DNA of 64,000 bases from Gemmatimonadota bacterium (GTDB lineage Bacteria > Gemmatimonadota > Gemmatimonadetes > Longimicrobiales > Gaopeijiaceae), in the NCBI GenBank assembly GCA_022825135.1, contig JAJDYN010000005.1, forward strand, positions 1 through 64,000. The letters run 5' to 3'. Positions 1 to 64,000 of this stretch are shown piece by piece. A program made the position numbers and the translations under genes. Positions within the stretch are counted from its first letter, which is position 1. Every line of letters starts with the position of its first letter. The notes under the pieces were generated by a model that saw nothing but the letters and a program-made list of their open reading frames with translations, was not told the DNA's origin and searched no databases.

Positions 1-1
1 C

Positions 2-139
2 GGCCAGCTCGTGCACGCGATCACCACCTACATCGACGACCGCAACCGCGTCCCGAAACCCTTCGTCTGGACCGCCACCGTCCAGGACATACTCGCAAAG
101 GTCAACCGTGCTAACACCGCTTTTGCGGCACTACACTAG
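2..139 (+). CDS. IS630-family transposase, C-terminal fragment (5' end outside window)
   Basis: The open frame enters from the left edge and stops at TAG 137-139, giving the last 45 residues. They read as the usual IS630/Tc1-type tail: a Y-I-D-D-R-N segment, then a K-P-F-V-W-T-A motif followed by V-Q-D-I-L-A-K-V. In this family the tail follows the DDE catalytic core, which would lie outside the window. I cannot delimit the terminal inverted repeat between 140 and 211. The neighbour is an AbiE toxin-antitoxin pair, a common companion of mobile DNA. The family call rests on a short segment, and whether the complete element is intact is unknown. Confidence 0.7.
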   Translation, partial: GQLVHAITTYIDDRNRVPKPFVWTATVQDILAKVNRANTAFAALH

Positions 140-211
140 GACGTCGCGTGTGGTCCCGTCCAACGCATGGCGGAAGCCGGAGGTGTCGCAGTGTGAATCG
201 GGCGGCAGAAT

Positions 212-1216
212 CTAGGGTGCGGAAGTGTGTTCGGAGGCACGAGGCGGCAGCAGTCCCTTGTGGCGTCGGACGTTGAGAGCCTTCCACTGCAGAAGCGGTT
301 GGTTGCCTATGCGCTCCTGAAGGGACGCGTCACGGGTGAGCAATCTCGCATCGACTTCGCCCTTGTCCAACAGCAGGTCCAGGAACTTGCGCTCCCTGTC
401 CGCAAGTGGCAGTACGGCGGATAGCGCTCTCTTGCAATCCTCGACGAGTCCCCGGGCGTAATCGGTTGTCACGGCGTGCCCGGACGGTCCCGGTGCCCGA
501 AGCATGGGACGCAGTTGTCTCGTCAACTCCCGTTCTTCGAAGTCGATATCTTCAACCGAGACGGTCCGCCAGTCCTTGCGGTTCATCGCTCCATAGACGA
601 CGAACGCGAGGCGGAGCTGGTCACTCTGGAGATCATCCAGACCGAGAATCTGACTGCAATCAAAGAGATCCCTCGACTGCCTTCGCGACAGCAGCGCGGC
701 AAGCTTGCCCGCCGCGAGCTCGTGGAGGTCCACCAGAGGGATTCGCCTGGCACAATAGTGACCGATCGGGTGGGAATCTGCATGCTGTACATCCCAGAGC
801 GGCTGCCTGTACATGTAGTTGAGATCCACTTCCAGGATCGCCGGCTGGCCCGTGTAGCTCACGTACCCCAACCGCCATTTCCCGCCTGCATGTTCGTCCG
901 GGGCCCGCCGGACCGTGAACCCCTCTCGTGAGAATACCGCCTGAGCGGCTCGCTCGACGCGGGGTCTGTCCTCAAGCATGTCTTCGCGGTCCAGCGCGCC
1001 GATGTAGTTGAGATCGATGTCCACGGACAGTCTTGGATAGCAAAGCACAAACAGATTCAACGCCGTGCCGCCCTTCAGTGCCCATTTTCCACGGAGTCCC
1101 GGATGCGAATTGAGCGCGCCCAGAAGGTGCATCAACTGGAGCACCTTCTCGACTACCCGTTCGCTGAACCCCTCGGCCCGGGCAAACGGCCCCGCATCGC
1201 GCCCCGAGACCCTCAC
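212..1216 (-). CDS. abiEii: AbiEii-type nucleotidyltransferase toxin of a type IV toxin-antitoxin pair
   Basis: This is the likely toxin of an AbiE system, a nucleotidyltransferase-fold protein associated with abortive phage infection. The N-terminal third carries the family signature K-G-G-T-A-L-N-L-F followed by R-L-S-V-D-I-D-L, the glycine/serine and double-aspartate metal site of the fold. A later K-L-A-A-L-L-S-R-R-Q-S-R-D-L-F-D segment matches the conserved Lys/Arg/Asp motif of DUF1814 proteins. I place the start at GTG 1216 (334 residues), because it overlaps the TGA of the upstream antitoxin in a GTGA junction with a GGGAAGAG ribosome site. An upstream ATG at 1282 would add 22 residues lying inside the antitoxin gene. 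Translation is therefore probably coupled to the antitoxin. All recognised motifs look intact. Confidence 0.85.
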   Translation of the reverse strand: MRVSGRDAGPFARAEGFSERVVEKVLQLMHLLGALNSHPGLRGKWALKGGTALNLFVLCYPRLSVDIDLNYIGALDREDMLEDRPRVERAAQAVFSREGFTVRRAPDEHAGGKWRLGYVSYTGQPAILEVDLNYMYRQPLWDVQHADSHPIGHYCARRIPLVDLHELAAGKLAALLSRRQSRDLFDCSQILGLDDLQSDQLRLAFVVYGAMNRKDWRTVSVEDIDFEERELTRQLRPMLRAPGPSGHAVTTDYARGLVEDCKRALSAVLPLADRERKFLDLLLDKGEVDARLLTRDASLQERIGNQPLLQWKALNVRRHKGLLPPRASEHTSAP

Positions 1217-2019
1217 GGCATCTCTTCCCAGGACCGGTTCAGGACCTGCTCGGGGACCATCAGGTTCCAGTCCTTGACCCACGTGCAGTCGCGGCGACTG
1301 GCGCGCACCAGGTAGTGGGGCTGCCTGGGCCGCATTCGACGCAACACCTTGAGGTGCTTGTCCTCAACCATCAGGTCGTCCCTGTGCTGTTGCAGAAAGA
1401 ACCCCACCTTCGCGGCGGTCGTGGCGTTGTCCAGCAGACGCGCGTATTCGATGACCTGGTCCAGATCGAAGAACTCCACCGACTCAAGCGACCGCCAGAT
1501 CTCTTCCCATTCGCCGGTCAGGTCCGGGCGGTCCAGCACGTCGACCAGTGTTCTTTCGTGACTGGTCACCCGAATCTGCACGCCGGAGCGGCGCTGGCGG
1601 ATCACGCCGAACATCGCTTCCCCTTTTCGCAGCAGCGGCGGCGGTACGGGTGCTCGTCGGTACTCGTGGGACCGGAACTCCATCGGCAGCGACCGTTTCG
1701 CCGATACGTACACCACCGCCCAGTGGACCGAGTATGCGCGGCCGTGGAATTCCAGGGCTGTGTGGTAAGCCAGGACCGCGTCCTCCGTGAGCTTGGCCGC
1801 CACCAGGAAGGGATCGATGGGCGCAGTCTCCGGATTCATGCCCAGCGGGACCGTCGCATACAGGCCCCGGCGCAGGGAGACGATTCGCCCTCGCCTGCGG
1901 TAGTAGGCCAGGAGAGAGTTGCGGGTAGCGGTATTGCCGGAGCCTCGATGTGACAGGAACGCGTCCAGCTCTTCCACGGTGAACACCGCGTGCCGTGCGA
2001 AGAAGGCGTTGAGACTCAC
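1213..2019 (-). CDS. abiEi: AbiEi-type antitoxin / transcriptional regulator
   Basis: First gene of the leftward AbiE pair; 268 residues. The N-terminus is a winged-helix-like region (residues about 10-60) with a Y-Y-R-R-R-G-R-I-V-S-L-R-R-G-L-Y motif typical of AbiEi antitoxin N-terminal domains, followed by the longer C-terminal antitoxin domain. AbiEi proteins repress their own promoter and neutralise the toxin indirectly. The start is GTG 2019, preceded by GAGGT at a 6-nt spacing. The stop codon is shared with the toxin start (GTGA). A perfect palindrome lies about 30 bases upstream and is a likely binding site. Confidence 0.82.
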   Translation of the reverse strand: MSLNAFFARHAVFTVEELDAFLSHRGSGNTATRNSLLAYYRRRGRIVSLRRGLYATVPLGMNPETAPIDPFLVAAKLTEDAVLAYHTALEFHGRAYSVHWAVVYVSAKRSLPMEFRSHEYRRAPVPPPLLRKGEAMFGVIRQRRSGVQIRVTSHERTLVDVLDRPDLTGEWEEIWRSLESVEFFDLDQVIEYARLLDNATTAAKVGFFLQQHRDDLMVEDKHLKVLRRMRPRQPHYLVRASRRDCTWVKDWNLMVPEQVLNRSWEEMP

Positions 2020-2048
2020 GGGATGACCTCGTTTGACGATCGATTGAC

Positions 2049-2073
2049 ATAAGGCGTAATAATTTGGCCTTAT
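2049..2073 (-). promoter_or_regulatory. Palindromic operator-like site in the abiE promoter region
   Basis: A perfect inverted repeat ATAAGGC-N11-GCCTTAT sits 30 bases upstream of abiEi. On the gene strand a TTGACG -35-like hexamer (2089-2084) lies just upstream, which would place the palindrome over the spacer and -10 region. The AT-rich core contrasts with the surrounding GC-rich DNA. AbiEi proteins are known to autoregulate through inverted repeats in their promoters. That this is the site here is inference from position and symmetry. Confidence 0.55.
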
Positions 2074-2249
2074 CTCGTTAGAACGTCAAGCATCGCTTTG
2101 ACATCACATCAAAATACTTGCAATGACCCAGCCCATATCTTGCTGAGTTGTCAAATCAGGTTCCCGACCGGCCGAAGGCCGTTCACGATCGCGCTTTCCC
2201 GTCCTGTCCGCGCGCCATTCGCGCCTCACCCCCCCGGGGCGAAGACAGG

Positions 2250-2750
2250 CTAGGGCCCGGCTTTCCGCAGGGGTGCCAGGGCGGCGTCCTCGACCCGGAT
2301 TCGCAGGAACACGGCCAGTGTGACGAGGAGCCCCATGATTGCCGCGATGCGCCATGCCCCGAAGATCATGGGAACCGACACGACCTCGCCCACGACGAGT
2401 GCGTAGTTCGGGTGGCGCATGAAGCGGTAGGGCCCCCGCACCACCAGCGGCGCGCCGGGCACCGTGATGACGCGCACGGTCCAGTACTCGCCCAGGCTCA
2501 GCATGACCCAGGCCCGGAACGCCTGCAGCAGCAGATAGACCCCGATCCACCACAGGCTCGGGGGCGTGCCGGGATCGATGAACGCCGCCATCGCCACGAA
2601 CCAGGCAACGTACAGCGCGACGAAGAGCGGAAGGTGCCAACGCCCGACCTCTTCGCCACCCCGGGCCAGGAGCCGGGCCGAGTTGCGCCGGGAAAGCGCC
2701 ATGTAGCCCAAGTGCTGAAGGGCCACGATGAGCAGGATCAGATGGGTCAT
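2250..2750 (-). CDS. Isoprenylcysteine carboxyl methyltransferase-like membrane methyltransferase
   Basis: A 166-residue integral membrane protein with about four hydrophobic segments and the ICMT-family signature G-P-Y-R-F-M-R-H-P-N-Y near residues 107-117, which binds the methyl donor in this family. Its ATG overlaps the stop of the type III PKS gene (ATGA, 2747-2750), so the two are translationally coupled. Small ICMT-like methyltransferases paired with bacterial type III PKSs (the Bacillus bpsA-bpsB and Streptomyces srsA-srsB arrangements) O-methylate alkylpyrones or alkylresorcinols. That is the likely job here, not prenyl-cysteine methylation. Downstream, a small CGGCC-GAA-GGCCG hairpin at 2169-2181 could mark the operon end. 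Confidence 0.75.
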   Translation of the reverse strand: MTHLILLIVALQHLGYMALSRRNSARLLARGGEEVGRWHLPLFVALYVAWFVAMAAFIDPGTPPSLWWIGVYLLLQAFRAWVMLSLGEYWTVRVITVPGAPLVVRGPYRFMRHPNYALVVGEVVSVPMIFGAWRIAAIMGLLVTLAVFLRIRVEDAALAPLRKAGP

Positions 2751-3802
2751 GCCTCGATCAGCATCATCGCGGCAGTGAATCCGGGACCGAGCGAAGTGAG
2801 CAGGATGCGGCCCGTGGCGCCCGCTTGCAGGGCACGTTCCAGGACGAACAAGGCCGTGGGCGCGGACATGTTTCCGTGACGGCGAAGGATCTCCCGGGAA
2901 TGGATCAGGGCATCCGGGGGCAGATCGAGCGCCTCCTCCAGGGCGTCGAGAACCCGCGCTCCGCCGGGGTGCGCGGCGTACACGTCGATCTGGTCCAGCG
3001 AAAGGTCGGGGGACTGGAGGAAACCCTCGACCGCGCCGCGAAGGCGCCGCCGGACGATGTCCGGGATGCTGCGCGAGAACAGGACGCCGAACTCACCCGC
3101 TTCGCCGAAGTCCCAACCCATGACATCCAGGGAGCCGGGCCAGGTGTACTCGCCCCAGTCCCGGATCGCCGGCCCCCGGCCGGACGTGCTCAGCACCGCG
3201 CCCGCGGCCCCGTCTCCGAAGAGCGCGGCCGCGACGACGTTGCCCTTCGACGCGTCGTCCTTCTGGAATGTGAGCGTGCACAGTTCGACGGTGAGGAACA
3301 GGACGTTCAGTTCGGGTTCGGCCCGGCACATCGCGCCGGCACGGGCCAGCCCCAGCACTCCGCCCGCGCAGCCGAGACCGAAGATCGGCAGGCGCCGGAT
3401 GTCCGGCGGCAGGCGCAGGCGATCGATGAGCAATGCGTCCAGGGTGGGGGTCGCCAGCCCCGTGCTGGACACCACGACCAGTCCGCCCACCTCCCCCGGC
3501 TCCAGCCCGGCCTGGTCGAGACATCGTGCGGCGACCTCTTCCAGGATCGCCAGCGAACACTCGATGTAGGCGTCGTTGCGTTCGGAGAAGGTGCGCGGCT
3601 GGCGATACCAGTCCAGCGGCATGGAGATCTGTCGGGAATCGATTCCGGCGTTCGCGTACACCCGCGCCATGCGGTCGAAGTTGGCAAACGAGTGCGAAAA
3701 GAACTCGTAGCCGAGGGGCACCAGCTCTTCCTGCCGGTACGGGTGCGGCGCGTGTCCGCTGGCCAGGGAGTTGAGGCGAACGGCGTTGTCGTGTGGCGGC
3801 AT
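2747..3802 (-). CDS. Type III polyketide synthase (chalcone/stilbene synthase family)
   Basis: This is a 351-residue ketosynthase homodimer-type enzyme that would condense an acyl-CoA starter with malonyl-CoA to pyrones or resorcinols. The thiolase-fold catalytic triad is readable: Cys145 in G-L-G-C-A-G-G, His278 in A-A-H-P-G-G, and Asn311 in H-G-N-M-S-A-P-T. A C-terminal S-L-G-P-G-F segment is also typical. The start is ATG 3802; an adjacent GTG at 3805 is an alternative, and both follow a G-rich Shine-Dalgarno sequence very closely. The gene ends in an ATGA overlap with a methyltransferase and begins about 10 bases after the serine hydrolase gene, so all three probably share a transcript. 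The product class is inferred from gene context; substrate cannot be read from sequence. Confidence 0.88.
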   Translation of the reverse strand: MPPHDNAVRLNSLASGHAPHPYRQEELVPLGYEFFSHSFANFDRMARVYANAGIDSRQISMPLDWYRQPRTFSERNDAYIECSLAILEEVAARCLDQAGLEPGEVGGLVVVSSTGLATPTLDALLIDRLRLPPDIRRLPIFGLGCAGGVLGLARAGAMCRAEPELNVLFLTVELCTLTFQKDDASKGNVVAAALFGDGAAGAVLSTSGRGPAIRDWGEYTWPGSLDVMGWDFGEAGEFGVLFSRSIPDIVRRRLRGAVEGFLQSPDLSLDQIDVYAAHPGGARVLDALEEALDLPPDALIHSREILRRHGNMSAPTALFVLERALQAGATGRILLTSLGPGFTAAMMLIEA

Positions 3803-3812
3803 CACTCCCCCC

Positions 3813-4781
3813 TCACCCGCCGGGCCTCCGCAACCTCCGCTTGATCTCCGGGTCGACGCGCGTGCCGTACATGGTGATGCCGGACAGGCGCGAGAAGTAG
3901 TCGTAGGCCGCGGCCGACACCGCCTCCACGACCGCCCCGCCGTCGCCGCCGTAGTTGGACATCACCGAGATGACGTAGGGGCGGTCGGGCACATCCACGA
4001 GGCCCCAGACGGTGGAGACTCCGGTGATCCCGCCCGGCTTGAAGGCGATGGGAACGTTGCGGGGCACCGGGCTGCGGATCGGTCCCCCCTTGAAGATCTC
4101 GAGGATCTCGCGCACCCGTGCGCAGCCAGCCTCGCTCATCGGCAGATCGCAGCTCGCGATCCGCTCCATGATGAGCGCGGCGTCCCGGGGCGTGGAGAGG
4201 TTCTCGTTCCCGCGCGCGGATTCCTCCGGCTGGATCATCTTGCGCTGCAGCAGGGTGTGCTCGGCCCCGAGCGAGGCGGAGAGGGCGTTCACCTCGTCCA
4301 TTCCCATCTCGTCGATGAGCACGTTGGTCCCGGTGTTGTCCGAATACACGATCATGTAGATCGCATAGTCCTCCAGGGACAGCGACGCGCCCCCGTCGGT
4401 CAGGTGAAGCAGCACCCCGCTGCCGCCGGTGCGCACCTCGTCAGTCATGTCGATGCGGCGACGCAGCAGCCCCGCCTCCTCCTCGGCCCGGCGGAAGAGT
4501 TCCAGCAGAATGGGGATCTTGATCGCGCTCGCCTGCGGGAAAACCAGCTCGTCGTTCACCCGGAAGCGATCCCCCGAGGTGAGATCGATGATATGCACGC
4601 CCGCGATGCCCTCATAGTCATCGACGATGCCTTCCAGCTCCGCCTGCAGCTTGCCGCGCAGAAGGGCGAGATGCTCCTCCTGGGCGGAGACCGGGGTGGT
4701 GAGGGAGAGGAAGAGCGCGGAGACGGCAAGGCCGAGGGCCATGCGGCAGGTGAGGATACGGTACGGCGGAAAAGGCGTCAT
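3813..4781 (-). CDS. Exported class A beta-lactamase-related serine hydrolase
   Basis: A 322-residue protein with an N-terminal signal peptide (hydrophobic stretch ending at V-S-A-Q, about residue 34), so it is probably periplasmic. Penicillin-recognising motifs are present: S-A-I-K (S-x-x-K nucleophile), Y-S-D-N (SDN loop), an E-E-S-A-R-G-N omega-loop-like region, and F-K-P-G-G in place of KTG. The KTG change to KPG and the departure from ExxLN make true beta-lactamase activity uncertain; many such proteins are peptidases or esterases. I chose ATG 4781 because AGGAGGG lies 5 bases upstream; longer in-frame starts lack a ribosome site and would bury the signal peptide. It sits in the leftward cluster with the type III PKS. 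Confidence 0.78.
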   Translation of the reverse strand: MTPFPPYRILTCRMALGLAVSALFLSLTTPVSAQEEHLALLRGKLQAELEGIVDDYEGIAGVHIIDLTSGDRFRVNDELVFPQASAIKIPILLELFRRAEEEAGLLRRRIDMTDEVRTGGSGVLLHLTDGGASLSLEDYAIYMIVYSDNTGTNVLIDEMGMDEVNALSASLGAEHTLLQRKMIQPEESARGNENLSTPRDAALIMERIASCDLPMSEAGCARVREILEIFKGGPIRSPVPRNVPIAFKPGGITGVSTVWGLVDVPDRPYVISVMSNYGGDGGAVVEAVSAAAYDYFSRLSGITMYGTRVDPEIKRRLRRPGG

Positions 4782-4878
4782 GGTCCCTCCTGATGATGTG
4801 CTTCTTGCTGATGACGACGCGGCGGTGGCCACTCCGGGCAGCATCGGGTGACGACCAGGACCCGGCCGCACCAGCTTC

Positions 4879-6027
4879 TCAGATGCGCATCGCCGAGAAG
4901 ACCGCCCGGTGTGCGGCCACGATGCGTTCCAGCGCCTCCCGGTTGGGCTCGAGCGACCACTCGCCGCGCTCGGAGGTTCCGCCCAGCACGATTCCGTCGC
5001 TGCGCGGCTGCATGTGGATGCCGAGGCCGCCGCCGGAAACAGGGGCTCCGCCGAAGGTGCCGTAGTTCACTTCCGGCTGCGGAATCAGCACGGTGAGCTG
5101 TCCCTTGAGGGGGACCATCGTGCGGTCGCCGAACAGGTCCCGCGCGCCCAGCCCGGTGCAGTTGACCACGACGGACTCCTCCAGCTCCACCAGTTCGCCT
5201 GGCTCGGTGAATTTGCGGATGACGATGCGCCCGCCGCGGTCCACTACGTCCCGCACCAGGGCATCGAGATAGATGGAGGGTTCGATGCGCATCTGGGTGC
5301 GCTGGGTCGCGTAGCGGGTTGCAAACGGATGTTCCCCGGGCCCTAGCAGCCTCGTTCCCGTGCGCAGGTGCGCGGGAAGCAGCGGCTCGGAGTCCCCTCC
5401 CCCGCCTCCCCGCGGGCGCGGCTCGTTGTCGCTCAGCGCATAGCTGTGGATCCACGACACCCCGTATCCCCGTCCGACGAGCAGCTGCAACTGCCGGTAG
5501 GAGATCTCCGCGGCCTCGCGGAACTGCGCGTCCCAGGCGGGCGTGCGCAGGTCACCGTCGATGAGACCCGAGGTGGGGGTGAACCCCGCGAAGGACATGT
5601 TCGAGGTGGTGTTGGGGGGCACGTCCATCGTGTAGATGGTCACGTCGAAGCCGCGCCGCTGCAGTTGGCGTGCGGCGGTGAGGCCCGCGGCTCCGCAGCC
5701 GATCACGGCGGCCCGGCGGCTTTCGTGCTCCAGGGCCATCTCGGCAGCCATCGCCCCCGTGCCCCAGGAGAGCGACATCCCCGCTCCGCCGTGTCCGTAG
5801 TTGTGGATCACGGTGGACTCGTCCAGCCGCTCGGCGCGCAGCAGGAAGCCCGCCGGGCGATGAGGGCGGAGGCCCACAGTCGTGCGGATGATGCGGTCCG
5901 GGTCCACGCGCACCGGCGCGAGCCGCAACGGGGAGCGCCCCGGCGCCGATGAGCGCGCCGCGCACGCGCCCAGCCCGCTCCCGAGCAGGCCCAGGCCACC
6001 GATCTTCAGCAGCGTTCGTCGGTCCAT
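4879..6027 (-). CDS. Tat-exported FAD-dependent amine/D-amino-acid oxidase-like protein
   Basis: A DAO-family flavoprotein of 382 residues. The N-terminus M-D-R-R-T-L-L-K-I-G-G, with a following L-G-A-C, looks like a twin-arginine signal ending in a lipobox, so a membrane-anchored periplasmic flavoprotein is expected. The Rossmann dinucleotide motif A-V-I-G-C-G-A-A-G-L-T-A-A lies near residue 105. A second conserved V-N-C-T-G-L-G-A-R-D motif and a C-terminal G-G-T-S-E-R-G-E segment match D-amino-acid oxidase-type folds. A Gly-rich insert follows P-R-P-R. Start ATG 6027 is preferred over upstream in-frame codons because it begins the signal peptide. The substrate is unknown. Gaps of about 100-130 bases separate it from both neighbours. 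Confidence 0.75.
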   Translation of the reverse strand: MDRRTLLKIGGLGLLGSGLGACAARSSAPGRSPLRLAPVRVDPDRIIRTTVGLRPHRPAGFLLRAERLDESTVIHNYGHGGAGMSLSWGTGAMAAEMALEHESRRAAVIGCGAAGLTAARQLQRRGFDVTIYTMDVPPNTTSNMSFAGFTPTSGLIDGDLRTPAWDAQFREAAEISYRQLQLLVGRGYGVSWIHSYALSDNEPRPRGGGGGDSEPLLPAHLRTGTRLLGPGEHPFATRYATQRTQMRIEPSIYLDALVRDVVDRGGRIVIRKFTEPGELVELEESVVVNCTGLGARDLFGDRTMVPLKGQLTVLIPQPEVNYGTFGGAPVSGGGLGIHMQPRSDGIVLGGTSERGEWSLEPNREALERIVAAHRAVFSAMRI

Positions 6028-6158
6028 CGTCGCTCCGTCCCATTCTTCCATGGCAGGCGTCTTCGCCGAAGTCCCATCTTGGATGGCTGGCCAACGACGG
6101 GCAACTCTCCCCCGCGCCCCTCGAAGAGCGACAGCCGGTCGGGTAAGCCGGCGCGGCG

Positions 6159-6761
6159 TTACCTGGGCAGGACGAAGCTCACCGCCCGGTCCACATCGCG
6201 GATGTCCACCACCGCGCCGTCCCGGAAGTCGATCACGATGCGCCACGGCTGCGTCCCATCCTCGGCCGCGATCGGCTCCAGCCACACGCGCTCAATCCAG
6301 CGTATCCGCAGCAGGGCATCCTCCAGGGCAGCGAGCTGTAGATCGGTCTCGGGCCCCGCGCCGATGTAGTAGTTGACCGTCTCCACATCGAAGGGATGGT
6401 TGATGCGCCAGCGGTTGAGGGCCTGGTTGACCGTCACCCAGTCCTCGCCCGTGTCGATGAGGTGCTGGGCGTGGAAGCGGAGCAGCATGCCGTTGTGCTT
6501 GGGGTTCCGCGCCAGCGCCTCCTCCAGGAAGCGCTCGTACGCTTCGACATCCCCCGCGGCCAGCGACTGCATCCCCTGCAGGAGCTCGGTGTCCGCCTCG
6601 TCGGGCGTGGCCCGCACCAGCACCTCCGTGAGCGCCCGTCCCTCCTCGGTGAACCAGCCCGGAGGTTCGGAGCCGCGCGAGAGCCACCACTCGCGCCCGC
6701 CCACGAGGAGGCACAACCCGTAGATGACCAGCAGAATCCGGTACTTCTGATACCAGGGCAT
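6159..6761 (-). CDS. Membrane-anchored protein with TPR-like region, unknown function
   Basis: I do not recognise a specific family. The 200-residue product has one N-terminal membrane segment (residues about 8-22) with W-Y-Q-K-Y-R in front of it. Next comes a helical region with a pattern resembling a tetratricopeptide unit (A-Y-E-R-F-L-E-E-A-L-A-R-N-P-K-H-N), then a C-terminal beta-rich tail. It starts one base after the stop of the upstream polytopic membrane protein (6763), so the two genes are almost certainly co-translated and may act together. Confidence 0.6.
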   Translation of the reverse strand: MPWYQKYRILLVIYGLCLLVGGREWWLSRGSEPPGWFTEEGRALTEVLVRATPDEADTELLQGMQSLAAGDVEAYERFLEEALARNPKHNGMLLRFHAQHLIDTGEDWVTVNQALNRWRINHPFDVETVNYYIGAGPETDLQLAALEDALLRIRWIERVWLEPIAAEDGTQPWRIVIDFRDGAVVDIRDVDRAVSFVLPR

Positions 6762-6762
6762 C

Positions 6763-7878
6763 CTACAACCCCTTCTGAACGCTCTTGTCGCGCACCTTCC
6801 AGATGAAGGAGTCCACGTAATAGTGGGTCAGCGCGTACGCGGCGATCAGCGTCTCGGCGAAGAGGGCGTAACTCGCCGCGTAGTCGAGCCCGGCGATGTT
6901 GAAGTTCTGGATGGCCGCGTAGGGGGCGAAGTTGACCACTCCGAACCCGAACTCGTCGAGCGGCCGGTTTATCATCAGCTGCACCACGATGGCGTACGCC
7001 CCGCCGCCCAGCAGGAACCACTTCAGCTTGCCCTTTCCCGCCAGCCGGCTCCAGAAACCCGGCCTCGACATCTTCAGGTCGGCTTTGCGCCTCATGAAGA
7101 CATAGACCATCACCATGTACTGGACCCCGTGCATGATCCGGTGGGCCACGTTGTAGATGAGGATGGAGTTGGTGTGCCAGGCCGCGAAGTACCACAGGAA
7201 GTAGCTCGCCGCGATGAAGACGTACTTGACGGGGTTGATGCGCCCGCCGTTCTGGACCAGGCGCCACAGGTGCACCGTGTAGCACGCCAGGTAGATGCCC
7301 AGGGCGAGCCAGGCGACCTGCTGCAGCGTCTCGACGAAGCCCGCGGAGATGGGAATCTGCATCCGGTGCAGCTCGCGGATCCACAGGTGCCTGAACATGG
7401 GCGCCTGGATGAACATGTTCAGGTACAGCGTCCAGTGCAGCGCCAGGTCCCAGCGGCCGGTGGAGGGCGTGCCCGCGCCCGCCTTGAAGTCGTAGATGCG
7501 GCTGAAGCCGTGCTGCTGCATGATGCTGTGCTGATGGTCCCAGGCCGTGACCATGAGCAACAGGGTGATCGGCGCCCAGGTGAGCCCCGCGGCGGTGAGC
7601 CCGAAGATGACGATGGGCCCGAGAATGAGCCGGTCCTTGAAGCGCGCCCACTCCTCGGGCATGCCGTAGCTGCGCACCCAGCCCGCGTAGTGGTGCGGCA
7701 CCGTGATCCACAGGTTGACCGAGGCCACCACGACGTAGGGCAGCCACATCTGGAATCCCAGGGCGATCGCCACCGCCAGGAAGGGCAGCCCCAGGAACCA
7801 CACCAGGTCAAGGCGCGGGTTCAGGATGTAGCCGGTGCGAAAGGGGGACTCGCCTGACCGATTGCTCTGTGTGGTCAT
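6763..7878 (-). CDS. Histidine-rich polytopic membrane protein, unknown function
   Basis: A 371-residue integral membrane protein with roughly eight to ten hydrophobic segments. Histidine clusters sit at membrane borders: V-P-H-H-Y, W-D-H-Q-H-S-I-M-Q-Q-H, A-H-R-I-M-H-G, and the C-terminal H-Y-Y-V-D-S-F-I-W-K. Such patterned histidines are typical of di-iron membrane oxygenases and desaturases (for example Brp/Blh-like or fatty-acid hydroxylase-like proteins), but I cannot assign a family. Start ATG 7878 follows GCCAGG; an upstream ATG at 7950 would add 24 unlikely residues. It heads the leftward cluster that ends with the type III PKS and methyltransferase. Confidence 0.65.
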   Translation of the reverse strand: MTTQSNRSGESPFRTGYILNPRLDLVWFLGLPFLAVAIALGFQMWLPYVVVASVNLWITVPHHYAGWVRSYGMPEEWARFKDRLILGPIVIFGLTAAGLTWAPITLLLMVTAWDHQHSIMQQHGFSRIYDFKAGAGTPSTGRWDLALHWTLYLNMFIQAPMFRHLWIRELHRMQIPISAGFVETLQQVAWLALGIYLACYTVHLWRLVQNGGRINPVKYVFIAASYFLWYFAAWHTNSILIYNVAHRIMHGVQYMVMVYVFMRRKADLKMSRPGFWSRLAGKGKLKWFLLGGGAYAIVVQLMINRPLDEFGFGVVNFAPYAAIQNFNIAGLDYAASYALFAETLIAAYALTHYYVDSFIWKVRDKSVQKGL

Positions 7879-8166
7879 ACCTGGCGTGCAAGGCGGGTGA
7901 AGGGGGGCGATCTCGGCCGCGAACCATTGCCAGGCGGAGTCGCCGCTCAACTTCGCCAGCCCGCAGGACCAAGGTCAAGGCGTTTCGTGGCCTCCCCTTC
8001 CGTGGTGGATCCCGATCCTCGAATCGCCGCCGCGTGGCTCCTGGCCGGCCGCCTCCGGCACCCGATCGACCATAGATCCGATGGCGGGATGGTACGAAAT
8101 GCTCCTTCATGCGCTCCTGATGCAGGAGTCCGTCGTCTCGTTCATCCACCCATGAGGAGGTTTCCA

Positions 8167-8850
8167 ATGAAGCGCCTATCGCTCGTTGTCATCGCAATGC
8201 TGTTCGCTCTCGCGCCCACCTCTCCCGTCTCGGCCCAGGCCACGTTGTCGTTGACCGGCGGCGTCAACCTGTCGACCCTCGCTGCAGACGCTCCTTCCGC
8301 CCGGGACGTGTGGCACTCCGAATCCCTCGCGAGAATGTCCGTCGGGCTGGCGGCGACCATCCCGGCTTCGAAGCACCTTGGGGTCCAGGTCGGCGTCGCC
8401 TACGCGCAGAAAGGCGGTCGTCTGAGCGGGTTGGACAACCGCCAGCTGGTCACCGTCGACATGGCGCTCGACTACTTCGAGTTCACGCTGCTGGCCGTGC
8501 CGACGTTGCCCCTGTCGTCGTGGGAACGCTCCTCGGTCCGCTTCTTCGTCGGTCCCACGCTGGCCAGCCGGATGTCCTGCGAGTTCGACGCATCGGGCTG
8601 GCTCGGAGCGGAGCATGTCGCCACCGCCGGCAACTGCGACGCGGGACCGGACGAAATCGAGGCCGCGATGGACCTCGGGGTCGCCCTGGGCGGAGGAATC
8701 GCGGTCGGGGTGACGGACCGCGCCGATGTGAACCTGGACCTGCTCTATACGCTCGGGCTCATCCCCATCGAAGGGGGAGACTCGTACTGGAGCGGACCAA
8801 GGCACCGTGTTCTGACTCTTCGGGCCGGCGTGGCGCTTCCGGTCGGGTAG
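8167..8850 (+). CDS. Outer-membrane beta-barrel protein (PorT/OmpW-like)
   Basis: A 227-residue secreted protein with a clear Sec signal ending V-S-A-Q (about residue 23) and alternating amphipathic strands ending in an aromatic/aliphatic C-terminus, as expected for a small outer-membrane barrel. The opening S-L-T-G-G-V-N-L-S-T-L matches the start of porin-family barrels common in Bacteroidota and Gemmatimonadota. ATG 8167 is preceded by GAGGAGG at a 6-nt spacing. The frame remains open further upstream without a plausible ribosome site. It is divergent from the membrane protein at 7878, with a 288-base intergenic region in which I see only a small CTCCT-GATGC-AGGAG hairpin (about 8115-8130). 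Confidence 0.7.
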   Translation: MKRLSLVVIAMLFALAPTSPVSAQATLSLTGGVNLSTLAADAPSARDVWHSESLARMSVGLAATIPASKHLGVQVGVAYAQKGGRLSGLDNRQLVTVDMALDYFEFTLLAVPTLPLSSWERSSVRFFVGPTLASRMSCEFDASGWLGAEHVATAGNCDAGPDEIEAAMDLGVALGGGIAVGVTDRADVNLDLLYTLGLIPIEGGDSYWSGPRHRVLTLRAGVALPVG

Positions 8851-9020
8851 GGGTCGAGCAGCCCTCTCCGACGGCACGGTCGAAACCCAGCTCCGACTCC
8901 AATCTGGCGGGCTCGGCATCCGGCGAGGCGACACGATTCTGTACTACTAGTTCATTAGTTGACAGGTTGATGGACGCCGCCCCATCGTGCGGAATCGTGT
9001 TCCTCGCATTGGGAGCGGGT

Positions 9021-10379
9021 ATGAAGCGCGCGTTGGTGGTGGGAGTGGTCACACTGGTGACCGGTGGATGCGGCGAGGGCACGTCCGACTCGTCAACATC
9101 GAACTCGTCGCGACGGGTGGGTGACACCACGTTCGTGTTCTCATCGGCACCGCTGCGTGGCACAGCCACCCTTCGCGAGGTCTCGCGAATCGGCATGATC
9201 GACGGTCCGCCGGAGTACCTGCTGGGCACGGCGCCGATGTTCACGGTCGGGTCGGACGGAAGTCTCTTTGTCGCCGATGGAGGCACCCTGCGACACTACG
9301 ATGCGGACGGCACATACGTCAGGACGATCGCACGCCAGGGGCAGGGACCCGGCGAAATGAGGTCCGTGGTTGGCATGGACCTCTCCGATGACGGGCTCCT
9401 GGCCGCGCTGGACCTGGGCAACCGGCGCGTCAATGTCTTTTCACCCGAGGGCACCCTGGTACGGGAGTTCAGACTGGGTGCAGGTCCGGCGGCGGGAAGA
9501 CCCGCCTACGGGCGGGACGCTGTCCGATGGGACGATGACGGCCAGCTCTGGATCGCACTGAACCCGCCCCGGCGCGGCGCGGACACGCTGGGCACGGGAC
9601 AGAGACCGTTGTTCGGCCGTCTGGCGGGACACGAGGAAGTGACGGACACCGTGTTCCTCCCTTCTCGAGCCCCGGGGGCCTGCGAGCGCCGACTCCCCTC
9701 CTACTCCGGAGGGTTCATGGAGGACAATCGCCTCCGCCACATGCCCTTCGTGCAATGGTCACGGAGTCGGACGGGCGTGCTGGCCTTCGGGTGCTCGGCC
9801 AGCTTCACGATCGATGTCGGCCGGCCGAACGGGCGGGTGACGCGGATGTCGAAGGAATGGGAGCCACGGGTGAGGACGGACGAGGAACATGAGTACTGGT
9901 CCGATGGATTCCGTGGCGCCAACCTGCAGCGGCGCAGGAACAACGAGATCCTCGCCAGCCTGGGACGCGCGGCGGAGGTCATGCCCATTCCTCCGATTCC
10001 GATCCTTCCGCGGGAGCGCCCCGCCTTCATGCGACTCTGGCTCACGGACGATGGCCGATTGTGGGCGTGGCCGGGCGCCCCGGGCTGGAGCCGTGCCTGG
10101 ACGGAGGAGGAACTCGACTTCCTCAGGCAACAGGCGGAAGGCGAGCGAGTATCGCCGCGGTCCTGGGAATACTGGAATCCAACGGACGGCTTTGAGGTCT
10201 TCGACACGGACGGCCGATGGATCGGTCACGTCAACACTCCTGAGACGTGGGCCACAGCTCCCTACCCCGGGAGAGGCGATCCGTACTTCAGGGGCAACAC
10301 GGTCTGGGCCGAGGTCAGGGAGGAGTTCGACGTACGCTACATTGTTCGGTTCCAGGTTGAGTGGCCTTCGTCGGAATAG
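9021..10379 (+). CDS. Six-bladed beta-propeller lipoprotein
   Basis: A 452-residue lipoprotein with signal and lipobox V-T-G-G-C within the first 20 residues. NHL-like blades follow, such as F-T-V-G-S-D-G-S-L-F-V-A-D-G and a Q-G-Q-G-P-G-E-M turn, typical of the 6-bladed beta-propeller family (PF17170-like). Function in this family is generally unknown; a binding or surface role is likely. Start ATG 9021 follows GGGAG. The frame is open far upstream in a region that actually belongs to the preceding gene in another frame, so the longer version is rejected. A second propeller gene follows 110 bases later. Confidence 0.7.
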   Translation: MKRALVVGVVTLVTGGCGEGTSDSSTSNSSRRVGDTTFVFSSAPLRGTATLREVSRIGMIDGPPEYLLGTAPMFTVGSDGSLFVADGGTLRHYDADGTYVRTIARQGQGPGEMRSVVGMDLSDDGLLAALDLGNRRVNVFSPEGTLVREFRLGAGPAAGRPAYGRDAVRWDDDGQLWIALNPPRRGADTLGTGQRPLFGRLAGHEEVTDTVFLPSRAPGACERRLPSYSGGFMEDNRLRHMPFVQWSRSRTGVLAFGCSASFTIDVGRPNGRVTRMSKEWEPRVRTDEEHEYWSDGFRGANLQRRRNNEILASLGRAAEVMPIPPIPILPRERPAFMRLWLTDDGRLWAWPGAPGWSRAWTEEELDFLRQQAEGERVSPRSWEYWNPTDGFEVFDTDGRWIGHVNTPETWATAPYPGRGDPYFRGNTVWAEVREEFDVRYIVRFQVEWPSSE

Positions 10380-10490
10380 TGGGATGCCGCATATGGTGGA
10401 TACATTGGTGCGGTTACCTCGACCTGAGGTCCGCGAAGAGGAGTGCAGGTGTCGGGCTGTCGACCCGGATGCCTTGCATTGGAGGCTCGC

Positions 10491-11735
10491 TTGCGTCTGC
10501 TGATGCCTGTGATCGTCTTGTTGCTCTGCGCACCGGATGTGGTACGCGCGCAGGCCGTCTGTCCGACGCCATGGCGGCTCGAGGAGATCCTGCGAATCGG
10601 TTCTACGGCAAGCACGGACCTCGTTACAAGTGTCCGGGATCTCGCGATCGGGCCTGACAGCGCTCTTTATGTCGCGCAGGCGCAGTTGCCCGCAGTCAAT
10701 GTGTTTTCCCTCGACGGCCAGTTGCTTCGCCAGATCGGGCGCGCGGGCCGGGGGCCCGGTGACATCGAGTGGTCGGCCTTCGGCCTCGGCTGGATCGGAG
10801 ACACGCTCTGGGTCGCCGATCTCAACCGGATCCAGTTGTTCACCACGGACGAGCGCGTGCCCGAGGAGGTCATCCAGTTCTACCTGAGCGTGCCCGAGGA
10901 GGGATCGCAACTGACCGCGGGCCGGATGCTGGCGGACGGGACGCTCGTCGGTGCGCGCCACCTCGGCGACATGAGGGCCTGGTCGTCGCGAGGAGACGAC
11001 CCCGGGCTCGCACTGCGCCGGATCTCACGATCCGGGGAAATCCTAGACACGATCGCCATCATCGATTGGCCGGACAACGCCGTGGAGAATGAGAGGAATC
11101 CCGGAGGGTGGCCCCGTGTCCATCCCCTTAAGGAACCGGCCCTTCCGGGACTCCAGGAATACCTGACGGCGCTCAAGTCCGACGGATCCGCAGTTGTGCA
11201 GATCGGGGGAGTGCATGAAGACGCAACGCCGTCGACCTTCGATCTTCTGTTGATCTCGATCGGTGGAGACACGCTCCTGCATCGAGCGATCGAGTACGAA
11301 CCGCTCGAGGTCACCCGCGCGATGGAACGACGCTTGGCGGACGAATACGCCGGATGGGCGGTCGGTGACTACACCTCCCGGCGAATGCAGCTGCTCGAGA
11401 CAACAGTCGAGCGCCAGCGCCGTGCGTTCCACCGCGTATTCTGGGTGCCGGAACACCATCCGCCCGTCAGGAAGGTCGTGGCGGGAACCGACGGCTCGAT
11501 TTGGCTGCTTCGAGAGCTGCGCGAGGACCGCGTGGATTTGTGGGAAATCTACGGTTCGGATGGCAGGCTCGAGGGCAGGCTGGAGATCAAAGAGGGTCGT
11601 AGTTCCACGAAACCATGGTATCCTCGTCTCGCCATCCTTCTCGCGAGCCGTGACGAGGTCTGGGGAGCCACGCGCGGCGAGTATGACGAGCCGTACCTGC
11701 ACCGGTATCGCGTCGATCAGACGTGCCCGCCCTAG
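10491..11735 (+). CDS. Secreted six-bladed beta-propeller protein
   Basis: This is a paralogue-like companion of the preceding lipoprotein, 414 residues, with a Sec signal (R-L-L-M-P-V-I-V-L-L-L, cleavage near V-R-A-Q-A). Blades include D-L-A-I-G-P-D-S-A-L-Y-V-A-Q and R-Q-I-G-R-A-G-R-G-P-G-D. I favour TTG 10491 because GGAGG lies exactly 5 bases upstream (10481-10485). ATG 10503 would still leave a usable signal; GTG 10443 would give an over-long N-terminus. The C-terminal half is more divergent. No function is assigned beyond the fold. Confidence 0.65.
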   Translation: MRLLMPVIVLLLCAPDVVRAQAVCPTPWRLEEILRIGSTASTDLVTSVRDLAIGPDSALYVAQAQLPAVNVFSLDGQLLRQIGRAGRGPGDIEWSAFGLGWIGDTLWVADLNRIQLFTTDERVPEEVIQFYLSVPEEGSQLTAGRMLADGTLVGARHLGDMRAWSSRGDDPGLALRRISRSGEILDTIAIIDWPDNAVENERNPGGWPRVHPLKEPALPGLQEYLTALKSDGSAVVQIGGVHEDATPSTFDLLLISIGGDTLLHRAIEYEPLEVTRAMERRLADEYAGWAVGDYTSRRMQLLETTVERQRRAFHRVFWVPEHHPPVRKVVAGTDGSIWLLRELREDRVDLWEIYGSDGRLEGRLEIKEGRSSTKPWYPRLAILLASRDEVWGATRGEYDEPYLHRYRVDQTCPP

Positions 11736-11874
11736 TGGCGCGAGGGTTGTGCAGGGCCGCGCCGATGTCACGATCGCGGAGAACCCGCGAACAGCGACTG
11801 TCGGGCCGGAAACGCGCAATCGCGGTGAACGGCGACCGACCCGGGTGATCTGTGGCAGCCCTGCGTGGCTTCCG

Positions 11875-12075
11875 ATGTCCACGCGCGTCGCTTGCCTGGG
11901 CATCCTGTTTGGCTTTGGCTGCGGAGGCGCAGAGGACCCGGCGCGGGCTCCCGTCGCCGCGGCCCTTCCGGACGGATCCAGGGTGCTGGGCGGCGGACGG
12001 TTTCTGTACCTGCTTCTGGACATGCATGCGCCGCCCTGGCGGATCGCGAAGCTCCGGTTCCGAGTCCAGGACTGA
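11875..12075 (+). pseudogene. Short lipoprotein-like remnant (66 codons)
   Basis: Within the 475-base stretch between the propeller gene and the mod regulator there is one suggestive reading frame. It opens with a short hydrophobic signal and the lipobox G-F-G-C-G-G, runs through a Pro/Ala-rich segment and G-S-R-V-L-G-G-G-R-F, and stops after 66 codons. No ribosome site is evident. It looks like the 5' remnant of a third propeller-type lipoprotein, but it may also be a chance frame. I see no other coding signal in 11736-12087. Confidence 0.3.
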
Positions 12076-12087
12076 GGCGAAACCGAG

Positions 12088-12128
12088 ATGTAAGGTGTCC
12101 ATTACATGATGTAACTTGTGCATTACAT
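12088..12128 (+). promoter_or_regulatory. Tandem perfect palindromes, probable operator of the mod locus
   Basis: Two identical-arm palindromes follow each other: ATGTAA-N8-TTACAT at 12088-12107 and again at 12109-12128. The repeat period is 21 bases, two helical turns. They stand about 85 bases upstream of the XRE-PBP regulator and modABC. The AT-rich arms differ sharply from local composition. Symmetry, spacing and position argue for cooperative binding of a dimeric regulator, most simply the adjacent gene product. The sequence differs from the E. coli ModE box, so binding identity is inference. Confidence 0.65.
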
Positions 12129-12211
12129 TTCGTGGAGGTATCGTTCCCGGTGTGGGGGCTGGTTGCTCAATGCGCCTTCGTCCCGGACTGGCGAGGAGGG
12201 GACGGGGCCCG

Positions 12212-13378
12212 ATGCCTGATCGGAAGACGCACATGCCGGAGACCCAACTCCATAACACCCTCCGGCGATACCGCCGCGATCTGGGCCTGTCGCAGGAGGC
12301 CCTCGGGGACCGGGTCGGAGTGAGCCGGCACGCCATCATGGCGATCGAGGCGGGGCGCCAGGTCCCGTCCACCACCCTGGCGTTGCGGCTGGCGGACACG
12401 TTCGACTGTGCGGTGAAGGACCTCTTCCGCCTCGACCCGGTCACCGAACTGGAGGTACGCCTCCCGCCCCCCCGCCCCGCCGCGTCCGCATCCCCGCCTT
12501 CCCCCTCCTCCCGGGTGGCCGTCGGCCGCTTGGGCGGCGGGTGGACGGCCCATCCGCTCCCCGCACACGCGACCGGGGCGGCAGACGCGATCGTGGTGGA
12601 GGGAGGAGCGGCCGGGTTCCGTTCCGCCCGCGTCCGCCCCGTGCGCGGCATGCGGCAACTCGAACGCAACGTGCTGGTCGCCGGGTGCGCGCCCCTGCTG
12701 GCCAACCTGGCGCACCGGGTCGGGGAGGGGTCGGAGGACGCGCGCGCGACCTGGATCCCCGCCAGCAGCCACCGCGCCCTGGAGCTGCTGGCTGCGGGCA
12801 TGGTGCACATCGCCGGGCTGCATCTGTCGGGCGGGGCGTCCAGCCACGCCAACGTGGAGGCGGTGCGGCGGCGCTTCCCGGGCAGGCGCATGCTGGTGGT
12901 CAACCTGACCCGCTGGCGGCAGGGCTTCGTGGTGGCCGCGCGCAACCCGCTGGACATCCGGGACGCCGCCGACCTGCTCCGCCCCGGTGTGCGGGTGGTG
13001 GGGCGCGAGCCCGGCACCGGCGCCGACGAGCTGTTCGCTCGCCTGCTCGCCGACGAGCCCGGCGGACAGCCCGACTTCTCCGGTCCGGTGGCGGAGGGAC
13101 ACCTCGACGTGGCCCGGCGGGTCCACTGCGGCGCGGCGGACGCGGGGGTCGCCATCGAGAGCGCGGCGCTCGCCTGGGGGCTGGGATTCGTGCCGCTGGT
13201 GGAGGAGCGCTTCGACCTGGTCATGCCGGCCTCCATTGCCGAGATCCCGCCGGTGTCCCGCTTCCTCGATACCCTGGACGACCCCGGCTTCCGTGCCGAA
13301 GCCGCCTCCCTGCCGGGCTACGACACATCCATCAGCGGGCACGCGAGCACGCTCGAGGCGGAGAGCACGGGGCCGTGA
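12212..13378 (+). CDS. XRE helix-turn-helix regulator with periplasmic-binding-protein-like sensor domain (molybdate-type)
   Basis: A 388-residue protein. Residues about 10-65 form an XRE HTH (L-G-L-S-Q-E-A-L-G-D-R-V-G-V-S-R-H-A). A Pro-rich linker follows, then a C-terminal substrate-binding domain of the PBP_like type (PF12727-like), with N-P-L-D-I-R-D and a typical G-T-G-A-D-E-L-F turn. Such fusions accompany modABC operons and presumably sense molybdate or a molybdenum cofactor species. I chose ATG 12212, after AGGAGGGGACGGGG; earlier in-frame codons would read through the operator. modA begins 59 bases downstream on the same strand, supporting a regulatory role for the transporter. Confidence 0.75.
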   Translation: MPDRKTHMPETQLHNTLRRYRRDLGLSQEALGDRVGVSRHAIMAIEAGRQVPSTTLALRLADTFDCAVKDLFRLDPVTELEVRLPPPRPAASASPPSPSSRVAVGRLGGGWTAHPLPAHATGAADAIVVEGGAAGFRSARVRPVRGMRQLERNVLVAGCAPLLANLAHRVGEGSEDARATWIPASSHRALELLAAGMVHIAGLHLSGGASSHANVEAVRRRFPGRRMLVVNLTRWRQGFVVAARNPLDIRDAADLLRPGVRVVGREPGTGADELFARLLADEPGGQPDFSGPVAEGHLDVARRVHCGAADAGVAIESAALAWGLGFVPLVEERFDLVMPASIAEIPPVSRFLDTLDDPGFRAEAASLPGYDTSISGHASTLEAESTGP

Positions 13379-13437
13379 GGGGCGGGCGGCACCGGAGTGC
13401 GGACCCGTCGGCCGCGCTGACGCGGGCGGGCGGTTCG

Positions 13438-14253
<816 letters not shown>

Positions 14254-14259
14254 CGACGG

Positions 14260-15108
14260 GTGAACCGGCGGGCGAACCTGCCCGACTCCCTTGGCACCGG
14301 GCGCTGGCCATCGCTGGCGGCGGCGGTGCCGATGCTGGTGCTGCTCGCCCTCCCGGTCGTCGCGCTCGCGTTGGCCTCCTCGCCGGCCGCGTTGGCCGCG
14401 GGTGCGCGCCACCCGCTCTTTCTGCCCGCGCTGGGACTGACGGCGCGCACTACCGTGGCGAGCCTCGTGATCGTGGTGGCGGCGGGCACGCCGCTGGCGT
14501 GGTGGCTCGCGGCCTCCTCCGGCCGCTTGGCACGCGGCGTCGAGCAGCTGGTGGATCTGCCCATCGTGCTGCCCCCCGCCGTGCTCGGCATCGCGCTGCT
14601 CCAGACCTTCGGGCGCAACAGCCTGCTGGGCGGCCCGCTGGAGGCGCTCGGGCTGCAGGTGCCCTTCACCACGGCTGCCGTCGTGCTCACCCAGGTGGTG
14701 GTCGCCTCGCCGTTCTATGTCCAGTCGGCCGCAGCCGCCTTCCGCCGGGTCGACCGCGACCTGCTCATCGTCGCGCGCACCCTGGGACGGTCGCCGGCGG
14801 GGGCGTTCTTCGGGGTGGCGGTGCCGGTGGCGCTCCCGGGGCTGGTCAGCGGGGCCGCGCTGGCGTGGGCGCGCGCGATCGGGGAGTTCGGGGCGACCCT
14901 GCTCTTCGCTGGAAATCTGCCGGGGCGCACGCAGACCGCCCCGCTGGCTATTTACACGGCGCTCGAGTCGGACGTGCAGGCCGCGGTCGCGCTCTCGCTG
15001 GTGCTCGCGGCGGTGGCGGTGCTCCTGCTGCTCGGCCTGCGCGCGCTTCCGGGCGGCCGCCTGGGTCGGGTGGTGGTGGCGGTGGCCGCGGGGGCGGGGC
15101 GGCGGTGA
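14260..15108 (+). CDS. modB: Molybdate ABC transporter permease ModB
   Basis: A 282-residue inner-membrane permease with about five to six transmembrane segments. The binding-protein-dependent transport signature near residues 170-200 reads [18 protein letters not shown], the EAA loop that contacts the ATPase. A conserved [10 protein letters not shown] motif follows. Start GTG 14260 comes 6 bases after modA. The stop overlaps the modC start in a GTGA junction, so modB and modC are translationally coupled. Confidence 0.88.
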
Positions 15109-15899
15109 ACGCGACCTGGCACGCCGCGGTTTCCCTGCGGGTCGGCGCACTCCAACTGGAAGTACGCGTGGCGGGCGGCGTGCGCCCGGTCGCCCTGGTG
15201 GGCCCCAACGGCTCCGGCAAGACCACCCTGCTGCGCACCATCGCGGGGGCCTACCGCCCCTCCGCCGGTGTCATCGCGGTCGGGGACCGCGTCCTGTTCG
15301 ACTCCGCCCGGGGCATCGACCTCCCTCCGGAGGAGCGGAGGGTAGGCTACGTCCCGCAGGGCTACGGCCTGTTCCCGCACCTGCGCGTACTCGACAACGT
15401 GAGGTTCGGGCTGGCGGGCGCCTCGCGACGTGACAACGGTGCGCGCGCCTCCGCTCTGGCCGTGCTCGAACAGTTGGGGGCCAGCCACCTCGCCGAGCGC
15501 TGGCCGGAGACACTTTCGGGCGGCGAGCGTCAGCGGGTAGCGCTGGCCCGCGCGCTGGTCATCGAGCCTCACATCCTGCTCCTCGACGAGCCGCTGGCGG
15601 CACTCGACGCGGCCGCGCGCCGGACCATGCGCCGCCGGCTTGCGGAGCGGCTCGAGGAGAGCGCCGTGCCGGCCCTGGTGATCACCCACGACCTGCACGA
15701 CATCGTGGCGCTGAACGCCGATGTCCACGTCATGGAGGAGGGGAGGATCGTCCAGCGCGGCCCGGCCGACGCGCTCGCCACGCACCCCGCCACCGAGTTC
15801 GTGGCGGAGGTTTTCGGGTCTCCGCTGGCTACTTCCGGGAGCCGTCCTCGGCATCAGCGTCCGCACGCACGCAGAGGGCGCCCAGTTCCCCCGCCGTGA
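15105..15899 (+). CDS. modC: Molybdate ABC transporter ATP-binding protein ModC (short form)
   Basis: A 264-residue ATPase energising molybdate uptake. Walker [10 protein letters not shown], signature [14 protein letters not shown], Walker [13 protein letters not shown] and the H-loop V-I-T-H-D-L are all intact. It lacks the C-terminal Mop/TOBE molybdate-binding domain found in E. coli ModC (352 residues). The last 25 residues are low-complexity Arg/Pro and overlap by 71 bases the 3' end of the convergent FHA gene at 15829, suggesting the C-terminus was eroded or replaced. Sensing of intracellular molybdate could instead rest with the upstream PBP-domain regulator. Confidence 0.85.
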
Positions 15900-16134
15900 T
15901 CGTGCACTCTCCGAATCGAAGGACATCCTCCGGATCGAGCAGGGCCTGACGAACCGGGCGCCATTCGCTCCCCCGGCGAACAAAGGTGCCCTTCGCAGTG
16001 GCACGATCCGCGACGTGAATGCGTCCGTCCGGCAGGCAGACGACCTCGGCATGGCACCGCGACACGCTGCCATCGCGCAGCACCACGTCGCACGTGCCCT
16101 TGCGGCCCACCGTTCGAGCAACGATTCGAGACAA
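15829..16134 (-). CDS. Small stand-alone FHA-domain protein
   Basis: The 101-residue product is essentially one forkhead-associated domain: C-D-V-V-L-R-D-G-S-V-S-R-C-H-A-E-V with the phosphothreonine-binding S-R-x-H, then D-R-A-T-A-K-G-T-F-V-R-R-G and V-L-R-F-G-E-C. It would bind phosphothreonine peptides in the cytoplasm. The start is TTG 16134, preceded by GAGAGGA at a 7-nt spacing. It follows the protease-FHA gene by 12 bases in the same operon, so both probably respond to the same kinase. Its 3' end overlaps modC in antiparallel orientation. Confidence 0.7.
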   Translation of the reverse strand: MSRIVARTVGRKGTCDVVLRDGSVSRCHAEVVCLPDGRIHVADRATAKGTFVRRGSEWRPVRQALLDPEDVLRFGECTITAGELGALCVRADADAEDGSRK

Positions 16135-16146
16135 GTCGGGTTCCTC

Positions 16147-17691
16147 TCAGTTTCCGGTCTTGCGCGCCGGTTCAGACTGAAGCGCGAGACGCGGTCCGTC
16201 ACCGAACTGCACGACAGCGTCCCGACGGAGCTCCCGAGGCCTGAACGGAACCAGCCGCTCGCCGTCCACCCAGGTGCCCTCGCGCGAGTTCAGGTCCTCG
16301 ATGAAGAAACGGCCGCCCTTGCGGATCACGCGCGCGTGTCGCATGGAGACGGTCGGGTCGTGGATGACCTCGTCGACCAGGGCCGGCTGGCGGCCGATGA
16401 CCAGCCCACCTTCGGCACGCCGCAGCCTGTGGCCCTCAAACAGGATGTCGATGGGTGCATCGGCGTAGTCCGAAGCATCCGCGACGAACCGAAGATCCGG
16501 AAGCGCGGTTTCGCGCGGAGCACCTACCGCGCCTCGGGGTCGGCGAGCTGCTCCCGCCACGGCTCCGCGGCCGGGCCGAAAGTACCTGAACGGCAAGTAG
16601 AGTCCGGTACCGCCGGCACGCCCGGAGCTGCCGGGCATCCCCGGGCCGCGACCTCCGTCCGCCCCCCCTTCGACCACCCGGACGACCTCCCGGCGCGGCG
16701 CGCGCATGGTCAGGAACATCAAGGTCGGAAACATGACCGCGGCCATCCCGAGGGTGATCCACAGCCCCAGGGCGATCCGTTCGTCGGTCGCATCCATGCG
16801 TCTCTCGGTGGCCTCCACCGCCGATCCCACGGCCTCCGCCACAGCGCTGGCCGCCGCCTCGGCGGCTTCGTTCGCCGCGTTGGACGCCGCCTGCACGGCC
16901 TGCTCCGCCGCTCTGGCCGCCGCTTCAGCAGCCTCTCTCGCGGCGCCGGCTTCATCATCGCTGCAGCGGGCGTCGCTCGCGTTGACCGCGATGCCGAGTG
17001 TCCGCAGTTCGCGGACCGCCTCGGTGATCCGCGAAGCGACGAAGACACCCTGCGATGCGAGGGCACTTCGGGTGTTCACGCCAACCACCATGCCGCAGTC
17101 GGAGATCAGCGGCCCTCCACTATTGCCCGGGTTGATCGCGGCATCGTGTTGAATCAGGTCCAGCGCCCTGCCTCCGCCCCTGGCATCCCAGGGCGCGCGG
17201 TACAGTCGGCTGATCACGCCCCGCGTCAAGGTCGTTTGAAGCGACATGTCCCCTGTAATCGCGTCCGCGATGCCGGGAAACCCCACGGCCCATACGGCTT
17301 CGCCCGTCTGCAGCGGCATGGTGCCGAGCAGGACCTCCGGCAGCGCCAGACCGTCCACCTCCAGCAACGCCAGGTCCAGTTCGGGGGATCCCCAGAGTAC
17401 GCGGGCCTGTTGCACGCCGCCGGTGTGCGCCGAGATCACCTGATGCCGCGCGCCGCCGTCCACGACGTGATGGTTGGTCAGGACGATGCCGGGAGCCACC
17501 ACCGCCCCGCTGCCCGTGCCGAAGCCCGCGGGAAGAAGGGTAATGACCCGCACCACGCTGCGGTCGGCCTCCCGGATTCGGTCGACCGCGCTCCTCGACT
17601 GCCCGGCCACTATCGCCGGCGCCGCGAAAAGAAGGATCCAGAGCGTCCTTGCCGCGACCAACCTCGCGCCTGCGCGGGCTCGACTGGACAT
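16147..17691 (-). CDS. Membrane S1C trypsin-like protease fused to a C-terminal FHA domain
   Basis: A 514-residue modular protein. The signal peptide is at residues about 12-32. A DegP-type protease domain follows with catalytic His in T-N-H-H-V-V, Asp in L-D-L-A-L-L-E-V and Ser in G-N-S-G-G-P-L-I. Next come a disordered or coiled Ala/Glu-rich stretch, one transmembrane helix (L-G-L-W-I-T-L-G-M-A-A-V-M-F), a Gly/Arg-rich linker, and an FHA domain (S-M-R-H-A-R-V, D-L-N-S-R-E-G-T-W). The topology implied is a periplasmic protease linked to a cytoplasmic phosphothreonine sensor. ATG 17691 has GGAGGG 8 bases upstream. No PDZ domain is seen. Confidence 0.8.
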   Translation of the reverse strand: MSSRARAGARLVAARTLWILLFAAPAIVAGQSRSAVDRIREADRSVVRVITLLPAGFGTGSGAVVAPGIVLTNHHVVDGGARHQVISAHTGGVQQARVLWGSPELDLALLEVDGLALPEVLLGTMPLQTGEAVWAVGFPGIADAITGDMSLQTTLTRGVISRLYRAPWDARGGGRALDLIQHDAAINPGNSGGPLISDCGMVVGVNTRSALASQGVFVASRITEAVRELRTLGIAVNASDARCSDDEAGAAREAAEAAARAAEQAVQAASNAANEAAEAAASAVAEAVGSAVEATERRMDATDERIALGLWITLGMAAVMFPTLMFLTMRAPRREVVRVVEGGADGGRGPGMPGSSGRAGGTGLYLPFRYFRPGRGAVAGAARRPRGAVGAPRETALPDLRFVADASDYADAPIDILFEGHRLRRAEGGLVIGRQPALVDEVIHDPTVSMRHARVIRKGGRFFIEDLNSREGTWVDGERLVPFRPRELRRDAVVQFGDGPRLALQSEPARKTGN

Positions 17692-17935
17692 GGACTGTTC
17701 CCTCCTTCCTCCGGGCGTGCCTCCGTTCATGTACACCGCGCCGTGAAGCAGGTACCGGCGCGCGCGGCCTGATCGGGTCGTTGGTTCGCAGAATGGGCTC
17801 GGGCAGGTAACCTGGCTCCGTGGCCGGGGTACATCACCTGATCATCACTTGGCATGTGTTTTGCGGGCATGGCGTGGCGAACCGGCTCGTCGCGCGGGCC
17901 CTCGCACCTCCACCCACCGGAAGGGGATGATAGCC

Positions 17936-18433
17936 ATGAAGAAGGGCATCCTGTTCGCCGTCGCGGCGATGTCCGCTTGTTCCTCCGCCCCGATCTCCTA
18001 CTACGGCGTGGCGCCGCCCGGCAGGGAGACGGCCTACCAGTGCGCGGTCGCTCAACTGAACATTCTGGGCTACACGATCGAGGACGGAAACAGCGACGCC
18101 GGCTTTGTCCGGGGCCGCAAGCAGACGTCGGGTCTGGGGACCCAGATTTTCACCGGCAACACGTATCACGACGTGCTCACGGCGACCGCCTTCGACAACC
18201 CCGCCACCGGGGAGACCAACCTGAGGGTCGTGGCGACCCGCGTCGCGGAACACGATACGGGCCTGCTCGGGGCGCTGACCGACGAGCCGGAGGAGGGAGA
18301 GGACATCATCGCGCCCTCGGACAGCGGAAAGGGCGACGCCCGGGTTCTGCTGGCCAGCTGCGGGGTCTCCAGCGTGACGACTTCCGGGGGGCCCGATCGC
18401 TATTTGCTGGAGGGAGCGGCAGGCCCGCGCTGA
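17936..18433 (+). CDS. Small lipoprotein of unknown function
   Basis: A 165-residue predicted lipoprotein: M-K-K-G-I-L-F-A-V-A-A-M-S-A-C-S-S has a lipobox at M-S-A-C. The rest is compact, with two further cysteines (Y-Q-C-A-V and L-A-S-C-G-V) that could form a disulphide, and an acidic loop E-E-G-E-D. No family is recognised. Start ATG 17936 follows GGAAGGGG at a slightly long spacing. It is divergent from the protease-FHA gene (245-base gap with no obvious palindrome) and convergent with the amidase downstream. Confidence 0.6.
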   Translation: MKKGILFAVAAMSACSSAPISYYGVAPPGRETAYQCAVAQLNILGYTIEDGNSDAGFVRGRKQTSGLGTQIFTGNTYHDVLTATAFDNPATGETNLRVVATRVAEHDTGLLGALTDEPEEGEDIIAPSDSGKGDARVLLASCGVSSVTTSGGPDRYLLEGAAGPR

Positions 18434-18499
18434 TCCCGGCTTTCCCCGCGCCCGCGGCTTGCGCTCCACCCTCGACTCTCCCTCGGGCCTTCGCTGTTC

Positions 18500-20188
18500 C
18501 TACCTCCCCAGCGGAGGCGTGAACGGCGGCGGCCGGCGGTGCCGCGTGGCCTGCTCGTAGGCGTAGCTGATGCGGATCAGGGTGGGCTCGTCGAAGGGCC
18601 GGCCCAGCAATTGCAGCCCGGCGGGCAGCCTGCCGAACGAGTATCCCATCGGCACGTTGAAGGCCGGGAAGCCCGTCGGCGGCGAGATGATGGAGCTGTT
18701 CGCCCCGTAGGTCGTGTTCTCGTCCCCGATCAGGCGCGCCGGGTAGTTGTAGGTCGGATAGACGAGAACGTCCACCTCGTGCTCGTCCATGACGGCGAGC
18801 ACCGCGTCCTGCAGCCGCCTCTGCGTCTCCAGATACTCGGGGTAGTCCTCGTGCTCCTCGGGGACGTAGTCCACCTCCCTGTTGCGCTCCAGGCTGGCGC
18901 GCAGGAAGGGATGGTAGTCGCCCGACTCCACCACCTCGTCCAGCGTCTTGAACTTCAGCTCGGGACGCGTGGCCAGGTAGTTCTCGAAGTCGTACCTGAG
19001 GCGGCTGATGCTCGGGAAGTCGCCGCGGATGTCGTCCAGATCCGGGATCTCGACCGGATCGATGACGACGGCGCCGGCGGCACGCATGTCCTCGAGCGCC
19101 TGCTCCATCACCCGCAGCACCTCGGGATGGATGGTGGTGGGTTCGTCCTCCTGCTGCTCTTCTCCCTGCTCCTCCTCCTGGTCCTGGCCCTCACGCGCGC
19201 CGGACTCCTGGTCCCGGTCCTCTGACGGCATCTCCTCGCCCGGGGCGAGCACCCCGCTTCCGAGCGAGCGCGGATCGTCGTAGTCGCGCGCCTCCTCGAA
19301 CAGTTGGCGCAGCACGCCGATGCGGGCGCCCTGAAGCGCGTCGGCATCGAGGAACTGCCGGTAGTTGTCAGGGACCCGCCCTTCGCTCTCGAGCGTGACG
19401 GGGTCCGCCGGGTCCTGCCCCACGATCACCTCCAGCACCGCCACCGCGTCGGCCACGGTGCGCGTCATGGGACCGCCCACGTCGCGGGCGGCGCTCAGCG
19501 GTGCGATGCCGTCGCGGCTGGTGAGTCCCATGGTAGTGCGGAACCCGACCAGCGCCTGGTGGGAGGAGGGCCCCCGGATGGAGCTGCCGGTGTCCGAGCC
19601 CAGCCCCACGGCGCCGAAGTTGGCCGCCACAGCAGCCCCCGTGCCCCCGCTCGATCCCGCCGTCACCCGGGTGGGGTCGTAGGGGTTGCGGGAGAAGCCC
19701 GGCAGCACCGAACTGAGCGTAAAGGCCCCGCTGGACGCGAACTCTGCCAGGTTGGACTTGGCCAGGACGATCGCGCCCGCCTCCCGCAGCTTGCGCACCT
19801 GGTAGGCGTCGTCGGGCGGAATCGCCCCGCGGAAGGCGAGAGTTCCGTTGGTGGTGGGCAGGTCGTAGGTGTCGTAGTTGTCCTTCACGATCACCGGGAT
19901 GCCGTGCAGCGGGCCGGTGAAGCCGGACTCCGCGAAGGCCGCGTCCAGTTCGCGCGCCCGCTCGAGCGCGTGCTCGCTCACGGTGATGATCGAGTTCAGG
20001 TAGGGGCCCTGCCGGTCGTAGGCCTCGATGCGGTCGAGGTAGCTCCGGACCAGCTCCTCCGCGGTGACCCGGCCCTCCTCCATCGCCTGGTGAATGTCGG
20101 CGATGGTGGCCTCTTCCACCTGGAAGGAGGGCGTGCAGGCGAGCGCGGGCAGGAGGAGAAGAAGGATCGATGCGCGCCAGATCGTCAT
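18500..20188 (-). CDS. Exported amidase-signature family hydrolase (lipoprotein)
   Basis: A 562-residue amidase-signature enzyme with the Ser-cisSer-Lys triad: Lys in V-I-V-K-D-N-Y-D, the cis-Ser and Ser in G-S-S-G-G-T-G-A-A and D-T-G-S-S-I-R-G-P. The N-terminus is a lipoprotein signal (L-L-P-A-L-A-C), so the enzyme is anchored outside the cytoplasm and cannot be a GatA subunit. A striking Glu/Gln/Asp-rich insert (about residues 320-355) interrupts the C-terminal part and is probably a disordered loop. The amide substrate is unknown. The gene lies alone between a convergent lipoprotein and ilvB. Confidence 0.8.
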   Translation of the reverse strand: MTIWRASILLLLLPALACTPSFQVEEATIADIHQAMEEGRVTAEELVRSYLDRIEAYDRQGPYLNSIITVSEHALERARELDAAFAESGFTGPLHGIPVIVKDNYDTYDLPTTNGTLAFRGAIPPDDAYQVRKLREAGAIVLAKSNLAEFASSGAFTLSSVLPGFSRNPYDPTRVTAGSSGGTGAAVAANFGAVGLGSDTGSSIRGPSSHQALVGFRTTMGLTSRDGIAPLSAARDVGGPMTRTVADAVAVLEVIVGQDPADPVTLESEGRVPDNYRQFLDADALQGARIGVLRQLFEEARDYDDPRSLGSGVLAPGEEMPSEDRDQESGAREGQDQEEEQGEEQQEDEPTTIHPEVLRVMEQALEDMRAAGAVVIDPVEIPDLDDIRGDFPSISRLRYDFENYLATRPELKFKTLDEVVESGDYHPFLRASLERNREVDYVPEEHEDYPEYLETQRRLQDAVLAVMDEHEVDVLVYPTYNYPARLIGDENTTYGANSSIISPPTGFPAFNVPMGYSFGRLPAGLQLLGRPFDEPTLIRISYAYEQATRHRRPPPFTPPLGR

Positions 20189-20237
20189 GAGCCGAGACCT
20201 CGGGTTGCGCCGGGCCGGGCTACCCCATCCTCGACCT

Positions 20238-22085
20238 CTAGAACAGATCGGAGGGATCGGGCTCCGCGCCCCGGTCCTCGTAGCGATTGGGGATGTGGTC
20301 CCCGGTAACCATGTCCTGGTAGGAGAGCCCCGGTCCGACCATCGGATACACGTGCGCCTCCGGATCGATGACGACTTCCAGGAAGGCCGGGCCGGGGAAC
20401 TCGAGGAACTCCTTAACCACCCGGGGCACGTCCTCCTTGCGATCCAGGCGCTTCGCGTACTCGAAGCCGTCCGCCTGCGCCGCCAGCACGAAGTTCTTCT
20501 TGCGCAGCGACTTGTCGCTCGCGGACAGGCGCCCCTTGAAGAACAGGCGCTGCCACTGCATCACCATGCCGTCGCCGAAGTTGTTCAGCACCATGACCTT
20601 GACCGGCAGATCGTAGGAGGTCGCGGTCTCGAACTCGCCCAGGTTCATGCGGATGCTGGCGTCCCCGTCCACGTCGATGACCAGCTTGTCGGGACGCGCG
20701 AACTGGGCCCCGATGGCCGCGGGCAGGCCGAACCCCATCGTGCCCATGCTCCCCGAGGTCAGCCAGAGGCGCGGCTCGCTGAAGTCGCAGTACTGGGCGG
20801 CCCACATCTGGTGCTGCCCCACGCCGGTGGAGATGATCGCCTGGCCGCGGGTGATGCGGTTCATGACCTCCATGACGTAGTACGGCTGGATGAGCGAGCT
20901 CTCGCGGTCGTAGTCGAGCGCGTAGTCGCGCTTGAGCGCGGCGACCTCGGCGTGCCAGTCGGAGAAGTCGGCGCGGAAGCCGATGGAGTGTCCGTACTCC
21001 ACCAGGGCGTCGAGCGCCTCAGGGAGCATTCCCGTGTAGTGCCAGTCCGCCGGCTTGACCTTGTGGATCTCCGAGGGATCGATGTCGAAGTGGATGACGC
21101 GCCGGGCCCTGGCCGCGAACTTCGCGGGCACCCCGGCCACGCGGTCGTCGAAGCGCGCCCCCACCGCGATGAGCAGGTCGCAGTCGTCCACCGCGTAGTT
21201 GGCGAACGCCGTGCCGTGCATCCCCAGCATGTGCAGGCAGAGCGGCGCGGTGGTGTCGAAGCTGCCCAGCCCCATGAGGGTGGTCACGCCCGGGATGCCG
21301 AAGTCGTTGGCCAGCCGCCGCAGCGGCTCCGAGGCGTTCCCGTTGACCACGCCGCCCCCGGCATAGATGAGCGGGCGGCGGCTCTCGCCCAGCATGTCGA
21401 AGAACTCGCCGCACCGCTCCGGGCTCAGCCTGCGGGCGCGCAGGGACTTCAGGCGACGCCGATACCCGGTGATGGGCAGGCGTCCCTCCCCCTGGAAGGT
21501 CCCGGTCCAGTTCTGCACGTCCTTGGGCACGTCCACCACCACCGGACCGGGCCGGCCGGTGCGCGCGATCTCGAAGGCCGTGCGCATGGTGGCCTCGAGC
21601 TGCTCGGGCTTCGTCACCAGGAAGACGTGCTTGGCCACCGGGCCCATGACGGCCGTGACTGGGGCCTCCTGGAAGGCGTCGGTGCCGATGGCGGCGGTGG
21701 GCACCTGGCCGCAGATCACCACGATGGGGATCGAGTCGGCCATGCAGTCGCGCACCGGGGTCACGCAGTTGGTGGCGCCGGGTCCCGAGGTTACGAGCAC
21801 GCACCCCACCTTACCGCTCGCACGCGCGTAGCCGGCCGCCATGAAGCCGGCGCCCTGCTCGTTCGCGGGCACGATGAGCGGCATCGGCTCCACGCCATCG
21901 ACGGCGTGGTCCTCGTTGTAGCGGAAGACCGCGTCGTAGGTGGGCAGGATCGCCCCTCCGCTGTAGCCGAAGATGGTGTCGATTCCCTCGTCGGCCAGAA
22001 CCTGGACGATCATCTCGGCTCCGCTCATTACCTGACCCGCGAGCGGGTGCGCGCGGGAATCGCGGAGCGCGGTGCTGGTTGTCAT
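20238..22085 (-). CDS. ilvB: Acetolactate synthase, catalytic large subunit
   Basis: A thiamine-diphosphate enzyme of 615 residues making acetolactate or acetohydroxybutyrate for branched-chain amino acids. Recognisable features are the N-terminal Y-S-G-G-A-I-L-P-T-Y-D cofactor-side motif with catalytic Glu in A-N-E-Q-G-A, a central FAD/TPP domain (Y-A-G-G-G-V), and the C-terminal D-V-D-G-D-A-S-I-R-M-N-L TPP motif followed by V-L-N-N-F-G-D-G-M-V-M-Q-W-Q. Start ATG 22085 has GGGAGG 7 bases upstream; longer frames run into repeated DNA. Unusually, the regulatory subunit is not downstream but on the other strand, divergently transcribed across a 187-base intergenic region. Confidence 0.9.
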   Translation of the reverse strand: MTTSTALRDSRAHPLAGQVMSGAEMIVQVLADEGIDTIFGYSGGAILPTYDAVFRYNEDHAVDGVEPMPLIVPANEQGAGFMAAGYARASGKVGCVLVTSGPGATNCVTPVRDCMADSIPIVVICGQVPTAAIGTDAFQEAPVTAVMGPVAKHVFLVTKPEQLEATMRTAFEIARTGRPGPVVVDVPKDVQNWTGTFQGEGRLPITGYRRRLKSLRARRLSPERCGEFFDMLGESRRPLIYAGGGVVNGNASEPLRRLANDFGIPGVTTLMGLGSFDTTAPLCLHMLGMHGTAFANYAVDDCDLLIAVGARFDDRVAGVPAKFAARARRVIHFDIDPSEIHKVKPADWHYTGMLPEALDALVEYGHSIGFRADFSDWHAEVAALKRDYALDYDRESSLIQPYYVMEVMNRITRGQAIISTGVGQHQMWAAQYCDFSEPRLWLTSGSMGTMGFGLPAAIGAQFARPDKLVIDVDGDASIRMNLGEFETATSYDLPVKVMVLNNFGDGMVMQWQRLFFKGRLSASDKSLRKKNFVLAAQADGFEYAKRLDRKEDVPRVVKEFLEFPGPAFLEVVIDPEAHVYPMVGPGLSYQDMVTGDHIPNRYEDRGAEPDPSDLF

Positions 22086-22217
22086 GGAAACGCCTCCCGT
22101 GGCGGGCACGGAAACGGATGGGTGGTGCCGTGGTGAATAGTCGAACAAAGACACCCGAATGGCAAAGTCCTCCGGGCAGCCTGCATATCTTGCCATGTCC
22201 GCGCCATCCCGCAAGCT

Positions 22218-22284
22218 TGTACCGCCACGCGCCGCACCCCTGTACCGCCATGCGCCGCATCCCCGGACCGCCATGCGACACACG
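22218..22284 (+). repeat. Three tandem 23-bp repeats at the ilvN start
   Basis: A 23-base unit recurs at 22218-22240, 22241-22263 and (diverged, about 21 bases) 22264-22284, with the shared core ACCGCCATGCGCCGCA. The ATG in the last unit is the ilvN start (22273). The ATG in the middle unit (22250) is 23 bases away and therefore out of frame. The array lies between divergent ilvB and ilvN, where attenuation or other regulation of branched-chain synthesis would be expected. Confidence 0.75.
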
Positions 22285-22770
22285 ATATCCATTCTGCTTC
22301 AGAACGAGGCGGGCGCGCTCTCGCGCGTCACCGACATGTTCTCGACCCGGGGCTTCAACATCGAAAGCCTCAACGTGGCGCCCACCAAGGACTACGCCGT
22401 CTCGCGCCTGACCCTGGTCACCAACGGCTCGGACGAGACCCTCGAGCAGATCATGAAGCAGCTGAGCAAGCTGGTGGATGTCGTGGATCTGCGAAACATG
22501 ACCGGGCGCGACCACATCATCCGCGAACTGGTGCTGTTCAAGCTGCGCCTGACGACCGGCACCCGTGCGCAGCTGGACGAACTGGTTGCCGAGTTCGGCG
22601 GCTCGATTCTGGCCGAGCACGAAGGCCACTTCACCATCGAGATCACCAGCAGCGGCCCCAGGATCGACGGCTTCCTGGAGGCCGCCGGGCGGATCGCGGA
22701 AACGGATGCCCTGGTCCGCAGCGGGGCCATGGCGGTCTCCCGCGGCGCGCCCATCATCTGGCGCGGCTAG
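22273..22770 (+). CDS. ilvN: Acetolactate synthase, regulatory small subunit
   Basis: A 165-residue ACT-domain protein. It opens with H-T-I-S-I-L-L-Q-N-E-A-G-A-L-S-R-V, the ACT fold that binds valine or isoleucine for feedback inhibition. G-F-N-I-E-S-L-N-V-A follows, and the C-terminal domain contains F-G-G-S-I-L. It activates and regulates the large subunit encoded on the opposite strand. ATG 22273 is the family-typical start and sits in the third copy of a 23-bp repeat. No good Shine-Dalgarno sequence is visible, so translation may depend on that repeat structure or be leaderless. Confidence 0.9.
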   Translation: MRHTISILLQNEAGALSRVTDMFSTRGFNIESLNVAPTKDYAVSRLTLVTNGSDETLEQIMKQLSKLVDVVDLRNMTGRDHIIRELVLFKLRLTTGTRAQLDELVAEFGGSILAEHEGHFTIEITSSGPRIDGFLEAAGRIAETDALVRSGAMAVSRGAPIIWRG

Positions 22771-22848
22771 CAGGCTCGGAGGATCCCGCCCGGCGATCGT
22801 CGCCCGGGACCCGGGAACGAGCGCGCGCGAGGACGGGGCCGCGCCAGG

Positions 22849-25677
22849 TTACCGGCCCGGCTCCTCCTCGGAGATCGCCCGCACGCGGGTGAGCTCCAGC
22901 CCCAGCGTCTTCCCCTTCATGATGGCTGGCACGCCTTCCTCCATCCACACCGGAGCAGGCGCGCCCTTCAGGTAGTGGTCGAAGAACTGCTGCATGCGGA
23001 TCGCCCAGTCCATCTGGTTGTGCCGCTGCCTGAGGCCGTGGGCCTCGCCGTTGTAGTTGAGCATCCACACCGGCTTGCCCAGACGGCGCAGCGCCACGAA
23101 CAACTCGATCCCCTGATACCACGGCACCGCTCCGTCCTCGTCGTTGTGCAGCATGAGGATGGGCGTGTTGATCTTGTCGGCGGTGAAGATGGGCGAGTTC
23201 TCGATGAAGCGCAGCGGATACTCCCACAGCGAGCCGCCGATGCGGCTCTGTCCGCGCTCGTACTGGACGGCGCGGCTGCGTCCCGACTGCCAGCGGATGC
23301 CCCCGTAGGCGCTGATCATGTTGGAAACCGGAGCTCCCGCCTCGGCCGCCGCGAACAGGTCGGTGCGCGTCACCATGTAGGCGATCTGGTAGCCGCCCCA
23401 GGAGTGCCCCTGAACGCCGATGCGATCCGTGTCGACGAAGCCATCCTCGACCAGCTCGAGGACACCCGGGACCACGGCGTCGAGCGCGCTCTCGCCCGGA
23501 TAGCCGTCCCGGTAGGGGATGTCGGGCACGAAGAGCAGGTAGCCGCGGCTGACGTAGAAGCTGCGGTTGATGGACGAGCTGCCCGGCGCGGGCGCAGTGT
23601 AGCCGTGCAGCCCGTCGGATGAGCGCTCGTAGAAGTACACCATCATGGGGTACTCCTCCGACGGGTCGAATCCTTCGGGCTTGTAGAGGATGCCCTGGAG
23701 GGGCGTGCCGTCCATGGAGGTCCACTCCACGATCTCGGCGGTGCCCCACAGGTAGTCGGACTGCTGGGGATTGGCGTCGGTGACCTTGCGCCCGTCGTCG
23801 AGCTCCGGGCCCGCCACCCACAGGTCCGGGAATTCCTCGAAGGTGGAGCGGGAGTAGGCGAACACCTCGGCGTTCCGCGCCCGGAGCAGGCCGGCGTAGC
23901 GGGCGTCGCCGGCGATTAGAGCCTCGGGGGCGGCGCCCTCGCCGAAGTCGCCCCGCCACAGCCCGGACGACTTGTCGTACAGGTGGAAGGAGGAGAGGTA
24001 CACCTCGCCGGAGGGCACCACCGGGTCGGCCGTGTCGAGGTCGACGTAGCGGAAGCGGGTGTCGGACGCGCGTCCGGCGCCCCGGGTGAGGTTGCGGGGG
24101 GAGGCGCGGCCGGTGGGGTCGACCGCCCAGATGTCGTAGCGGTCGTAGACCAGGAAGGCGGCATCGTCGGCCGTCCACCCGGCCTCCCCGTAGGAACGGG
24201 AAAGATCCGGCCGGTCGTCCAGCACGTTGTAGAAGCCCGCGTCGATGCTGCCCGTCAGGTCGATCTCCTCCCCGCTGCCGGTATCGATGGCCACCCAGAT
24301 GCGGCGGACGCCGTCCCACCGGGTGATGTAGCCGCCGCCCGGAGAGAGGGTCCCCTGTCCCCGCACGCGCTCGGCCACCTGGCGCCGCGAGCCGTCCGCC
24401 ACGTCGATGGTGTAGAGGTCCACGTAGCTGGCATCCCACGACACCAGCTGCCGGTAGGGGAGGCCGCTCCTCCCCATCGCGACCGCACCGTCGCCGTCGT
24501 CGGCCACCGTTACGTCGGGCACTTCGGCGGTGGCGAGCTGCACCACGCGGCCGCTCCCGAGGTCGAGCACCGCCTGGTAGCTGCGCTCCAGCTCGTCCTC
24601 CAGCTGCACCAGTTGCATGGGCTGCAGCAGAGGGTCCTTCCAGTTCCAGATGTCCACGCGCACGCGCTCGTCCTCGGGGGTGTCGTCCTCGGGATCCGGA
24701 AGGGGCCGGGGCGCACTGTGGAAGAGGACGCGCGCTCCCGAACCGGAGAAGGACACCTCGCCGTGCTCGCTCGGGGCCCAGCCGTCGGGGAGGGCTTGAG
24801 CGCCCGGGGCCACCTGCGCGGTGGCCGCTCCGTCGCGCGCGGCGTACAGCGAGAAGGCGGGCGCCCCGGCCCCGCGGTCGTCGCGGTCGGTCAGGAAGGC
24901 GACCGCGCCGTCGTCGGCGACGGCGAGCCGCAGGTAGCGGCCTTCCCCGCCGGCGACTGTCTCGGCCCCGCCGGTCGGTCCGACGCGGAAGACGCCGTCG
25001 GCGGCGCCGTCCTCTCCGGACGCCGTGTAGTAGAGCGCGCCGCCGTTGCCGGAGAAGGCGTAGCCCACCGCGTGGTCGAAGCGGCGCTCCTGTCTGGTTG
25101 CGAGGTCGCGGGCCACCAGGGTGGTGCCGTCGTCCAGACGGGGGGGGCCATCGTCGTCATCGCCTTCTCCCCGCTGGGCTCGGCCCTCCCCCTCCTCTTC
25201 GTCATCACCGGCGTCCTCCTCCATCAGGTACGCCATCCAGGCGCCGCCTTCGCCGGGGAGCCGGAACGACCGGACGTTCGCAACGCGCGTCTCCGACAGA
25301 TCGGACAGGTTCAGGATCAGCAGCGAGTCACCGGGCACGTCACGCGAGCCCTCGGCGCGCGCCGCGTCCACCGCCGCCTCCGCAGGCTCGACCAGCGCGA
25401 CCAGGAAGCGGGTGTTAGCGGTGAAGCCGGGATCGGCGCCTCTGGGAACCGTCACCCGGCGCCCGTCCTCAAGGTTCTCCACCACCAGCGTGGCGTCGCC
25501 GTCCCCGGGCACGAGCCGGTAGACCAGCCAGCGGCCGTCCCGGGAAAAATCCTCGTCCTGGATCTGCTTCCAGACCGCGTAGGCGTCGTGGTCGAGGGGA
25601 GCCTTCTCCTGTGCGGAGAGCGCGAGCGGAGCGGTGACCAGGATGGAAAGCGCGAGGAACCAACGGATCGTCTTCAT
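22849..25677 (-). CDS. Exported prolyl-oligopeptidase family (S9) serine peptidase
   Basis: A 942-residue secreted peptidase: Sec signal ending A-L-S-A-Q (about residue 22), a long beta-propeller (residues about 40-650) containing an acidic low-complexity loop (A-G-D-D-E-E-E-G-E-G), then an alpha/beta-hydrolase domain. The catalytic Ser is in G-H-S-W-G-G-Y, Asp in H-N-D-E-D-G-A-V-P-W, and His in G-E-A-H-G-L-R. It is likely a periplasmic dipeptidyl or oligopeptidyl peptidase in protein scavenging. ATG 25677 begins the signal; longer frames have no support. It diverges from the FAH-fold gene across 238 bases. Confidence 0.85.
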   Translation of the reverse strand: MKTIRWFLALSILVTAPLALSAQEKAPLDHDAYAVWKQIQDEDFSRDGRWLVYRLVPGDGDATLVVENLEDGRRVTVPRGADPGFTANTRFLVALVEPAEAAVDAARAEGSRDVPGDSLLILNLSDLSETRVANVRSFRLPGEGGAWMAYLMEEDAGDDEEEGEGRAQRGEGDDDDGPPRLDDGTTLVARDLATRQERRFDHAVGYAFSGNGGALYYTASGEDGAADGVFRVGPTGGAETVAGGEGRYLRLAVADDGAVAFLTDRDDRGAGAPAFSLYAARDGAATAQVAPGAQALPDGWAPSEHGEVSFSGSGARVLFHSAPRPLPDPEDDTPEDERVRVDIWNWKDPLLQPMQLVQLEDELERSYQAVLDLGSGRVVQLATAEVPDVTVADDGDGAVAMGRSGLPYRQLVSWDASYVDLYTIDVADGSRRQVAERVRGQGTLSPGGGYITRWDGVRRIWVAIDTGSGEEIDLTGSIDAGFYNVLDDRPDLSRSYGEAGWTADDAAFLVYDRYDIWAVDPTGRASPRNLTRGAGRASDTRFRYVDLDTADPVVPSGEVYLSSFHLYDKSSGLWRGDFGEGAAPEALIAGDARYAGLLRARNAEVFAYSRSTFEEFPDLWVAGPELDDGRKVTDANPQQSDYLWGTAEIVEWTSMDGTPLQGILYKPEGFDPSEEYPMMVYFYERSSDGLHGYTAPAPGSSSINRSFYVSRGYLLFVPDIPYRDGYPGESALDAVVPGVLELVEDGFVDTDRIGVQGHSWGGYQIAYMVTRTDLFAAAEAGAPVSNMISAYGGIRWQSGRSRAVQYERGQSRIGGSLWEYPLRFIENSPIFTADKINTPILMLHNDEDGAVPWYQGIELFVALRRLGKPVWMLNYNGEAHGLRQRHNQMDWAIRMQQFFDHYLKGAPAPVWMEEGVPAIMKGKTLGLELTRVRAISEEEPGR

Positions 25678-25915
25678 GACCCACCTGTTGCCGGAGAGAT
25701 GTACGCGAGGGCGACATGCGCGGACGGAAACGGTAGACCACCGCGAAGAGCAGGGCAACGCCGTCCGCACCTCTGCGATTGACAGAGTTACGGGCTCGGC
25801 ATCAGTGTGAAGCTCTCTGGACGGACCGGAGCGAAATCCGCCGATCCGGTGGGCGCAAGCCGCCCAACCCGGGAATCGGATGGAGTCATTCGGACGACAA
25901 CCTGCGGAGGACAGC

Positions 25916-27070
25916 ATGCGTGATTTCCGGATCCTTGCAACATTGCTTCTGTTGGTGATTCCGCTGCCGGCGTCCGCTCAGGGCGTCCCGGACATCGCCG
26001 AGCCCTTCAAGGTCGGCACCTTCGAGATCGGGGGCACACCCACGGTGTCGCTGGTTCTGCGCGACCAGCTCATCGTCGAAGTCGACGCCGCCAACACCGC
26101 ACTCCAGCGCGATCCCTACTACGCCCGCGTCCAGGCCCCGGCGGACATGCTGGAGCTGATCGAGCGCTACGAGTACGGCCTCCAGCGGCGCCTCTACGAG
26201 GTCGTCAACCACCTGGTCGAGAACGACATGCTGGGCGCGAACCGCCCGTCCTGGGTGCATGAGCTCGACGACGTGCGCACCCTCCCGCCCATCCTGTACC
26301 CGGGCAAGATCCTCAACGCCGCCGTCAACTTCTACAGCCACGTCAACGAGACCGGCACCGAAGAGGAGCGGGCCGAGGCGCGGCGGCAGCGGCGCGAGAA
26401 CCGCGGCGTGCCCTATCTCTTCCTGAAGCCGAGCAAGGGCGCGGTCATCGGTGACGGCGGGGAGGTGGTGCTTCCCTACGGGCGCGACCGCATCGACTGG
26501 GAGGTCGAGCTCGGAGCGGTGATCGGCCGGTCCGCCAAGTACGTCTCCGCGAACGACGCCGAGGCCTACGTGTTCGGGTATCTGGTGTCGCTCGACATTT
26601 CCGACCGCGGCGGGCGTCCGCCGGGCGGCAACCCCATGACCTCCGACTGGTTCGTGGGCAAAGGCCACGATACCTTCGCGCCCCAGGGGCCCTGGATCGT
26701 GCCGAAGGAATTCTACGGCAACCCGATGGAGATCCTGCGCCAGACGCTCGACGTCGGCGACGAGCGCATGCAGGAGGCTACCGCCGGCGACATGATCCAC
26801 TCCCTCTGGGAACTGATCGAGTACGGCTCCTCCATCATCACCCTGTTCCCCGGCGACGTCGTCAACAACGGCACCTCGGGGGGCGTGGGCATGGGCACGG
26901 CGGTTCGCGGGGCACAGCGCTTCCTGCAGCCCGGCGAGCAGATTTCCGCCTCCATCGACGGAATCGGCACGCTGAACCTGTCTGTGGTGAGCGAGCCCGA
27001 GCCGCAGGGGCTCACGGGGGCGCACCTGCCGCCGGTGCGGACCTACCGGGGGCCGCCTGGAGGGGACTGA
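25916..27070 (+). CDS. Exported fumarylacetoacetate hydrolase-family protein
   Basis: A 384-residue FAH-fold protein with an N-terminal Sec signal (L-L-L-L-V-I-P-L-P-A-S-A-Q), which is unusual because the family is normally cytosolic. Metal-binding acidic residues are readable in D-W-E-V-E-L-G-A-V-I-G and S-L-D-I-S-D-R, and the K-G-H-D-T-F-A-P-Q-G-P-W and N-N-G-T-S-G-G-V-G motifs follow. FAH-fold enzymes hydrolyse C-C bonds or isomerise or decarboxylate ring-cleavage products; the substrate here is unknown. ATG 25916 follows GGAGG at a 5-6 base spacing. Confidence 0.78.
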   Translation: MRDFRILATLLLLVIPLPASAQGVPDIAEPFKVGTFEIGGTPTVSLVLRDQLIVEVDAANTALQRDPYYARVQAPADMLELIERYEYGLQRRLYEVVNHLVENDMLGANRPSWVHELDDVRTLPPILYPGKILNAAVNFYSHVNETGTEEERAEARRQRRENRGVPYLFLKPSKGAVIGDGGEVVLPYGRDRIDWEVELGAVIGRSAKYVSANDAEAYVFGYLVSLDISDRGGRPPGGNPMTSDWFVGKGHDTFAPQGPWIVPKEFYGNPMEILRQTLDVGDERMQEATAGDMIHSLWELIEYGSSIITLFPGDVVNNGTSGGVGMGTAVRGAQRFLQPGEQISASIDGIGTLNLSVVSEPEPQGLTGAHLPPVRTYRGPPGGD

Positions 27071-27122
27071 CGGGCCGTAGCAGGGGGAACACATCGGGAT
27101 CCTGGTAGCCGGCTCCTCCTTA

Positions 27123-27146
27123 CCAAGGTGACATGTTGTACCTTGG
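27123..27146 (+). promoter_or_regulatory. Inverted repeat upstream of hicB
   Basis: CCAAGGT-N10-ACCTTGG forms a perfect 7-bp palindrome about 100 bases before hicB. HicB-type antitoxins often repress their own operon through inverted repeats, so this is a candidate operator. The distance is somewhat long and no clear -10/-35 pair is visible, so the call is tentative. Confidence 0.35.
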
Positions 27147-27246
27147 GTGCCCGGCTCGATACGCTCGCTCAGCCCGCGAAGGTGCCGGGTCTCTATCTGG
27201 TCGGGTAGGCGGAATCGGGTTCATCACACCAACGGGGCGTGGGGTC

Positions 27247-27450
27247 ATGAAGCTCAAGATCGTTGTCCATGAAGCGGAGGAAGGCGGCTATTGGGCTGAA
27301 GTACCAGCCATCCGTGGATGCGTCTCCCAGGCCGAGTCGCTTGACGAGTTGCTCGAAAACCTGAGGGAAGCGATCGAAGGATGCCTCTCCGTTGATGCTT
27401 CGGATGTTCCAGTCTCGGACACGGACAAAATCATCGAGATCGCTGTTTGA
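27247..27450 (+). CDS. hicB: HicB-family antitoxin
   Basis: The 67-residue product is a classic short HicB: M-K-L-K-I-V-V-H-E-A-E-E-G-G-Y-W-A-E-V-P, G-C-V-S-Q-A-E-S-L-D-E-L and L-R-E-A-I-E-G-C-L, an RNase H-like fold partly degraded relative to true RNase H. It would neutralise a HicA mRNA interferase. Its TGA overlaps the TTG of the following hicA reading frame (TTGA, 27447-27450). Because hicA is broken, this is now an orphan antitoxin. Confidence 0.85.
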   Translation: MKLKIVVHEAEEGGYWAEVPAIRGCVSQAESLDELLENLREAIEGCLSVDASDVPVSDTDKIIEIAV

Positions 27451-27616
27451 AGGCGGTAAGCGGCAAAGGCTTTTGCCGACTGCTTGAGCCCCGGGGCTGG
27501 AGGCTGAGGGAGTAGCCGCACGGATTTCGGTTCCCGTTCACGGGAACGCCGACCTCAAGCGGGGACTACAAAGACACCTGATGAGAATCGCCGACGTGAG
27601 TGATTCGGATCTGTAG
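27447..27616 (+). pseudogene. hicA: hicA toxin gene, internally deleted and frameshifted
   Basis: The first 22 codons read L-K-A-V-S-G-K-G-F-C-R-L-L-E-P-R-G-W-R-L, the canonical HicA N-terminus, and then hit TAG at 27513-27515. The HicA C-terminus reappears in another frame from 27521: R-I-S-V-P-V-H-G-N-A-D-L-K-R-G-L, then L-M-R-I-A-D-V-S-D-S-D-L and TAG at 27614-27616. The middle, including the G-S-H-H catalytic histidine segment expected between the two halves, is missing: about 40 bases. The toxin is therefore dead while its antitoxin survives. Confidence 0.85.
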
Positions 27617-27625
27617 ACCGAATCA
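27601..27625. terminator. Candidate hairpin between hicA remnant and convergent giant gene
   Basis: TGATTCGG-N9-CCGAATCA is a perfect 8-bp stem spanning the hicA stop codon. It lies between rightward hicBA and the leftward giant gene ending at 27700, the right place for a bidirectional terminator. There is no T-run on either side, so it may instead be a protein site. Confidence 0.45.
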
Positions 27626-27699
27626 CACAAAGCGGAGATTGCTCGCCGCAGCGCGCAGGCGCAGCGGATGGATCCGGTGCGATGGGGAGGGCATAGGCT

Positions 27700-30600
27700 T
27701 CATTGCTCTCCTGGCCCGGATGGAGGAGTGTCCACAGCGGATCGGTCTGGTTTGCTGGTCTCCGATAGCGCATATTCCACGGTCATGCTGCCCTCCCGGA
27801 GCGTTAGCCGTTCACCGGAACCCGGCTCGAACGGATTGGGGAGCCAGTCGCACTCCGGCTTCGCGGTCAGCGCCTGTCGAACGCGAAGAATGCGCCAGCG
27901 TTCGTCCTTCCTGGAAGCGATGCGGTTGGCCGCGTTAAGTTCGCTCAATGGCAGATCGAAGCTGGTCTTGTTCCCGGTCGTAGCCTTGACCTCGACGCAC
28001 CAGGTCGTGCCTTCGTGGGTAAACCGGAAATCGTAGCCGTGGCTGTCGCTGACAACGTCCTTCTCGCCGTCCAGCAGGGGCACGATCCTGGCCCGGAAAC
28101 CGGAGACCCATGCGCTCTCCTCAATGCCGAACTTGGCCTTGAGGAAGCGGTAGGCTTGCATCTCGCCGATGATCCCCACGCATTCAAGAGTGTGGGGCGA
28201 GTCGTGAAGGTCCGCTGTCTTTGGGACGCGTAGGCCGACCTCCCCGCCCTTGCGCGGCGGCTTGGGATGTCCGCCATTCGGGGGTATGTCGCGGAGCGCC
28301 GTAAGCTCGTCCCGAAGGATGTCTGGCCCTGCTGGTAGCTCAGGCAGGTCCTTGAGGCGCTCGAAGATGTCCCGGTAGTCCTCATCGGTACCGTCGACAG
28401 GCTCAGGCTCGCCGGCGACATCGATCATCCTCGGCGGTCTTTTTTTCCTCTCGTCGCCGCGCCCGCCCCGGAACGGGATGCCCAATCTCTCGTGCATTGC
28501 CTCGCTCGTCGTACAACCAGCGACCTTGTCGTGAAAGCCACTGTCGTCGACCACCCGCTTCGCGAGTTCGAAGAGCTCGCTTGCCGGCCAGTCGCGCAGA
28601 TACGTTGAGTCGTCGAGACGGATGTCCAGCGCCTTTGGGCTTGATGTCGGCTCGGATCCCTCCTTCTCGACCCAAGCCTCGTAGAGCCGACGCACTCTGC
28701 CGACCACCTTGTCGAGGCGGCGTTGATTGCCACGTGCCACCTCGCGCGGGTCTGGATCAAGGGTGACCTCTTCCCGCTCCAGCGCCAAGCGTAGCTCGTC
28801 GACGGTTCTCACATGTTGGAGGACATCGAGATACCGCTTCGCGCTCGGAATGGCCCGGTATCTTGCAAGAAGGACGCCAAGGACGGCGGCGAACGGCACT
28901 CGCCAATGGCTGTCGGACCATTTCGCGCAGCGTCGGGACCATTCCGCGCCGTTGTCAAGGCTCTCGTGGACATCGTTGATCATCGAGAAGCGCTTGCCCT
29001 GATCCTCAATCGGGACGCCGTCGTCCGCCATGGCGACATGCCTGGCGAAGGCGCGGAGCAACCGGGCGGCTTCGTCCAAGTGCCGCTTCGCCTGGGTCTC
29101 GGCCTGCGCATTGGCGACCTGTTCGTACTGGCCGCCCAGCGCTCGCAGGGCATCGTTCCACTTCGATAGCTGGGCGTCCTCACCGATGACCTCGTACACC
29201 CGCATCCCCATTTCCGCGTCGTCGTAGCATTCGCGGGCGGCGTCCAGCAGTCTCTCGGCCGCAGCCATCGGATCTTCGTGGCGAGGCCGGTCACGGAACC
29301 CACCCGCAAGCCACTCGGTCAACCTGTCGGTGTCTTTCCTGTCTGCACCGAGAATGGTGTCGTCGAGCTTGAGGAGCTTCGCGAGCGGGCGAAGCCGGTC
29401 GAGAAGCATGGTCGTCTCGCCGATCCAACGGAGTTGGATATCGGACAGCTCTTCGGCGTCGATCTCCGCGCGATTCAACGCGGCCTTGACCTGTTGCCAA
29501 GTCGGTCGAGTCGGTGTGCGGTTGACCGCGAGGGATCCCAACACGAGGCGAAGGTCCTTGAGCAGATCCTGACGATCAAGAACAGCCTGCGACGCCGCAG
29601 CGATTTCCTCCCACAGTCCGCGTTGCGTGATTTCGTGGTGAAGGAGAAGGATGGCGGGCCGTGGCAGCCAATGCGCTCGCGCGTCACTGCCAGCGACGAT
29701 CCGCTCTCCGTCCAGCAGTTCCACTCGGATGGAGCGGCAGAGGCGGACGCGGGCACGGCCAAGTCGTTGGACGGCCCGCCGCCAGGCCCTGGTTGTTGGG
29801 CCTGTTGGTTTCCCGCCTCCATGGGCGGCCAGGGCAAGGAGGACGACCGGAAGCCAATTGAGTCCCACCTCATCCATCGTTTGGGCCCCTTCTGCCGGTT
29901 GGCCGTCGGAGTGACCGTCGATCAGGCAGCGGTCCTTCAGCGCGGAGGCCGGTGTCGCCCCGAGTTCGTGGAGGCGATCACCGACCCAGCCTTGAGCTTC
30001 GTCACGCCGGACCGCGAGGATCGGTTCCCGTTGTTCGCGGAGGGATCGCGTTGACGCAAGGTCGTCGGGAAGGTAAGTGTCGTTAAGACCCTCGGCCGTG
30101 CGGATTGCGAGGGTGCGTGGCTTGGTCCGCACCAGGAATCGCTTAGGAAGATCACGATCCTCTCCCAGGTGCTGCCACGCATGATGAATCTGACCAATGA
30201 GAACGTCAAATCCACCGGCGGGCATCGGTCCCCCGTTCTCGACCACACTGACCAGTACCTCGAGCAGCGCCGGTCCGGTCGAGTCATCCTCCGTGGGGTA
30301 GACGTTGAGCCCGACCGTCCTGAGGGCTCGAAGCAACTCGTCGTCGGCCGCCAGCCGGCGGGCAAGGGGCAGCGGGAGAGGCGACAGATGGCGAAAGCGG
30401 CCGCCTTGCCCGCGAAGGAGGGATTCGGGCACGAACCATCGTTGCCGCAGCGGCTTTGGGTCTTGCCGCGACGCGTGCGTCTTGGAGTCGTCAACGAGCC
30501 ATGGCAGGGTCGAGAGCCAATGCTTAATCGGCGACTTGATCCGCTGTGACCATTGATGACCCTCCGTCTTGGTGATCGTGATCTCATCCCAGCCGCTGTT

Positions 30601-33480
30601 CCAATGCACGAGCGACGCCAAGATTAGATTCGATAGGGCACTCCGGGCTGGCCCAGAGAGATCTCCGCAGTGCAGCATGGGCAGTCCGTTGACACCCCCA
30701 AGTTCGTATTCGAAGTCATTCCAGTGGTGAGGTTTGATCCGCTCCAGAACAGTCTCCCTCCAATGGTCCCACGCCGACTGAAGTATGCCTTCAGGGGCAT
30801 GCTTGGGGAGCTTCGGATCGGAGCGGCTCATCCTGTAACGGATCGGCTTGCAGGCTTCGAGCCGCAACCCGTCCACAACTCCCGCACGGGCGAACTGGTC
30901 GCTACGGTTTGCGAGGTCGATCCTGTCCAAATGCCTGCCGTCGGGACCGCAATTGCCTCCTTGCGGAAACCATCGGTGGTCGTCGGGGGGCAGGAGCGCG
31001 CTCCGTAGCAGCTCCTCGCCTTCGTCGCCGGGAAGGCCATCGGCCAGTGTTTTCACGTGGTCGCCGGAGCGTCCGGCCCATCCCGGCCCGAATACGGCCT
31101 CCTTCATTGCGAACCAGCCGTCGGTGCAGGCGACGGGAAGCTTGGCGAGGTCATTCAACAGACCTGCCGGTTCCTCCGGGCCAACTAATTCCAGACTCCA
31201 GGCCAGCGCGTCGACGCACTTCGCCGCCTCGGGGCCGCCATGAGCGACCGGCAGGTCCAGAAGCGACGGGACGATGACCACTCGGAGAAGGTCCGCTCTC
31301 CGAAAGCTCTGCACGAACCGCCCGTCGAGGAATTTCTGGATATCGGTCCGCCGGTGGCGTGGTCCTTCGTGCGTCTCTACGTCGCGGTGGAGGAACGCCA
31401 TCCGCTCCTTGAGGGAGTCCGGGACGGAGCCGACGAAGTCCGCAGCGTCGTCGGCACCGCTACGAGGTTGGAAGAAGATCCGAACGGCATCGGGGTCCGT
31501 GATGGACCTCCCTCCGGTCGATGCGGGTCCAGAGGCCGAGAGCAGCCTTCCGTCTTCGGTGGGCAGAAATCTCGCCCCCGCGAGAGCATCGGCTCTCGGC
31601 TTTCTGGGCTCGGACCGCAGCTTCGGTGGAAGCACGGCGAGCACGCTTCCCAGGAACATGTTCCAGCTGGGCGGCACGTCCGAAGGATGGGATCGGTCGG
31701 CCTGGGCGTCCGCTTGGCGTCGGCGGACGCGCTCGGCCATGCGCTGCAAGGTGTCCGCCCACTCCCAGTCCGTCGGATCCGGCGAGCGGTCAAGCGCTCC
31801 CAGAAGGGCCTTGACGGCGTCGCGCCGCTCGTCGAGCGCGGACGATGCCACGGCAAATCCAGCCTGCTCACGCCACTCCTCCTCGCCCAATGGATCGTCA
31901 GACGGGATGTTCGGCATCGTTCGCGCGACGACGGGCCGCCGCCAGCCGCCGTCGCACAGGATGAGCGCCATTTCATCGAGGCAAGGATAGTCCTGCCGGT
32001 CGCGAGCGCATTCACGAAGACGCCGCGTCAGCTTAGGATCGTCGGGTGTGGCCGAACCGGCCTGAGCAAGTAAGTCGATCACCGCCCTGCCCCGCCACGG
32101 CTCCGCGGGACCGTTCACCAGCTCAAGGACCGCGTCGAGAGCCAAGTCCGTCACCAACTCAAGCAGTAACTGGTTGTAGTCGTCACCGAAGTCGATCTTC
32201 CTACGGTCCAGAGATCCGTAGAACGGCGCATTGACGTGCGCGCCCACGCCGGTCTCCATCCTGGTAGGAAGGAAGATGACGAAGGCGCCCTTCCGTGCCT
32301 TTGGCGTGTCCTCCACGGCAACGGCAACCTCCACCTTGCGCACCTCCGGCCATCGGTTTGGAAGGTGGCGGACGGCGGCGGCGACACGCGCAAGTTCCGC
32401 TGGTTGGTCGGTGCCGCCGAAGGTGCGGCTCCAGACATGAAACGACCGATGGGCCACATCGTCGGCTCCCACCGGCGACCTGCTCACCCTTAGTCGGTCA
32501 TGGCGGTTCGCCGACACGGGAACGGAGTGCTCGGAATCGGCCCAGCGCTTGAGTTCCGTGCGGTCTCCGTCAATGGTGATCCGAAGCGCCGACAGGTGAC
32601 GCAGGAACACCATCGCTGCTTCGTTCAACGCCACGAGTTGCTCTCTAACCGACTTGACCGCTTCTTTTGCGCTGCCCGCCCGCCCCCCGTCCAGTGGAAG
32701 GCGAATGACCGTCGCATGGGCGTCTTCGAGCAGCTTGGTCACTGAGGGCGGGGGATCGCCGAGAGGGCGCGGCAGCACGTAGGGCGAGAGTTGTTTGACC
32801 TCTTCCGAGAGCCACTCCTCGACCTGTTCCGCGGGTTTGATGCCGTACCCGGAAATGCGGCCCCGGTATTCCTCGATCTGTTTCTCAGACCAGTCCACAA
32901 CCGGTTCACCGCCTAATGCCGGGTCGGTCGCAGGACGACCGTCCACAAGCGCCGCGGCCACTCGGACTACCGAATCAAGCACTCTGGGGTGGAAGCCGAA
33001 CGTAAAGGCAGGTTGGTCTCCCGCGGGCGCGGTCGACCAAACTTCCGGGCAAGTCGTCAGTTCGAGCACGCTCCGGAAGCCGAGCCCTTTGTTTCCAACG
33101 CTCTCGTTCGGATCCTTGGGGCTCTGCGCGAGTTCGCAGATTCCGCTGAAGTCCTCGTGGCGAAAGGGCCGCCCACTGTTGGCGATCAGCAGTTCGGGCT
33201 GTTCGCCAGACGAGTTCAGGACAAACGAGACTTGGCCCGGGTCGTCGTTGCCGCCCAGGACATCGTGGGCATTCTGCAACAACTCCAGAACGGCTCTTCC
33301 CCGGTACTCCTGCGCCACCTGATCGCCCAGGCTGGCGACAGTCCGGTAGTTGGTCGTCCCGTTCCTCAACTCGTCGAGGAAGGTGCGTACCTGCCCCCGA
33401 GTTTGCTCCTCGATGATCCGTTTGCCCGCCAGTCTACGCGGACGCTCGGCCCCTCGATGCCGACGGATGGAGCCACGCAC
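27700..33480 (-). CDS. Giant sacsin-type GHKL ATPase with C-terminal DUF3883 PD-(D/E)XK-like domain
   Basis: A 1,926-residue protein. Near residues 50-150 is a GHKL/Hsp90-type ATPase of the sacsin N-terminal kind: N-box A-V-L-E-L-L-Q-N-A-H-D, L-L-I-A-N-S-G-R-P-F, and V-G-N-K-G-L-G-F-R-S-V-L. A long alpha-helical middle shows no family I recognise. The C-terminus (about 1770-1885) is a DUF3883 domain with G-E-M-Q-A-Y-R-F-L, G-Y-D-F-R-F and W-C-V-E-V-K-A-T-T-G, where the D...E-x-K residues fit a restriction-endonuclease fold. Related ATPase-nuclease fusions (MORC/paraMORC-like) occur in phage-defence loci. The GTG start shares its G with the upstream TAG (TAGTG, 33482-33478), so it is coupled to the membrane gene at 33480-34631. 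A defence function is inference. Confidence 0.8.
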   Translation of the reverse strand: MRGSIRRHRGAERPRRLAGKRIIEEQTRGQVRTFLDELRNGTTNYRTVASLGDQVAQEYRGRAVLELLQNAHDVLGGNDDPGQVSFVLNSSGEQPELLIANSGRPFRHEDFSGICELAQSPKDPNESVGNKGLGFRSVLELTTCPEVWSTAPAGDQPAFTFGFHPRVLDSVVRVAAALVDGRPATDPALGGEPVVDWSEKQIEEYRGRISGYGIKPAEQVEEWLSEEVKQLSPYVLPRPLGDPPPSVTKLLEDAHATVIRLPLDGGRAGSAKEAVKSVREQLVALNEAAMVFLRHLSALRITIDGDRTELKRWADSEHSVPVSANRHDRLRVSRSPVGADDVAHRSFHVWSRTFGGTDQPAELARVAAAVRHLPNRWPEVRKVEVAVAVEDTPKARKGAFVIFLPTRMETGVGAHVNAPFYGSLDRRKIDFGDDYNQLLLELVTDLALDAVLELVNGPAEPWRGRAVIDLLAQAGSATPDDPKLTRRLRECARDRQDYPCLDEMALILCDGGWRRPVVARTMPNIPSDDPLGEEEWREQAGFAVASSALDERRDAVKALLGALDRSPDPTDWEWADTLQRMAERVRRRQADAQADRSHPSDVPPSWNMFLGSVLAVLPPKLRSEPRKPRADALAGARFLPTEDGRLLSASGPASTGGRSITDPDAVRIFFQPRSGADDAADFVGSVPDSLKERMAFLHRDVETHEGPRHRRTDIQKFLDGRFVQSFRRADLLRVVIVPSLLDLPVAHGGPEAAKCVDALAWSLELVGPEEPAGLLNDLAKLPVACTDGWFAMKEAVFGPGWAGRSGDHVKTLADGLPGDEGEELLRSALLPPDDHRWFPQGGNCGPDGRHLDRIDLANRSDQFARAGVVDGLRLEACKPIRYRMSRSDPKLPKHAPEGILQSAWDHWRETVLERIKPHHWNDFEYELGGVNGLPMLHCGDLSGPARSALSNLILASLVHWNSGWDEITITKTEGHQWSQRIKSPIKHWLSTLPWLVDDSKTHASRQDPKPLRQRWFVPESLLRGQGGRFRHLSPLPLPLARRLAADDELLRALRTVGLNVYPTEDDSTGPALLEVLVSVVENGGPMPAGGFDVLIGQIHHAWQHLGEDRDLPKRFLVRTKPRTLAIRTAEGLNDTYLPDDLASTRSLREQREPILAVRRDEAQGWVGDRLHELGATPASALKDRCLIDGHSDGQPAEGAQTMDEVGLNWLPVVLLALAAHGGGKPTGPTTRAWRRAVQRLGRARVRLCRSIRVELLDGERIVAGSDARAHWLPRPAILLLHHEITQRGLWEEIAAASQAVLDRQDLLKDLRLVLGSLAVNRTPTRPTWQQVKAALNRAEIDAEELSDIQLRWIGETTMLLDRLRPLAKLLKLDDTILGADRKDTDRLTEWLAGGFRDRPRHEDPMAAAERLLDAARECYDDAEMGMRVYEVIGEDAQLSKWNDALRALGGQYEQVANAQAETQAKRHLDEAARLLRAFARHVAMADDGVPIEDQGKRFSMINDVHESLDNGAEWSRRCAKWSDSHWRVPFAAVLGVLLARYRAIPSAKRYLDVLQHVRTVDELRLALEREEVTLDPDPREVARGNQRRLDKVVGRVRRLYEAWVEKEGSEPTSSPKALDIRLDDSTYLRDWPASELFELAKRVVDDSGFHDKVAGCTTSEAMHERLGIPFRGGRGDERKKRPPRMIDVAGEPEPVDGTDEDYRDIFERLKDLPELPAGPDILRDELTALRDIPPNGGHPKPPRKGGEVGLRVPKTADLHDSPHTLECVGIIGEMQAYRFLKAKFGIEESAWVSGFRARIVPLLDGEKDVVSDSHGYDFRFTHEGTTWCVEVKATTGNKTSFDLPLSELNAANRIASRKDERWRILRVRQALTAKPECDWLPNPFEPGSGERLTLREGSMTVEYALSETSKPDRSAVDTPPSGPGEQ

Positions 33481-34631
33481 TACGCCGCCCTTTCCAAGCG
33501 AATATCGTGGGTGTGACGAGCCCGCACCGCTTGCTCACCGTCGGGCTCGCGGTAGAAGATGAGGGACGACCGCCGTGACTCGTCCGTGACGGCATCCGTC
33601 GCATCGACCCACTGCGCAGCGCGCGCCAGTCCCGCTTCGAATTCCATCCGAATGTCCCGAGCCCTCTCCATCTCCGCGGCAAGATCCCCAAGACGCAGGC
33701 GACTGGGCAGAAATCGCCACTTTGACTTGTCCAGTTGCCCCTTCAATTCCCTATGGTACGCTCCGACCCGATCGTCATCGCGGACCTGCTGGAATCGCTC
33801 GGCGTACCGTTGGAGCTTCTCTCGGAGCTGGGACAGGCGGAACTCGACGACATCGGGATCGTTTTGGATCGCCAGGAGCAGCTGGAGCACGTCTATCTGG
33901 ACATCCTGAAGACTGGCCAGGAAGAACCGGTTGAGATCCGAAACCGCGGCCCGCGCGCCGCCCTCCGACTTCACATCCCCGCTCATCAGGAGCCCGTATT
34001 TGGAACGCAGGACACTCACGTCATGATCGATCTTTGCCACTCTGGCCGATACGTCGCTGGCGAACCGACGGGAGTGTTCGAATTCGGACCGGATTTCGTC
34101 AATCCGTTCAGCCGCGGCTTCGAGCCGTGCGTAGTCCTCGGCGTCCAAAAGGGCTCGAACGCGTTCTACCACTTCGGAGAGACGGCCGAGCGTCTGCTGC
34201 GCTCGATCGAGGCGTGCACACAGCATGACCGACGAAACGGTCGAAAAGAGCATCATGGGTGCGACAACCGGCACCATGGCATTGCTGGCGGCAACGAACG
34301 GCGCATGCGCGACGATCCCGGTCGGACCCACGACCGCCGAGCCCACCCCGGTGCCGATGGACATCAGCGTCGCGGGATTGGCGGTCGCCAGGAAGACGTT
34401 GCCGGCGAGCAGGGACGACGCGGCGGTGCTCCCGGTGCCCAGCATCGGAAGGAGCCATTTGCTGTCCACCACTCCGCCGGATTGGAACGGTTGATTCGTG
34501 GACCAGGATGCTCGAAGGGCGTTGCTGGCGTCTCGTCCGAGGTCGACCAGGGCGATTGAGCGTCCTTCGTGCGTCAGGGTCTGGCCGACCGGGGTGTTGG
34601 GGACTTCGTCCCGAGGATCAAGAATCTCCAT
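33480..34631 (-). CDS. Membrane protein with glycine-rich hydrophobic hairpin and long coiled coil, partner of the giant ATPase
   Basis: I recognise no family. The 383-residue product has an N-terminal soluble part. Then comes a Gly/Ala-rich hydrophobic region (about residues 70-140) with alternating G-T-G-V-G-S-A-V-V-G-P-T-G segments that could form two or more membrane or pore-like helices. A heptad-rich coiled coil (about 140-330; R-L-E-A-A-A-E-R-I-D-E-I-R-S-E-F) and a charged tail follow. It is first in a two-gene operon with the 1,926-residue ATPase/nuclease (TAGTG junction). Membrane effectors coupled to sensor or ATPase proteins are a common layout in abortive defence; that reading is inference. 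Confidence 0.6.
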   Translation of the reverse strand: MEILDPRDEVPNTPVGQTLTHEGRSIALVDLGRDASNALRASWSTNQPFQSGGVVDSKWLLPMLGTGSTAASSLLAGNVFLATANPATLMSIGTGVGSAVVGPTGIVAHAPFVAASNAMVPVVAPMMLFSTVSSVMLCARLDRAQQTLGRLSEVVERVRALLDAEDYARLEAAAERIDEIRSEFEHSRRFASDVSARVAKIDHDVSVLRSKYGLLMSGDVKSEGGARAAVSDLNRFFLASLQDVQIDVLQLLLAIQNDPDVVEFRLSQLREKLQRYAERFQQVRDDDRVGAYHRELKGQLDKSKWRFLPSRLRLGDLAAEMERARDIRMEFEAGLARAAQWVDATDAVTDESRRSSLIFYREPDGEQAVRARHTHDIRLERAA

Positions 34632-34655
34632 GTGTCGCGCCGGTTTCAGGGACGG

Positions 34656-34676
34656 GACCCACGGGCCCTGTGGGTC
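34656..34676. terminator. Hairpin between the ImmA/IrrE gene and the membrane/ATPase operon
   Basis: GACCCAC-N7-GTGGGTC is a perfect 7-bp stem with a GGGCCCT loop in the 176-base gap between two leftward genes. It could terminate the ImmA/IrrE transcript or sit in the 5' leader of the membrane/ATPase operon. No T-run follows. I see no gene in the gap. Confidence 0.4.
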
Positions 34677-34807
34677 GACGCAACCTCACGCGGGCCATGC
34701 GGGCAGGCAAGATGCCGCGTACGCCCAGCGGGGCCGCGTCAATGACCTGATCCCCCACTGGTCCTTGAGAGGGGGCATTGCCCGCGTGGAGCGAATGGTC
34801 ACCCGCA

Positions 34808-35887
34808 TCACCCCACCCCCGGCCCGCTAACCTGCCACTCCACCACCTCAAGCGGCTCCCCCAGCAGAGCCGCCCCCCGAACCGGTGAGATCAGCTCCTC
34901 TCCCACGGCACGCCAGACCAGCCGCCTGAAGCGCTGTGGCTTCTCAAACGCTCCGAAGCCCTGCTCGTCACCCATCGGCTCCGGCTCCGTGGTGCGCCAC
35001 GACCGGGCAAACGTCGCGAACGCGCGCCGGACCGCGGAAGCCCGCAGCACCCCCACCTGACCGAGCCGGACCAGCATGGCCGCCGCGGAGACGCCGTAGG
35101 TGTGCTTGAGACGGGCGATCTCGTAGTAGGTGACGCGGCGGCGCCTTGCACCGACCTTTTCCAGTAGATCCCGGGCGGGGACGAGGAACGCGCCCGCGAA
35201 GCGGTTCATCGCCGTCTCAAGCCTGATGGCGGGGTTGCCGGTTGACCGGATGATCTTGTGCGCGAGTTCGTGGGCCAGGGTGAAGCGCTTGCGTTCGACG
35301 TTGGTCCGGCTGGACACCACCACCGCATCGGCGACCACTCTGCCGCGTCGCATGGCGCGGCACGCCAGGCCGCTGATGCGCTCGGGGAGGTCGGCCTCGA
35401 CCACCTTGATCCCCTTGTCCTCCAGGAGGGCACACAGGCTGGGCACCGGATCCATGCCGAGGTCCCATGCCTCGCGGAGCTGATCGGCGCGCTCGTCGAT
35501 CTCGGCTTCGGTGGCGATGCAGTCGCAGCGGCAGTGCGCGAAACGGTCGCCCGCCGGCGGCATGCCGAGAACCTCCTCGATGGTCAGGTACCGCTCGAGG
35601 TTATCGATCAGGACGGCTTCGGCCCGGGCGCGGTCGCGTGCGGAAGTGCCCGGGTCCTTGCGGAATTCGAGGCCGTCGAGGACATCGACCCGGTCGCTCA
35701 TGAGGAAGTCCAGCGAGACGTCGAGCGCCTCGCCGAGGCCGACGAGAACGGCCGAGGAGGGCATCATCCTGCCCGCCTCGTACTTGCTGATGGCCTGCGC
35801 CGTGACCTTCGGGTCCATCCGGTCGGCAAGCGACCGCAGGGAGAGGCCCGCTCGCTTGCGGGCCAACCGAAGTCGCTGTCCGAACAT
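34808..35887 (-). CDS. XRE regulator fused to ImmA/IrrE-type zinc metalloprotease
   Basis: A 359-residue protein. Residues about 1-65 are an XRE helix-turn-helix (R-L-R-L-A-R-K-R-A-G-L-S-L-R-S-L-A-D-R, I-S-K-Y-E-A-G-R-M-M-P). Residues about 160-260 are a DUF955/ImmA-IrrE peptidase with the zinc motif T-L-A-H-E-L-A-H-K and the helper M-N-R-F-A-G-A-F-L-V-P. In phages and mobile elements such proteins cleave or relieve repressors on DNA damage. Start ATG 35887 has GGGGAAGG 6 bases upstream; the longer ATG 35926 would place the start within the -35 region. It is divergent from the nuclease operon across a strongly symmetric promoter region. Confidence 0.82.
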   Translation of the reverse strand: MFGQRLRLARKRAGLSLRSLADRMDPKVTAQAISKYEAGRMMPSSAVLVGLGEALDVSLDFLMSDRVDVLDGLEFRKDPGTSARDRARAEAVLIDNLERYLTIEEVLGMPPAGDRFAHCRCDCIATEAEIDERADQLREAWDLGMDPVPSLCALLEDKGIKVVEADLPERISGLACRAMRRGRVVADAVVVSSRTNVERKRFTLAHELAHKIIRSTGNPAIRLETAMNRFAGAFLVPARDLLEKVGARRRRVTYYEIARLKHTYGVSAAAMLVRLGQVGVLRASAVRRAFATFARSWRTTEPEPMGDEQGFGAFEKPQRFRRLVWRAVGEELISPVRGAALLGEPLEVVEWQVSGPGVG

Positions 35888-35918
35888 GCCGGTCCTTCCC
35901 CTTCCCTGGTGACCGATG

Positions 35919-35955
35919 GTTGACATCCTACAAGTAAACTCGTATTGATGTCAAC
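35919..35955. promoter_or_regulatory. Symmetric divergent promoter-operator between ImmA/IrrE and nuclease operons
   Basis: A perfect 9-bp inverted repeat GTTGACATC-N19-GATGTCAAC. Each arm contains a consensus TTGACA -35 box, one per strand (35920-35925 forward, 35954-35949 reverse). Forward, a 17-base spacer leads to TATTGA (35943-35948) as -10. A repressor bound to both arms would block both -35 elements. The neighbouring XRE protein is the obvious candidate. Binding is inferred, but the symmetry and -35 match are seen directly. Confidence 0.7.
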
Positions 35956-36014
35956 TTCGGGTTGATCGATGATTCAGTAGGCTGCGGATGGGCAGTACGA
36001 CGGGGAGAGGGGAC

Positions 36015-36398
36015 GTGGACAACGCAACGCGGCAACGGCCGCACATCATGGAACTGATCGACAACGCACCCTGGCGCGAGGCCGTCACCTACCGGAAGAC
36101 CTGGCCCCATGAGTACGTGGTCGTCAAAAAGGACGGCCAGGAGGAGCTGCTGGCCGCCTTCTGCGAGCGCATCGAGCGTGGCGAGGGCATCGAGTGCCGG
36201 TTCTTTCACCAGACGCGCCGGTACCTCTTCCTCGACGACTACAAGTACTGGATCATGGTGGAGTGCAGCGACATCGACCTCGACGCCGGGGACCACGTGC
36301 TGAACCGCGCGCGCTTCTACCGCGACCGGCGGGACTTCGTCATCCAGGCGGGCGATACGGGACGGCGGGAGGACTACCCGGCGAACTCGGCGGGTTAA
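36015..36398 (+). CDS. Small conserved-looking protein preceding a PD-(D/E)XK nuclease
   Basis: The product is about 127 residues from GTG 36015, which has GGGGAG 7 bases upstream; ATG 35988 and ATG 36048 are alternatives. A compact sequence reads W-P-H-E-Y-V-V-V-K-K-D-G, then F-C-E-R-I-E-R-G-E-G-I-E-C-R-F-F and Y-K-Y-W-I-M-V. No family name is recognised with confidence. It has no signal peptide and many charged and aromatic residues, consistent with a small cytosolic partner. It is 16 bases upstream of the nuclease gene on the same strand, so a two-gene defence or TA-like unit is plausible. Confidence 0.6.
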   Translation: MDNATRQRPHIMELIDNAPWREAVTYRKTWPHEYVVVKKDGQEELLAAFCERIERGEGIECRFFHQTRRYLFLDDYKYWIMVECSDIDLDAGDHVLNRARFYRDRRDFVIQAGDTGRREDYPANSAG

Positions 36399-36414
36399 CG
36401 GGGCCAGCGGCGCG

Positions 36415-37887
36415 GTGGACTCCGTCTCCCGGTTCCTGAACCACGTGGAAGGGGTTCGCCAGGCCCGCAACGCGGATTGCGTCCGTCTCCTGCAGGAGCT
36501 GACCCCGCATCTGCTCGCTGCCCGCGAACAGGATCGCCACCTCGCGCGCCACTTCAACGTCTTCCGCTACCTCCGCGACGACGAACTCGGCCTCTCGCGG
36601 ATCATCGCCGACCTGCTCGATCCGACCGAGGAACACGGTCAGGGCGCGACTTATCTGGAAGCGATGCTGGAGTTGCTGGAGTTGTGGGACGTTGCTCCCG
36701 CAGGACCTGATTCAGGCCGCGTCCGGGTTATCACGGAGCGGAGGACGGGGGGCAGGTTCATCGATATCACGGTGGACATCCCCGCCGACCGCGGCGCCTT
36801 CTGCCTCGCGTTCGAAAACAAGCCCTACGCCGACGACCAGGACCGGCAATGCATCGACTACCTGGAGTTCCTCAAACGGGAATACGGCGAACGCTTCCTC
36901 CTGGTCTACCTGCCACCCCGCTACCGGATGCCCGAAGAAGCCAGCCTTCCGTTGGCGGAGTATCGCGAGCACTGGACGAAACACTTCCGCGTGCTGCCCT
37001 ATGTCGCGGACGATGCTCAGCATGGCGACGACGGCTCTTCCGACGAGGCTGGCGGGGCGTTGATGCGGGCCGAATCCGGTGTGGAAGATGCGCGTTCCGG
37101 AGACGACGCGCCTGCCGAGAACACCGCCACGGATCAGGAAGCGACGGCTGCCCGCGGCGACGCGGTCGTCGGTGATGGCGCCTCGCTGGCGGACTGGTTC
37201 GGAACCTGCTGGAAGCTCAGCGAGGCCGAGCGGCTGCGCTGGTTCCTCCGAGAGGCCCAGCTATACTGCCGGAGACACTTTGGAGATTCGACCATGACCG
37301 ACACCGAAGCCCGTTACGTCCGCGAGTACCTTGACGAGAACCCGAGACACCTGCATGCGGCGTTCGCGGTGCACCGAGCCTGGCCCGCCCTCAAGCACGA
37401 TGTCTGCCGACGGTTCCTGGAGCACCTGCGCGACAGGGTTGAGAGGCGAGTCTCGAAGAAGATGCCGAAGATTCGGCAGGACCTGCAGGTCGACTGTCAC
37501 TACGAGGGCGAGAAGAGGTGGTCAAACCGTCTGCGGCTGATGAGAACGATCGTGATTGAATCCGACGGGCCGGGCCCCAATGGCTGGTATTGGGGCGTCC
37601 TCGACCCCAACCCGAAGACGCTGCGCGAAAAACTGCTGGCCGCCCTGAAGCGTCGCGGCTTCTCGCTTAAACATGCCAGCGACGGGTGGGCCCAATGGGA
37701 ATACCTCCCCCGCTACCGACACTGGGACCGCCGTGTCCCTGAACTCGTCCAGGAACTTGCCGACGGCGGCGGCAAAATCACCGATTACTATGTCAACGGC
37801 CTCCTCAACATCGCCGAAAAGGCTATGCCCGCTTTTGACGAAGTGGAGCGGGAGAACAGGAGCCCCTCGCCTTCGGACGACGCCTGA
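36415..37887 (+). CDS. PD-(D/E)XK superfamily nuclease (PDDEXK_4-like)
   Basis: A 490-residue protein. In the first 150 residues: I-I-A-D-L-L-D-P-T-E-E-H-G-Q-G, then F-I-D-I-T-V-D-I and F-C-L-A-F-E-N-K-P-Y-A-D-D-Q, which supply the D...E-x-K-like catalytic residues of the PF14281-type family, and a following Q-C-I-D-Y. A low-complexity acidic linker (about 200-255) separates a C-terminal alpha/beta domain rich in Trp, with a W-Y-W-G-V-L-D-P motif. GTG 36415 is the start. This family is found in defence islands. The gene ends exactly where the convergent DUF885 gene ends (37887/37888). Target unknown. Confidence 0.72.
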   Translation: MDSVSRFLNHVEGVRQARNADCVRLLQELTPHLLAAREQDRHLARHFNVFRYLRDDELGLSRIIADLLDPTEEHGQGATYLEAMLELLELWDVAPAGPDSGRVRVITERRTGGRFIDITVDIPADRGAFCLAFENKPYADDQDRQCIDYLEFLKREYGERFLLVYLPPRYRMPEEASLPLAEYREHWTKHFRVLPYVADDAQHGDDGSSDEAGGALMRAESGVEDARSGDDAPAENTATDQEATAARGDAVVGDGASLADWFGTCWKLSEAERLRWFLREAQLYCRRHFGDSTMTDTEARYVREYLDENPRHLHAAFAVHRAWPALKHDVCRRFLEHLRDRVERRVSKKMPKIRQDLQVDCHYEGEKRWSNRLRLMRTIVIESDGPGPNGWYWGVLDPNPKTLREKLLAALKRRGFSLKHASDGWAQWEYLPRYRHWDRRVPELVQELADGGGKITDYYVNGLLNIAEKAMPAFDEVERENRSPSPSDDA

Positions 37888-39567
37888 TCAGTTCACCTCA
37901 AGAATCGGATCCTTCTCCCCGATCATCTCCCAGCGCGTCAGCACAATGGGGATCACGCCGGCGCCGTAGAAGGCGTCAAAAAAGCGCTTGACGGTGAAGT
38001 CGTCGCCCTCCTGGATGGCGTACTCGGAGAGCAGCTCCTCGATCTGGATCTTGCCGGTGACGTAGCTGGTGCCGTAGCCCGGCTGCCTGAGGTAGAGGCT
38101 CTGCTCGCCCCGCACCAGGTCGCCCTCGGTGAGCCATCCGCGCGGGGTCCAGGTCATCGCGTGCTCGACTGCCTCTTCCATGTCGAAGACGTCGCCGTGC
38201 AGGTTGAGGCCGCTCAGCGCGCGCGCCGCCCGCTGCGCCAGCATGATCCACACGAGTTCGCGGGCCCGGGGCGAGTTGTCGTCCAGGAGCCCCAGGTGCA
38301 TGAACATCTCCTCGACGCCGGTCGCCAGCCCCTCGGATCGTGAGTCGAAGATGTTGTAGAGCGAAGGCGTGGCCCGGATGGGGCTCGGGTGCGGGTCCTC
38401 GCGCATGCGCGCCAGTTCGATCCAGTGGTGCATGTGCGGGCGGAAGGCGTCCGGATCGCGGTAGATGACTTCCTGGAAGAAGTTGCGCAGCTCGCCGGGC
38501 TCCACGGGGCTGAAGCTTCCGTTCACCGCCCTGAGCGCGGGATCCATGTAGTCGAAGATGGTCTCGACTTCCTCTTCCTCGAGGAACCGCATGTACATGT
38601 CCACCGACTCGTTCAGGCGCCGGTCGTATTCCTCCGGGGAGGCGATGCGCTCGAGTTCGGGGAGAGCGCGGTTGCGGTTCTCCTCCAGGCGCATGGAGGA
38701 ATGCGAGCGCGCAAGCTCGCGGCGCATGAGGGTCACCTGCTCCTCCCACGAATACGGGACCAGGTGGACGTTCTGCATGTACCAGGTGTAGTTCTCGGCC
38801 CCAACTCCGGACGGCCCGGTGCGGGAGGAGGCGCCCTCCTCCAGCCAGACGCGGAAGGCCTCGGAGGCGGCGCGCGCGTCGGCGATGGCCCGGTCGAGGT
38901 CGGCGCTGGTGCCGGCGACCTGGGCAGCGTAGGTGTCGAGGTCGCGGGCCTGACCCGCGAAGTCGCGGATGCCGGCCAGCCAGAGGTCGCGCGCGTTGGA
39001 GTCGGCGAGGTTCACGCGGGCCTGCTCCAGCAGCGCGGGTATGGAACCGATGCGGGCCGCGAGCTCCGCAGCGTCGGCGTCCGAGAGCGGGTAGTCGTAG
39101 GTCCAGGTATCGACCCACCCGTGAATCACGGAGCCTTCGTGGGCCGGGACGTCGCTCTCCGCCAGGAACAGGATTACGTAGAAGGCCGGATCGCGCGCCC
39201 AGGGACGGCGCACGCGGTGGTCGAAGTCGAGCCCGTTCATCTCCGCCCGCACCAGGTGCCAGTCGATCTGCTCGGCGACCGGCCAGCTCTCGGGAGCGAG
39301 GGCGTTCAGGCGCAACTGCCACTGCGGGAGCTCGGCCTGCTGGCGCGCCATCGCCGCAGCCGAGTAGTCGGGGACGCCTTCCACGAACTCGGGCATCTCG
39401 AAGGCCCGCCACTCCTCGAAGAACCGGACCAGGTCCGCGTGCGAGCCCGGGCCTGCGGCAACGCCGGAGTCGCCGGGCTCCGCCGTGCAGCGCACGAAGA
39501 GGAATCCGACCGCGATGAGCGCGATCCCGGCGATGAGGGCGGAGGGACGAGGTTTGCTGCGGGACAT
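37888..39567 (-). CDS. DUF885-family protein, predicted exported
   Basis: A 559-residue protein with an N-terminal hydrophobic signal, and a Cys at L-F-V-R-C that may be a lipobox. Most of its length aligns in style with DUF885 alpha-helical putative metallopeptidases, for example the C-terminal E-G-L-A-T-G-V-E-E-M-F-M-H-L-G-L-L, equivalent to the usual E-G-W-A-x-Y-x-E-x-L. The HExxPGHH zinc motif expected about 30 residues earlier is not there; M-H-H-W-I-E-L-A occurs instead. It may be catalytically altered or inactive. GGGAGG precedes ATG 39567 by 5-6 bases. Confidence 0.72.
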   Translation of the reverse strand: MSRSKPRPSALIAGIALIAVGFLFVRCTAEPGDSGVAAGPGSHADLVRFFEEWRAFEMPEFVEGVPDYSAAAMARQQAELPQWQLRLNALAPESWPVAEQIDWHLVRAEMNGLDFDHRVRRPWARDPAFYVILFLAESDVPAHEGSVIHGWVDTWTYDYPLSDADAAELAARIGSIPALLEQARVNLADSNARDLWLAGIRDFAGQARDLDTYAAQVAGTSADLDRAIADARAASEAFRVWLEEGASSRTGPSGVGAENYTWYMQNVHLVPYSWEEQVTLMRRELARSHSSMRLEENRNRALPELERIASPEEYDRRLNESVDMYMRFLEEEEVETIFDYMDPALRAVNGSFSPVEPGELRNFFQEVIYRDPDAFRPHMHHWIELARMREDPHPSPIRATPSLYNIFDSRSEGLATGVEEMFMHLGLLDDNSPRARELVWIMLAQRAARALSGLNLHGDVFDMEEAVEHAMTWTPRGWLTEGDLVRGEQSLYLRQPGYGTSYVTGKIQIEELLSEYAIQEGDDFTVKRFFDAFYGAGVIPIVLTRWEMIGEKDPILEVN

Positions 39568-39690
39568 GGCGGCCTCCCGGGGGTGCGGTCCAATCGACGA
39601 GCAGGCTGCTCGCTTGTTCAGTCTACTCGATGTGCGGGCTGCTCGACATGCAGCGCGCTCACGGTTTTTCGGAGTCGCGCCCGCCTGCGG

Positions 39691-41562
39691 TCAGGAGCCG
39701 GCCTCGCCCAGCGCCTGCGCGAGCGCCCCGCGGCCCCCCACGACCGGCAGGTCGAGGGCGGTTGCCGCCAGGTCGACGGTAAGACGGGTACCGGGCTCGG
39801 GGTGAAGCGTGAAGTCGGCGTCGCTGGAGAAGATCATGAGCCCGATACGCTGGCCGGCGGGGATGATCTGGTCGTCGGGCTGAAGGTCGAAGGCGACGTC
39901 GACGAACTCGCCCGGGACAAGTGGCTCGCTCTCGCGCAGCGAGGAAGCGTTCTGCGGATCGGCCCAGCCGCGGGTGATCAGGTTGTCGTCGATGGCCGCC
40001 ATGGCCGCGGTCCAGGGAAGCGACACCAGCCAGACCGAGAGGTTGGCGGCAGCGCGGTCGGCCGCGAGGCGGAGCGAGACGCGGGCGACGCCGGACAGGT
40101 GCACGTCTTCCGCGAGTTCGGGCGTCGCGAACAGCAACCGATGCTCCGAGGCCTCCGCCCCGGCCAGGTCGGCGCCGGAGAAGCCCACGTCGTCGGTGAG
40201 CGACTGCTCCCCGACAGCGGGATCGGGCTCGAGCGACAGCATCCCCTGCATCCCTCCCTCGCCGGAGGGGTGGATGCGCACGAACGCCGCGTCGGGGTGG
40301 GGATAGGCGGGATAGGGCGTGGGGCTCAGGCGGTCGTCGCCCTCGCGCACGATCCAGGCGCCCGGATCGTTCTCCACTCCGTTCTCGATTCCGTACAGAT
40401 ACCGGGAGAACCAGCGGTTCATGAGGGTGAGCGGCGGCTCGCCGCCGTGGCCCCCCTGATGGTAGTAGACCTGCACCGGCACCCCTCGCTCACGCAGCGC
40501 GGCCACGATCCGGTAGCTGTGCTCGGGCATCACGTTCCAGTCGTTGAAGCCGTGCGCCATGAGGGTCGGGGCGCGCACGCCGTCGACGTGGTTGAGGTAG
40601 TCGCGGCCCGCCCAGAAATCGTTGTAGTCCCCGGAGGCGCGGTCGAAGCGCGCCTGCATGAGATCGCTGCGCACGGTCCGGTTGCAGTAGTCGCGGCGCT
40701 CCATCGGGCCGCTGTTGATGAAGTCGTAGAGGACGTCGATGTCCTCGCCGGGGTAGCCGCCCGGCGACCGCACCAGCCCATGCGACCGGTAGTAGTGGTA
40801 GTAAGACGTGTTGGGGGCCACCGGAATGATGGCCTCCAGCCCCTCCACCCCGGTCGTGGCGGCGGCGAGCGGCAGGGTGCCGTTGTAGGAGGTCCCGATC
40901 ATGCCCACGCTGCCGGTGGACCAGTAGGCGCTCACCTGCTCCCCGCCCTCGACCTCGGTGAAGCCGCGCGCGCGCCCGTTGAGCCAGTCGATGACTGCCT
41001 TGGGGGCCAAAGACTCGTTCTCGCCGCCCACGGTGGGGCAGCCCTGCGACTGTCCCGTCCCGGGGGACTGCGAGTGCACCACCGCGAAGCCGCGCGGCAC
41101 CCAGGTGGCGATGTGCGAGTTCGAGATGACCGGCTGCTCTTCGATGTGGTCCATCGGGGGCATCACGGTGCGCGGCGGAGGCGGCGCGCCCACCTCCTGG
41201 CGGATGTCCCAGAAATAGCTGAAGTCGAGGCCACCGGTACCGGAATAGTACGGGCTGGTCTCGTAGATCACGGCGACCTCGAGCCCGGATTCCGTCGCGG
41301 CGGGACGGGTCACGTCCACATGCACCCGGTCGGGAGCGCCGTCGCCGTCGGAATCGAAGTCGGTCTCGACCCAGAGTTCATGGCGCACCCAGGTGGCGGA
41401 ATCCGCGAACTCGGGAACGACCTGAGCCTCTCCGTCCTCGAAGACGGGCCGGGGGCCATCGTAGCAGGCCGCCGAGGCGAGCAGCGGCAGGGCGGCACCG
41501 AGCGCGCATGCCCGCGTGAGGCAGAGCGGATTCGGGCGGGAGAGGGGACGGATCTTCTTCAT
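39691..41562 (-). CDS. Exported X-Pro dipeptidyl-peptidase (S15) / CocE-NonD family hydrolase
   Basis: A 623-residue lipoprotein-type enzyme (signal ending L-L-A-S-A-A-C). Its alpha/beta-hydrolase domain has nucleophile Ser in I-G-T-S-Y-N-G, Asp in H-G-F-N-D-W-N-V and His in Q-G-G-H-G-G-E-P, followed by a C-terminal jelly-roll typical of S15/CocE proteins (P-G-E-F-V-D-V-A-F-D-L). It would release X-Pro dipeptides or hydrolyse acyl groups outside the cytoplasm. It lies 123 bases upstream of the DUF885 gene and could share its transcript. The ribosome site for ATG 41562 is weak. Confidence 0.8.
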   Translation of the reverse strand: MKKIRPLSRPNPLCLTRACALGAALPLLASAACYDGPRPVFEDGEAQVVPEFADSATWVRHELWVETDFDSDGDGAPDRVHVDVTRPAATESGLEVAVIYETSPYYSGTGGLDFSYFWDIRQEVGAPPPPRTVMPPMDHIEEQPVISNSHIATWVPRGFAVVHSQSPGTGQSQGCPTVGGENESLAPKAVIDWLNGRARGFTEVEGGEQVSAYWSTGSVGMIGTSYNGTLPLAAATTGVEGLEAIIPVAPNTSYYHYYRSHGLVRSPGGYPGEDIDVLYDFINSGPMERRDYCNRTVRSDLMQARFDRASGDYNDFWAGRDYLNHVDGVRAPTLMAHGFNDWNVMPEHSYRIVAALRERGVPVQVYYHQGGHGGEPPLTLMNRWFSRYLYGIENGVENDPGAWIVREGDDRLSPTPYPAYPHPDAAFVRIHPSGEGGMQGMLSLEPDPAVGEQSLTDDVGFSGADLAGAEASEHRLLFATPELAEDVHLSGVARVSLRLAADRAAANLSVWLVSLPWTAAMAAIDDNLITRGWADPQNASSLRESEPLVPGEFVDVAFDLQPDDQIIPAGQRIGLMIFSSDADFTLHPEPGTRLTVDLAATALDLPVVGGRGALAQALGEAGS

Positions 41563-41613
41563 GGGTTCGGATCACCGGGGCGAGAAGGACCAGCGGGCCG
41601 ATGGCCCGAAGAA

Positions 41614-41653
41614 TGGAGCCAGCCGGAATCGAACCGGCGACCTCCTGTGTGCA
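41614..41653 (-). repeat. tRNA-Ala 3'-half fragment (att-like copy)
   Basis: A 40-base direct repeat of the genuine tRNA-Ala at 42719-42758, covering anticodon through T-arm to acceptor. It is followed by unrelated sequence where the 5' half should be, so it is not a functional tRNA. Confidence 0.8.
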
Positions 41654-41977
41654 GGAACTCGTGACCGACGGGACGGAAACACAGCCGGTCGCCCAAGTTA
41701 CTCGGCACATCGTGGGGAAACAACGCGGATACAGCCAAGCGTCTCCGGGTATCGACCAACCGGGATCGATGGGCACGATGGCGGGAGCACGGCAGGGAGT
41801 TGTTCGCTTGGGCAACGTCCTTCTCGCCGCGCCCGCGAAGACCCACCGTACCGATAAGACCGTCTGCCTTCGTGACGACGCGACGATGGGTTTCCCTCAA
41901 GCACCGCGATGTCTCTGTCCCGTCCTGACGGGAATCCCGCCTGGCTGACGGTTTTCGGCGCCACAGTCTTCCAGGGA
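41654..41977. other. Stretch without recognisable gene inside the mini-island
   Basis: No frame here has a plausible start, ribosome site or family motif. The sequence is less GC-rich than its surroundings in places. It may hold the remains of a lost integration module, but I cannot identify one. Confidence 0.4.
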
Positions 41978-42321
41978 CTATCCGGCCTCCGGCGGAACCA
42001 GTGGCTCCAGTCGTGCGATCAGGTCCGGCAGGTCGTGGCGAACCGTGTCCCAGACGAGCGGAAGGTCGATGTCGAAGTAGACATGCACAAGCCGGTTGCG
42101 CATCCCGACGATCTGCCGCCAGGGATGTCCGGGTTCGCCCGCCTCACGTCCTCCCCCACCTGAGCGGCGGCCTCGCCGACGATCTCGACCGACTTGAGAA
42201 CCGAGAGCTGCGTCCGCCGATCCCGCACGAAGTCGTCGAAGGACATGTCTTCCGTGAAGGACACCGCATCGCGCGCGGAAAGCAGCGTGTCCAGCAGATA
42301 GGCGAAGGCGTCACGCGGCAT
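41978..42321 (-). pseudogene. hepT: hepT-type HEPN RNase toxin gene with one-base frameshift
   Basis: Codons from ATG 42321 give a typical DUF86/HepT N-terminus: L-L-D-T-L-L-S-A-R-D-A-V, F-V-R-D-R-R-T-Q-L-S-V-L-K-S-V-E-I-V-G-E-A-A. At about 42122-42125 one C (G on the + strand) is missing. Restoring it gives D-I-P-W-R-Q-I-V-G-M-R-N-R-L-V-H-V-Y, containing the R-x4-6-H RNase motif, then D-L-P-L-V-W-D-T-V and a stop at 41978, a perfect 114-residue HepT. As read, the active site is out of frame. An assembly error in the homopolymer cannot be excluded. It overlaps mntA by 11 bases. Confidence 0.85.
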
Positions 42322-42598
42322 AGACCACCAGCGCGGATTCCAGGATCGCCTTGCGGCGAATGTAGTTCCGGCTCTCTTCGATTGCCCTGCGGTGCACCAG
42401 ATCGACCCTGCGGGCCAGCAACTCGGCGAGTTCGCGCTGCATCCTGGTGATCTCGAACAGACCAGGCGTCCGCTGCGATCTGAACTGGATCAACACGTCG
42501 ATGTCGCTGTCCGGGCCAAAATCGTCACGCAGCACCGAACCGAAGAGTGCCAGTTCCCCGACCTGCCAACGGTCGCAGAACGCCTCAATGGCGCTCAT
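42311..42598 (-). CDS. mntA: MntA-type minimal nucleotidyltransferase antitoxin
   Basis: About 95 residues from ATG 42598; the frame is open 35 codons further upstream but without a supported start. The MNT motif G-S-V-L-R-D-D-F-G-P-D-S-D-I-D-V-L is complete (GS and DxD). MntA antitoxins AMPylate and silence the HepT RNase. The gene precedes hepT and overlaps it by 11 bases, the standard order for this system. With hepT frameshifted the pair is probably non-toxic now. Confidence 0.82.
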   Translation of the reverse strand: MSAIEAFCDRWQVGELALFGSVLRDDFGPDSDIDVLIQFRSQRTPGLFEITRMQRELAELLARRVDLVHRRAIEESRNYIRRKAILESALVVYAA

Positions 42599-42718
42599 GG
42601 GCACGCCGATTCTGGCTGTCAGCCGCTCGCGGTCCTGGACGGCTCCAGTCGTCGGTCGCACCGAGGTCTCTTTCTCAAGGCCAACGGGGACTCCGCCTCC
42701 CAAGGGCGTGAGTTCAAG

Positions 42719-42791
42719 TGGAGCCAGCCGGAATCGAACCGGCGACCTCCTGCGTGCAAAGCAGGCGCTCTCCCGACTGAGCTATGGCCCC
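42719..42791 (-). tRNA. tRNA-Ala (anticodon TGC)
   Basis: A 73-base cloverleaf reads from 42791 to 42719. The acceptor stem GGGGCCA/TGGCTCC includes the G3-U70 wobble that identifies alanine tRNAs. D-arm TAGCTC...GGGAGAGC, anticodon stem-loop CTGC-TTTGCAC-GCAG (anticodon TGC), T-arm GCCGG-TTCGAAT-CCGGC, discriminator A. CCA is not encoded. Its 3' half is duplicated at 41614-41653. Confidence 0.95.
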
Positions 42792-42996
42792 GTGCAGAGT
42801 GGTTCGGACTTCGCAGATCTCTGCTTCCGCTGCCCTCGCCTCCGGCCCCGCGTGTGGACCGGCAGACAGGCGGAAATGTAGGAACGAGCGCCGATCCGTT
42901 CCAGTCTCGGCCCTGGGCGCCGGATCCGCGGCGCGGACGCGACGCGTCTCCGCCGGGGCTGCGCACCGCGTCGCGGGCACGGTATACTTTCGCATC

Positions 42997-43593
42997 ATGA
43001 GCGCCCCCCGCACCTCCCTTACGGGAGCCGTCTTCCTCGACCTCTACGGCACGGTCGCGCACGAGGTGGGCTACATCAATCACCCCGAGCGCCTCCGCCT
43101 GCACGACTTTTCGGCTGAGGCCATCCGCCTGCTCAACCGGGCCGGCTACCGCGTGTTCGTGGCCACCAACCAGTCGGGGATCGCGCGCGGGTACTTCACC
43201 GAGGACGTGCTGAACGAGGTGCACCGCCGCCTGGTCGACGAACTGGCGCGCGAGGGGGCCCGCGTGGAAGCCGTCTATCACTGCCCGCACCTCCCTCCCG
43301 AGGGACGGCCGGCGCAGTGCGACTGCCGCAAGCCCTTGCCGGGGATGTTGCACAGGGCTGCGCGCGAGCACGGCGTGGAGCTGGCCTCTTCGTGGATGGC
43401 CGGGGACATGATCACCGACGTGGAGACCGCGCACCTGGCGGGTGCGCGCGGGATTCTGCTGCGCACCGGCTACGGGCGGGGCCAGATCGAGTACCAGCGA
43501 CACCGATGGCGCGTCGAGCCCGATCTGATCTGCGACGACCTGCTCGCGGCCGCACACGCGATCGTGGCCGCGCTGCCACAGGACCCGAGGTGA
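42997..43593 (+). CDS. gmhB: D-glycero-beta-D-manno-heptose 1,7-bisphosphate 7-phosphatase-like HAD protein
   Basis: A 198-residue HAD-family protein of the GmhB/HisB-N type, which removes the 7-phosphate in ADP-heptose biosynthesis. The zinc-binding C-P-H-L-P...C-D-C-R-K-P-L-P-G-M-L and the V-A-T-N-Q-S-G-I-A-R-G-Y-F and G-D-M-I-T-D-V motifs are intact. Motif I reads F-L-D-L-Y-G-T: the nucleophile Asp15 is present, but the acid/base Asp expected two residues later is Tyr17 (codon TAC 43045-43047). A TATACT -10-like box (42982-42987) lies 9 bases before ATG and no Shine-Dalgarno is seen, so the transcript may be leaderless. hldA follows 7 bases downstream. Confidence 0.82.
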   Translation: MSAPRTSLTGAVFLDLYGTVAHEVGYINHPERLRLHDFSAEAIRLLNRAGYRVFVATNQSGIARGYFTEDVLNEVHRRLVDELAREGARVEAVYHCPHLPPEGRPAQCDCRKPLPGMLHRAAREHGVELASSWMAGDMITDVETAHLAGARGILLRTGYGRGQIEYQRHRWRVEPDLICDDLLAAAHAIVAALPQDPR

Positions 43594-43600
43594 GGAGCAC

Positions 43601-44611
43601 ATGGACTCCGGCGGCCGACTGAAGCGCGCGCGCGACCGAGCCCTTGACGGCCTCGACGCACTCGCCGGGCGCCGCATCCTCGTGGCGGGCGACTTTCTGC
43701 TCGACCGCTATCTCGTGGGCAGGCCGACGCGTCTCTCCCGCGAGGCTCCCGTGGTCATCATCGAACAGGAGGATGACGATGTGAACCCGGGGGGCGCGGG
43801 GAACGCCACCCGCAACGTGCGCGCGCTGGGTGGAGAGCCGATCCCGCTGGGACTGGTGGGAGAGGACCGGGAGGGAGATCAGGTGGTCGAGCTGCTCCGG
43901 GCAGGCGGCATCGACACGCGCGGGATTCTTCGTGACCCTGAGCGCCGCACCGTCACCAAGACCCGGATCCTCGCGGGGGCCGCCAATGCCGCCAGGCAGC
44001 AGGTGTTGCGGATCGACAAGGGAGAGGAGTACGGCTCGAGCCAGACCGAGCAACTCAACCGGCGCGCCCGCTCGCTGCTCGGCGATGTGGACGCGGTGCT
44101 GCTCTCCGACTACGGGTACTCGACCCTTGCGCCACCGGTGCGTTCCTGTCTGATCGAAGGAGCGCGCGCGGGCGGCATCCCTTCGTGCGCGGATTCGCGT
44201 TACCGCCTGTCCGAGTTCCGGGGGATCACGGTGGCGACTCCCAACGAAGAGGAGCTGGCCGCGGTCCTGGGCCGCGTACTGCACGGCGACGCCGACGTGG
44301 CCGCGGCGGGCAGGGAGCTCCTGAGCCGCCTCGATGCGCGCGCAATGGTGGTCACGCGCGGAAGCAGGGGGATGAGCGTGTTCGAGGGCACGGAGCACTG
44401 TCGCAACATTCCGCCCGCCCGCCGGGGAGAGGTGGCGGATGTGACCGGCGCGGGCGACACGGTGGCGAGCGCGCTGGTACTCGCGCTCGCAGCGGGGTTC
44501 GATATCCTGAGCGCGGCGGTGCTGGCGAACGCGGCTGCATCGGTGGTCGTCGGACGGCGTGGGGCTGCAACGGCTGCGCTCGCGGAGGTGGCTCGGGTAC
44601 TGCAGGCCTGA
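43601..44611 (+). CDS. hldA: D-glycero-beta-D-manno-heptose-7-phosphate kinase
   Basis: A 336-residue PfkB-family sugar kinase equivalent to the N-terminal domain of HldE/RfaE. Evidence includes V-A-G-D-F-L-L-D-R-Y-L-V-G near the start, N-P-G-G-A-G-N-A-T-R-N-V, and the C-terminal D-V-T-G-A-G-D-T-V-A-S, carrying the catalytic Asp and anion hole. It phosphorylates heptose-7-phosphate to the 1,7-bisphosphate that GmhB processes. The adenylyltransferase domain (HldC) is absent and must be elsewhere. GAGGAG precedes ATG 43601. It forms a two-gene unit with gmhB. The product could feed LPS or the GT9 protein encoded at 49516-50493. Confidence 0.85.
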   Translation: MDSGGRLKRARDRALDGLDALAGRRILVAGDFLLDRYLVGRPTRLSREAPVVIIEQEDDDVNPGGAGNATRNVRALGGEPIPLGLVGEDREGDQVVELLRAGGIDTRGILRDPERRTVTKTRILAGAANAARQQVLRIDKGEEYGSSQTEQLNRRARSLLGDVDAVLLSDYGYSTLAPPVRSCLIEGARAGGIPSCADSRYRLSEFRGITVATPNEEELAAVLGRVLHGDADVAAAGRELLSRLDARAMVVTRGSRGMSVFEGTEHCRNIPPARRGEVADVTGAGDTVASALVLALAAGFDILSAAVLANAAASVVVGRRGAATAALAEVARVLQA

Positions 44612-44630
44612 TGCGGAGTCGTCGCGTGCC

Positions 44631-44653
44631 GACTTAGTCCACCAGACTAAGTC
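44631..44653. terminator. Hairpin between convergent hldA and lipoprotein genes
   Basis: GACTTAGTC-CACCA-GACTAAGTC is a perfect 9-bp stem with a 5-base loop placed between two convergent genes (ending 44611 and 44701). It suits a bidirectional terminator, although no T-run follows. Confidence 0.55.
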
Positions 44654-44700
44654 CGATACCCGGGCGGCGCGGACGAGCACGCCGAGGCGAATGCCCGTCC

Positions 44701-45117
44701 TCAGGGCACGATCACGACGACGAGCGCCTCCCAAAAGGGCGTACGCGGAGACTCGACGACGGCATCAAGGTGGTCCACGTGCCATCGGAAGCCGCAGGGG
44801 AAGGACGACCCGTCAACGGGGTCGATCTTCATGTAATCGGCTTCCTGGGTCTCCCGCACAAAGCAGCCGATCCATAGCCAGGGAACACGGTCCACCTCTC
44901 CGGCCTCCGGAGGAAGATGCCCCACGCCGATCCCCGTCCGGGTCAGCTGCCCCTTGAAGCCGTAGCGGAAGCCGAAGAAATCCGCCGGGCCGTCGTATCC
45001 TTCCGGGGGAACAGCGGGCTCGAGCTGCCCGGGGACCTCCGGTATCTCATGGGGACCGGCAGAGTCCGCGCCGCAGGCGGCGGCCAGGATCAGGACGATC
45101 GTCCAGGCATGCCTCAC
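44701..45117 (-). CDS. Small predicted lipoprotein of unknown function
   Basis: A 138-residue product from GTG 45117, which overlaps the stop of the upstream amidase in a GTGA junction. It begins M-R-H-A-W-T-I-V-L-I-L-A-A-A-C with a clear lipobox, followed by a Pro/Gly-rich region and a compact domain with F-F-G-F-R-Y-G-F-K and W-L-W-I-G-C-F. No family is recognised. Coupling to the amidase suggests they act together, although that amidase has no signal peptide. Confidence 0.6.
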   Translation of the reverse strand: MRHAWTIVLILAAACGADSAGPHEIPEVPGQLEPAVPPEGYDGPADFFGFRYGFKGQLTRTGIGVGHLPPEAGEVDRVPWLWIGCFVRETQEADYMKIDPVDGSSFPCGFRWHVDHLDAVVESPRTPFWEALVVVIVP

Positions 45118-46766
45118 GCCTCCACCACCCGGGCCGCGCGCAGGAGCCTGGCCTCGTCCCAGGGCTTCGCCACGAGTTGCACGGCGAGCGGCAGGCCGTT
45201 CTCGCCGGTGCCGCACGGTACGCTGATCGCGGGCCAGCCAAGCGCGTTGAACAGATTCGTGAGGTCGGTAGAGGCCGGCATATCCAACAATGGGGCCACG
45301 CCGGGCTGACAGGGCAAGCTCAGCAGGTCCAGGCGGCGGCAGGCGGCATGCCACCGCCCGCGGATCCAGTGCCTGAGCCGCTGCGCCCCGAGGTAGTCCT
45401 GGGCCGAGAAGGTGAAGGCGGCCACCAGGCGGCCACGACAGAACTCGCCGTAGTCGTCGTAGTGGCTTCTCAGCATGGGTGCGTGATGCGCGGCGGCCTC
45501 CACGCCCAGCGTGAGCACGGCGACCTGGCGCAACAGGTGGATCTCGTCGAGGTCGACCTGCACAAGGGTCGCGCCCGCCTGCTCCAGCGCACGGTTGGCG
45601 CGCGCCCACGAACGCGAGGCTGCATCCTGGAGGGGAGCGCCGAGGTGCAGGTCCCGGGGCACGCCGACGCGCAGACCGGACAGACCGGCACGGGGGCGGC
45701 GCGCACCTCCCGGCCGGTCGCCGGGCGGGCTGGCCGCTACGAAGGGCGGGGCCGGCCGGGTGCGCGCGTCGCGGGGGTCGGGCCCCTCGATGGCGGCCAT
45801 CACGAGCGCGGCGTCCTCGACGCCGCGCGCCAGCGGCCCCAGGTGGTCGAGCGACCACGCCAGCGGCGCGCAGCCGTGCAGGCTCGCGCGCCCGAAAGTG
45901 GGCTTGAGGCCCACCACCCCGCACAGCGCCGCCGGGATGCGGATCGAACCTCCCGTGTCCGTGCCCAGGGCCGCGTACACCATGCCGCGCGCCACCGCCG
46001 CCGCCGACCCGCTGCTCGATCCGCCCGCGTCGCGGGCAGGGTCGCGGGGGTTGGGGGTGGGACCGTAGTGGGGATTGGTCGACCCCGGCCAGTACGCGAA
46101 TTCCGACAGGCGGGTCTTGCCCACGATGACCGCCCCCGCCGCGCGCAGGCGCTCCACCGCGGCCGCGTCGTGGTCGGTGACGCGATCGGCAAAGACCTTC
46201 GATCCGGAGGTGGTGACCGTGTCCTTCATGGCCAGCAGGTCCTTGACCGCGACGGGAATCCCGTGCAGCGGCCCGCGCCACTCCCCGCGAGCCACCTCGC
46301 GCTGCGCGCGGTGCGCCGCCGCCAGCGCCTCCTCCGCCAGCACCAGCTGAAAGGCATTCGCGCGGCCGTCGTCCTCTTCGATGCGGGCCAGCGCCTGCTC
46401 GGTGAGCTCTACCGGAGAGACCGCACCGGCGCGCACCAGCGGCGCCAGCCCGGCGATGGTCGAGGGCCAGGGCGCGGGCTCCGGTTGCGCGCGAGCGGCG
46501 GTCAGGGACGGAGCAGCGGTCCGGGGCGGGTCAGCGGCGCCGCTCCCCTCCCCCTCTGTCCCGGGTCCGGCGAGCGACCATCCCGACAGGAAGTCCGGAA
46601 TGCAATCGTCCCCGGTGGCCGCAAGCAGGGCGCGGAAGACCACCGCCCGGTCGGGGATGCCCTCCGCCACCACCCGCTCGATGTCCTCTTCGCGGGCCGG
46701 GATGCCCGCCGCGCGCAGGTTCGCCCGCAAACCCGCGACGGCGAGATCCCTATCGCGTGAAGACAC
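45114..46766 (-). CDS. Cytosolic amidase-signature family enzyme
   Basis: A 550-residue enzyme. The amidase triad is present: Lys in V-A-V-K-D-L-L, the serines in G-G-S-S-S-G-S-A-A and D-T-G-G-S-I-R-I-P. It resembles GatA/allophanate-type amidases but carries an extra N-terminal domain of about 100 residues (helical, then Pro/Ala-rich linker) and lies apart from gatB or gatC, so it is probably a catabolic amidase. GTG 46766 overlaps the proline dehydrogenase stop by 17 bases; its own stop overlaps the lipoprotein start. This makes a three-gene coupled operon with proline dehydrogenase first. Confidence 0.8.
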   Translation of the reverse strand: MSSRDRDLAVAGLRANLRAAGIPAREEDIERVVAEGIPDRAVVFRALLAATGDDCIPDFLSGWSLAGPGTEGEGSGAADPPRTAAPSLTAARAQPEPAPWPSTIAGLAPLVRAGAVSPVELTEQALARIEEDDGRANAFQLVLAEEALAAAHRAQREVARGEWRGPLHGIPVAVKDLLAMKDTVTTSGSKVFADRVTDHDAAAVERLRAAGAVIVGKTRLSEFAYWPGSTNPHYGPTPNPRDPARDAGGSSSGSAAAVARGMVYAALGTDTGGSIRIPAALCGVVGLKPTFGRASLHGCAPLAWSLDHLGPLARGVEDAALVMAAIEGPDPRDARTRPAPPFVAASPPGDRPGGARRPRAGLSGLRVGVPRDLHLGAPLQDAASRSWARANRALEQAGATLVQVDLDEIHLLRQVAVLTLGVEAAAHHAPMLRSHYDDYGEFCRGRLVAAFTFSAQDYLGAQRLRHWIRGRWHAACRRLDLLSLPCQPGVAPLLDMPASTDLTNLFNALGWPAISVPCGTGENGLPLAVQLVAKPWDEARLLRAARVVEA

Positions 46767-47670
46767 TGCGGACGACGAAGCCCAGGTTGGCGGGCCGCTC
46801 CGCCAGGCGACGCATGTACCACGGGTACCAGTGCGGCCCGTAGCTGATCAGAACGCGCACGGGGATACCCCGGCGCCTCAGAGCCAGCTGCTCGCGCGCA
46901 CGGATCCCGTAGAGCATCTGCACCTCGAACGCGTCCCGGGGCAGGCCCATCTCCCGCGCTTCGTCGAGGATGCGGCCGAGCAGGGCGGTGTCGTGGGTTG
47001 CGATGCCGTGCGGCGCGGCCGGATTCGCGTCTTCGAGCATGAGCCGGGTCAGGACCATGAAGTTCTCGTCCACATCCGGTTTGCGGGGCCAGGCGATGTC
47101 CGCCGGTTCCTGATAGGCCCCCTTCACCAGCCGAAGCCGCGCACCCAGCGCGAGCAGCCGCTCCACGTCCGCGGCCGTGCGGTACAGGTACGCCTGCACG
47201 CATAGACCGAGGTCCGGATATCGGGCCAGCGTGGCTGTGAAGATGTCCAGCGTCTCGTCGACATACGGCGACGCCTCCATGTCCACCCACAAGACGTTTC
47301 CCTGCTCCGCGGCCGCGGCCGCCAGCCGCTCCAGATTGGCCTGCGCCACTTCGGGGCCCAGGTCCTGGCCGAGCTGGGTCAGCTTGATCGAGATCTGGCT
47401 GGGCAGCTGCTCGGACGCGATGCGATCCAGCAGGTCCAGATAGTGCCGCACGACCTTCTCGATCTCGTCCCGGTCCTCAAGGGCCTCGCCGAGCTTGGTG
47501 AACACCGTCGAGATGTCGTGCCCGGCGAGCCCCCGCGCGGCTCCGAGCGCCGCGCGGGCGGTCTCGCCCGGCATGAAGCGCGATACCGCCCGGCGCGCAA
47601 ACGCCCGGCGCCGCATCTGGCGCTCCATCCATCGGTTCTCGGAGGCCCAGAGCAGAACCTGGCGCAGCAT
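46750..47670 (-). CDS. Proline dehydrogenase (FAD-dependent, monofunctional)
   Basis: A 306-residue TIM-barrel flavoenzyme that oxidises proline to pyrroline-5-carboxylate. The conserved I-S-I-K-L-T-Q-L-G motif, D-M-E-A-S, and R-L-V-K-G-A-Y mark the FAD barrel. The C-terminal Y-M-R-R-L-A-E-R-P-A-N carries the paired arginines that bind the proline carboxylate. It is the short monofunctional type, without a P5C dehydrogenase domain. The ATG 47670 start is chosen at the family N-terminus; an upstream extension to 47832 has no homologous look. It heads the coupled operon with the amidase and lipoprotein. Confidence 0.85.
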   Translation of the reverse strand: MLRQVLLWASENRWMERQMRRRAFARRAVSRFMPGETARAALGAARGLAGHDISTVFTKLGEALEDRDEIEKVVRHYLDLLDRIASEQLPSQISIKLTQLGQDLGPEVAQANLERLAAAAAEQGNVLWVDMEASPYVDETLDIFTATLARYPDLGLCVQAYLYRTAADVERLLALGARLRLVKGAYQEPADIAWPRKPDVDENFMVLTRLMLEDANPAAPHGIATHDTALLGRILDEAREMGLPRDAFEVQMLYGIRAREQLALRRRGIPVRVLISYGPHWYPWYMRRLAERPANLGFVVRSVFTR

Positions 47671-47908
47671 GGCTAGTTCGGCTTCCTGGTGAGCCCGCGG
47701 CGAGGTCGCGGGTCGGGATCGGCTTCGTCGGGCATCCTGGTTTTCCCCCGATGTGGTACGGAGTGAGGCAGTATACGCGGGCCGGTTACGTCGGCCAAGC
47801 CGGCGACCGCGGGTTGATAACCTCTCCGGCATCGCTTGTGCCGTCTCCCTGCCTCACGCTCCTCCGCTTCATCTGGAGACATCCCCGTTCTCCGCATAGG
47901 TTGGGACC

Positions 47909-48673
47909 ATGCTCAGGACGCTGCTCCTCGAAGAGATGACCTGGCCCGAGGTGGAGGGGGCTCTGGCCGGCGGGTTTGACTCGGTCGTCGTGGCCGTGGG
48001 CGCGATCGAACAGCACGGCAGGCACCTGCCGCTGCTGGTGGATGCGGTGCGCGGCGACCGGCTGGCGCTCGAGGTGGCGCGCCGTCTGGGGCGCAGCCTC
48101 GTGGGGCCCACGATTCGCGTGGGATGCTCCGAGCACCATATGGGTTTTCCGGGCACGATTTCGGTGAAGACGGACACCCTCAAGGCAGTGTGTCGCGACT
48201 ACGTGACCAGCCTCGCACGCCACGGCTTCCGCAACGTGTACCTGGTGCCGTCCCACGGAGGCAACTTCGCGCCCCTGGCGACCATGCTGGAGGAGCTTCG
48301 GGCCGCAGGCGGGTCCAAGTGCGAGGTACACGCCTATACCGACCTGCTCGAGTTCGTGGGTTTGTGGGAGGAAGCGGTGCGGGAGGTGGCGCCCGAACTC
48401 ACCCGGGGCGTGGGAGGCCACGCGGACATCGCGGAGAGTTCGGAGATGCTCTGCATCCGGCCCGACCTGGTGCGGGAGGAGCTGGCCGAGCCGGGGTACG
48501 TCGGCGGCTTCGACGCGGCGCTGGCGGAGCGGATCTTCGCGGAGGGGCTTCGCGCGGTCACCGCCAACGGCGTGCTCGGCGACCCCCGGGGGATGAGCCG
48601 CGAGATCGGGGAGCGGTGCATCGCCCGCGCGGCCGAGGGCATCGCGGCGGCGTTCCAGGCAGAAGGGAGGTGA
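47909..48673 (+). CDS. Creatininase-family amidohydrolase
   Basis: A 254-residue protein with the binuclear metal motifs of the family: A-I-E-Q-H-G-R-H-L-P-L-L-V-D-A (Glu, His, Asp ligands), V-P-S-H-G-G-N-F, and G-G-H-A-D-I-A-E-S-S-E. Members hydrolyse creatinine, FAPy or mycofactocin precursors, and related cyclic amides; the substrate here is not determinable. It stands alone, transcribed away from proline dehydrogenase (238-base gap without recognisable sites), and ends one base before the kinase gene on the opposite strand. Confidence 0.82.
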   Translation: MLRTLLLEEMTWPEVEGALAGGFDSVVVAVGAIEQHGRHLPLLVDAVRGDRLALEVARRLGRSLVGPTIRVGCSEHHMGFPGTISVKTDTLKAVCRDYVTSLARHGFRNVYLVPSHGGNFAPLATMLEELRAAGGSKCEVHAYTDLLEFVGLWEEAVREVAPELTRGVGGHADIAESSEMLCIRPDLVREELAEPGYVGGFDAALAERIFAEGLRAVTANGVLGDPRGMSREIGERCIARAAEGIAAAFQAEGR

Positions 48674-48674
48674 A

Positions 48675-49502
48675 TCAGCGACGAACAGATCGCACAGCTG
48701 CTTCCGGTCCTCGGGACGCGCTCGCAGCGGCGAACATCTCGTCAACACTATCCAGCTTCCTCCGCAATTCGCGCGGACTGAAGCCACGGTCATCCGCTGT
48801 TGGGTCTGACTCGACCAGGTATCGGCCCAGGAAGTCGTTTCTCAGAACTTCAAAGACGTAACGGTCCCGAAGTTGCAGTTCCTCGTACCTGACGCATTCC
48901 AGCAGTCCCTTCAGCGAACGCGCAATGCCCAGGTAGTCGATGGGATCCCCGTGTCCCGCCGGCTTGAAATCCATGACTCTAAACTGCATATCCCCTCTGA
49001 GATCGTACCGTGAGCGTGTTACCAGCACATTGTCCGCGTGAATGTCTCCGTGAACCATTCCGCGCTGTTCAAGCTCAAAGAGCAAACCAAACATGGCACT
49101 CAGGAATTGCTCGATAAACCCCAGCTCCACATTCCCCCGATTGGCCCTGATGAACTGCTCCAGCGACGTGCCCCTTACGTACTGGCGGACAAACACCACG
49201 AACTCGCGTCCCAACACGGGATCTTCCCAGGATTGCACATCCAGATACGGGACGACGCATGGATTCTCCAGAACATTCGCCTTCCTGGCTTCCTCGAGGT
49301 AGACGTCCGGCTCGTGTTGATACGCAGGAAGATTCTCTATTGGTACGAACTTGAACGCCAGGTCACCATCTATGTGGGCCGCATGTGCACGATATACACG
49401 ACCGATTGCCCCGGTACCGATGTGCTCTACGATTTCGTGGTTTCGAAAGAACGGAAAAGTCCTTCCCAGGAAGTGCTCTTCGGGAGGAAGTTGTCGTTGC
49501 AC
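48675..49502 (-). CDS. Protein-kinase-fold phosphotransferase with HGD-type catalytic loop
   Basis: A 275-residue cytosolic kinase fold. The glycine loop I-G-T-G-A-I-G-R-V-Y-R, the Lys in L-A-F-K-F-V, the catalytic loop H-G-D-I-H-A-D-N and the Asp in V-M-D-F-K are present. HGD-x-H-x-x-N instead of HRD, and DFK for DFG, are more typical of small-molecule or sugar kinases (LPS- or aminoglycoside-kinase-like) than of signalling Ser/Thr kinases. It is the last gene of the leftward four-gene operon, 13 bases after the GT9 gene. The GTG start has only a weak ribosome site. Lower GC than the neighbouring creatininase hints at transfer. It may phosphorylate the glycan or the secreted partner; inference. 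Confidence 0.72.
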   Translation of the reverse strand: MQRQLPPEEHFLGRTFPFFRNHEIVEHIGTGAIGRVYRAHAAHIDGDLAFKFVPIENLPAYQHEPDVYLEEARKANVLENPCVVPYLDVQSWEDPVLGREFVVFVRQYVRGTSLEQFIRANRGNVELGFIEQFLSAMFGLLFELEQRGMVHGDIHADNVLVTRSRYDLRGDMQFRVMDFKPAGHGDPIDYLGIARSLKGLLECVRYEELQLRDRYVFEVLRNDFLGRYLVESDPTADDRGFSPRELRRKLDSVDEMFAAASASRGPEAAVRSVRR

Positions 49503-49515
49503 CGGTCGGGAGAAC

Positions 49516-50493
49516 CTATTCTGGCCTGGACCGGGGATTCAGGTATTCGATTGCTCCGCCATCGAAGTACCACTGGATCCGGCGGATCACTTCTTCCGCA
49601 GTAATCATGTCCATGCAACGAGGCAGGTCGCCCACCACATCCACGCAGAGTTCGTCAGGCCCGTCCTTGTAGTCTCCATCGCCCAGCGGCACCGTTCGCG
49701 ACTTCCAGCATCCCCCGTTGTCGCAGCACCGCAGCGCACCGACGGTGTGAATGAACTGGTGGTGCGGGTAGGCCTCCCAGTGAGGTGGCTCGCGGCCGCC
49801 GGCCACGACTACGCACGGGCGGTTCCTGGGCATGCCGGGCTTCACCTCCACCGCTGCGGCCAGGTGCATCGGCAGACTGATCGGCGTCACGACGCCCTGC
49901 GCATGATACATGAGCCGCACGAGTTGACGAAGGGTGGTTTGCCCTCTCATGTCGACGACCCCGTCGAGCGGCGGATGATGATGTCCCACCTCCCCGATCT
50001 GGACGAACTCCACGCGGCCCCGAAAATGATCGACGACGGCCTGGTACCGTTGCGGATCCCACCACTTGATCGTGTAGTCGAACTTGCCCCCGGCGTCGAT
50101 CATCCAGAACGGGGTGGACTCCCCGTGAGCCTCCTGCACGCGGGAGAACCAATCCTTCTCACCATCCGAGATGTGAATGTCGCCCTTGAACGCCCCCGGC
50201 TCGATCCGAAGTCCCAGCTGCTCGTTCAGATAGTGGATGAAGCCGTGCAGGAAGTGATAGGGCCTTTGGTTGCTCTGGTGGATCAGCGGGTAGTGGCAGT
50301 CCACGACTTCCACCTCCGGATCGTCCTCGTTCAACGGCACGATATGCGGGTTGTTCTCCCACAACGCGGGACAGGAAGTGCGGACATCGGTCAGGAAACG
50401 TTCGGGATGGCACCTGTGCAGGTCGCGGACCGCGGCGGTGAGCATCACGATGTCACCCGGCGACTGAAAGTTCCTGAGTATCAGCTTGCGCAT
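49516..50493 (-). CDS. Glycosyltransferase family 9-like (ADP-heptose transferase-type) with cysteine cluster
   Basis: A 325-residue cytosolic GT-B-like protein opening M-R-K-L-I-L-R-N-F-Q-S-P-G-D-I-V-M-L-T, the GT9 heptosyltransferase N-terminus. Further GT9-like features are M-I-D-A-G-G-K-F and the nucleotide-sugar side T-P-I-S-L-P-M-H-L-A-A-A. Near residues 255-295 five cysteines occur as A-L-R-C-C-D-N-G-G-C-W, L-C-V-D and R-C-M-D. That recalls the iron-binding cysteine finger of autotransporter O-heptosyltransferases (TibC/AAH type). It lies 13 bases after the metalloprotease gene and 13 before the kinase. The adjacent substrate candidates are serine-tract lipoproteins. Protein glycosylation is inferred. 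Confidence 0.75.
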   Translation of the reverse strand: MRKLILRNFQSPGDIVMLTAAVRDLHRCHPERFLTDVRTSCPALWENNPHIVPLNEDDPEVEVVDCHYPLIHQSNQRPYHFLHGFIHYLNEQLGLRIEPGAFKGDIHISDGEKDWFSRVQEAHGESTPFWMIDAGGKFDYTIKWWDPQRYQAVVDHFRGRVEFVQIGEVGHHHPPLDGVVDMRGQTTLRQLVRLMYHAQGVVTPISLPMHLAAAVEVKPGMPRNRPCVVVAGGREPPHWEAYPHHQFIHTVGALRCCDNGGCWKSRTVPLGDGDYKDGPDELCVDVVGDLPRCMDMITAEEVIRRIQWYFDGGAIEYLNPRSRPE

Positions 50494-50506
50494 CGGCTGG
50501 CTGTTC

Positions 50507-53374
50507 TCATCGGACCCTGAAGGCCCATACCGATATGTGGCCCGGGATGGAAGCGCCGTTCGGAGACGTTACCCTGATGGACGTCGGCCCCCGCGAACCG
50601 CCTGGATTCCACTCCAGGTATGACGTGGATCCGGCTCGCACATTCCACTGGCGGGTGAACTCCGCGAATGTCGATTCGTAGGGCTGAAGATGGTGGCTCG
50701 GCCCGAAGCGGCTCCAGATGTCGTCGAGATCCCAGGTCGTCATGCCGAATGCATCCCAGCCGTTCAGATCGATCCACAGCGACATATAGAAGTCCGTAAG
50801 AACCTGTTCGGCCGGCCAGCCGCTAACGTTCGCCAGGGAAGCCAGCCCCATCGTGGGAGATCGCATGAGGCGATGCATCAGGGCCTTCTCGCCGCCCGGG
50901 TACTCGCCTCCCCAGCGGTCCATCGCGAACCGGAGCACCATTGACGGAACATCGTAGACGGCCCTGAACGCGTTGGTGCAAGGGCCGTCGTTTCCCTCCT
51001 CCGGGCTACCGATCCAGCTGCACTGCTCCGGCGCGTTCGGGATCCGGCGCGTGTCTGTCGGATCGTTCGAGTCCCACCCGAAGAACCTGGCCAGCCCGAA
51101 AGTCCATGCCTCGTACCAGTCACGGCCCTCAGACCACTGTGCGTATCCCATGTTCCGGCCCGATTCATGCCCGAAGAGGCCGTAGGCCACCAACTGTTCC
51201 GAGAGCGTCGCGCCGCCTTCCAGCTCCCAGGTGGTGAAGTTGGCTCCCCCGAACACCAGGGCGGCGCCCTGCGCGAGGTGGGCGATCTCGTGCGTCAGCA
51301 GAGACGGGTAGTATGCAAGGGTCTGCTCCTTCGTCCAGGCGTGTCCGAAGACACCCGCGGGATCGGGGACGCGACCAAAGAGAATCTCGGCCTGGTTGCT
51401 GGTGGCGCACTCCTCGGACGGATAGAGGTCTCCAAACCAGGCCCACCCCCCGAGGAACGAGTCCGGATCGTCCTGCTGGTTGGCCTGCTTCGTCATGAGG
51501 ATCGTGACTCGGCCGTTCCCGTCGACATCGGACAGGCCCCCAAAATAGTCGTTGTGTACCCCCTTCGCACGGGCTCCGTAGAAGGCGTCCAGTCCTGCAA
51601 GCTCGGAGTCGGTGAAGGTCCCGCTCGGGTTCTCGATGTCGTCGAGCCACACGGTGTGGTCGCCGATGCGCCGAACCACGGCCCGCATCTGGTCGCGGGC
51701 CGAGCAGGACGTGCCTCCGGCAAACAGGCTGAGCGTGTCTCCAACGGACAGAGCGAGCGTTTCTCGAGCACGCGCCATCGCAGGGTCCACTCGACCCAGC
51801 CTCCGGACGATCCCCCGGTTCCGGCTCATCACCTCGCTGTGGGGGCGCTCCCAGTCGTGCGGACCCTCGACGACCTCCTGCCGGGAAGGTGTGGCAGCGC
51901 CTGCCGGAGCGGCCACAGCGGCCCTCGTCACCGGGAACCGCGGGGCCGGCGCCACGGCTTCGCGGGGCGCCGCCGAGTAGGCGAAAGGCGATCGGGCGGC
52001 CACTACTGTCGGGTCTCCGACTATGCTGGTCGCGGCAACCGGAGTCAGAGAGGCCGGCTCTTCAGATATGGAGACCACTCCGATCACATATGCGCCTCCC
52101 GCATCGTCTCCCGGCAGGTGGAGGCAGCCGTTCCCGCCATAGGTGTAGCGGTACCAGCCCACGGGAAGATCGATGTCTTCCCTGCTGCGCGGGCTCACGC
52201 CCACCAGCCGGGCGTCACTGTCACCCTGCACCGTCACGCGCAGCTCGGCGCGCCGAGGGGGCAGGCAGTCGCTGTACGGGACCGTCACCGAAAGGCGCGT
52301 CGCACTCGACGCCGTCACGGTCGCGGCCAGACCCCCGATCATAACTTCGTTGTCGCCGGGAACACTCGAGAACCCGGAGCCGCTGATGGTCGCCTGCGCG
52401 CCCTCGAGCAACGTCGCCGGTGCGACATTGGAGATGACCAGGGACCCCGGGATCTCCGACGTCACCTGGATGCTCTGGCTGGCGCCCAGGCCTTCCGGAT
52501 CGGTTGCAGTGACCGTCACGGTCGCCGTCCCGGGCGTTACCGCGAGAATCTCAAACTCCTGCTCGGACACCGAGGCCAAAACTACGGATGCGTTGGTTGT
52601 GCCGGCCGTCAGCATCAACCGGTCGCCGTCCGGATCGTAGAAATGCTCGGATCCGGCCCACGATCGCGTCTCGCCGACCGTCAGGATCTGCGGAGGAATC
52701 GTGTCCGAAACTTCCGGCGCCCGGTTCGGCACCGTGACCGCGAAGGCCTGCCGGGCCGAGAGACCGCCCCCGTCCGTGGCCGTCACGGTCACCTCGGCGG
52801 TGCCCGACGCCACGCCGGCCACGGTCACGACACTCCCCGACACGGCCACCCTCACACGGGTCGTGTCCGACGAAACCGCCCCGAACTCCAGATCGTCGCC
52901 GTCCGGGTCCGAAAACTGCCCGGCGACGTCCACCTCCGACACCCCGCCCACGGCGACTGCCAGATCCCCGATCTCGCCGACCGCCTCCGGCGCCCGGTTC
53001 GGCACCGTGACGGCGAAGCTCTGCCGGGCCGAGAGGCCGCCCCCGTCCGTGGCCGTCACGGTCACCGCGGCGGCGCCCGACGCCACGCCGGCCACGGTCA
53101 GGACGCTGCCGGACACGGCCACGGATGCGACCGCCATGTCGGAGCTGGAGGCGCCATAGGTCAGGACATCCCCGTCAGGATCGGTAAAATAGCCGGCCAG
53201 GTTCACCGTGGCCGTCTCCGCGACGCCAACGGTCTGAGCCGGAATGGAGCCGCTGGGCAACGGCGCCCGGTTCGGAGTTGGTGCAGGCTCCGTGCTACCG
53301 TCGCCGCAGGCCGTGATCGACAGGGCGATCAATGCCGTGCCAAATAGGACCCGGCGAGCGCATGGGGGAGGCAT
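50507..53374 (-). CDS. Ig-like/cadherin-repeat lipoprotein with zinc metalloprotease-like domain
   Basis: A 955-residue lipoprotein (lipobox S-I-T-A-C near residue 23). Three tandem Ig-like/cadherin-like repeats of about 90 residues follow, each with N-R-A-P, D-P-D-G-D and T-V-T-A-T-D. Next is an IPT/TIG-like domain (V-I-S-N-V-A-P-A-T-L-L-E-G-A), a linker, and a C-terminal peptidase-like domain with the zinc motif L-T-H-E-I-A-H-L-A near residue 695 and E-G-G-A-T downstream. Its Ig repeats are close copies of the one in the serine-tract lipoprotein encoded just upstream. It could process or display that partner at the surface. It begins 57 bases after that gene in the same operon. Confidence 0.78.
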   Translation of the reverse strand: MPPPCARRVLFGTALIALSITACGDGSTEPAPTPNRAPLPSGSIPAQTVGVAETATVNLAGYFTDPDGDVLTYGASSSDMAVASVAVSGSVLTVAGVASGAAAVTVTATDGGGLSARQSFAVTVPNRAPEAVGEIGDLAVAVGGVSEVDVAGQFSDPDGDDLEFGAVSSDTTRVRVAVSGSVVTVAGVASGTAEVTVTATDGGGLSARQAFAVTVPNRAPEVSDTIPPQILTVGETRSWAGSEHFYDPDGDRLMLTAGTTNASVVLASVSEQEFEILAVTPGTATVTVTATDPEGLGASQSIQVTSEIPGSLVISNVAPATLLEGAQATISGSGFSSVPGDNEVMIGGLAATVTASSATRLSVTVPYSDCLPPRRAELRVTVQGDSDARLVGVSPRSREDIDLPVGWYRYTYGGNGCLHLPGDDAGGAYVIGVVSISEEPASLTPVAATSIVGDPTVVAARSPFAYSAAPREAVAPAPRFPVTRAAVAAPAGAATPSRQEVVEGPHDWERPHSEVMSRNRGIVRRLGRVDPAMARARETLALSVGDTLSLFAGGTSCSARDQMRAVVRRIGDHTVWLDDIENPSGTFTDSELAGLDAFYGARAKGVHNDYFGGLSDVDGNGRVTILMTKQANQQDDPDSFLGGWAWFGDLYPSEECATSNQAEILFGRVPDPAGVFGHAWTKEQTLAYYPSLLTHEIAHLAQGAALVFGGANFTTWELEGGATLSEQLVAYGLFGHESGRNMGYAQWSEGRDWYEAWTFGLARFFGWDSNDPTDTRRIPNAPEQCSWIGSPEEGNDGPCTNAFRAVYDVPSMVLRFAMDRWGGEYPGGEKALMHRLMRSPTMGLASLANVSGWPAEQVLTDFYMSLWIDLNGWDAFGMTTWDLDDIWSRFGPSHHLQPYESTFAEFTRQWNVRAGSTSYLEWNPGGSRGPTSIRVTSPNGASIPGHISVWAFRVR

Positions 53375-53431
53375 CTGGTTGGTCTCCGGTGCAACCGCGG
53401 GTTGCTGTGACCGGTTCGCTTCGCGTCAGCT

Positions 53432-54346
53432 CTAGGACGAACTACTCGAACTGGTCGACGACGAGCCGCTGCTCGAACTCGACAAGGAACCACCGGATGC
53501 CTGGCCCCCACCCCAGCCGCTGCTCGAACTCGACGACGAACTGCTCGAACTGGACGACGAACCGCCGGAAGCATTGCCCCCACCCCGACCGCCGTTGCTC
53601 GACGAGCTGCTCGAACTCGACGACGAGCTGCTCGAACTCGACGACGAACTGCTCGAACTCGAACTGGACGACGAACTGCTCGAACTGGGCGACGACGTGA
53701 CCATGAATCTCTGCGAGGTCGAGAGACCGCCCCCGTCCGTGGCAAACACTGTTACCCTGGCGGTGCCCGCCGCCAAGGCGGCGATGGTCACAACCTTGCC
53801 GGACAAGTTCACCCTCACACGTCTCCTGTCCGACGAAACTGCCTCGAAGTCAAGTTCGTCTCCGTCGGGGTCGTCGAAGTACCCGGCGACATCCAGCTCA
53901 GCCACGCTGTTGACCTCGATCTCCATGTCCCTGATCCTGCCGACACGCTCCGGCGCTCGGTTGGAATCCGAACTCGAACTGGAGGACGAGCTGCTACTCG
54001 AACTGGACGATGAGGAGCTGCTGGAACTCGATGAGGAACTGCTGGAACTCGAAGACGAGGAACTCGAAGACGAACTGCTGCTGCTGGAGCTCGAGGAACT
54101 GCTGCTGGAACTCGACGACGAGGAACTGCTGCTGGAACTCGACGAGGAGGAACTCGACGACGCGATGCTATTCGACGACCACCTGCTGGACCCATCGTCG
54201 TCAGGACCAACAAGACCAACGCCGGCATACGTGCAGGCAGCAAGTTGCGTCATCCCGGCACTCACTACCCCGCCCGCCAGAAGTCGCAGGAATGCCCGCC
54301 GGTCCTCCCGGTGGCCGGAATCGGAGCCTCTCGTAGAATCCTGCAC
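53432..54346 (-). CDS. Tat-type lipoprotein with very long polyserine tracts
   Basis: A 304-residue protein. The N-terminus has R-R-A-F-L-R-L-L-A-G-G and a lipobox L-A-A-C (about residue 38), a twin-arginine lipoprotein signal. Then come 64 consecutive serines (residues 63-126), one Ig-like repeat (about 130-217), 30 serines (221-250), a Gly/Asn-rich linker, 14 serines, and a Ser/Gly/Thr tail. Tract 1 uses all six serine codons. Start GTG 54346 follows AGGAG at a 6-base spacing. First of four leftward genes. Long serine tracts are known flexible linkers and O-modification targets; with the downstream GT9 and kinase, a modified surface fibre is the likeliest role (inference). The opposite strand shows a Leu/Glu/Asp-rich shadow only. 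Confidence 0.75.
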   Translation of the reverse strand: MQDSTRGSDSGHREDRRAFLRLLAGGVVSAGMTQLAACTYAGVGLVGPDDDGSSRWSSNSIASSSSSSSSSSSSSSSSSSSSSSSSSSSSSSSSSSSSSSSSSSSSSSSSSSSSSSSSSSSSSSSSDSNRAPERVGRIRDMEIEVNSVAELDVAGYFDDPDGDELDFEAVSSDRRRVRVNLSGKVVTIAALAAGTARVTVFATDGGGLSTSQRFMVTSSPSSSSSSSSSSSSSSSSSSSSSSSSSSSSSSNGGRGGGNASGGSSSSSSSSSSSSSSGWGGGQASGGSLSSSSSGSSSTSSSSSS

Positions 54347-54384
54347 CTAACACTCCTGCAAACTGGTTACGCTCCCAAGTTTAG

Positions 54385-54435
54385 GACGGGGCTTCGGGAA
54401 TCGCCAGCGTGTAGCGTAAGTGTCGTTGCCCCGTC
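54385..54435 (-). promoter_or_regulatory. Inverted repeat upstream of the polyserine operon
   Basis: GACGGGGC (54385-54392) and GCCCCGTC (54428-54435) form a perfect 8-bp inverted repeat around a 35-base spacer, 39 bases before the operon's first start codon. It could be a leader hairpin or operator. No confident -10/-35 pair is visible, and the remaining sequence to 54702 shows no gene. Confidence 0.35.
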
Positions 54436-54702
54436 TCTATCGCTTATGATGGAGCGCGATTATCTCGGAGCGGGCCAGCAGTTGGGACTGGCGGAGCGCC
54501 ATGGGCGGGTCAACTTCCCGGCACCGAACGCTGGCGCTGGACGGGCGCGAGCCTGCAACATCCGAGCCGCCTGGGATCGCGGGCGAACGAATCCCCCGCA
54601 GGGGTCAGAGACAGGAGCGTCGCCGAACCGTATGAGCCGCCAGGACTTGGTTGGGGGTTCAGGTGCTCTGCCGGGCGGGCAAGGCGCCTTGAAGGCCCCG
54701 GG

Positions 54703-55671
54703 ATGAAGCCGGGCGGCCCCATCGACCTGGCCGACATCCGGACGGCGCGCGGGCGCATCGCCGGAGCCGCCATCCGCACGCCGCTGGTGCGCCTGGAGGC
54801 GTCCGGGGCGACCGCCGAGGTGTGGCTCAAGCTCGAGTGTCTGCAGCCCATCGGGTCGTTCAAGATCCGCGGGGCCGCCAACGCCATGGCGCTCGCCGAT
54901 CCCGCCCGGCTGGCGCGCGGAGTCTACACCGGGAGCGCCGGCAACATGGCCCAGGGGGTCGCGTACGAGGCCCGGCGGCGCGGGATCCCCTGCCGTGTGA
55001 TCGTGCCGGACACCGCCCCGGCGGCCAAGCTCGACGCCATCGCCCGACTGGGAGCCACCGCCGTTCAGGTACCGTTCGCGGAGTGGTGGGGGGTGCTGCG
55101 CGACCACGGCCGTCCCGCCGAGGAGGGCTTCTTCGTCCACCCGGTCAGCGATCCGGCCGTGATCGCCGGCAACGGCACCATCGGGCTCGAGATCGTGGAG
55201 GACCTGCCGGACGTGCGCGCGGTGGTGGTTCCCTTCGGCGGGGGTGGCCTGTCGTGCGGGATTGCCACGGCCGTGCGCGCGATCCGGCCGGAGGCGCGGG
55301 TGTTCGCGGCCGAGGTGGAGACGGCGGCCCCGCTGGCCGCGTCGCTGGCGGCCGGCGAGCCGGTGGAGGTCGCGCACACCCGCTCGTTCGTGGACGGGAT
55401 CGGGGGCGCCGGCCTTCTGCCCGGGATGTGGCCGCTGGCCCGCGCGCTCCTGGCCGGGTCGCGGGTCGTGTCGCTCGAAGATGTCCGCGGGGCGATCCGG
55501 CTGCTCGCCGAGCGCGTGCATGTCGTCGCGGAGGGGGCGGGCGGGGCGGCGGTGGCGGCGGCGCTGCGGGGGCTCCCCGGGGTCGACGACGGCCCGGTCG
55601 TCGCGGTGGTGTCGGGCGGCAACATCGACGCGCGCGTGCTCGCGGCCATCCTCGAGGGCCGGGAAGCCTGA
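54703..55671 (+). CDS. Threonine/serine dehydratase-like PLP enzyme
   Basis: A 322-residue fold-type II PLP enzyme. The Schiff-base Lys is in G-S-F-K-I-R-G-A, phosphate/ring contacts in S-A-G-N-M-A-Q-G and the Gly loop F-G-G-G-G-L-S-C-G, and a C-terminal V-V-S-G-G-N-I-D completes the family pattern. It deaminates threonine or serine to the 2-oxo acid, or is a racemase or hydroxyaspartate-type relative. There is no C-terminal ACT domain, so it is the catabolic or non-regulated short form. Start ATG 54703 follows AAGG. An M50-like gene follows 64 bases downstream. Confidence 0.8.
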   Translation: MKPGGPIDLADIRTARGRIAGAAIRTPLVRLEASGATAEVWLKLECLQPIGSFKIRGAANAMALADPARLARGVYTGSAGNMAQGVAYEARRRGIPCRVIVPDTAPAAKLDAIARLGATAVQVPFAEWWGVLRDHGRPAEEGFFVHPVSDPAVIAGNGTIGLEIVEDLPDVRAVVVPFGGGGLSCGIATAVRAIRPEARVFAAEVETAAPLAASLAAGEPVEVAHTRSFVDGIGGAGLLPGMWPLARALLAGSRVVSLEDVRGAIRLLAERVHVVAEGAGGAAVAAALRGLPGVDDGPVVAVVSGGNIDARVLAAILEGREA

Positions 55672-55735
55672 CGCTCCTGCCGCAGGAACCGCCGGCTCTG
55701 GAACCCCTCGCCTGCGCGCGACGTACCTATCCGGC

Positions 55736-56407
55736 ATGAACCCCCAGACCAAACGACGCCTCGTCTTCCTCGCCGGCTTCGCCCTCTATTTCGGGGCGAT
55801 CTGGTTCGCGTGGGACACACCCATCGTCTATCCACTGAAGGTCTTCGTCGTGCTGCTCCACGAGATCAGCCACGGCATCGCGGCGCTCGCCACGGGAGGC
55901 TCCATTCAGGGCATCGAACTCGACCCGGCCCAGGGCGGAGTATGCTACTGTCCCGGCGGGAACGCCTTCCTGACACTGTCCGCAGGATATCTGGGGAGCC
56001 TGGGCTGGGGCGCGCTGCTGCTCATGGGCGCGCGCGCCGGCGCCCGGCCGTCACGGTGGATCGTCGGCGGGGTGGGCGTGATGGTGGTCGTGCTCACCCT
56101 GTTGTACGTGCGCAACGGCTTCGGCTTCGGCTTCGGCCTCCTCTTCGGGCTGGCCCTCTTCGCCTCGGCGGCGAAGCTCCCGGCACGGGCGAACCGGGTA
56201 CTGCTCACCGCGCTCGGGCTCACCAGTTGCCTGTACGCCATCCTCGACATCAAAAGCGACATCATCGACCGCCCGGAGCTCCAGTCCGACGCGCGCATGC
56301 TCGCCGAGATGACCGGCATCCCCACCATGGCCTGGGGATTCCTGTGGATCGGGATCGCGATCGTGGTCGCCGTCATGCTCTTCCGCAAGGCGTTCCGGGA
56401 GGCCTAG
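55736..56407 (+). CDS. M50-like membrane zinc protease
   Basis: A 223-residue protein with about six membrane segments and the zinc motif L-L-H-E-I-S-H-G near residues 41-48. A conserved G-G-S-I-Q-G-I-E-L segment lies after it. It matches the M50B-like peptidase family (PF13398-like). Such proteins are putative site-2-type intramembrane proteases of unknown substrate; the second M50 motif is not evident. ATG 55736 is used although no good ribosome site precedes it. Confidence 0.72.
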   Translation: MNPQTKRRLVFLAGFALYFGAIWFAWDTPIVYPLKVFVVLLHEISHGIAALATGGSIQGIELDPAQGGVCYCPGGNAFLTLSAGYLGSLGWGALLLMGARAGARPSRWIVGGVGVMVVVLTLLYVRNGFGFGFGLLFGLALFASAAKLPARANRVLLTALGLTSCLYAILDIKSDIIDRPELQSDARMLAEMTGIPTMAWGFLWIGIAIVVAVMLFRKAFREA

Positions 56408-56560
56408 CGCCCCCAACCCCCAGCGGCCCCACGCACGATGGATCGGGCCGGACCCGACCGGAAGGCCCCTGGGGTCTCGTTGCGCCAGCGGATCGGGAGT
56501 CAGTCATGTGCGCCCGGCGGCCGGAAACAAGTGAGCCCATGCGTCCGGGCTTCTGCATTC

Positions 56561-56589
56561 TTGACACGGGCGCCGGGACGGCAGACTAT
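56561..56589 (+). promoter_or_regulatory. Promoter-like site for the discrete ACP gene
   Basis: A perfect TTGACA (56561-56566), a 17-base spacer and GACTAT (56584-56589, 3 of 6 to consensus) stand about 50 bases before the ACP start. It would allow expression independent of the M50 gene, which ends 153 bases earlier. The rest of the 233-base gap is featureless. Confidence 0.45.
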
Positions 56590-56640
56590 CCACCCGTCAG
56601 CCTGCAGATTCATTCCCAACCGAAACGGAGATCACAAACG

Positions 56641-56871
56641 ATGCCCGGAACCGAGAGCCGCCTGCGAGCACTGATCGATGAACACCTGGCGCTGGATCAT
56701 GAGCCAAGTCTCACCCGAGGGTTTGCCGATTCAGGCGTTTCCTCGATGGATGCGGTCGCCTTCATGAGGATCGTGGAACGCGAGTTCAACGTGTCGATTC
56801 CGCCGGAGGACTGCGGGAAGATCGGCACCCTTGGGAAACTCGTCGCGCACCTCGACTCAAAGATGGGCTGA
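56641..56871 (+). CDS. Free-standing acyl carrier protein
   Basis: A 76-residue carrier protein: helix 1 L-R-A-L-I-D-E-H-L, and the phosphopantetheine site F-A-D-S-G-V-S-S-M-D-A-V-A-F, where the second Ser of S-S is the attachment residue. The rest is M-R-I-V-E-R-E-F-N-V-S-I-P-P-E-D, typical of ACPs and PKS/NRPS carriers. GGAG lies 11 bases before ATG 56641. It is convergent with the PKS gene ending at 56938, which finishes in KS-AT without its own ACP. Serving that module in trans is a reasonable inference. Confidence 0.82.
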   Translation: MPGTESRLRALIDEHLALDHEPSLTRGFADSGVSSMDAVAFMRIVEREFNVSIPPEDCGKIGTLGKLVAHLDSKMG

Positions 56872-56892
56872 CGGCACCAATCCCGGTGGGTT

Positions 56893-56911
56893 GTCCGGCC
56901 GACGGCCGGAC
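56893..56911. terminator. Hairpin between convergent ACP and PKS genes
   Basis: GTCCGGCC-GAC-GGCCGGAC is a perfect 8-bp GC stem with a 3-base loop midway between the ACP stop (56871) and the PKS stop (56938). Its placement fits a bidirectional transcription terminator. No T-run is present. Confidence 0.6.
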
Positions 56912-56937
56912 GTGGTGCTCGCATTAACGGTTCGAAC

Positions 56938-59900
56938 TCACGTAATCGGTTCGAACCAGTAGCGCTCGCGCTGAAAAGGGTAGCCGGGTACCGAGATCCG
57001 GCGCCGCGCTTCTCCGGCAAACAGTCCGGTGAACGTAACCGGAAGGCCTGCGTCGTACGCCTGTGCCACCCACTGTTCGAATGTGCCTGGCGCACGCCCT
57101 GGGCCGTTCGCCCAATCCTTCAGCGGCACGGGGCCCAGCCCGGGGCTGGCACCGATCTCGAGAACCAGATCGACGTCGAGATCCGCCAGCGCCCGGGCTG
57201 ATTCGCGTGCCAGCTTTGGCGTCCGCGCCTGCTCGCGCCAGTACGCGACGTCGAGGGCCTCCGCGTGGCCGACGGCCCGCCCGTTCACCTGACTCAGGAT
57301 GGAAAGCGCGGGTGACGAGAGTGCGATCTCGGGGAACGCCGCTTCCCTAACGTCCATACCCAGTGCGGATGCGAAGCGAAGACCGTCTTCGAGGCCGAGC
57401 ACCCCCGCGCACCATGCTGCCGCCAACACGCCGACCCCGCGCCCCGTCACCACATGGGGCCGGATGCCGACGCTCGCCCAAAGCGCCGTAACCGCACACT
57501 GGAAGGCGAAAACCGCTGGCTGACTCCAGGCCGGGTCAATGGCCTCCGCATTGCCGGTGGCCTGGCCCAACACCAGATCCCGCAGGGCAATCCCGCGACG
57601 CTGTTCCTGAAAAACCTGGTCGCAGCGATCCAGAATCGCGCGCACCACGGGCTCCGTCCGGTACAGAGTCTTCGCCATCCCCGCCCATTCGCCACTCTCG
57701 GCGGCGTAGGAGAAGGTCAACTTCGGTGTCGTGGCGGCCGCCCGTGACGACATCGCCCCGTCCGAGTGTGCGACGGCGCGCAAACCTTCGCGCAGAGAGC
57801 CGGCATCGTCGAAAACGATACCCGCCCGGTGCGGGAAGTGGTCACGCCCGACGCCCGCCGTCCAGGCCATGTCCGACAACAGGGAGTCCGCAGCCCCACG
57901 CTCCGCGTCGAGATCCTGGGCGTGCGCGTCGAGCCAGACGAGATACCGTTTCGCCAACTCGCGCAGTGCTTCGTCCGTCTTGCCGGAAATCGGCAGGACC
58001 CGGACTATGCGGGGGTTGACGTCGCCGGATGCAGGCGGCAGTTCCGTCAACGGCTCCGGGACCGGCATGCCGACGGTTTGCGCGGACCCGGCGGGCGGGC
58101 CGGCCGCAGGGGAGGTGTCATCGGGCGGTTCGTAGCCCTCCACGACGAGATGAGCGTTGGTACCCGATATCCCGAACGCACTCACTCCCGCACGGCGAGG
58201 CCGATCGGGATCCCGGGGCCAGCGCGTCGCCTCCGATGTCACCCGCACCGGAAGCGCGTTCCAGTCCACGTGCTCGTTCGGGCTGTTGAAATGGAGGTGC
58301 TTCGGGATCACGCCCTGCTTCATCGACAGCATGATCTTGATCAGCCCGGCAATTCCCGCAGCCGACTCGAGGTGGCCGATGTTGGTCTTTACGGAGCCGA
58401 TCAGGAGTGGACGGCTCGGCTCGCGTCCCTCGCCGTAGACTGCGGCCGCCGACTGCACCTCGATCGGGTCCCCCAGCGTGGATCCGGCTCCATGAGCTTC
58501 CAGATAGTCCACCTCGCCGGGCGCGACGCCGGCGCGCTCGAGCGCCTCCCCGATCACGCGCTGCTGCGCTCGCCCGTTCGGCACCGTCGGTCCGGCGGTC
58601 GCCCCGTTCTGATTGACCGCAGTGCCGCGAACAACGCCCCAGATCCGGTCACCGTCGGTCTCCGCTTCACCTAGCCGCTTGAGGACGACCATCCCACAAC
58701 CCTCGCTCCGCACGGACCCGTCGGCGGAGGCGTCGAAGGTCTTGCACCGGCCCTCCGGCGACAGCATCCCCAACTCGACCATCTCCCTGGTCAGCCCGAG
58801 CGAGAAGATGGCGTTCACGCCTCCGACCAGCGCCAGATCCACTTCACGCTGTCGCAGCGCTGTTACGGCGTGGTGCACGGCGACCAGTGACGCCGCACAG
58901 TTGAGGACCACCGGCATCGTGGGTCCCATGAGCCCCAGCTTGTAGGCAATCCCGCCGAGCGCCATGGAACTCGCCGTGCCGAGATAATTGAGGTCCTGGC
59001 CGCCCGCCAGCATCATAAGGTCACGGTACTCGCTGGTTGCGATGCCCGCGTAGACGCCCGTGTTGCTGCCCCGCAAGCTCTCCAGATCGATTCCCGCATC
59101 CTCGAACGCCCGCCAACTGGTCTCCAGGAGCAGCCGCTGCTGCGGATCCATCAAGCGCGTGCCGATCGGCGTCATGCCGAAAAAGCGCGCGTCGAAACGG
59201 TCGATCCCCTCGACGAACCCGCCGCGGCCCCAGGCGCTGTCCCCGGCCGCGGGGTCGCCCGCAATCCCAGCCCAGGACCCGTCATCCTGTCGCCCGCCCG
59301 TCACGGCATCGTGGCCGGCTTCGAGTTGGCTCCAGAAGGCCTGCAGATCCGGGGCACCGGGGAAACGGCACGCCATGCCGACTATGGCGATTCCATCGTC
59401 CTCCCGCGGCGCCGGCGGAGGCGGGGCCGGCCGGGACGTCGGCTCGGGGGCGGGGACCGGCTCGGTAGTGGGGACCGGTTCGGGGACGGTGGCCGACTCG
59501 GCGAGCGCGTCCATCAGATGACCGGCCAGATCGTCGATGGTCGGGTAATCGAATACCAGCGTATTCGGCGCGACATACCTCTCGGAGAAGGTCCGGTTGA
59601 GGCGATTCCGCAGTTCGACCGCCATCAGGGAGTCCATCCCCAGGTCGAAGAATCCGACCTTCGGCGCCGGCATCGACGGTAGCCTCAGCACCGCCTGCAC
59701 TTCCCGCTGCACGAAGGATACGAGCAGGCCCTCGCGCTGCGCCGCCGGCGTCGTAGCGAGCTGTGCAAGCAGGTCTTCCGACGAAGATGAGCCGTCGTCG
59801 TCCATGGCGACCGCAAGCAAGTCCTCCAGGAAGGGCGGACGGCCTCCGACGGACTCGCCGAACACCGGCCAGTCCACGGTGGCCACCACGGCGCCCGTCG

Positions 59901-62900
59901 CGTCCTGCCGCAGCAGGCGCTCGAACGCAATGAACCCCTGTTCGGGCGTGAACCAGCCGGTGCCGGATGCCGCCCTCCGCCCAGCGATTCGTTCGCGCTG
60001 CTCCTCCGCCTCGCCCAGTTCCGACCATGCGCCCCAGGCAATGGCCTGCCCGGGAAGCCCCAGCGCACGCCGGTGGGCGGCGAGCTGATCGAGGAATGCG
60101 TTGGCGGCCGCGTGGTTGGCCTGGCCTGGATTGCCCAGGACTCCGGCGACGCTGGAGAACAGGACGAACATGTCCAGATCGCGTCCCATCGTCGCACGGT
60201 GAAGATGCCAGGCCCCAAGCATCTTCGGCCACAGCACGGTCTCGAAGCTCTCCCAGCTCTGGTTCCCGAGGGCGGCGTCCGACAGCACGCCGACGCTATG
60301 GATGACGCCGGCGAGCGGCGGCAGCGTCCCGTCGATCCGCTCCAGCATCGCATCGAACGCAGCCGTGTCCGTGACGTCCGCAATCTCCACCTCGATCCTG
60401 AACCCGCGAGCGCGCAGCGCCTCGATCACTTCTTCCGCCGCCGCGTCCGGCGGCCGGCGACTGTTCAGCACGACCGTCCCCGCGCCACGCTCGGCGAGCC
60501 ATTCGGCGAGGGCCAGACCGATGCCGCCCAACCCGCCCGTCACCAGATATGTCCCATCCCGCCGCAGACGTCCTCCCGTGACCGGCGGCGTCGTGAGCAC
60601 GATCTTGCCGATGTGCCGAGCCGCGCGCATGTAGTCCATCGCGGCGCTCGTTTCGACCAACGGCCACCTAATGTGCCGGAGCGGCTCCAGCTCACCCGTT
60701 GCGATGCGCGCCAGCACCCCGTTCAGGGCGGCACCCGGTCCCGCCGGGTGCTTCTGCTTCAGGGTGTAGAGATCGAGGATCGCATAGGCGACATCCGGCC
60801 GCAGCGCCGCCATCTCGTCCTCGCTCAGGATGTCCCGCCTGGCAAGCTCCACGAAGCGGCCGCCCTCCGCGAGACAGGCAAGGCTCGCTTCGATGAAGCC
60901 CTCGCCCGTCAGGCTGTTGAGAACGACGTCGACACCGGCGCCGCCCGTGGCATCGAGAATATCCTGGCCGAACGCGGTCGAGCGGCTGTCGAACACGTGC
61001 TCGACACCGATCGAGCGGAGATACTCACGCTTGCGCGCGCTCGCCGTCGCGAACACCTCCGCGCCCGCAGCCTGGGCCAGCTGGATGCCCGCAAGCCCGA
61101 CGCCCCCGGCCCCGGCGTGAATCAGCACACGGTCTCCGGCCTTCAGCCCGGCGAGCTCATAGGACAGCACGCACGTTACGAATACCGACGGGATCGTGGC
61201 GAGCGCCGCGGCCGACACTCCCGGCGGCGCGAGCGCCACCAGTTCCTCCCGAGTGACGACCTCCGGACCGAACGTGCCGAATGCGAATCCGGCCACGCGA
61301 TCGCCCACGGAAACGGAGGACACGTCGGCACCGGTCTCGACGATGCGGCCGCAGAATTCCTCGCCGAGCAGCCCCTCGTCCTCGACCAGGCCCATGGCGC
61401 GGAACACGTCCAGGAAATTGAGCCCGCACGCCTCGACCGCGGCGCGCACCTCGTTCGGCTCCAGGGCGCGCGGAGCCAGCGGTTGCACCCGCAGTGCCTC
61501 GATCGCCCCTCCCTCTCCGGGCGCGAGCACCCAGTCCGCGTCATCCGGCGGGGCAAGGCGCTGCACGCCGGCGCCCACCCGGACGAGCCGGGCCGTCTGG
61601 CGGCGTCCCTGCCGATGCACAATGTGGTTCTCCGAATCAGGGAACAGCAGTTCGTCCGCGAGGACTGCCTGCGGCTTCGCTGCCTCGGCGTCGAGATCGA
61701 GCATCCGCGGTTGCAACTGGGGGGCCTCCCGCGCCACCACCTTGCCGAAGCCCCAAAGGGGGGCGCCGGCCAGTTGCCCGGTCCGCTCCCGTTCGAGCAC
61801 CTGCGCGCCCCTTGTGACGAACCACAGCCCCTTCTCCGGCACGATGTCCGCGTCCCCGATGCCCTGCACAAGCGCGAGGGCGCTCGCCGCAGCCCGTTTT
61901 GCATCCGTCGCGAGGTCAGCGGTGGTCGCCCCCATCCCGTGGCCATCCTGCGCGACGAGATGCACCGCGCCGGCGAAGGGTACATCGGAGGGCAGGCCTT
62001 CGATAAGCGATCGCCACGACTGGCGCCGCTCAATGTCGACCGTTGCCGCCACGATCGCGGTCTCGCTCTCCGCAGCCGTGGCTGCGGCCTCCGGATCGTC
62101 GCCCGCCAGCACGACCCGCTGATTCTGTGCCGCCAGTTGCGCCGCCAGCTCCGCGGCCACGCTGCCCCGGTCGGCGGCCAGGACCCAGACGCCCTCCGGC
62201 AAGTCGATCTCGGCTGGACCCTGCGCCACGATCACCCCTCGATCCGGCAGACCGGCCACTTCCTGCAGGTCCAGGCCGAGAACCTCCGATTCGGCAAATC
62301 CGGTATCCGCGAGTGCCCGCCGCCACACGTCGGGCCCCGCGAGAGCGTGGTCCGTACGGTAGCGATCGTCGAAGCGCCACCATCCGTCCAGCTGCCCGAA
62401 TATCAGATCCATCCAGCCCCTGCCCCGCTGGTTTTCGAGCGCCACCAGCAGCCCGGAGGGCGCGAGGAGCGTCCTGCAGTGCGCGAGCGTCTCATCCAGA
62501 TGGCGGGTGGCGTGCAGGACGTTGGCCGCGATTACCAGGTCGTAACCGTGGGCCTCGAAGCCCTGGTCCACCGGGTCCTTCTCGATGTCGAGCACCCTGT
62601 AGTCGATCGAGGCATCCGCGAAGCGTGCCTCCGCCTCCGCGAAGAACCCCGCGGAGATGTCGGTATACATGTAGTCGAACCGTCCGGCCGGAAGTTCGGG
62701 CAGGACGTATTCGGTCGCCGAGCCGATCCCGGCGCCGACCTCCAGCACACGCAGCCGTCGACCCTCCGGCGACTCGTCCACGAGCGTGCGAACCACCTCG
62801 CCCAACATCCGGTTCGCCGCCCGCCAGACCGCCGCCCGCCGATACAGGTCGGCGGCCGTCGGCTCGGCATCGCCGAAGAGCAGCGACAGCGGGTCCGCAT

Positions 62901-64000
62901 TGCCGCGAAGCACCTCGGGAAGGGCGCCGGCGCAGCGCCGAAACAGCCCGATCTCGTTGGTAGCGTGCGGGAACCGCCCCGTTGTCTCGCTCAGAAACGC
63001 CTCGACGTGGGGCGGCATTTGATCCGGCAGCGGCTCGTCGGCTCCGATCGTTACGACGAAGCCCTCGTCCTTCGGCTGCAACACGCCTGAACGAGCCAGT
63101 ATCGCGAGCATCCGGCGCAACAGATTCGTGTGCTCGGGCAGGACTTCCAGGCGCACGCACAGCTCTTCGGGGTCGACGACCTCGCCTGCCCTGCGCTCCC
63201 ACCCCAGTGCCTGGAGCGCCGAAAGCGCGTAGCACCACGACACCCGCTCCATAACACCCTGCAGGTCGGTCTCGTCCGCGACCTCGACTCCCTCGTCGGC
63301 GAGATAATCGGAAAACGGCTTCGAGCGGGAGGCCGCGGCCGACGGACTCGGGAGGAAGTCCGCCGCCGGCATGCCCGGCGGCAAGGCGCGGTCCCGCCAT
63401 ACGACCTCGTAGAGCAACTCCTCCAACCCCTCCACGGCGGGGAGCAAGGCACTCCGCGTCGCCCGCTTCACCGTGTACCCGTTCAGCGTGCCGATCGGGG
63501 ATCCGCCGAGGTCGTAGAGGGTGATGTCCGCGCTCAGCACTTCGGGGATTCCGGTGCCCGCGCCGTCCGGCGCCTCCCTCATGCGGACATGGCAGAACAG
63601 CCGCTCGGGCAGTTGTTCCGGCACCGAGAGGCGCTCCCACCCGAAGGGCAGATAGGTGACGTCGTCGTCGGACCCGAAGGTCTCGCGGGCTGCACCCATC
63701 ACCTGAAAGCACCCGTCCAGGACGAGCGGATGAAACGCCAACCCGGCGCGACCGGCGGACGCCGGGAGTGACACTTCGCCGAAGGCCTCGCCCGGCCCGG
63801 CCCAAAGCGCCTCCAATGTGCGGAAGGAGGGGCCGAGATCGATCCCGACCTCCGCCTTGGCGCTGTAGTAGGCCGGAAGATCCACCGGCGCCAGATCCGT
63901 CCTGAGCCGCGCGAGATCCGGCGATGCGGCGAGCGGCGGATCCGCACCGGCGCCGGTCGAGACCCGGCCCTCCGCGTGCAGCGTCCATTCCTCGTCGGCG
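56938..64000 (-). CDS. Modular reducing type I polyketide synthase, 3' part (5' end beyond window)
   Basis: The frame is open through the right edge, so this is the C-terminal 2,354 or so residues of a larger protein. Numbering from 63885, the order is: DH C-terminal half (H-P-L-V-L-D-G-C-F-Q, residues 53-62); C-methyltransferase (V-L-E-V-G-A-G-I-G-S, about 385); enoylreductase (H-A-G-A-G-G-V-G, about 925); ketoreductase (V-T-G-G-L-G-G-I-G, about 1113); ACP (D-L-G-M-D-S1419-L); ketosynthase (about 1490-1910, Cys1663, H in E-A-H-G-A-G-S and K-T-N-I-G-H); AT-like region (about 1960-2290) ending P-G-Y-P-F-Q-R-E-R-Y-W. The upstream part forms a fully reducing, C-methylating module. In the AT the GHSxG serine motif reads G-R-G-V-G (2148-2152), so it is probably inactive. 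No ACP follows it. The KR tyrosine position reads His1258. Confidence 0.85.
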   Translation of the reverse strand, partial: ADEEWTLHAEGRVSTGAGADPPLAASPDLARLRTDLAPVDLPAYYSAKAEVGIDLGPSFRTLEALWAGPGEAFGEVSLPASAGRAGLAFHPLVLDGCFQVMGAARETFGSDDDVTYLPFGWERLSVPEQLPERLFCHVRMREAPDGAGTGIPEVLSADITLYDLGGSPIGTLNGYTVKRATRSALLPAVEGLEELLYEVVWRDRALPPGMPAADFLPSPSAAASRSKPFSDYLADEGVEVADETDLQGVMERVSWCYALSALQALGWERRAGEVVDPEELCVRLEVLPEHTNLLRRMLAILARSGVLQPKDEGFVVTIGADEPLPDQMPPHVEAFLSETTGRFPHATNEIGLFRRCAGALPEVLRGNADPLSLLFGDAEPTAADLYRRAAVWRAANRMLGEVVRTLVDESPEGRRLRVLEVGAGIGSATEYVLPELPAGRFDYMYTDISAGFFAEAEARFADASIDYRVLDIEKDPVDQGFEAHGYDLVIAANVLHATRHLDETLAHCRTLLAPSGLLVALENQRGRGWMDLIFGQLDGWWRFDDRYRTDHALAGPDVWRRALADTGFAESEVLGLDLQEVAGLPDRGVIVAQGPAEIDLPEGVWVLAADRGSVAAELAAQLAAQNQRVVLAGDDPEAAATAAESETAIVAATVDIERRQSWRSLIEGLPSDVPFAGAVHLVAQDGHGMGATTADLATDAKRAAASALALVQGIGDADIVPEKGLWFVTRGAQVLERERTGQLAGAPLWGFGKVVAREAPQLQPRMLDLDAEAAKPQAVLADELLFPDSENHIVHRQGRRQTARLVRVGAGVQRLAPPDDADWVLAPGEGGAIEALRVQPLAPRALEPNEVRAAVEACGLNFLDVFRAMGLVEDEGLLGEEFCGRIVETGADVSSVSVGDRVAGFAFGTFGPEVVTREELVALAPPGVSAAALATIPSVFVTCVLSYELAGLKAGDRVLIHAGAGGVGLAGIQLAQAAGAEVFATASARKREYLRSIGVEHVFDSRSTAFGQDILDATGGAGVDVVLNSLTGEGFIEASLACLAEGGRFVELARRDILSEDEMAALRPDVAYAILDLYTLKQKHPAGPGAALNGVLARIATGELEPLRHIRWPLVETSAAMDYMRAARHIGKIVLTTPPVTGGRLRRDGTYLVTGGLGGIGLALAEWLAERGAGTVVLNSRRPPDAAAEEVIEALRARGFRIEVEIADVTDTAAFDAMLERIDGTLPPLAGVIHSVGVLSDAALGNQSWESFETVLWPKMLGAWHLHRATMGRDLDMFVLFSSVAGVLGNPGQANHAAANAFLDQLAAHRRALGLPGQAIAWGAWSELGEAEEQRERIAGRRAASGTGWFTPEQGFIAFERLLRQDATGAVVATVDWPVFGESVGGRPPFLEDLLAVAMDDDGSSSSEDLLAQLATTPAAQREGLLVSFVQREVQAVLRLPSMPAPKVGFFDLGMDSLMAVELRNRLNRTFSERYVAPNTLVFDYPTIDDLAGHLMDALAESATVPEPVPTTEPVPAPEPTSRPAPPPPAPREDDGIAIVGMACRFPGAPDLQAFWSQLEAGHDAVTGGRQDDGSWAGIAGDPAAGDSAWGRGGFVEGIDRFDARFFGMTPIGTRLMDPQQRLLLETSWRAFEDAGIDLESLRGSNTGVYAGIATSEYRDLMMLAGGQDLNYLGTASSMALGGIAYKLGLMGPTMPVVLNCAASLVAVHHAVTALRQREVDLALVGGVNAIFSLGLTREMVELGMLSPEGRCKTFDASADGSVRSEGCGMVVLKRLGEAETDGDRIWGVVRGTAVNQNGATAGPTVPNGRAQQRVIGEALERAGVAPGEVDYLEAHGAGSTLGDPIEVQSAAAVYGEGREPSRPLLIGSVKTNIGHLESAAGIAGLIKIMLSMKQGVIPKHLHFNSPNEHVDWNALPVRVTSEATRWPRDPDRPRRAGVSAFGISGTNAHLVVEGYEPPDDTSPAAGPPAGSAQTVGMPVPEPLTELPPASGDVNPRIVRVLPISGKTDEALRELAKRYLVWLDAHAQDLDAERGAADSLLSDMAWTAGVGRDHFPHRAGIVFDDAGSLREGLRAVAHSDGAMSSRAAATTPKLTFSYAAESGEWAGMAKTLYRTEPVVRAILDRCDQVFQEQRRGIALRDLVLGQATGNAEAIDPAWSQPAVFAFQCAVTALWASVGIRPHVVTGRGVGVLAAAWCAGVLGLEDGLRFASALGMDVREAAFPEIALSSPALSILSQVNGRAVGHAEALDVAYWREQARTPKLARESARALADLDVDLVLEIGASPGLGPVPLKDWANGPGRAPGTFEQWVAQAYDAGLPVTFTGLFAGEARRRISVPGYPFQRERYWFEPIT

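Follow-up and report, generated by a model that had tools for sequence, protein, structure and literature searches.

The GT9-fold glycosyltransferase encoded in the window (the whole stretch of 64,000 nucleotides of Gemmatimonadota DNA that was analysed) belongs to a distinct family marked by an aspartate (D14), a lysine (K143) and four C-terminal cysteines, and genes of this family recur beside genes for proteins with long serine tracts. We consider it probable that the enzyme is a protein O-heptosyltransferase, modifying the polyserine tracts of the co-encoded protein from ADP-heptose. What the analysis itself shows is the gene pairing, the conservation, the predicted fold, the cysteine site, the HldE neighbours found at some loci and the islet in which the genes lie.

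The operon and its islet

The minus strand carries four ORFs, in the order lipoprotein, Ig-repeat metalloprotease, GT9 and kinase, and the ORF coordinates confirmed the intergenic gaps of 57, 13 and 13 bases given in the original prediction. The features are as follows.

47909..48673, plus strand: creatininase-like gene (PF02633), left border of the islet
48675..49502, minus strand: Hanks-like kinase, 275 aa, with HGDIHADN and DFK motifs (PF00069, E 3.4e-11; PknB-like)
49516..50493, minus strand: GT9-fold glycosyltransferase, predicted polyserine O-heptosyltransferase, 325 aa (PF01075 match, AF2 model, Foldseek)
49615..49728, minus strand: four-cysteine site C256, C262, C283, C293 (plus C257); the four Cys are invariant in the 56 rows of alignment A1
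50452..50454, minus strand: D14, candidate catalytic base; unchanged throughout the 56 A1 rows, D in 77/77 aligned viral homologues
50507..53374, minus strand: protease lipoprotein, 955 aa (ORF); a lipoprotein-type signal was recognised by eye, and the protein has three Big_9 domains, a TIG domain and a C-terminal metalloprotease
51278-51292, minus strand: HEIAH motif, protease residues 695-699 (sequence)
53432..54346, minus strand: polyserine Tat lipoprotein, presumed acceptor, 304 aa (ORF), with a twin-arginine signal (RRAFLRLL) and a lipobox (LAAC), both identified in the sequence, and one Big_9 domain
53519..53560, minus strand: serine tract 3, 14 residues (sequence)
53597..53686, minus strand: serine tract 2, 30 residues (sequence)
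53696..53929, minus strand: Ig-like Big_9 domain in the lipoprotein, a near-duplicate of the protease Big_9 domains (domain match, repeat analysis)
53969..54160, minus strand: serine tract 1, 64 residues (sequence)
54233..54301, minus strand: twin-arginine signal to lipobox, residues 16-38 (sequence)
54703..55671, plus strand: PALP enzyme gene (PF00291), right border of the islet

The four-gene operon is an islet. The creatininase-like gene has a strong match in 10 of the 11 genomes of the genus, its own included, and in seven congeners the PALP gene follows it directly, forming an empty site that bears out the horizontal arrival proposed earlier. Low GC, used at first as a sign of transfer in the last two genes, is weaker evidence than the empty site: the kinase (0.557) is clearly apart, but GT9 (0.621) is not distinct from the lipoprotein (0.620), with the protease at 0.673. 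No convincing terminal repeats or target-site duplication were found at the islet.

The protease, GT9 and kinase genes occur together at all ten loci of one set (L011-L020), so the operon is unlikely to be a chance arrangement. The full four-gene set is visible at six of them (L012, L014, L016-L019); the contig stops within the protease gene at L011, L013 and L015, and L020 is rearranged upstream. The four genes had been expected to recur as a unit, but the recurrent unit proved to be smaller and more widespread, consisting of GT9 and a polyserine protein; the additional protease and kinase genes are specific to a lineage. Only in one Gemmatimonadota lineage (6/147 genomes, including that of the window) was the kinase seen.

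The lipoprotein is predicted to be exported, on the basis of the RRxFL signal and lipobox cysteine in its sequence and in homologues; polyserine partners from Acidobacteriota and Armatimonadota also start with RRxFL or RRxLL. Its serine runs are neither a simple DNA repeat nor another DNA-level artefact, because their codons are mixed (TCG 18, TCC 15, AGT 14, AGC 13, TCT 2 and TCA 2 in the 64-residue run). The Ig domain is a 75% DNA copy of one protease Ig domain (267-nt repeat D2). The C-terminal part of the protease, which contains an HExxH motif (HEIAH), matches lugdulysin, a structurally solved protein of family M30, at E 0.0011 over 119 residues, and the protease may be M30-like.

The kinase scored 43.5 bits against PF00069 (cut-off 31.7) and keeps the catalytic lysine and aspartate, as in a Hanks-type enzyme with predicted activity, its APH match falling just under the Pfam cut-off (23.0 versus 23.2 bits). 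Together with the HGDIHADN and DFK motifs, this disfavours the earlier sugar-kinase-like reading, and the phospho-glycan step once proposed lacks direct support, the kinase being protein-kinase-like. Its AFKF, HGD and DFK motifs are invariant across 12 aligned sequences, that of the window included; the predicted structure was too poor for use (pLDDT 47.8). The conservation of this kinase with the four-gene form could indicate that the serine tract in the window is mainly a kinase substrate, yielding a phospho-serine stalk, with GT9 secondary, but the kinase loops are altered (HGD, DFK) and no close kinase copy lies beside GT9 in the wider family, making this very improbable.

A GT9 family with a four-cysteine site

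The GT9 protein matched PF01075 with an E value of 2.4e-5 (24.2 bits; cut-off 22), over a span of only 38 residues. Its AF2 model (pLDDT 93.8) gave Foldseek matches to 3tov (E 4e-12), 1psw (E 5e-11) and also TibC, with 3tov, 1psw and WaaC ranked ahead of TibC, consistent with a GT9 fold. In a second alignment, C256, C283 and C293 were found in 58/58 cellular rows and C262 in 57/58, and all four were present in 77/77 viral rows; K143 is conserved beside D14 and these cysteines. The four cysteines, which lie at least 32 residues from the C-terminus, form a putative metal-binding site. A loose version of the cysteine pattern was present in 53/56 family members versus 1/15 canonical GT9s examined, from a total of 37.

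The closest known enzyme to this family is TibC, which, according to extracts of PMC4358343, adds heptose to serines in two autotransporters, TibA and AIDA-I, and requires D110, K230 and an iron finger of four cysteines (C339, C342, C358 and C370). The TibC/AAH enzymes (BAHT, TIGR04414), as far as those extracts describe them, resemble the new family in having a GT9-type GT-B fold, a catalytic aspartate, a donor-binding lysine and a four-cysteine site in the C-lobe. The differences are a different cysteine spacing and the absence of the N-terminal beta-barrel from the new family: the GD motif is already reached at residue 14, and the model opens with a strand (2-8) and a helix (12-28). Dodecamer assembly and heptose transfer to serine characterise the BAHT enzymes; for the GT9 family such transfer is predicted. 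TIGR04414 does not recognise the family: the protein from the window had no match at E values up to 1, and 1/56 members matched, with 23.3 bits (cut-off 200). A search of the PDB with the A1 profile yielded no TibC chain at E values up to 1. TibC homology at the sequence level was rejected on that result. TIGR04414 had weak partial matches in 16 of 119 Planctomycetota genomes, none above the cut-off, providing no bridging set. The similarity to the TibC/AAH group that the original prediction named as support holds for the fold match and the four-cysteine site, but not for membership of TIGR04414.

The LPS heptosyltransferases WaaC, WaaF and WaaQ (GT9) have the fold in common with the family and resemble it weakly in sequence near HxAAA; the family differs from them in its conserved cysteine cluster and polyserine neighbours and lies far under their cut-offs. 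The window protein scored 20.9 bits against an NCBIfam equivalog model among those for LPS heptosyltransferases I/II/III (cut-off 170.2), and the best score against such models among the 56 members was 31.1 bits (cut-off 134.6). The family does not, therefore, group firmly with LPS core heptosyltransferases, a grouping that had been named beforehand as counting against an O-glycosylation role.

Pairing with polyserine proteins and heptose-synthase genes

The family was present in Gemmatimonadota, Acidobacteriota, Verrucomicrobiota, Planctomycetota, Armatimonadota and Pseudomonadota, and on IMG/VR contigs; plasmid and named-phage collections yielded no match to the window GT9. A strict polyserine tract was defined as at least 30 serines in 50 residues, within 4 kb of GT9, and 37 loci around canonical GT9 genes, from 30 of the host genomes, served as controls (one-sided Fisher test). 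Such tracts were found at 27/66 cellular loci versus 0/37 controls (p 5e-7), giving the recurrent co-localisation that had been proposed as a test. The association persisted with one locus per 90% cluster (19/53, p 8e-6), with only 2/9 (p 0.035) at 60% clustering; where 4 kb of sequence flanked GT9 on each side, the frequency was 21/38. On viral contigs, 24/80 loci had a tract (p 3e-5, against cellular rather than viral controls). No strict tract lay within 4 kb at 39/66 cellular and 56/80 viral loci, some of these contigs being truncated and many not. Four extra loci, found without peptide patterns, had no tract within 4 kb (0/4), one having a tract 4.2 kb away.

A polyserine Tat lipoprotein gene directly follows GT9 at two loci in Gemmatimonadota (L021, L022) and three in Acidobacteriota (L025, L026, L072). 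In the cultured Chthoniobacter flavus Ellin428 (L032), a gene for a polyserine protein lies immediately upstream of GT9. Some phage contigs carry the pair near head or tail genes; a tail-sheath identity assigned by eye to the tract protein of L030 was rejected, having no Pfam support. It is quite unlikely that GT9 makes LPS or another surface glycan, with the polyserine gene an incidental neighbour. The best sequence matches of GT9 are LPS heptosyltransferase models, the strict tract is absent at most loci and HldE serves LPS too, but tracts were not seen near canonical GT9s, and the pairing spans several phyla and extends to those phage contigs.

An HldE-type bifunctional heptose kinase/ADP-heptose synthase gene follows GT9 on the same strand at seven planctomycete loci (E 7e-114 to 7e-128). 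A protein with serine runs of 6-13 is next or nearly next at five of these loci, and one (L057) has a strict tract. At L262, an HldE-II gene adjoins GT9, and the viral contigs L236 and L216 carry HldE-II-like genes. HldE domain II was found in 27/28 host genomes at E 9.5e-46 or better, with 18 above the curated cut-off. An HldE-like motif was about equally common near canonical GT9s (7/40 stretches) and near the family (10/67); the proximity of HldE is therefore equally compatible with heptose genes for LPS.

GT9 might, alternatively, glycosylate the tract or its glycan with a sugar other than heptose, or extend a glycan begun by another enzyme. No HldE adjoins GT9 in the window, HldE adjacency is not specific to the family and other transferases accompany GT9 at many loci, some hosts having GT9 next to, or fused with, additional glycosyltransferases and methyltransferases. 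We nevertheless judge this unlikely, given the HldE genes described above, the presence of D14 and K143 as in heptosyltransferases, and the lack of an adjoining second transferase at L021, L022 and some Acidobacteriota loci.

Proposed role and known systems

The O-glycosylation system for an exported serine-rich protein envisaged originally is supported by the pairing, the GT9 fold and the four-cysteine site, its activity being predicted. We infer the reaction, its sugar and acceptor sites, the binding of metal, the sequence of events and what the protease and kinase contribute, as follows. GT9, with a finger of four cysteines that probably binds metal, would take cytoplasmic ADP-heptose and O-heptosylate serines in the tracts of its partner, before Tat export or virion assembly. 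In the operon, the acceptor would be the Tat-exported lipoprotein, forming a sugar-coated stalk on the cell surface, and the Ig-repeat metalloprotease lipoprotein and Hanks-like kinase would have been added in the Gemmatimonadota lineage, perhaps for processing and regulation. More tentatively, at close to even odds in our judgement, bacteria and phages have in common a mobile polyserine-heptosylation module, in which an iron-finger GT9 makes a dense sugar brush on the homopolymeric serine tracts of lipoproteins, RHS-repeat proteins and proteins of phage virions, at times alongside an ADP-heptose synthase of its own.

Word searches of an open-access library found no description of the GT9/polyserine pair. 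To our knowledge, most documented cases of protein heptosylation in bacteria concern the autotransporters of pathogens; the presumed acceptors here differ from those of BAHT in being polyserine lipoproteins, RHS-repeat or phage-encoded proteins, and the family also occurs on viral contigs. In Gram-positive serine-rich repeat glycoproteins, a serine-rich stalk is glycosylated in the cytoplasm and then exported, an order shared with our proposal; in these systems the transferases are different, export is of the Sec-type accessory kind and the repeats are Ser-X. We know of no GT9 partner for the polyserine linkers of Saccharophagus and Teredinibacter. The enzymes of these genera are likewise exported bacterial proteins with long serine tracts, differing in that the tracts are described as linkers. 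In mycobacteriophage virions, the capsid and tail tube subunits carry glycans at their C-termini (as cited in PMC12619734), and extracts of that paper mention neither a polyserine tract nor a four-cysteine GT9.

If the idea of a mobile module is correct, the enzymes that heptosylate proteins would comprise a second family, and virions would show a new form of glycosylation. A separate enzyme family whose polyserine partners occur in several phyla and on phage contigs would also broaden the known range of protein heptosylation. The two-gene unit is small enough for a co-expression test, and the serine homopolymer would be a simple acceptor for studying processive O-glycosylation. Polyserine tracts would gain a function, some environmental phages would, by implication, carry sugar-coated virions, and the GT9/polyserine pair may be a mobile means of protein sugar-coating.

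The operon and its islet

The operon and the two genes that border it were arranged as follows:

47909-48673, plus strand: creatininase gene, left border of the islet
48675-49502, minus strand: kinase
49516-50493, minus strand: GT9 glycosyltransferase
50507-53374, minus strand: Ig-repeat protease
53432-54346, minus strand: polyserine lipoprotein
54703-55671, plus strand: PALP gene, right border

An ORF check agreed with the original prediction on all four reading frames, their strand and the intergenic gaps. Pfam matches were obtained for the GT9 protein (PF01075, E 2.4e-5) and for the kinase, which is Hanks-like (PF00069, E 3.4e-11); the protease matched Big_9 in three places and TIG in one, and the lipoprotein matched Big_9 once. 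The Ig domains of these last two proteins are near-copies in DNA. At its N-terminus the lipoprotein has a twin-arginine signal (RRAFLRLL) and a lipobox (LAAC); three serine runs, 64, 30 and 14 residues long and encoded by mixed codons, come after the lipobox.

The operon lies between the creatininase and PALP genes in the window and in locus L012, and directly beside the creatininase gene in genomes G002 and G009, the contigs of which stop short of PALP. In seven congeners (G001, G003, G004, G005, G007, G008 and G010), PALP directly follows creatininase, without the operon, the two protein matches being 61 bases apart in six of the seven and abutting in G005. Pieces of the operon were found on other contigs of G001 and G004. 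A repeat search at the borders identified no repeats marking the islet ends. As the site is empty in some congeners and occupied in others, the operon is gained or lost within the genus as a single unit of roughly 6 kb.

The GT9 was matched in nine of 147 genomes and the kinase in six (the window's own included in both counts), the kinase being confined to the window lineage among the genomes and loci searched. Four of the nine (G000, G002, G009 and G083) have a strong full-length GT9, and the match in G001 is cut by a contig end. The C-terminal part of the protease was matched in 111 of the 147 genomes, many without a window-type GT9; the protease was therefore probably recruited from a common family.

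Pairing of the GT9 family with polyserine proteins

Scanning of genome contigs identified 67 loci with GT9 relatives. Identity to the window protein was 84-97% in Gemmatimonadota, 70-76% in Acidobacteriota and about 46-73% in Verrucomicrobiota, Planctomycetota, Armatimonadota, Pseudomonadota and others; outlying values were 38% and 34%. Two near-identical loci carrying other phylum names (L013 and L014) may be misbinned. In a tree of 56 members, with bootstrap not fully settled and two long branches, most sequences clustered with others of their own phylum, and phyla were intermixed in places. Few genomes carry the family: at E ≤1e-40 it was present in 2/194 Verrucomicrobiota and 3/246 Planctomycetota genomes, one seed genome being counted in each. 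Loci L017 and L022, under the same genome name, are two different GT9-polyserine units in that MAG (94% and 84% GT9 identity to the window's).

A strict tract (at least 30 serines in a 50-residue window, in open frames) lay within 4 kb of the GT9 in 27 of 66 cellular loci, and within 500 bases in 15; the score limit left out one of the 67, L077, a 40-residue GT9 fragment. Four window-type loci with the lipoprotein gene missing or rearranged (L011, L013, L015 and L020) were scored as misses. None of 37 control stretches around canonical GT9 genes, from 30 of the host genomes, contained such a tract anywhere (one-sided Fisher p 5e-7). Forty controls had been fetched, three of which (L083, L088 and L101) were dropped for containing a relative of the window-type GT9; among these, only L101, which overlaps L021, had a tract. 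Support remained with one locus per 90% cluster (19/53, p 8e-6) but dropped to only 2/9 representatives at 60% clustering (p 0.035). The tract was present in 21 of the 38 cellular loci flanked by 4 kb of sequence on each side. A looser criterion (12 serines in 20 residues, anywhere in the locus) gave 41/64 family loci, part of them probably spurious frames, versus 3/37 controls. Four extra loci, found by profile rather than by peptide patterns, had no strict tract within 4 kb; one of them (L260) encodes 50 consecutive serines at a distance of 4.2 kb from the GT9.

The partners are Tat lipoproteins in Gemmatimonadota, Acidobacteriota and one Armatimonadota locus, and very long proteins in Planctomycetota, Verrucomicrobiota and Paraburkholderia. 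RHS repeats were detected in three of five such long partners examined, strongly in L059 and weakly in L057 and L061 (Planctomycetota and Verrucomicrobiota). In Paraburkholderia silviterrae (L037:2352-6053), the serine-rich neighbour has a DUF6519 domain, a possible link to injection-type structures. Polyserine linkers have been reported in Saccharophagus and Teredinibacter. The core unit is redefined as the GT9 and the polyserine protein, replacing the four-gene set originally proposed, and the glycosylation reading that accompanied it was strengthened.

Predicted chemistry of the GT9

The AF2 model of the GT9 (mean pLDDT 93.8) matched, in Foldseek order, 3tov, 1psw, WaaC and then TibC chains (E near 1e-8, TM-score about 0.6). 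Plant PSI-NDH chains (9grx_1 and 7f9o_6) also matched (E 1e-5 to 1e-4), which is a surprising setting for a similar fold. TibC is reported to modify serines, with D110 as the catalytic base, K230 at the donor phosphate and iron bound via C339, C342, C358 and C370; activity is lost when any one of these cysteines is mutated (PMC4358343). Relative to the catalytic aspartate, the cysteines lie at +229 to +260 in TibC and at +242 to +279 in the window GT9, and the site is 32-36 residues from the protein end in both. We read the two sites as being of the same kind, and shared descent is likely. Many GT9s of Verrucomicrobiota and Planctomycetota carry a fused Mannosyl_trans3, methyltransferase or second GT9 domain, or have one downstream (matched by eight of nine GT9 tails tested), as expected of a glycan-building locus.

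A two-domain HldE-type gene follows the GT9 on the same strand in seven loci (L048, L049, L050, L052, L054, L057 and L058) and lies near it on the opposite strand in L067; matches to NF008454 (E 7e-114 to 7e-128, 381-427 bits) were all below the curated cut-off of 521. In five of these loci (L049, L050, L052, L054 and L057), the protein encoded next or nearly next contains 6-13 consecutive serines; a strict tract is present only in L057. An HldE domain II gene is immediately beside the GT9 in the extra locus L262, and domain II-like genes are present on two viral contigs (L236 and L216). Of 28 host genomes tested for HldE domain II, 27 gave a strong match; the match in G151 was weak. ADP-heptose is therefore the likely donor. 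The HldE motif was also found in 7/40 stretches around canonical GT9s, versus 10/67 cellular family loci, the pattern to be anticipated were heptose genes to cluster with GT9s of every kind; it thus backs the donor, not a protein acceptor.

GT9 relatives on viral contigs

In IMG/VR, 127 contig stretches encode a GT9 relative (tblastn with the 56-member alignment, E ≤1e-3). A viral label is not proof that every one of these contigs is a phage. The best 80 of the 127, some of them near-copies, were 37-62% identical, on contigs of up to 548 kb, and 24 had a strict tract within 4 kb (16/58 after 90% clustering). D14, K143, C256, C262, C283 and C293 were kept in all 77 aligned GT9s of these best 80 (three were left unaligned); C256, C257 and C262 were required by one of the two scan patterns, and C283, C293, D14 and K143 by neither.

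Among the first 10 neighbour proteins tested, four had matches to families of phage head or tail proteins: a major head protein in L233 and in L236, a major tail protein in L159 (the tract of which is weaker, with 29 serines in 50) and a tape measure protein in L228. Seventy neighbours from 18 loci, picked from 135 in 24 loci, gave few PHROGs matches, the structural ones being mostly the same head and tail proteins again. The L236 head protein, used as a query, retrieved 15 contigs. The polyserine gene is present in six of its eight close relatives (L237-L244, 67-100%, the seed contig being L237), and the GT9 follows it in the four that run on past it; neither gene is seen in L240 and L241, which stop 1.4 and 0.5 kb past the head gene. 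L245-L247 are too short past the head gene to judge, and four distant relatives (33-37%) had neither gene.

One to three polyserine genes surround the GT9 in L174, L178, L183, L228, L233 and L236, some of which additionally carry a further glycosyltransferase, a methyltransferase or a LicD-like gene. Separately, small genes or N-terminal stretches starting with an RRSGNHA-like P-loop lie beside the GT9 in L183, L059, L034 and L174; they are sulfotransferase-like by eye, and none of the four tested had a Pfam sulfotransferase match. Virion glycosylation has been reported for mycobacteriophages (cited in PMC12619734).

Word searches of a library of mainly open-access papers, without bioRxiv preprints, identified no title or abstract describing the GT9-polyserine pair. 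The predicted chemistry would be a variant of heptosyltransferase-type protein O-glycosylation and not an entirely new type of system. In the window lineage, the protease might process the polyserine stalk and the kinase might act in regulation or phosphorylation, both being guesses; on the six viral contigs with one to three polyserine genes (L174, L178, L183, L228, L233 and L236), the polyserine/GT9 clusters look like a virion decoration module.
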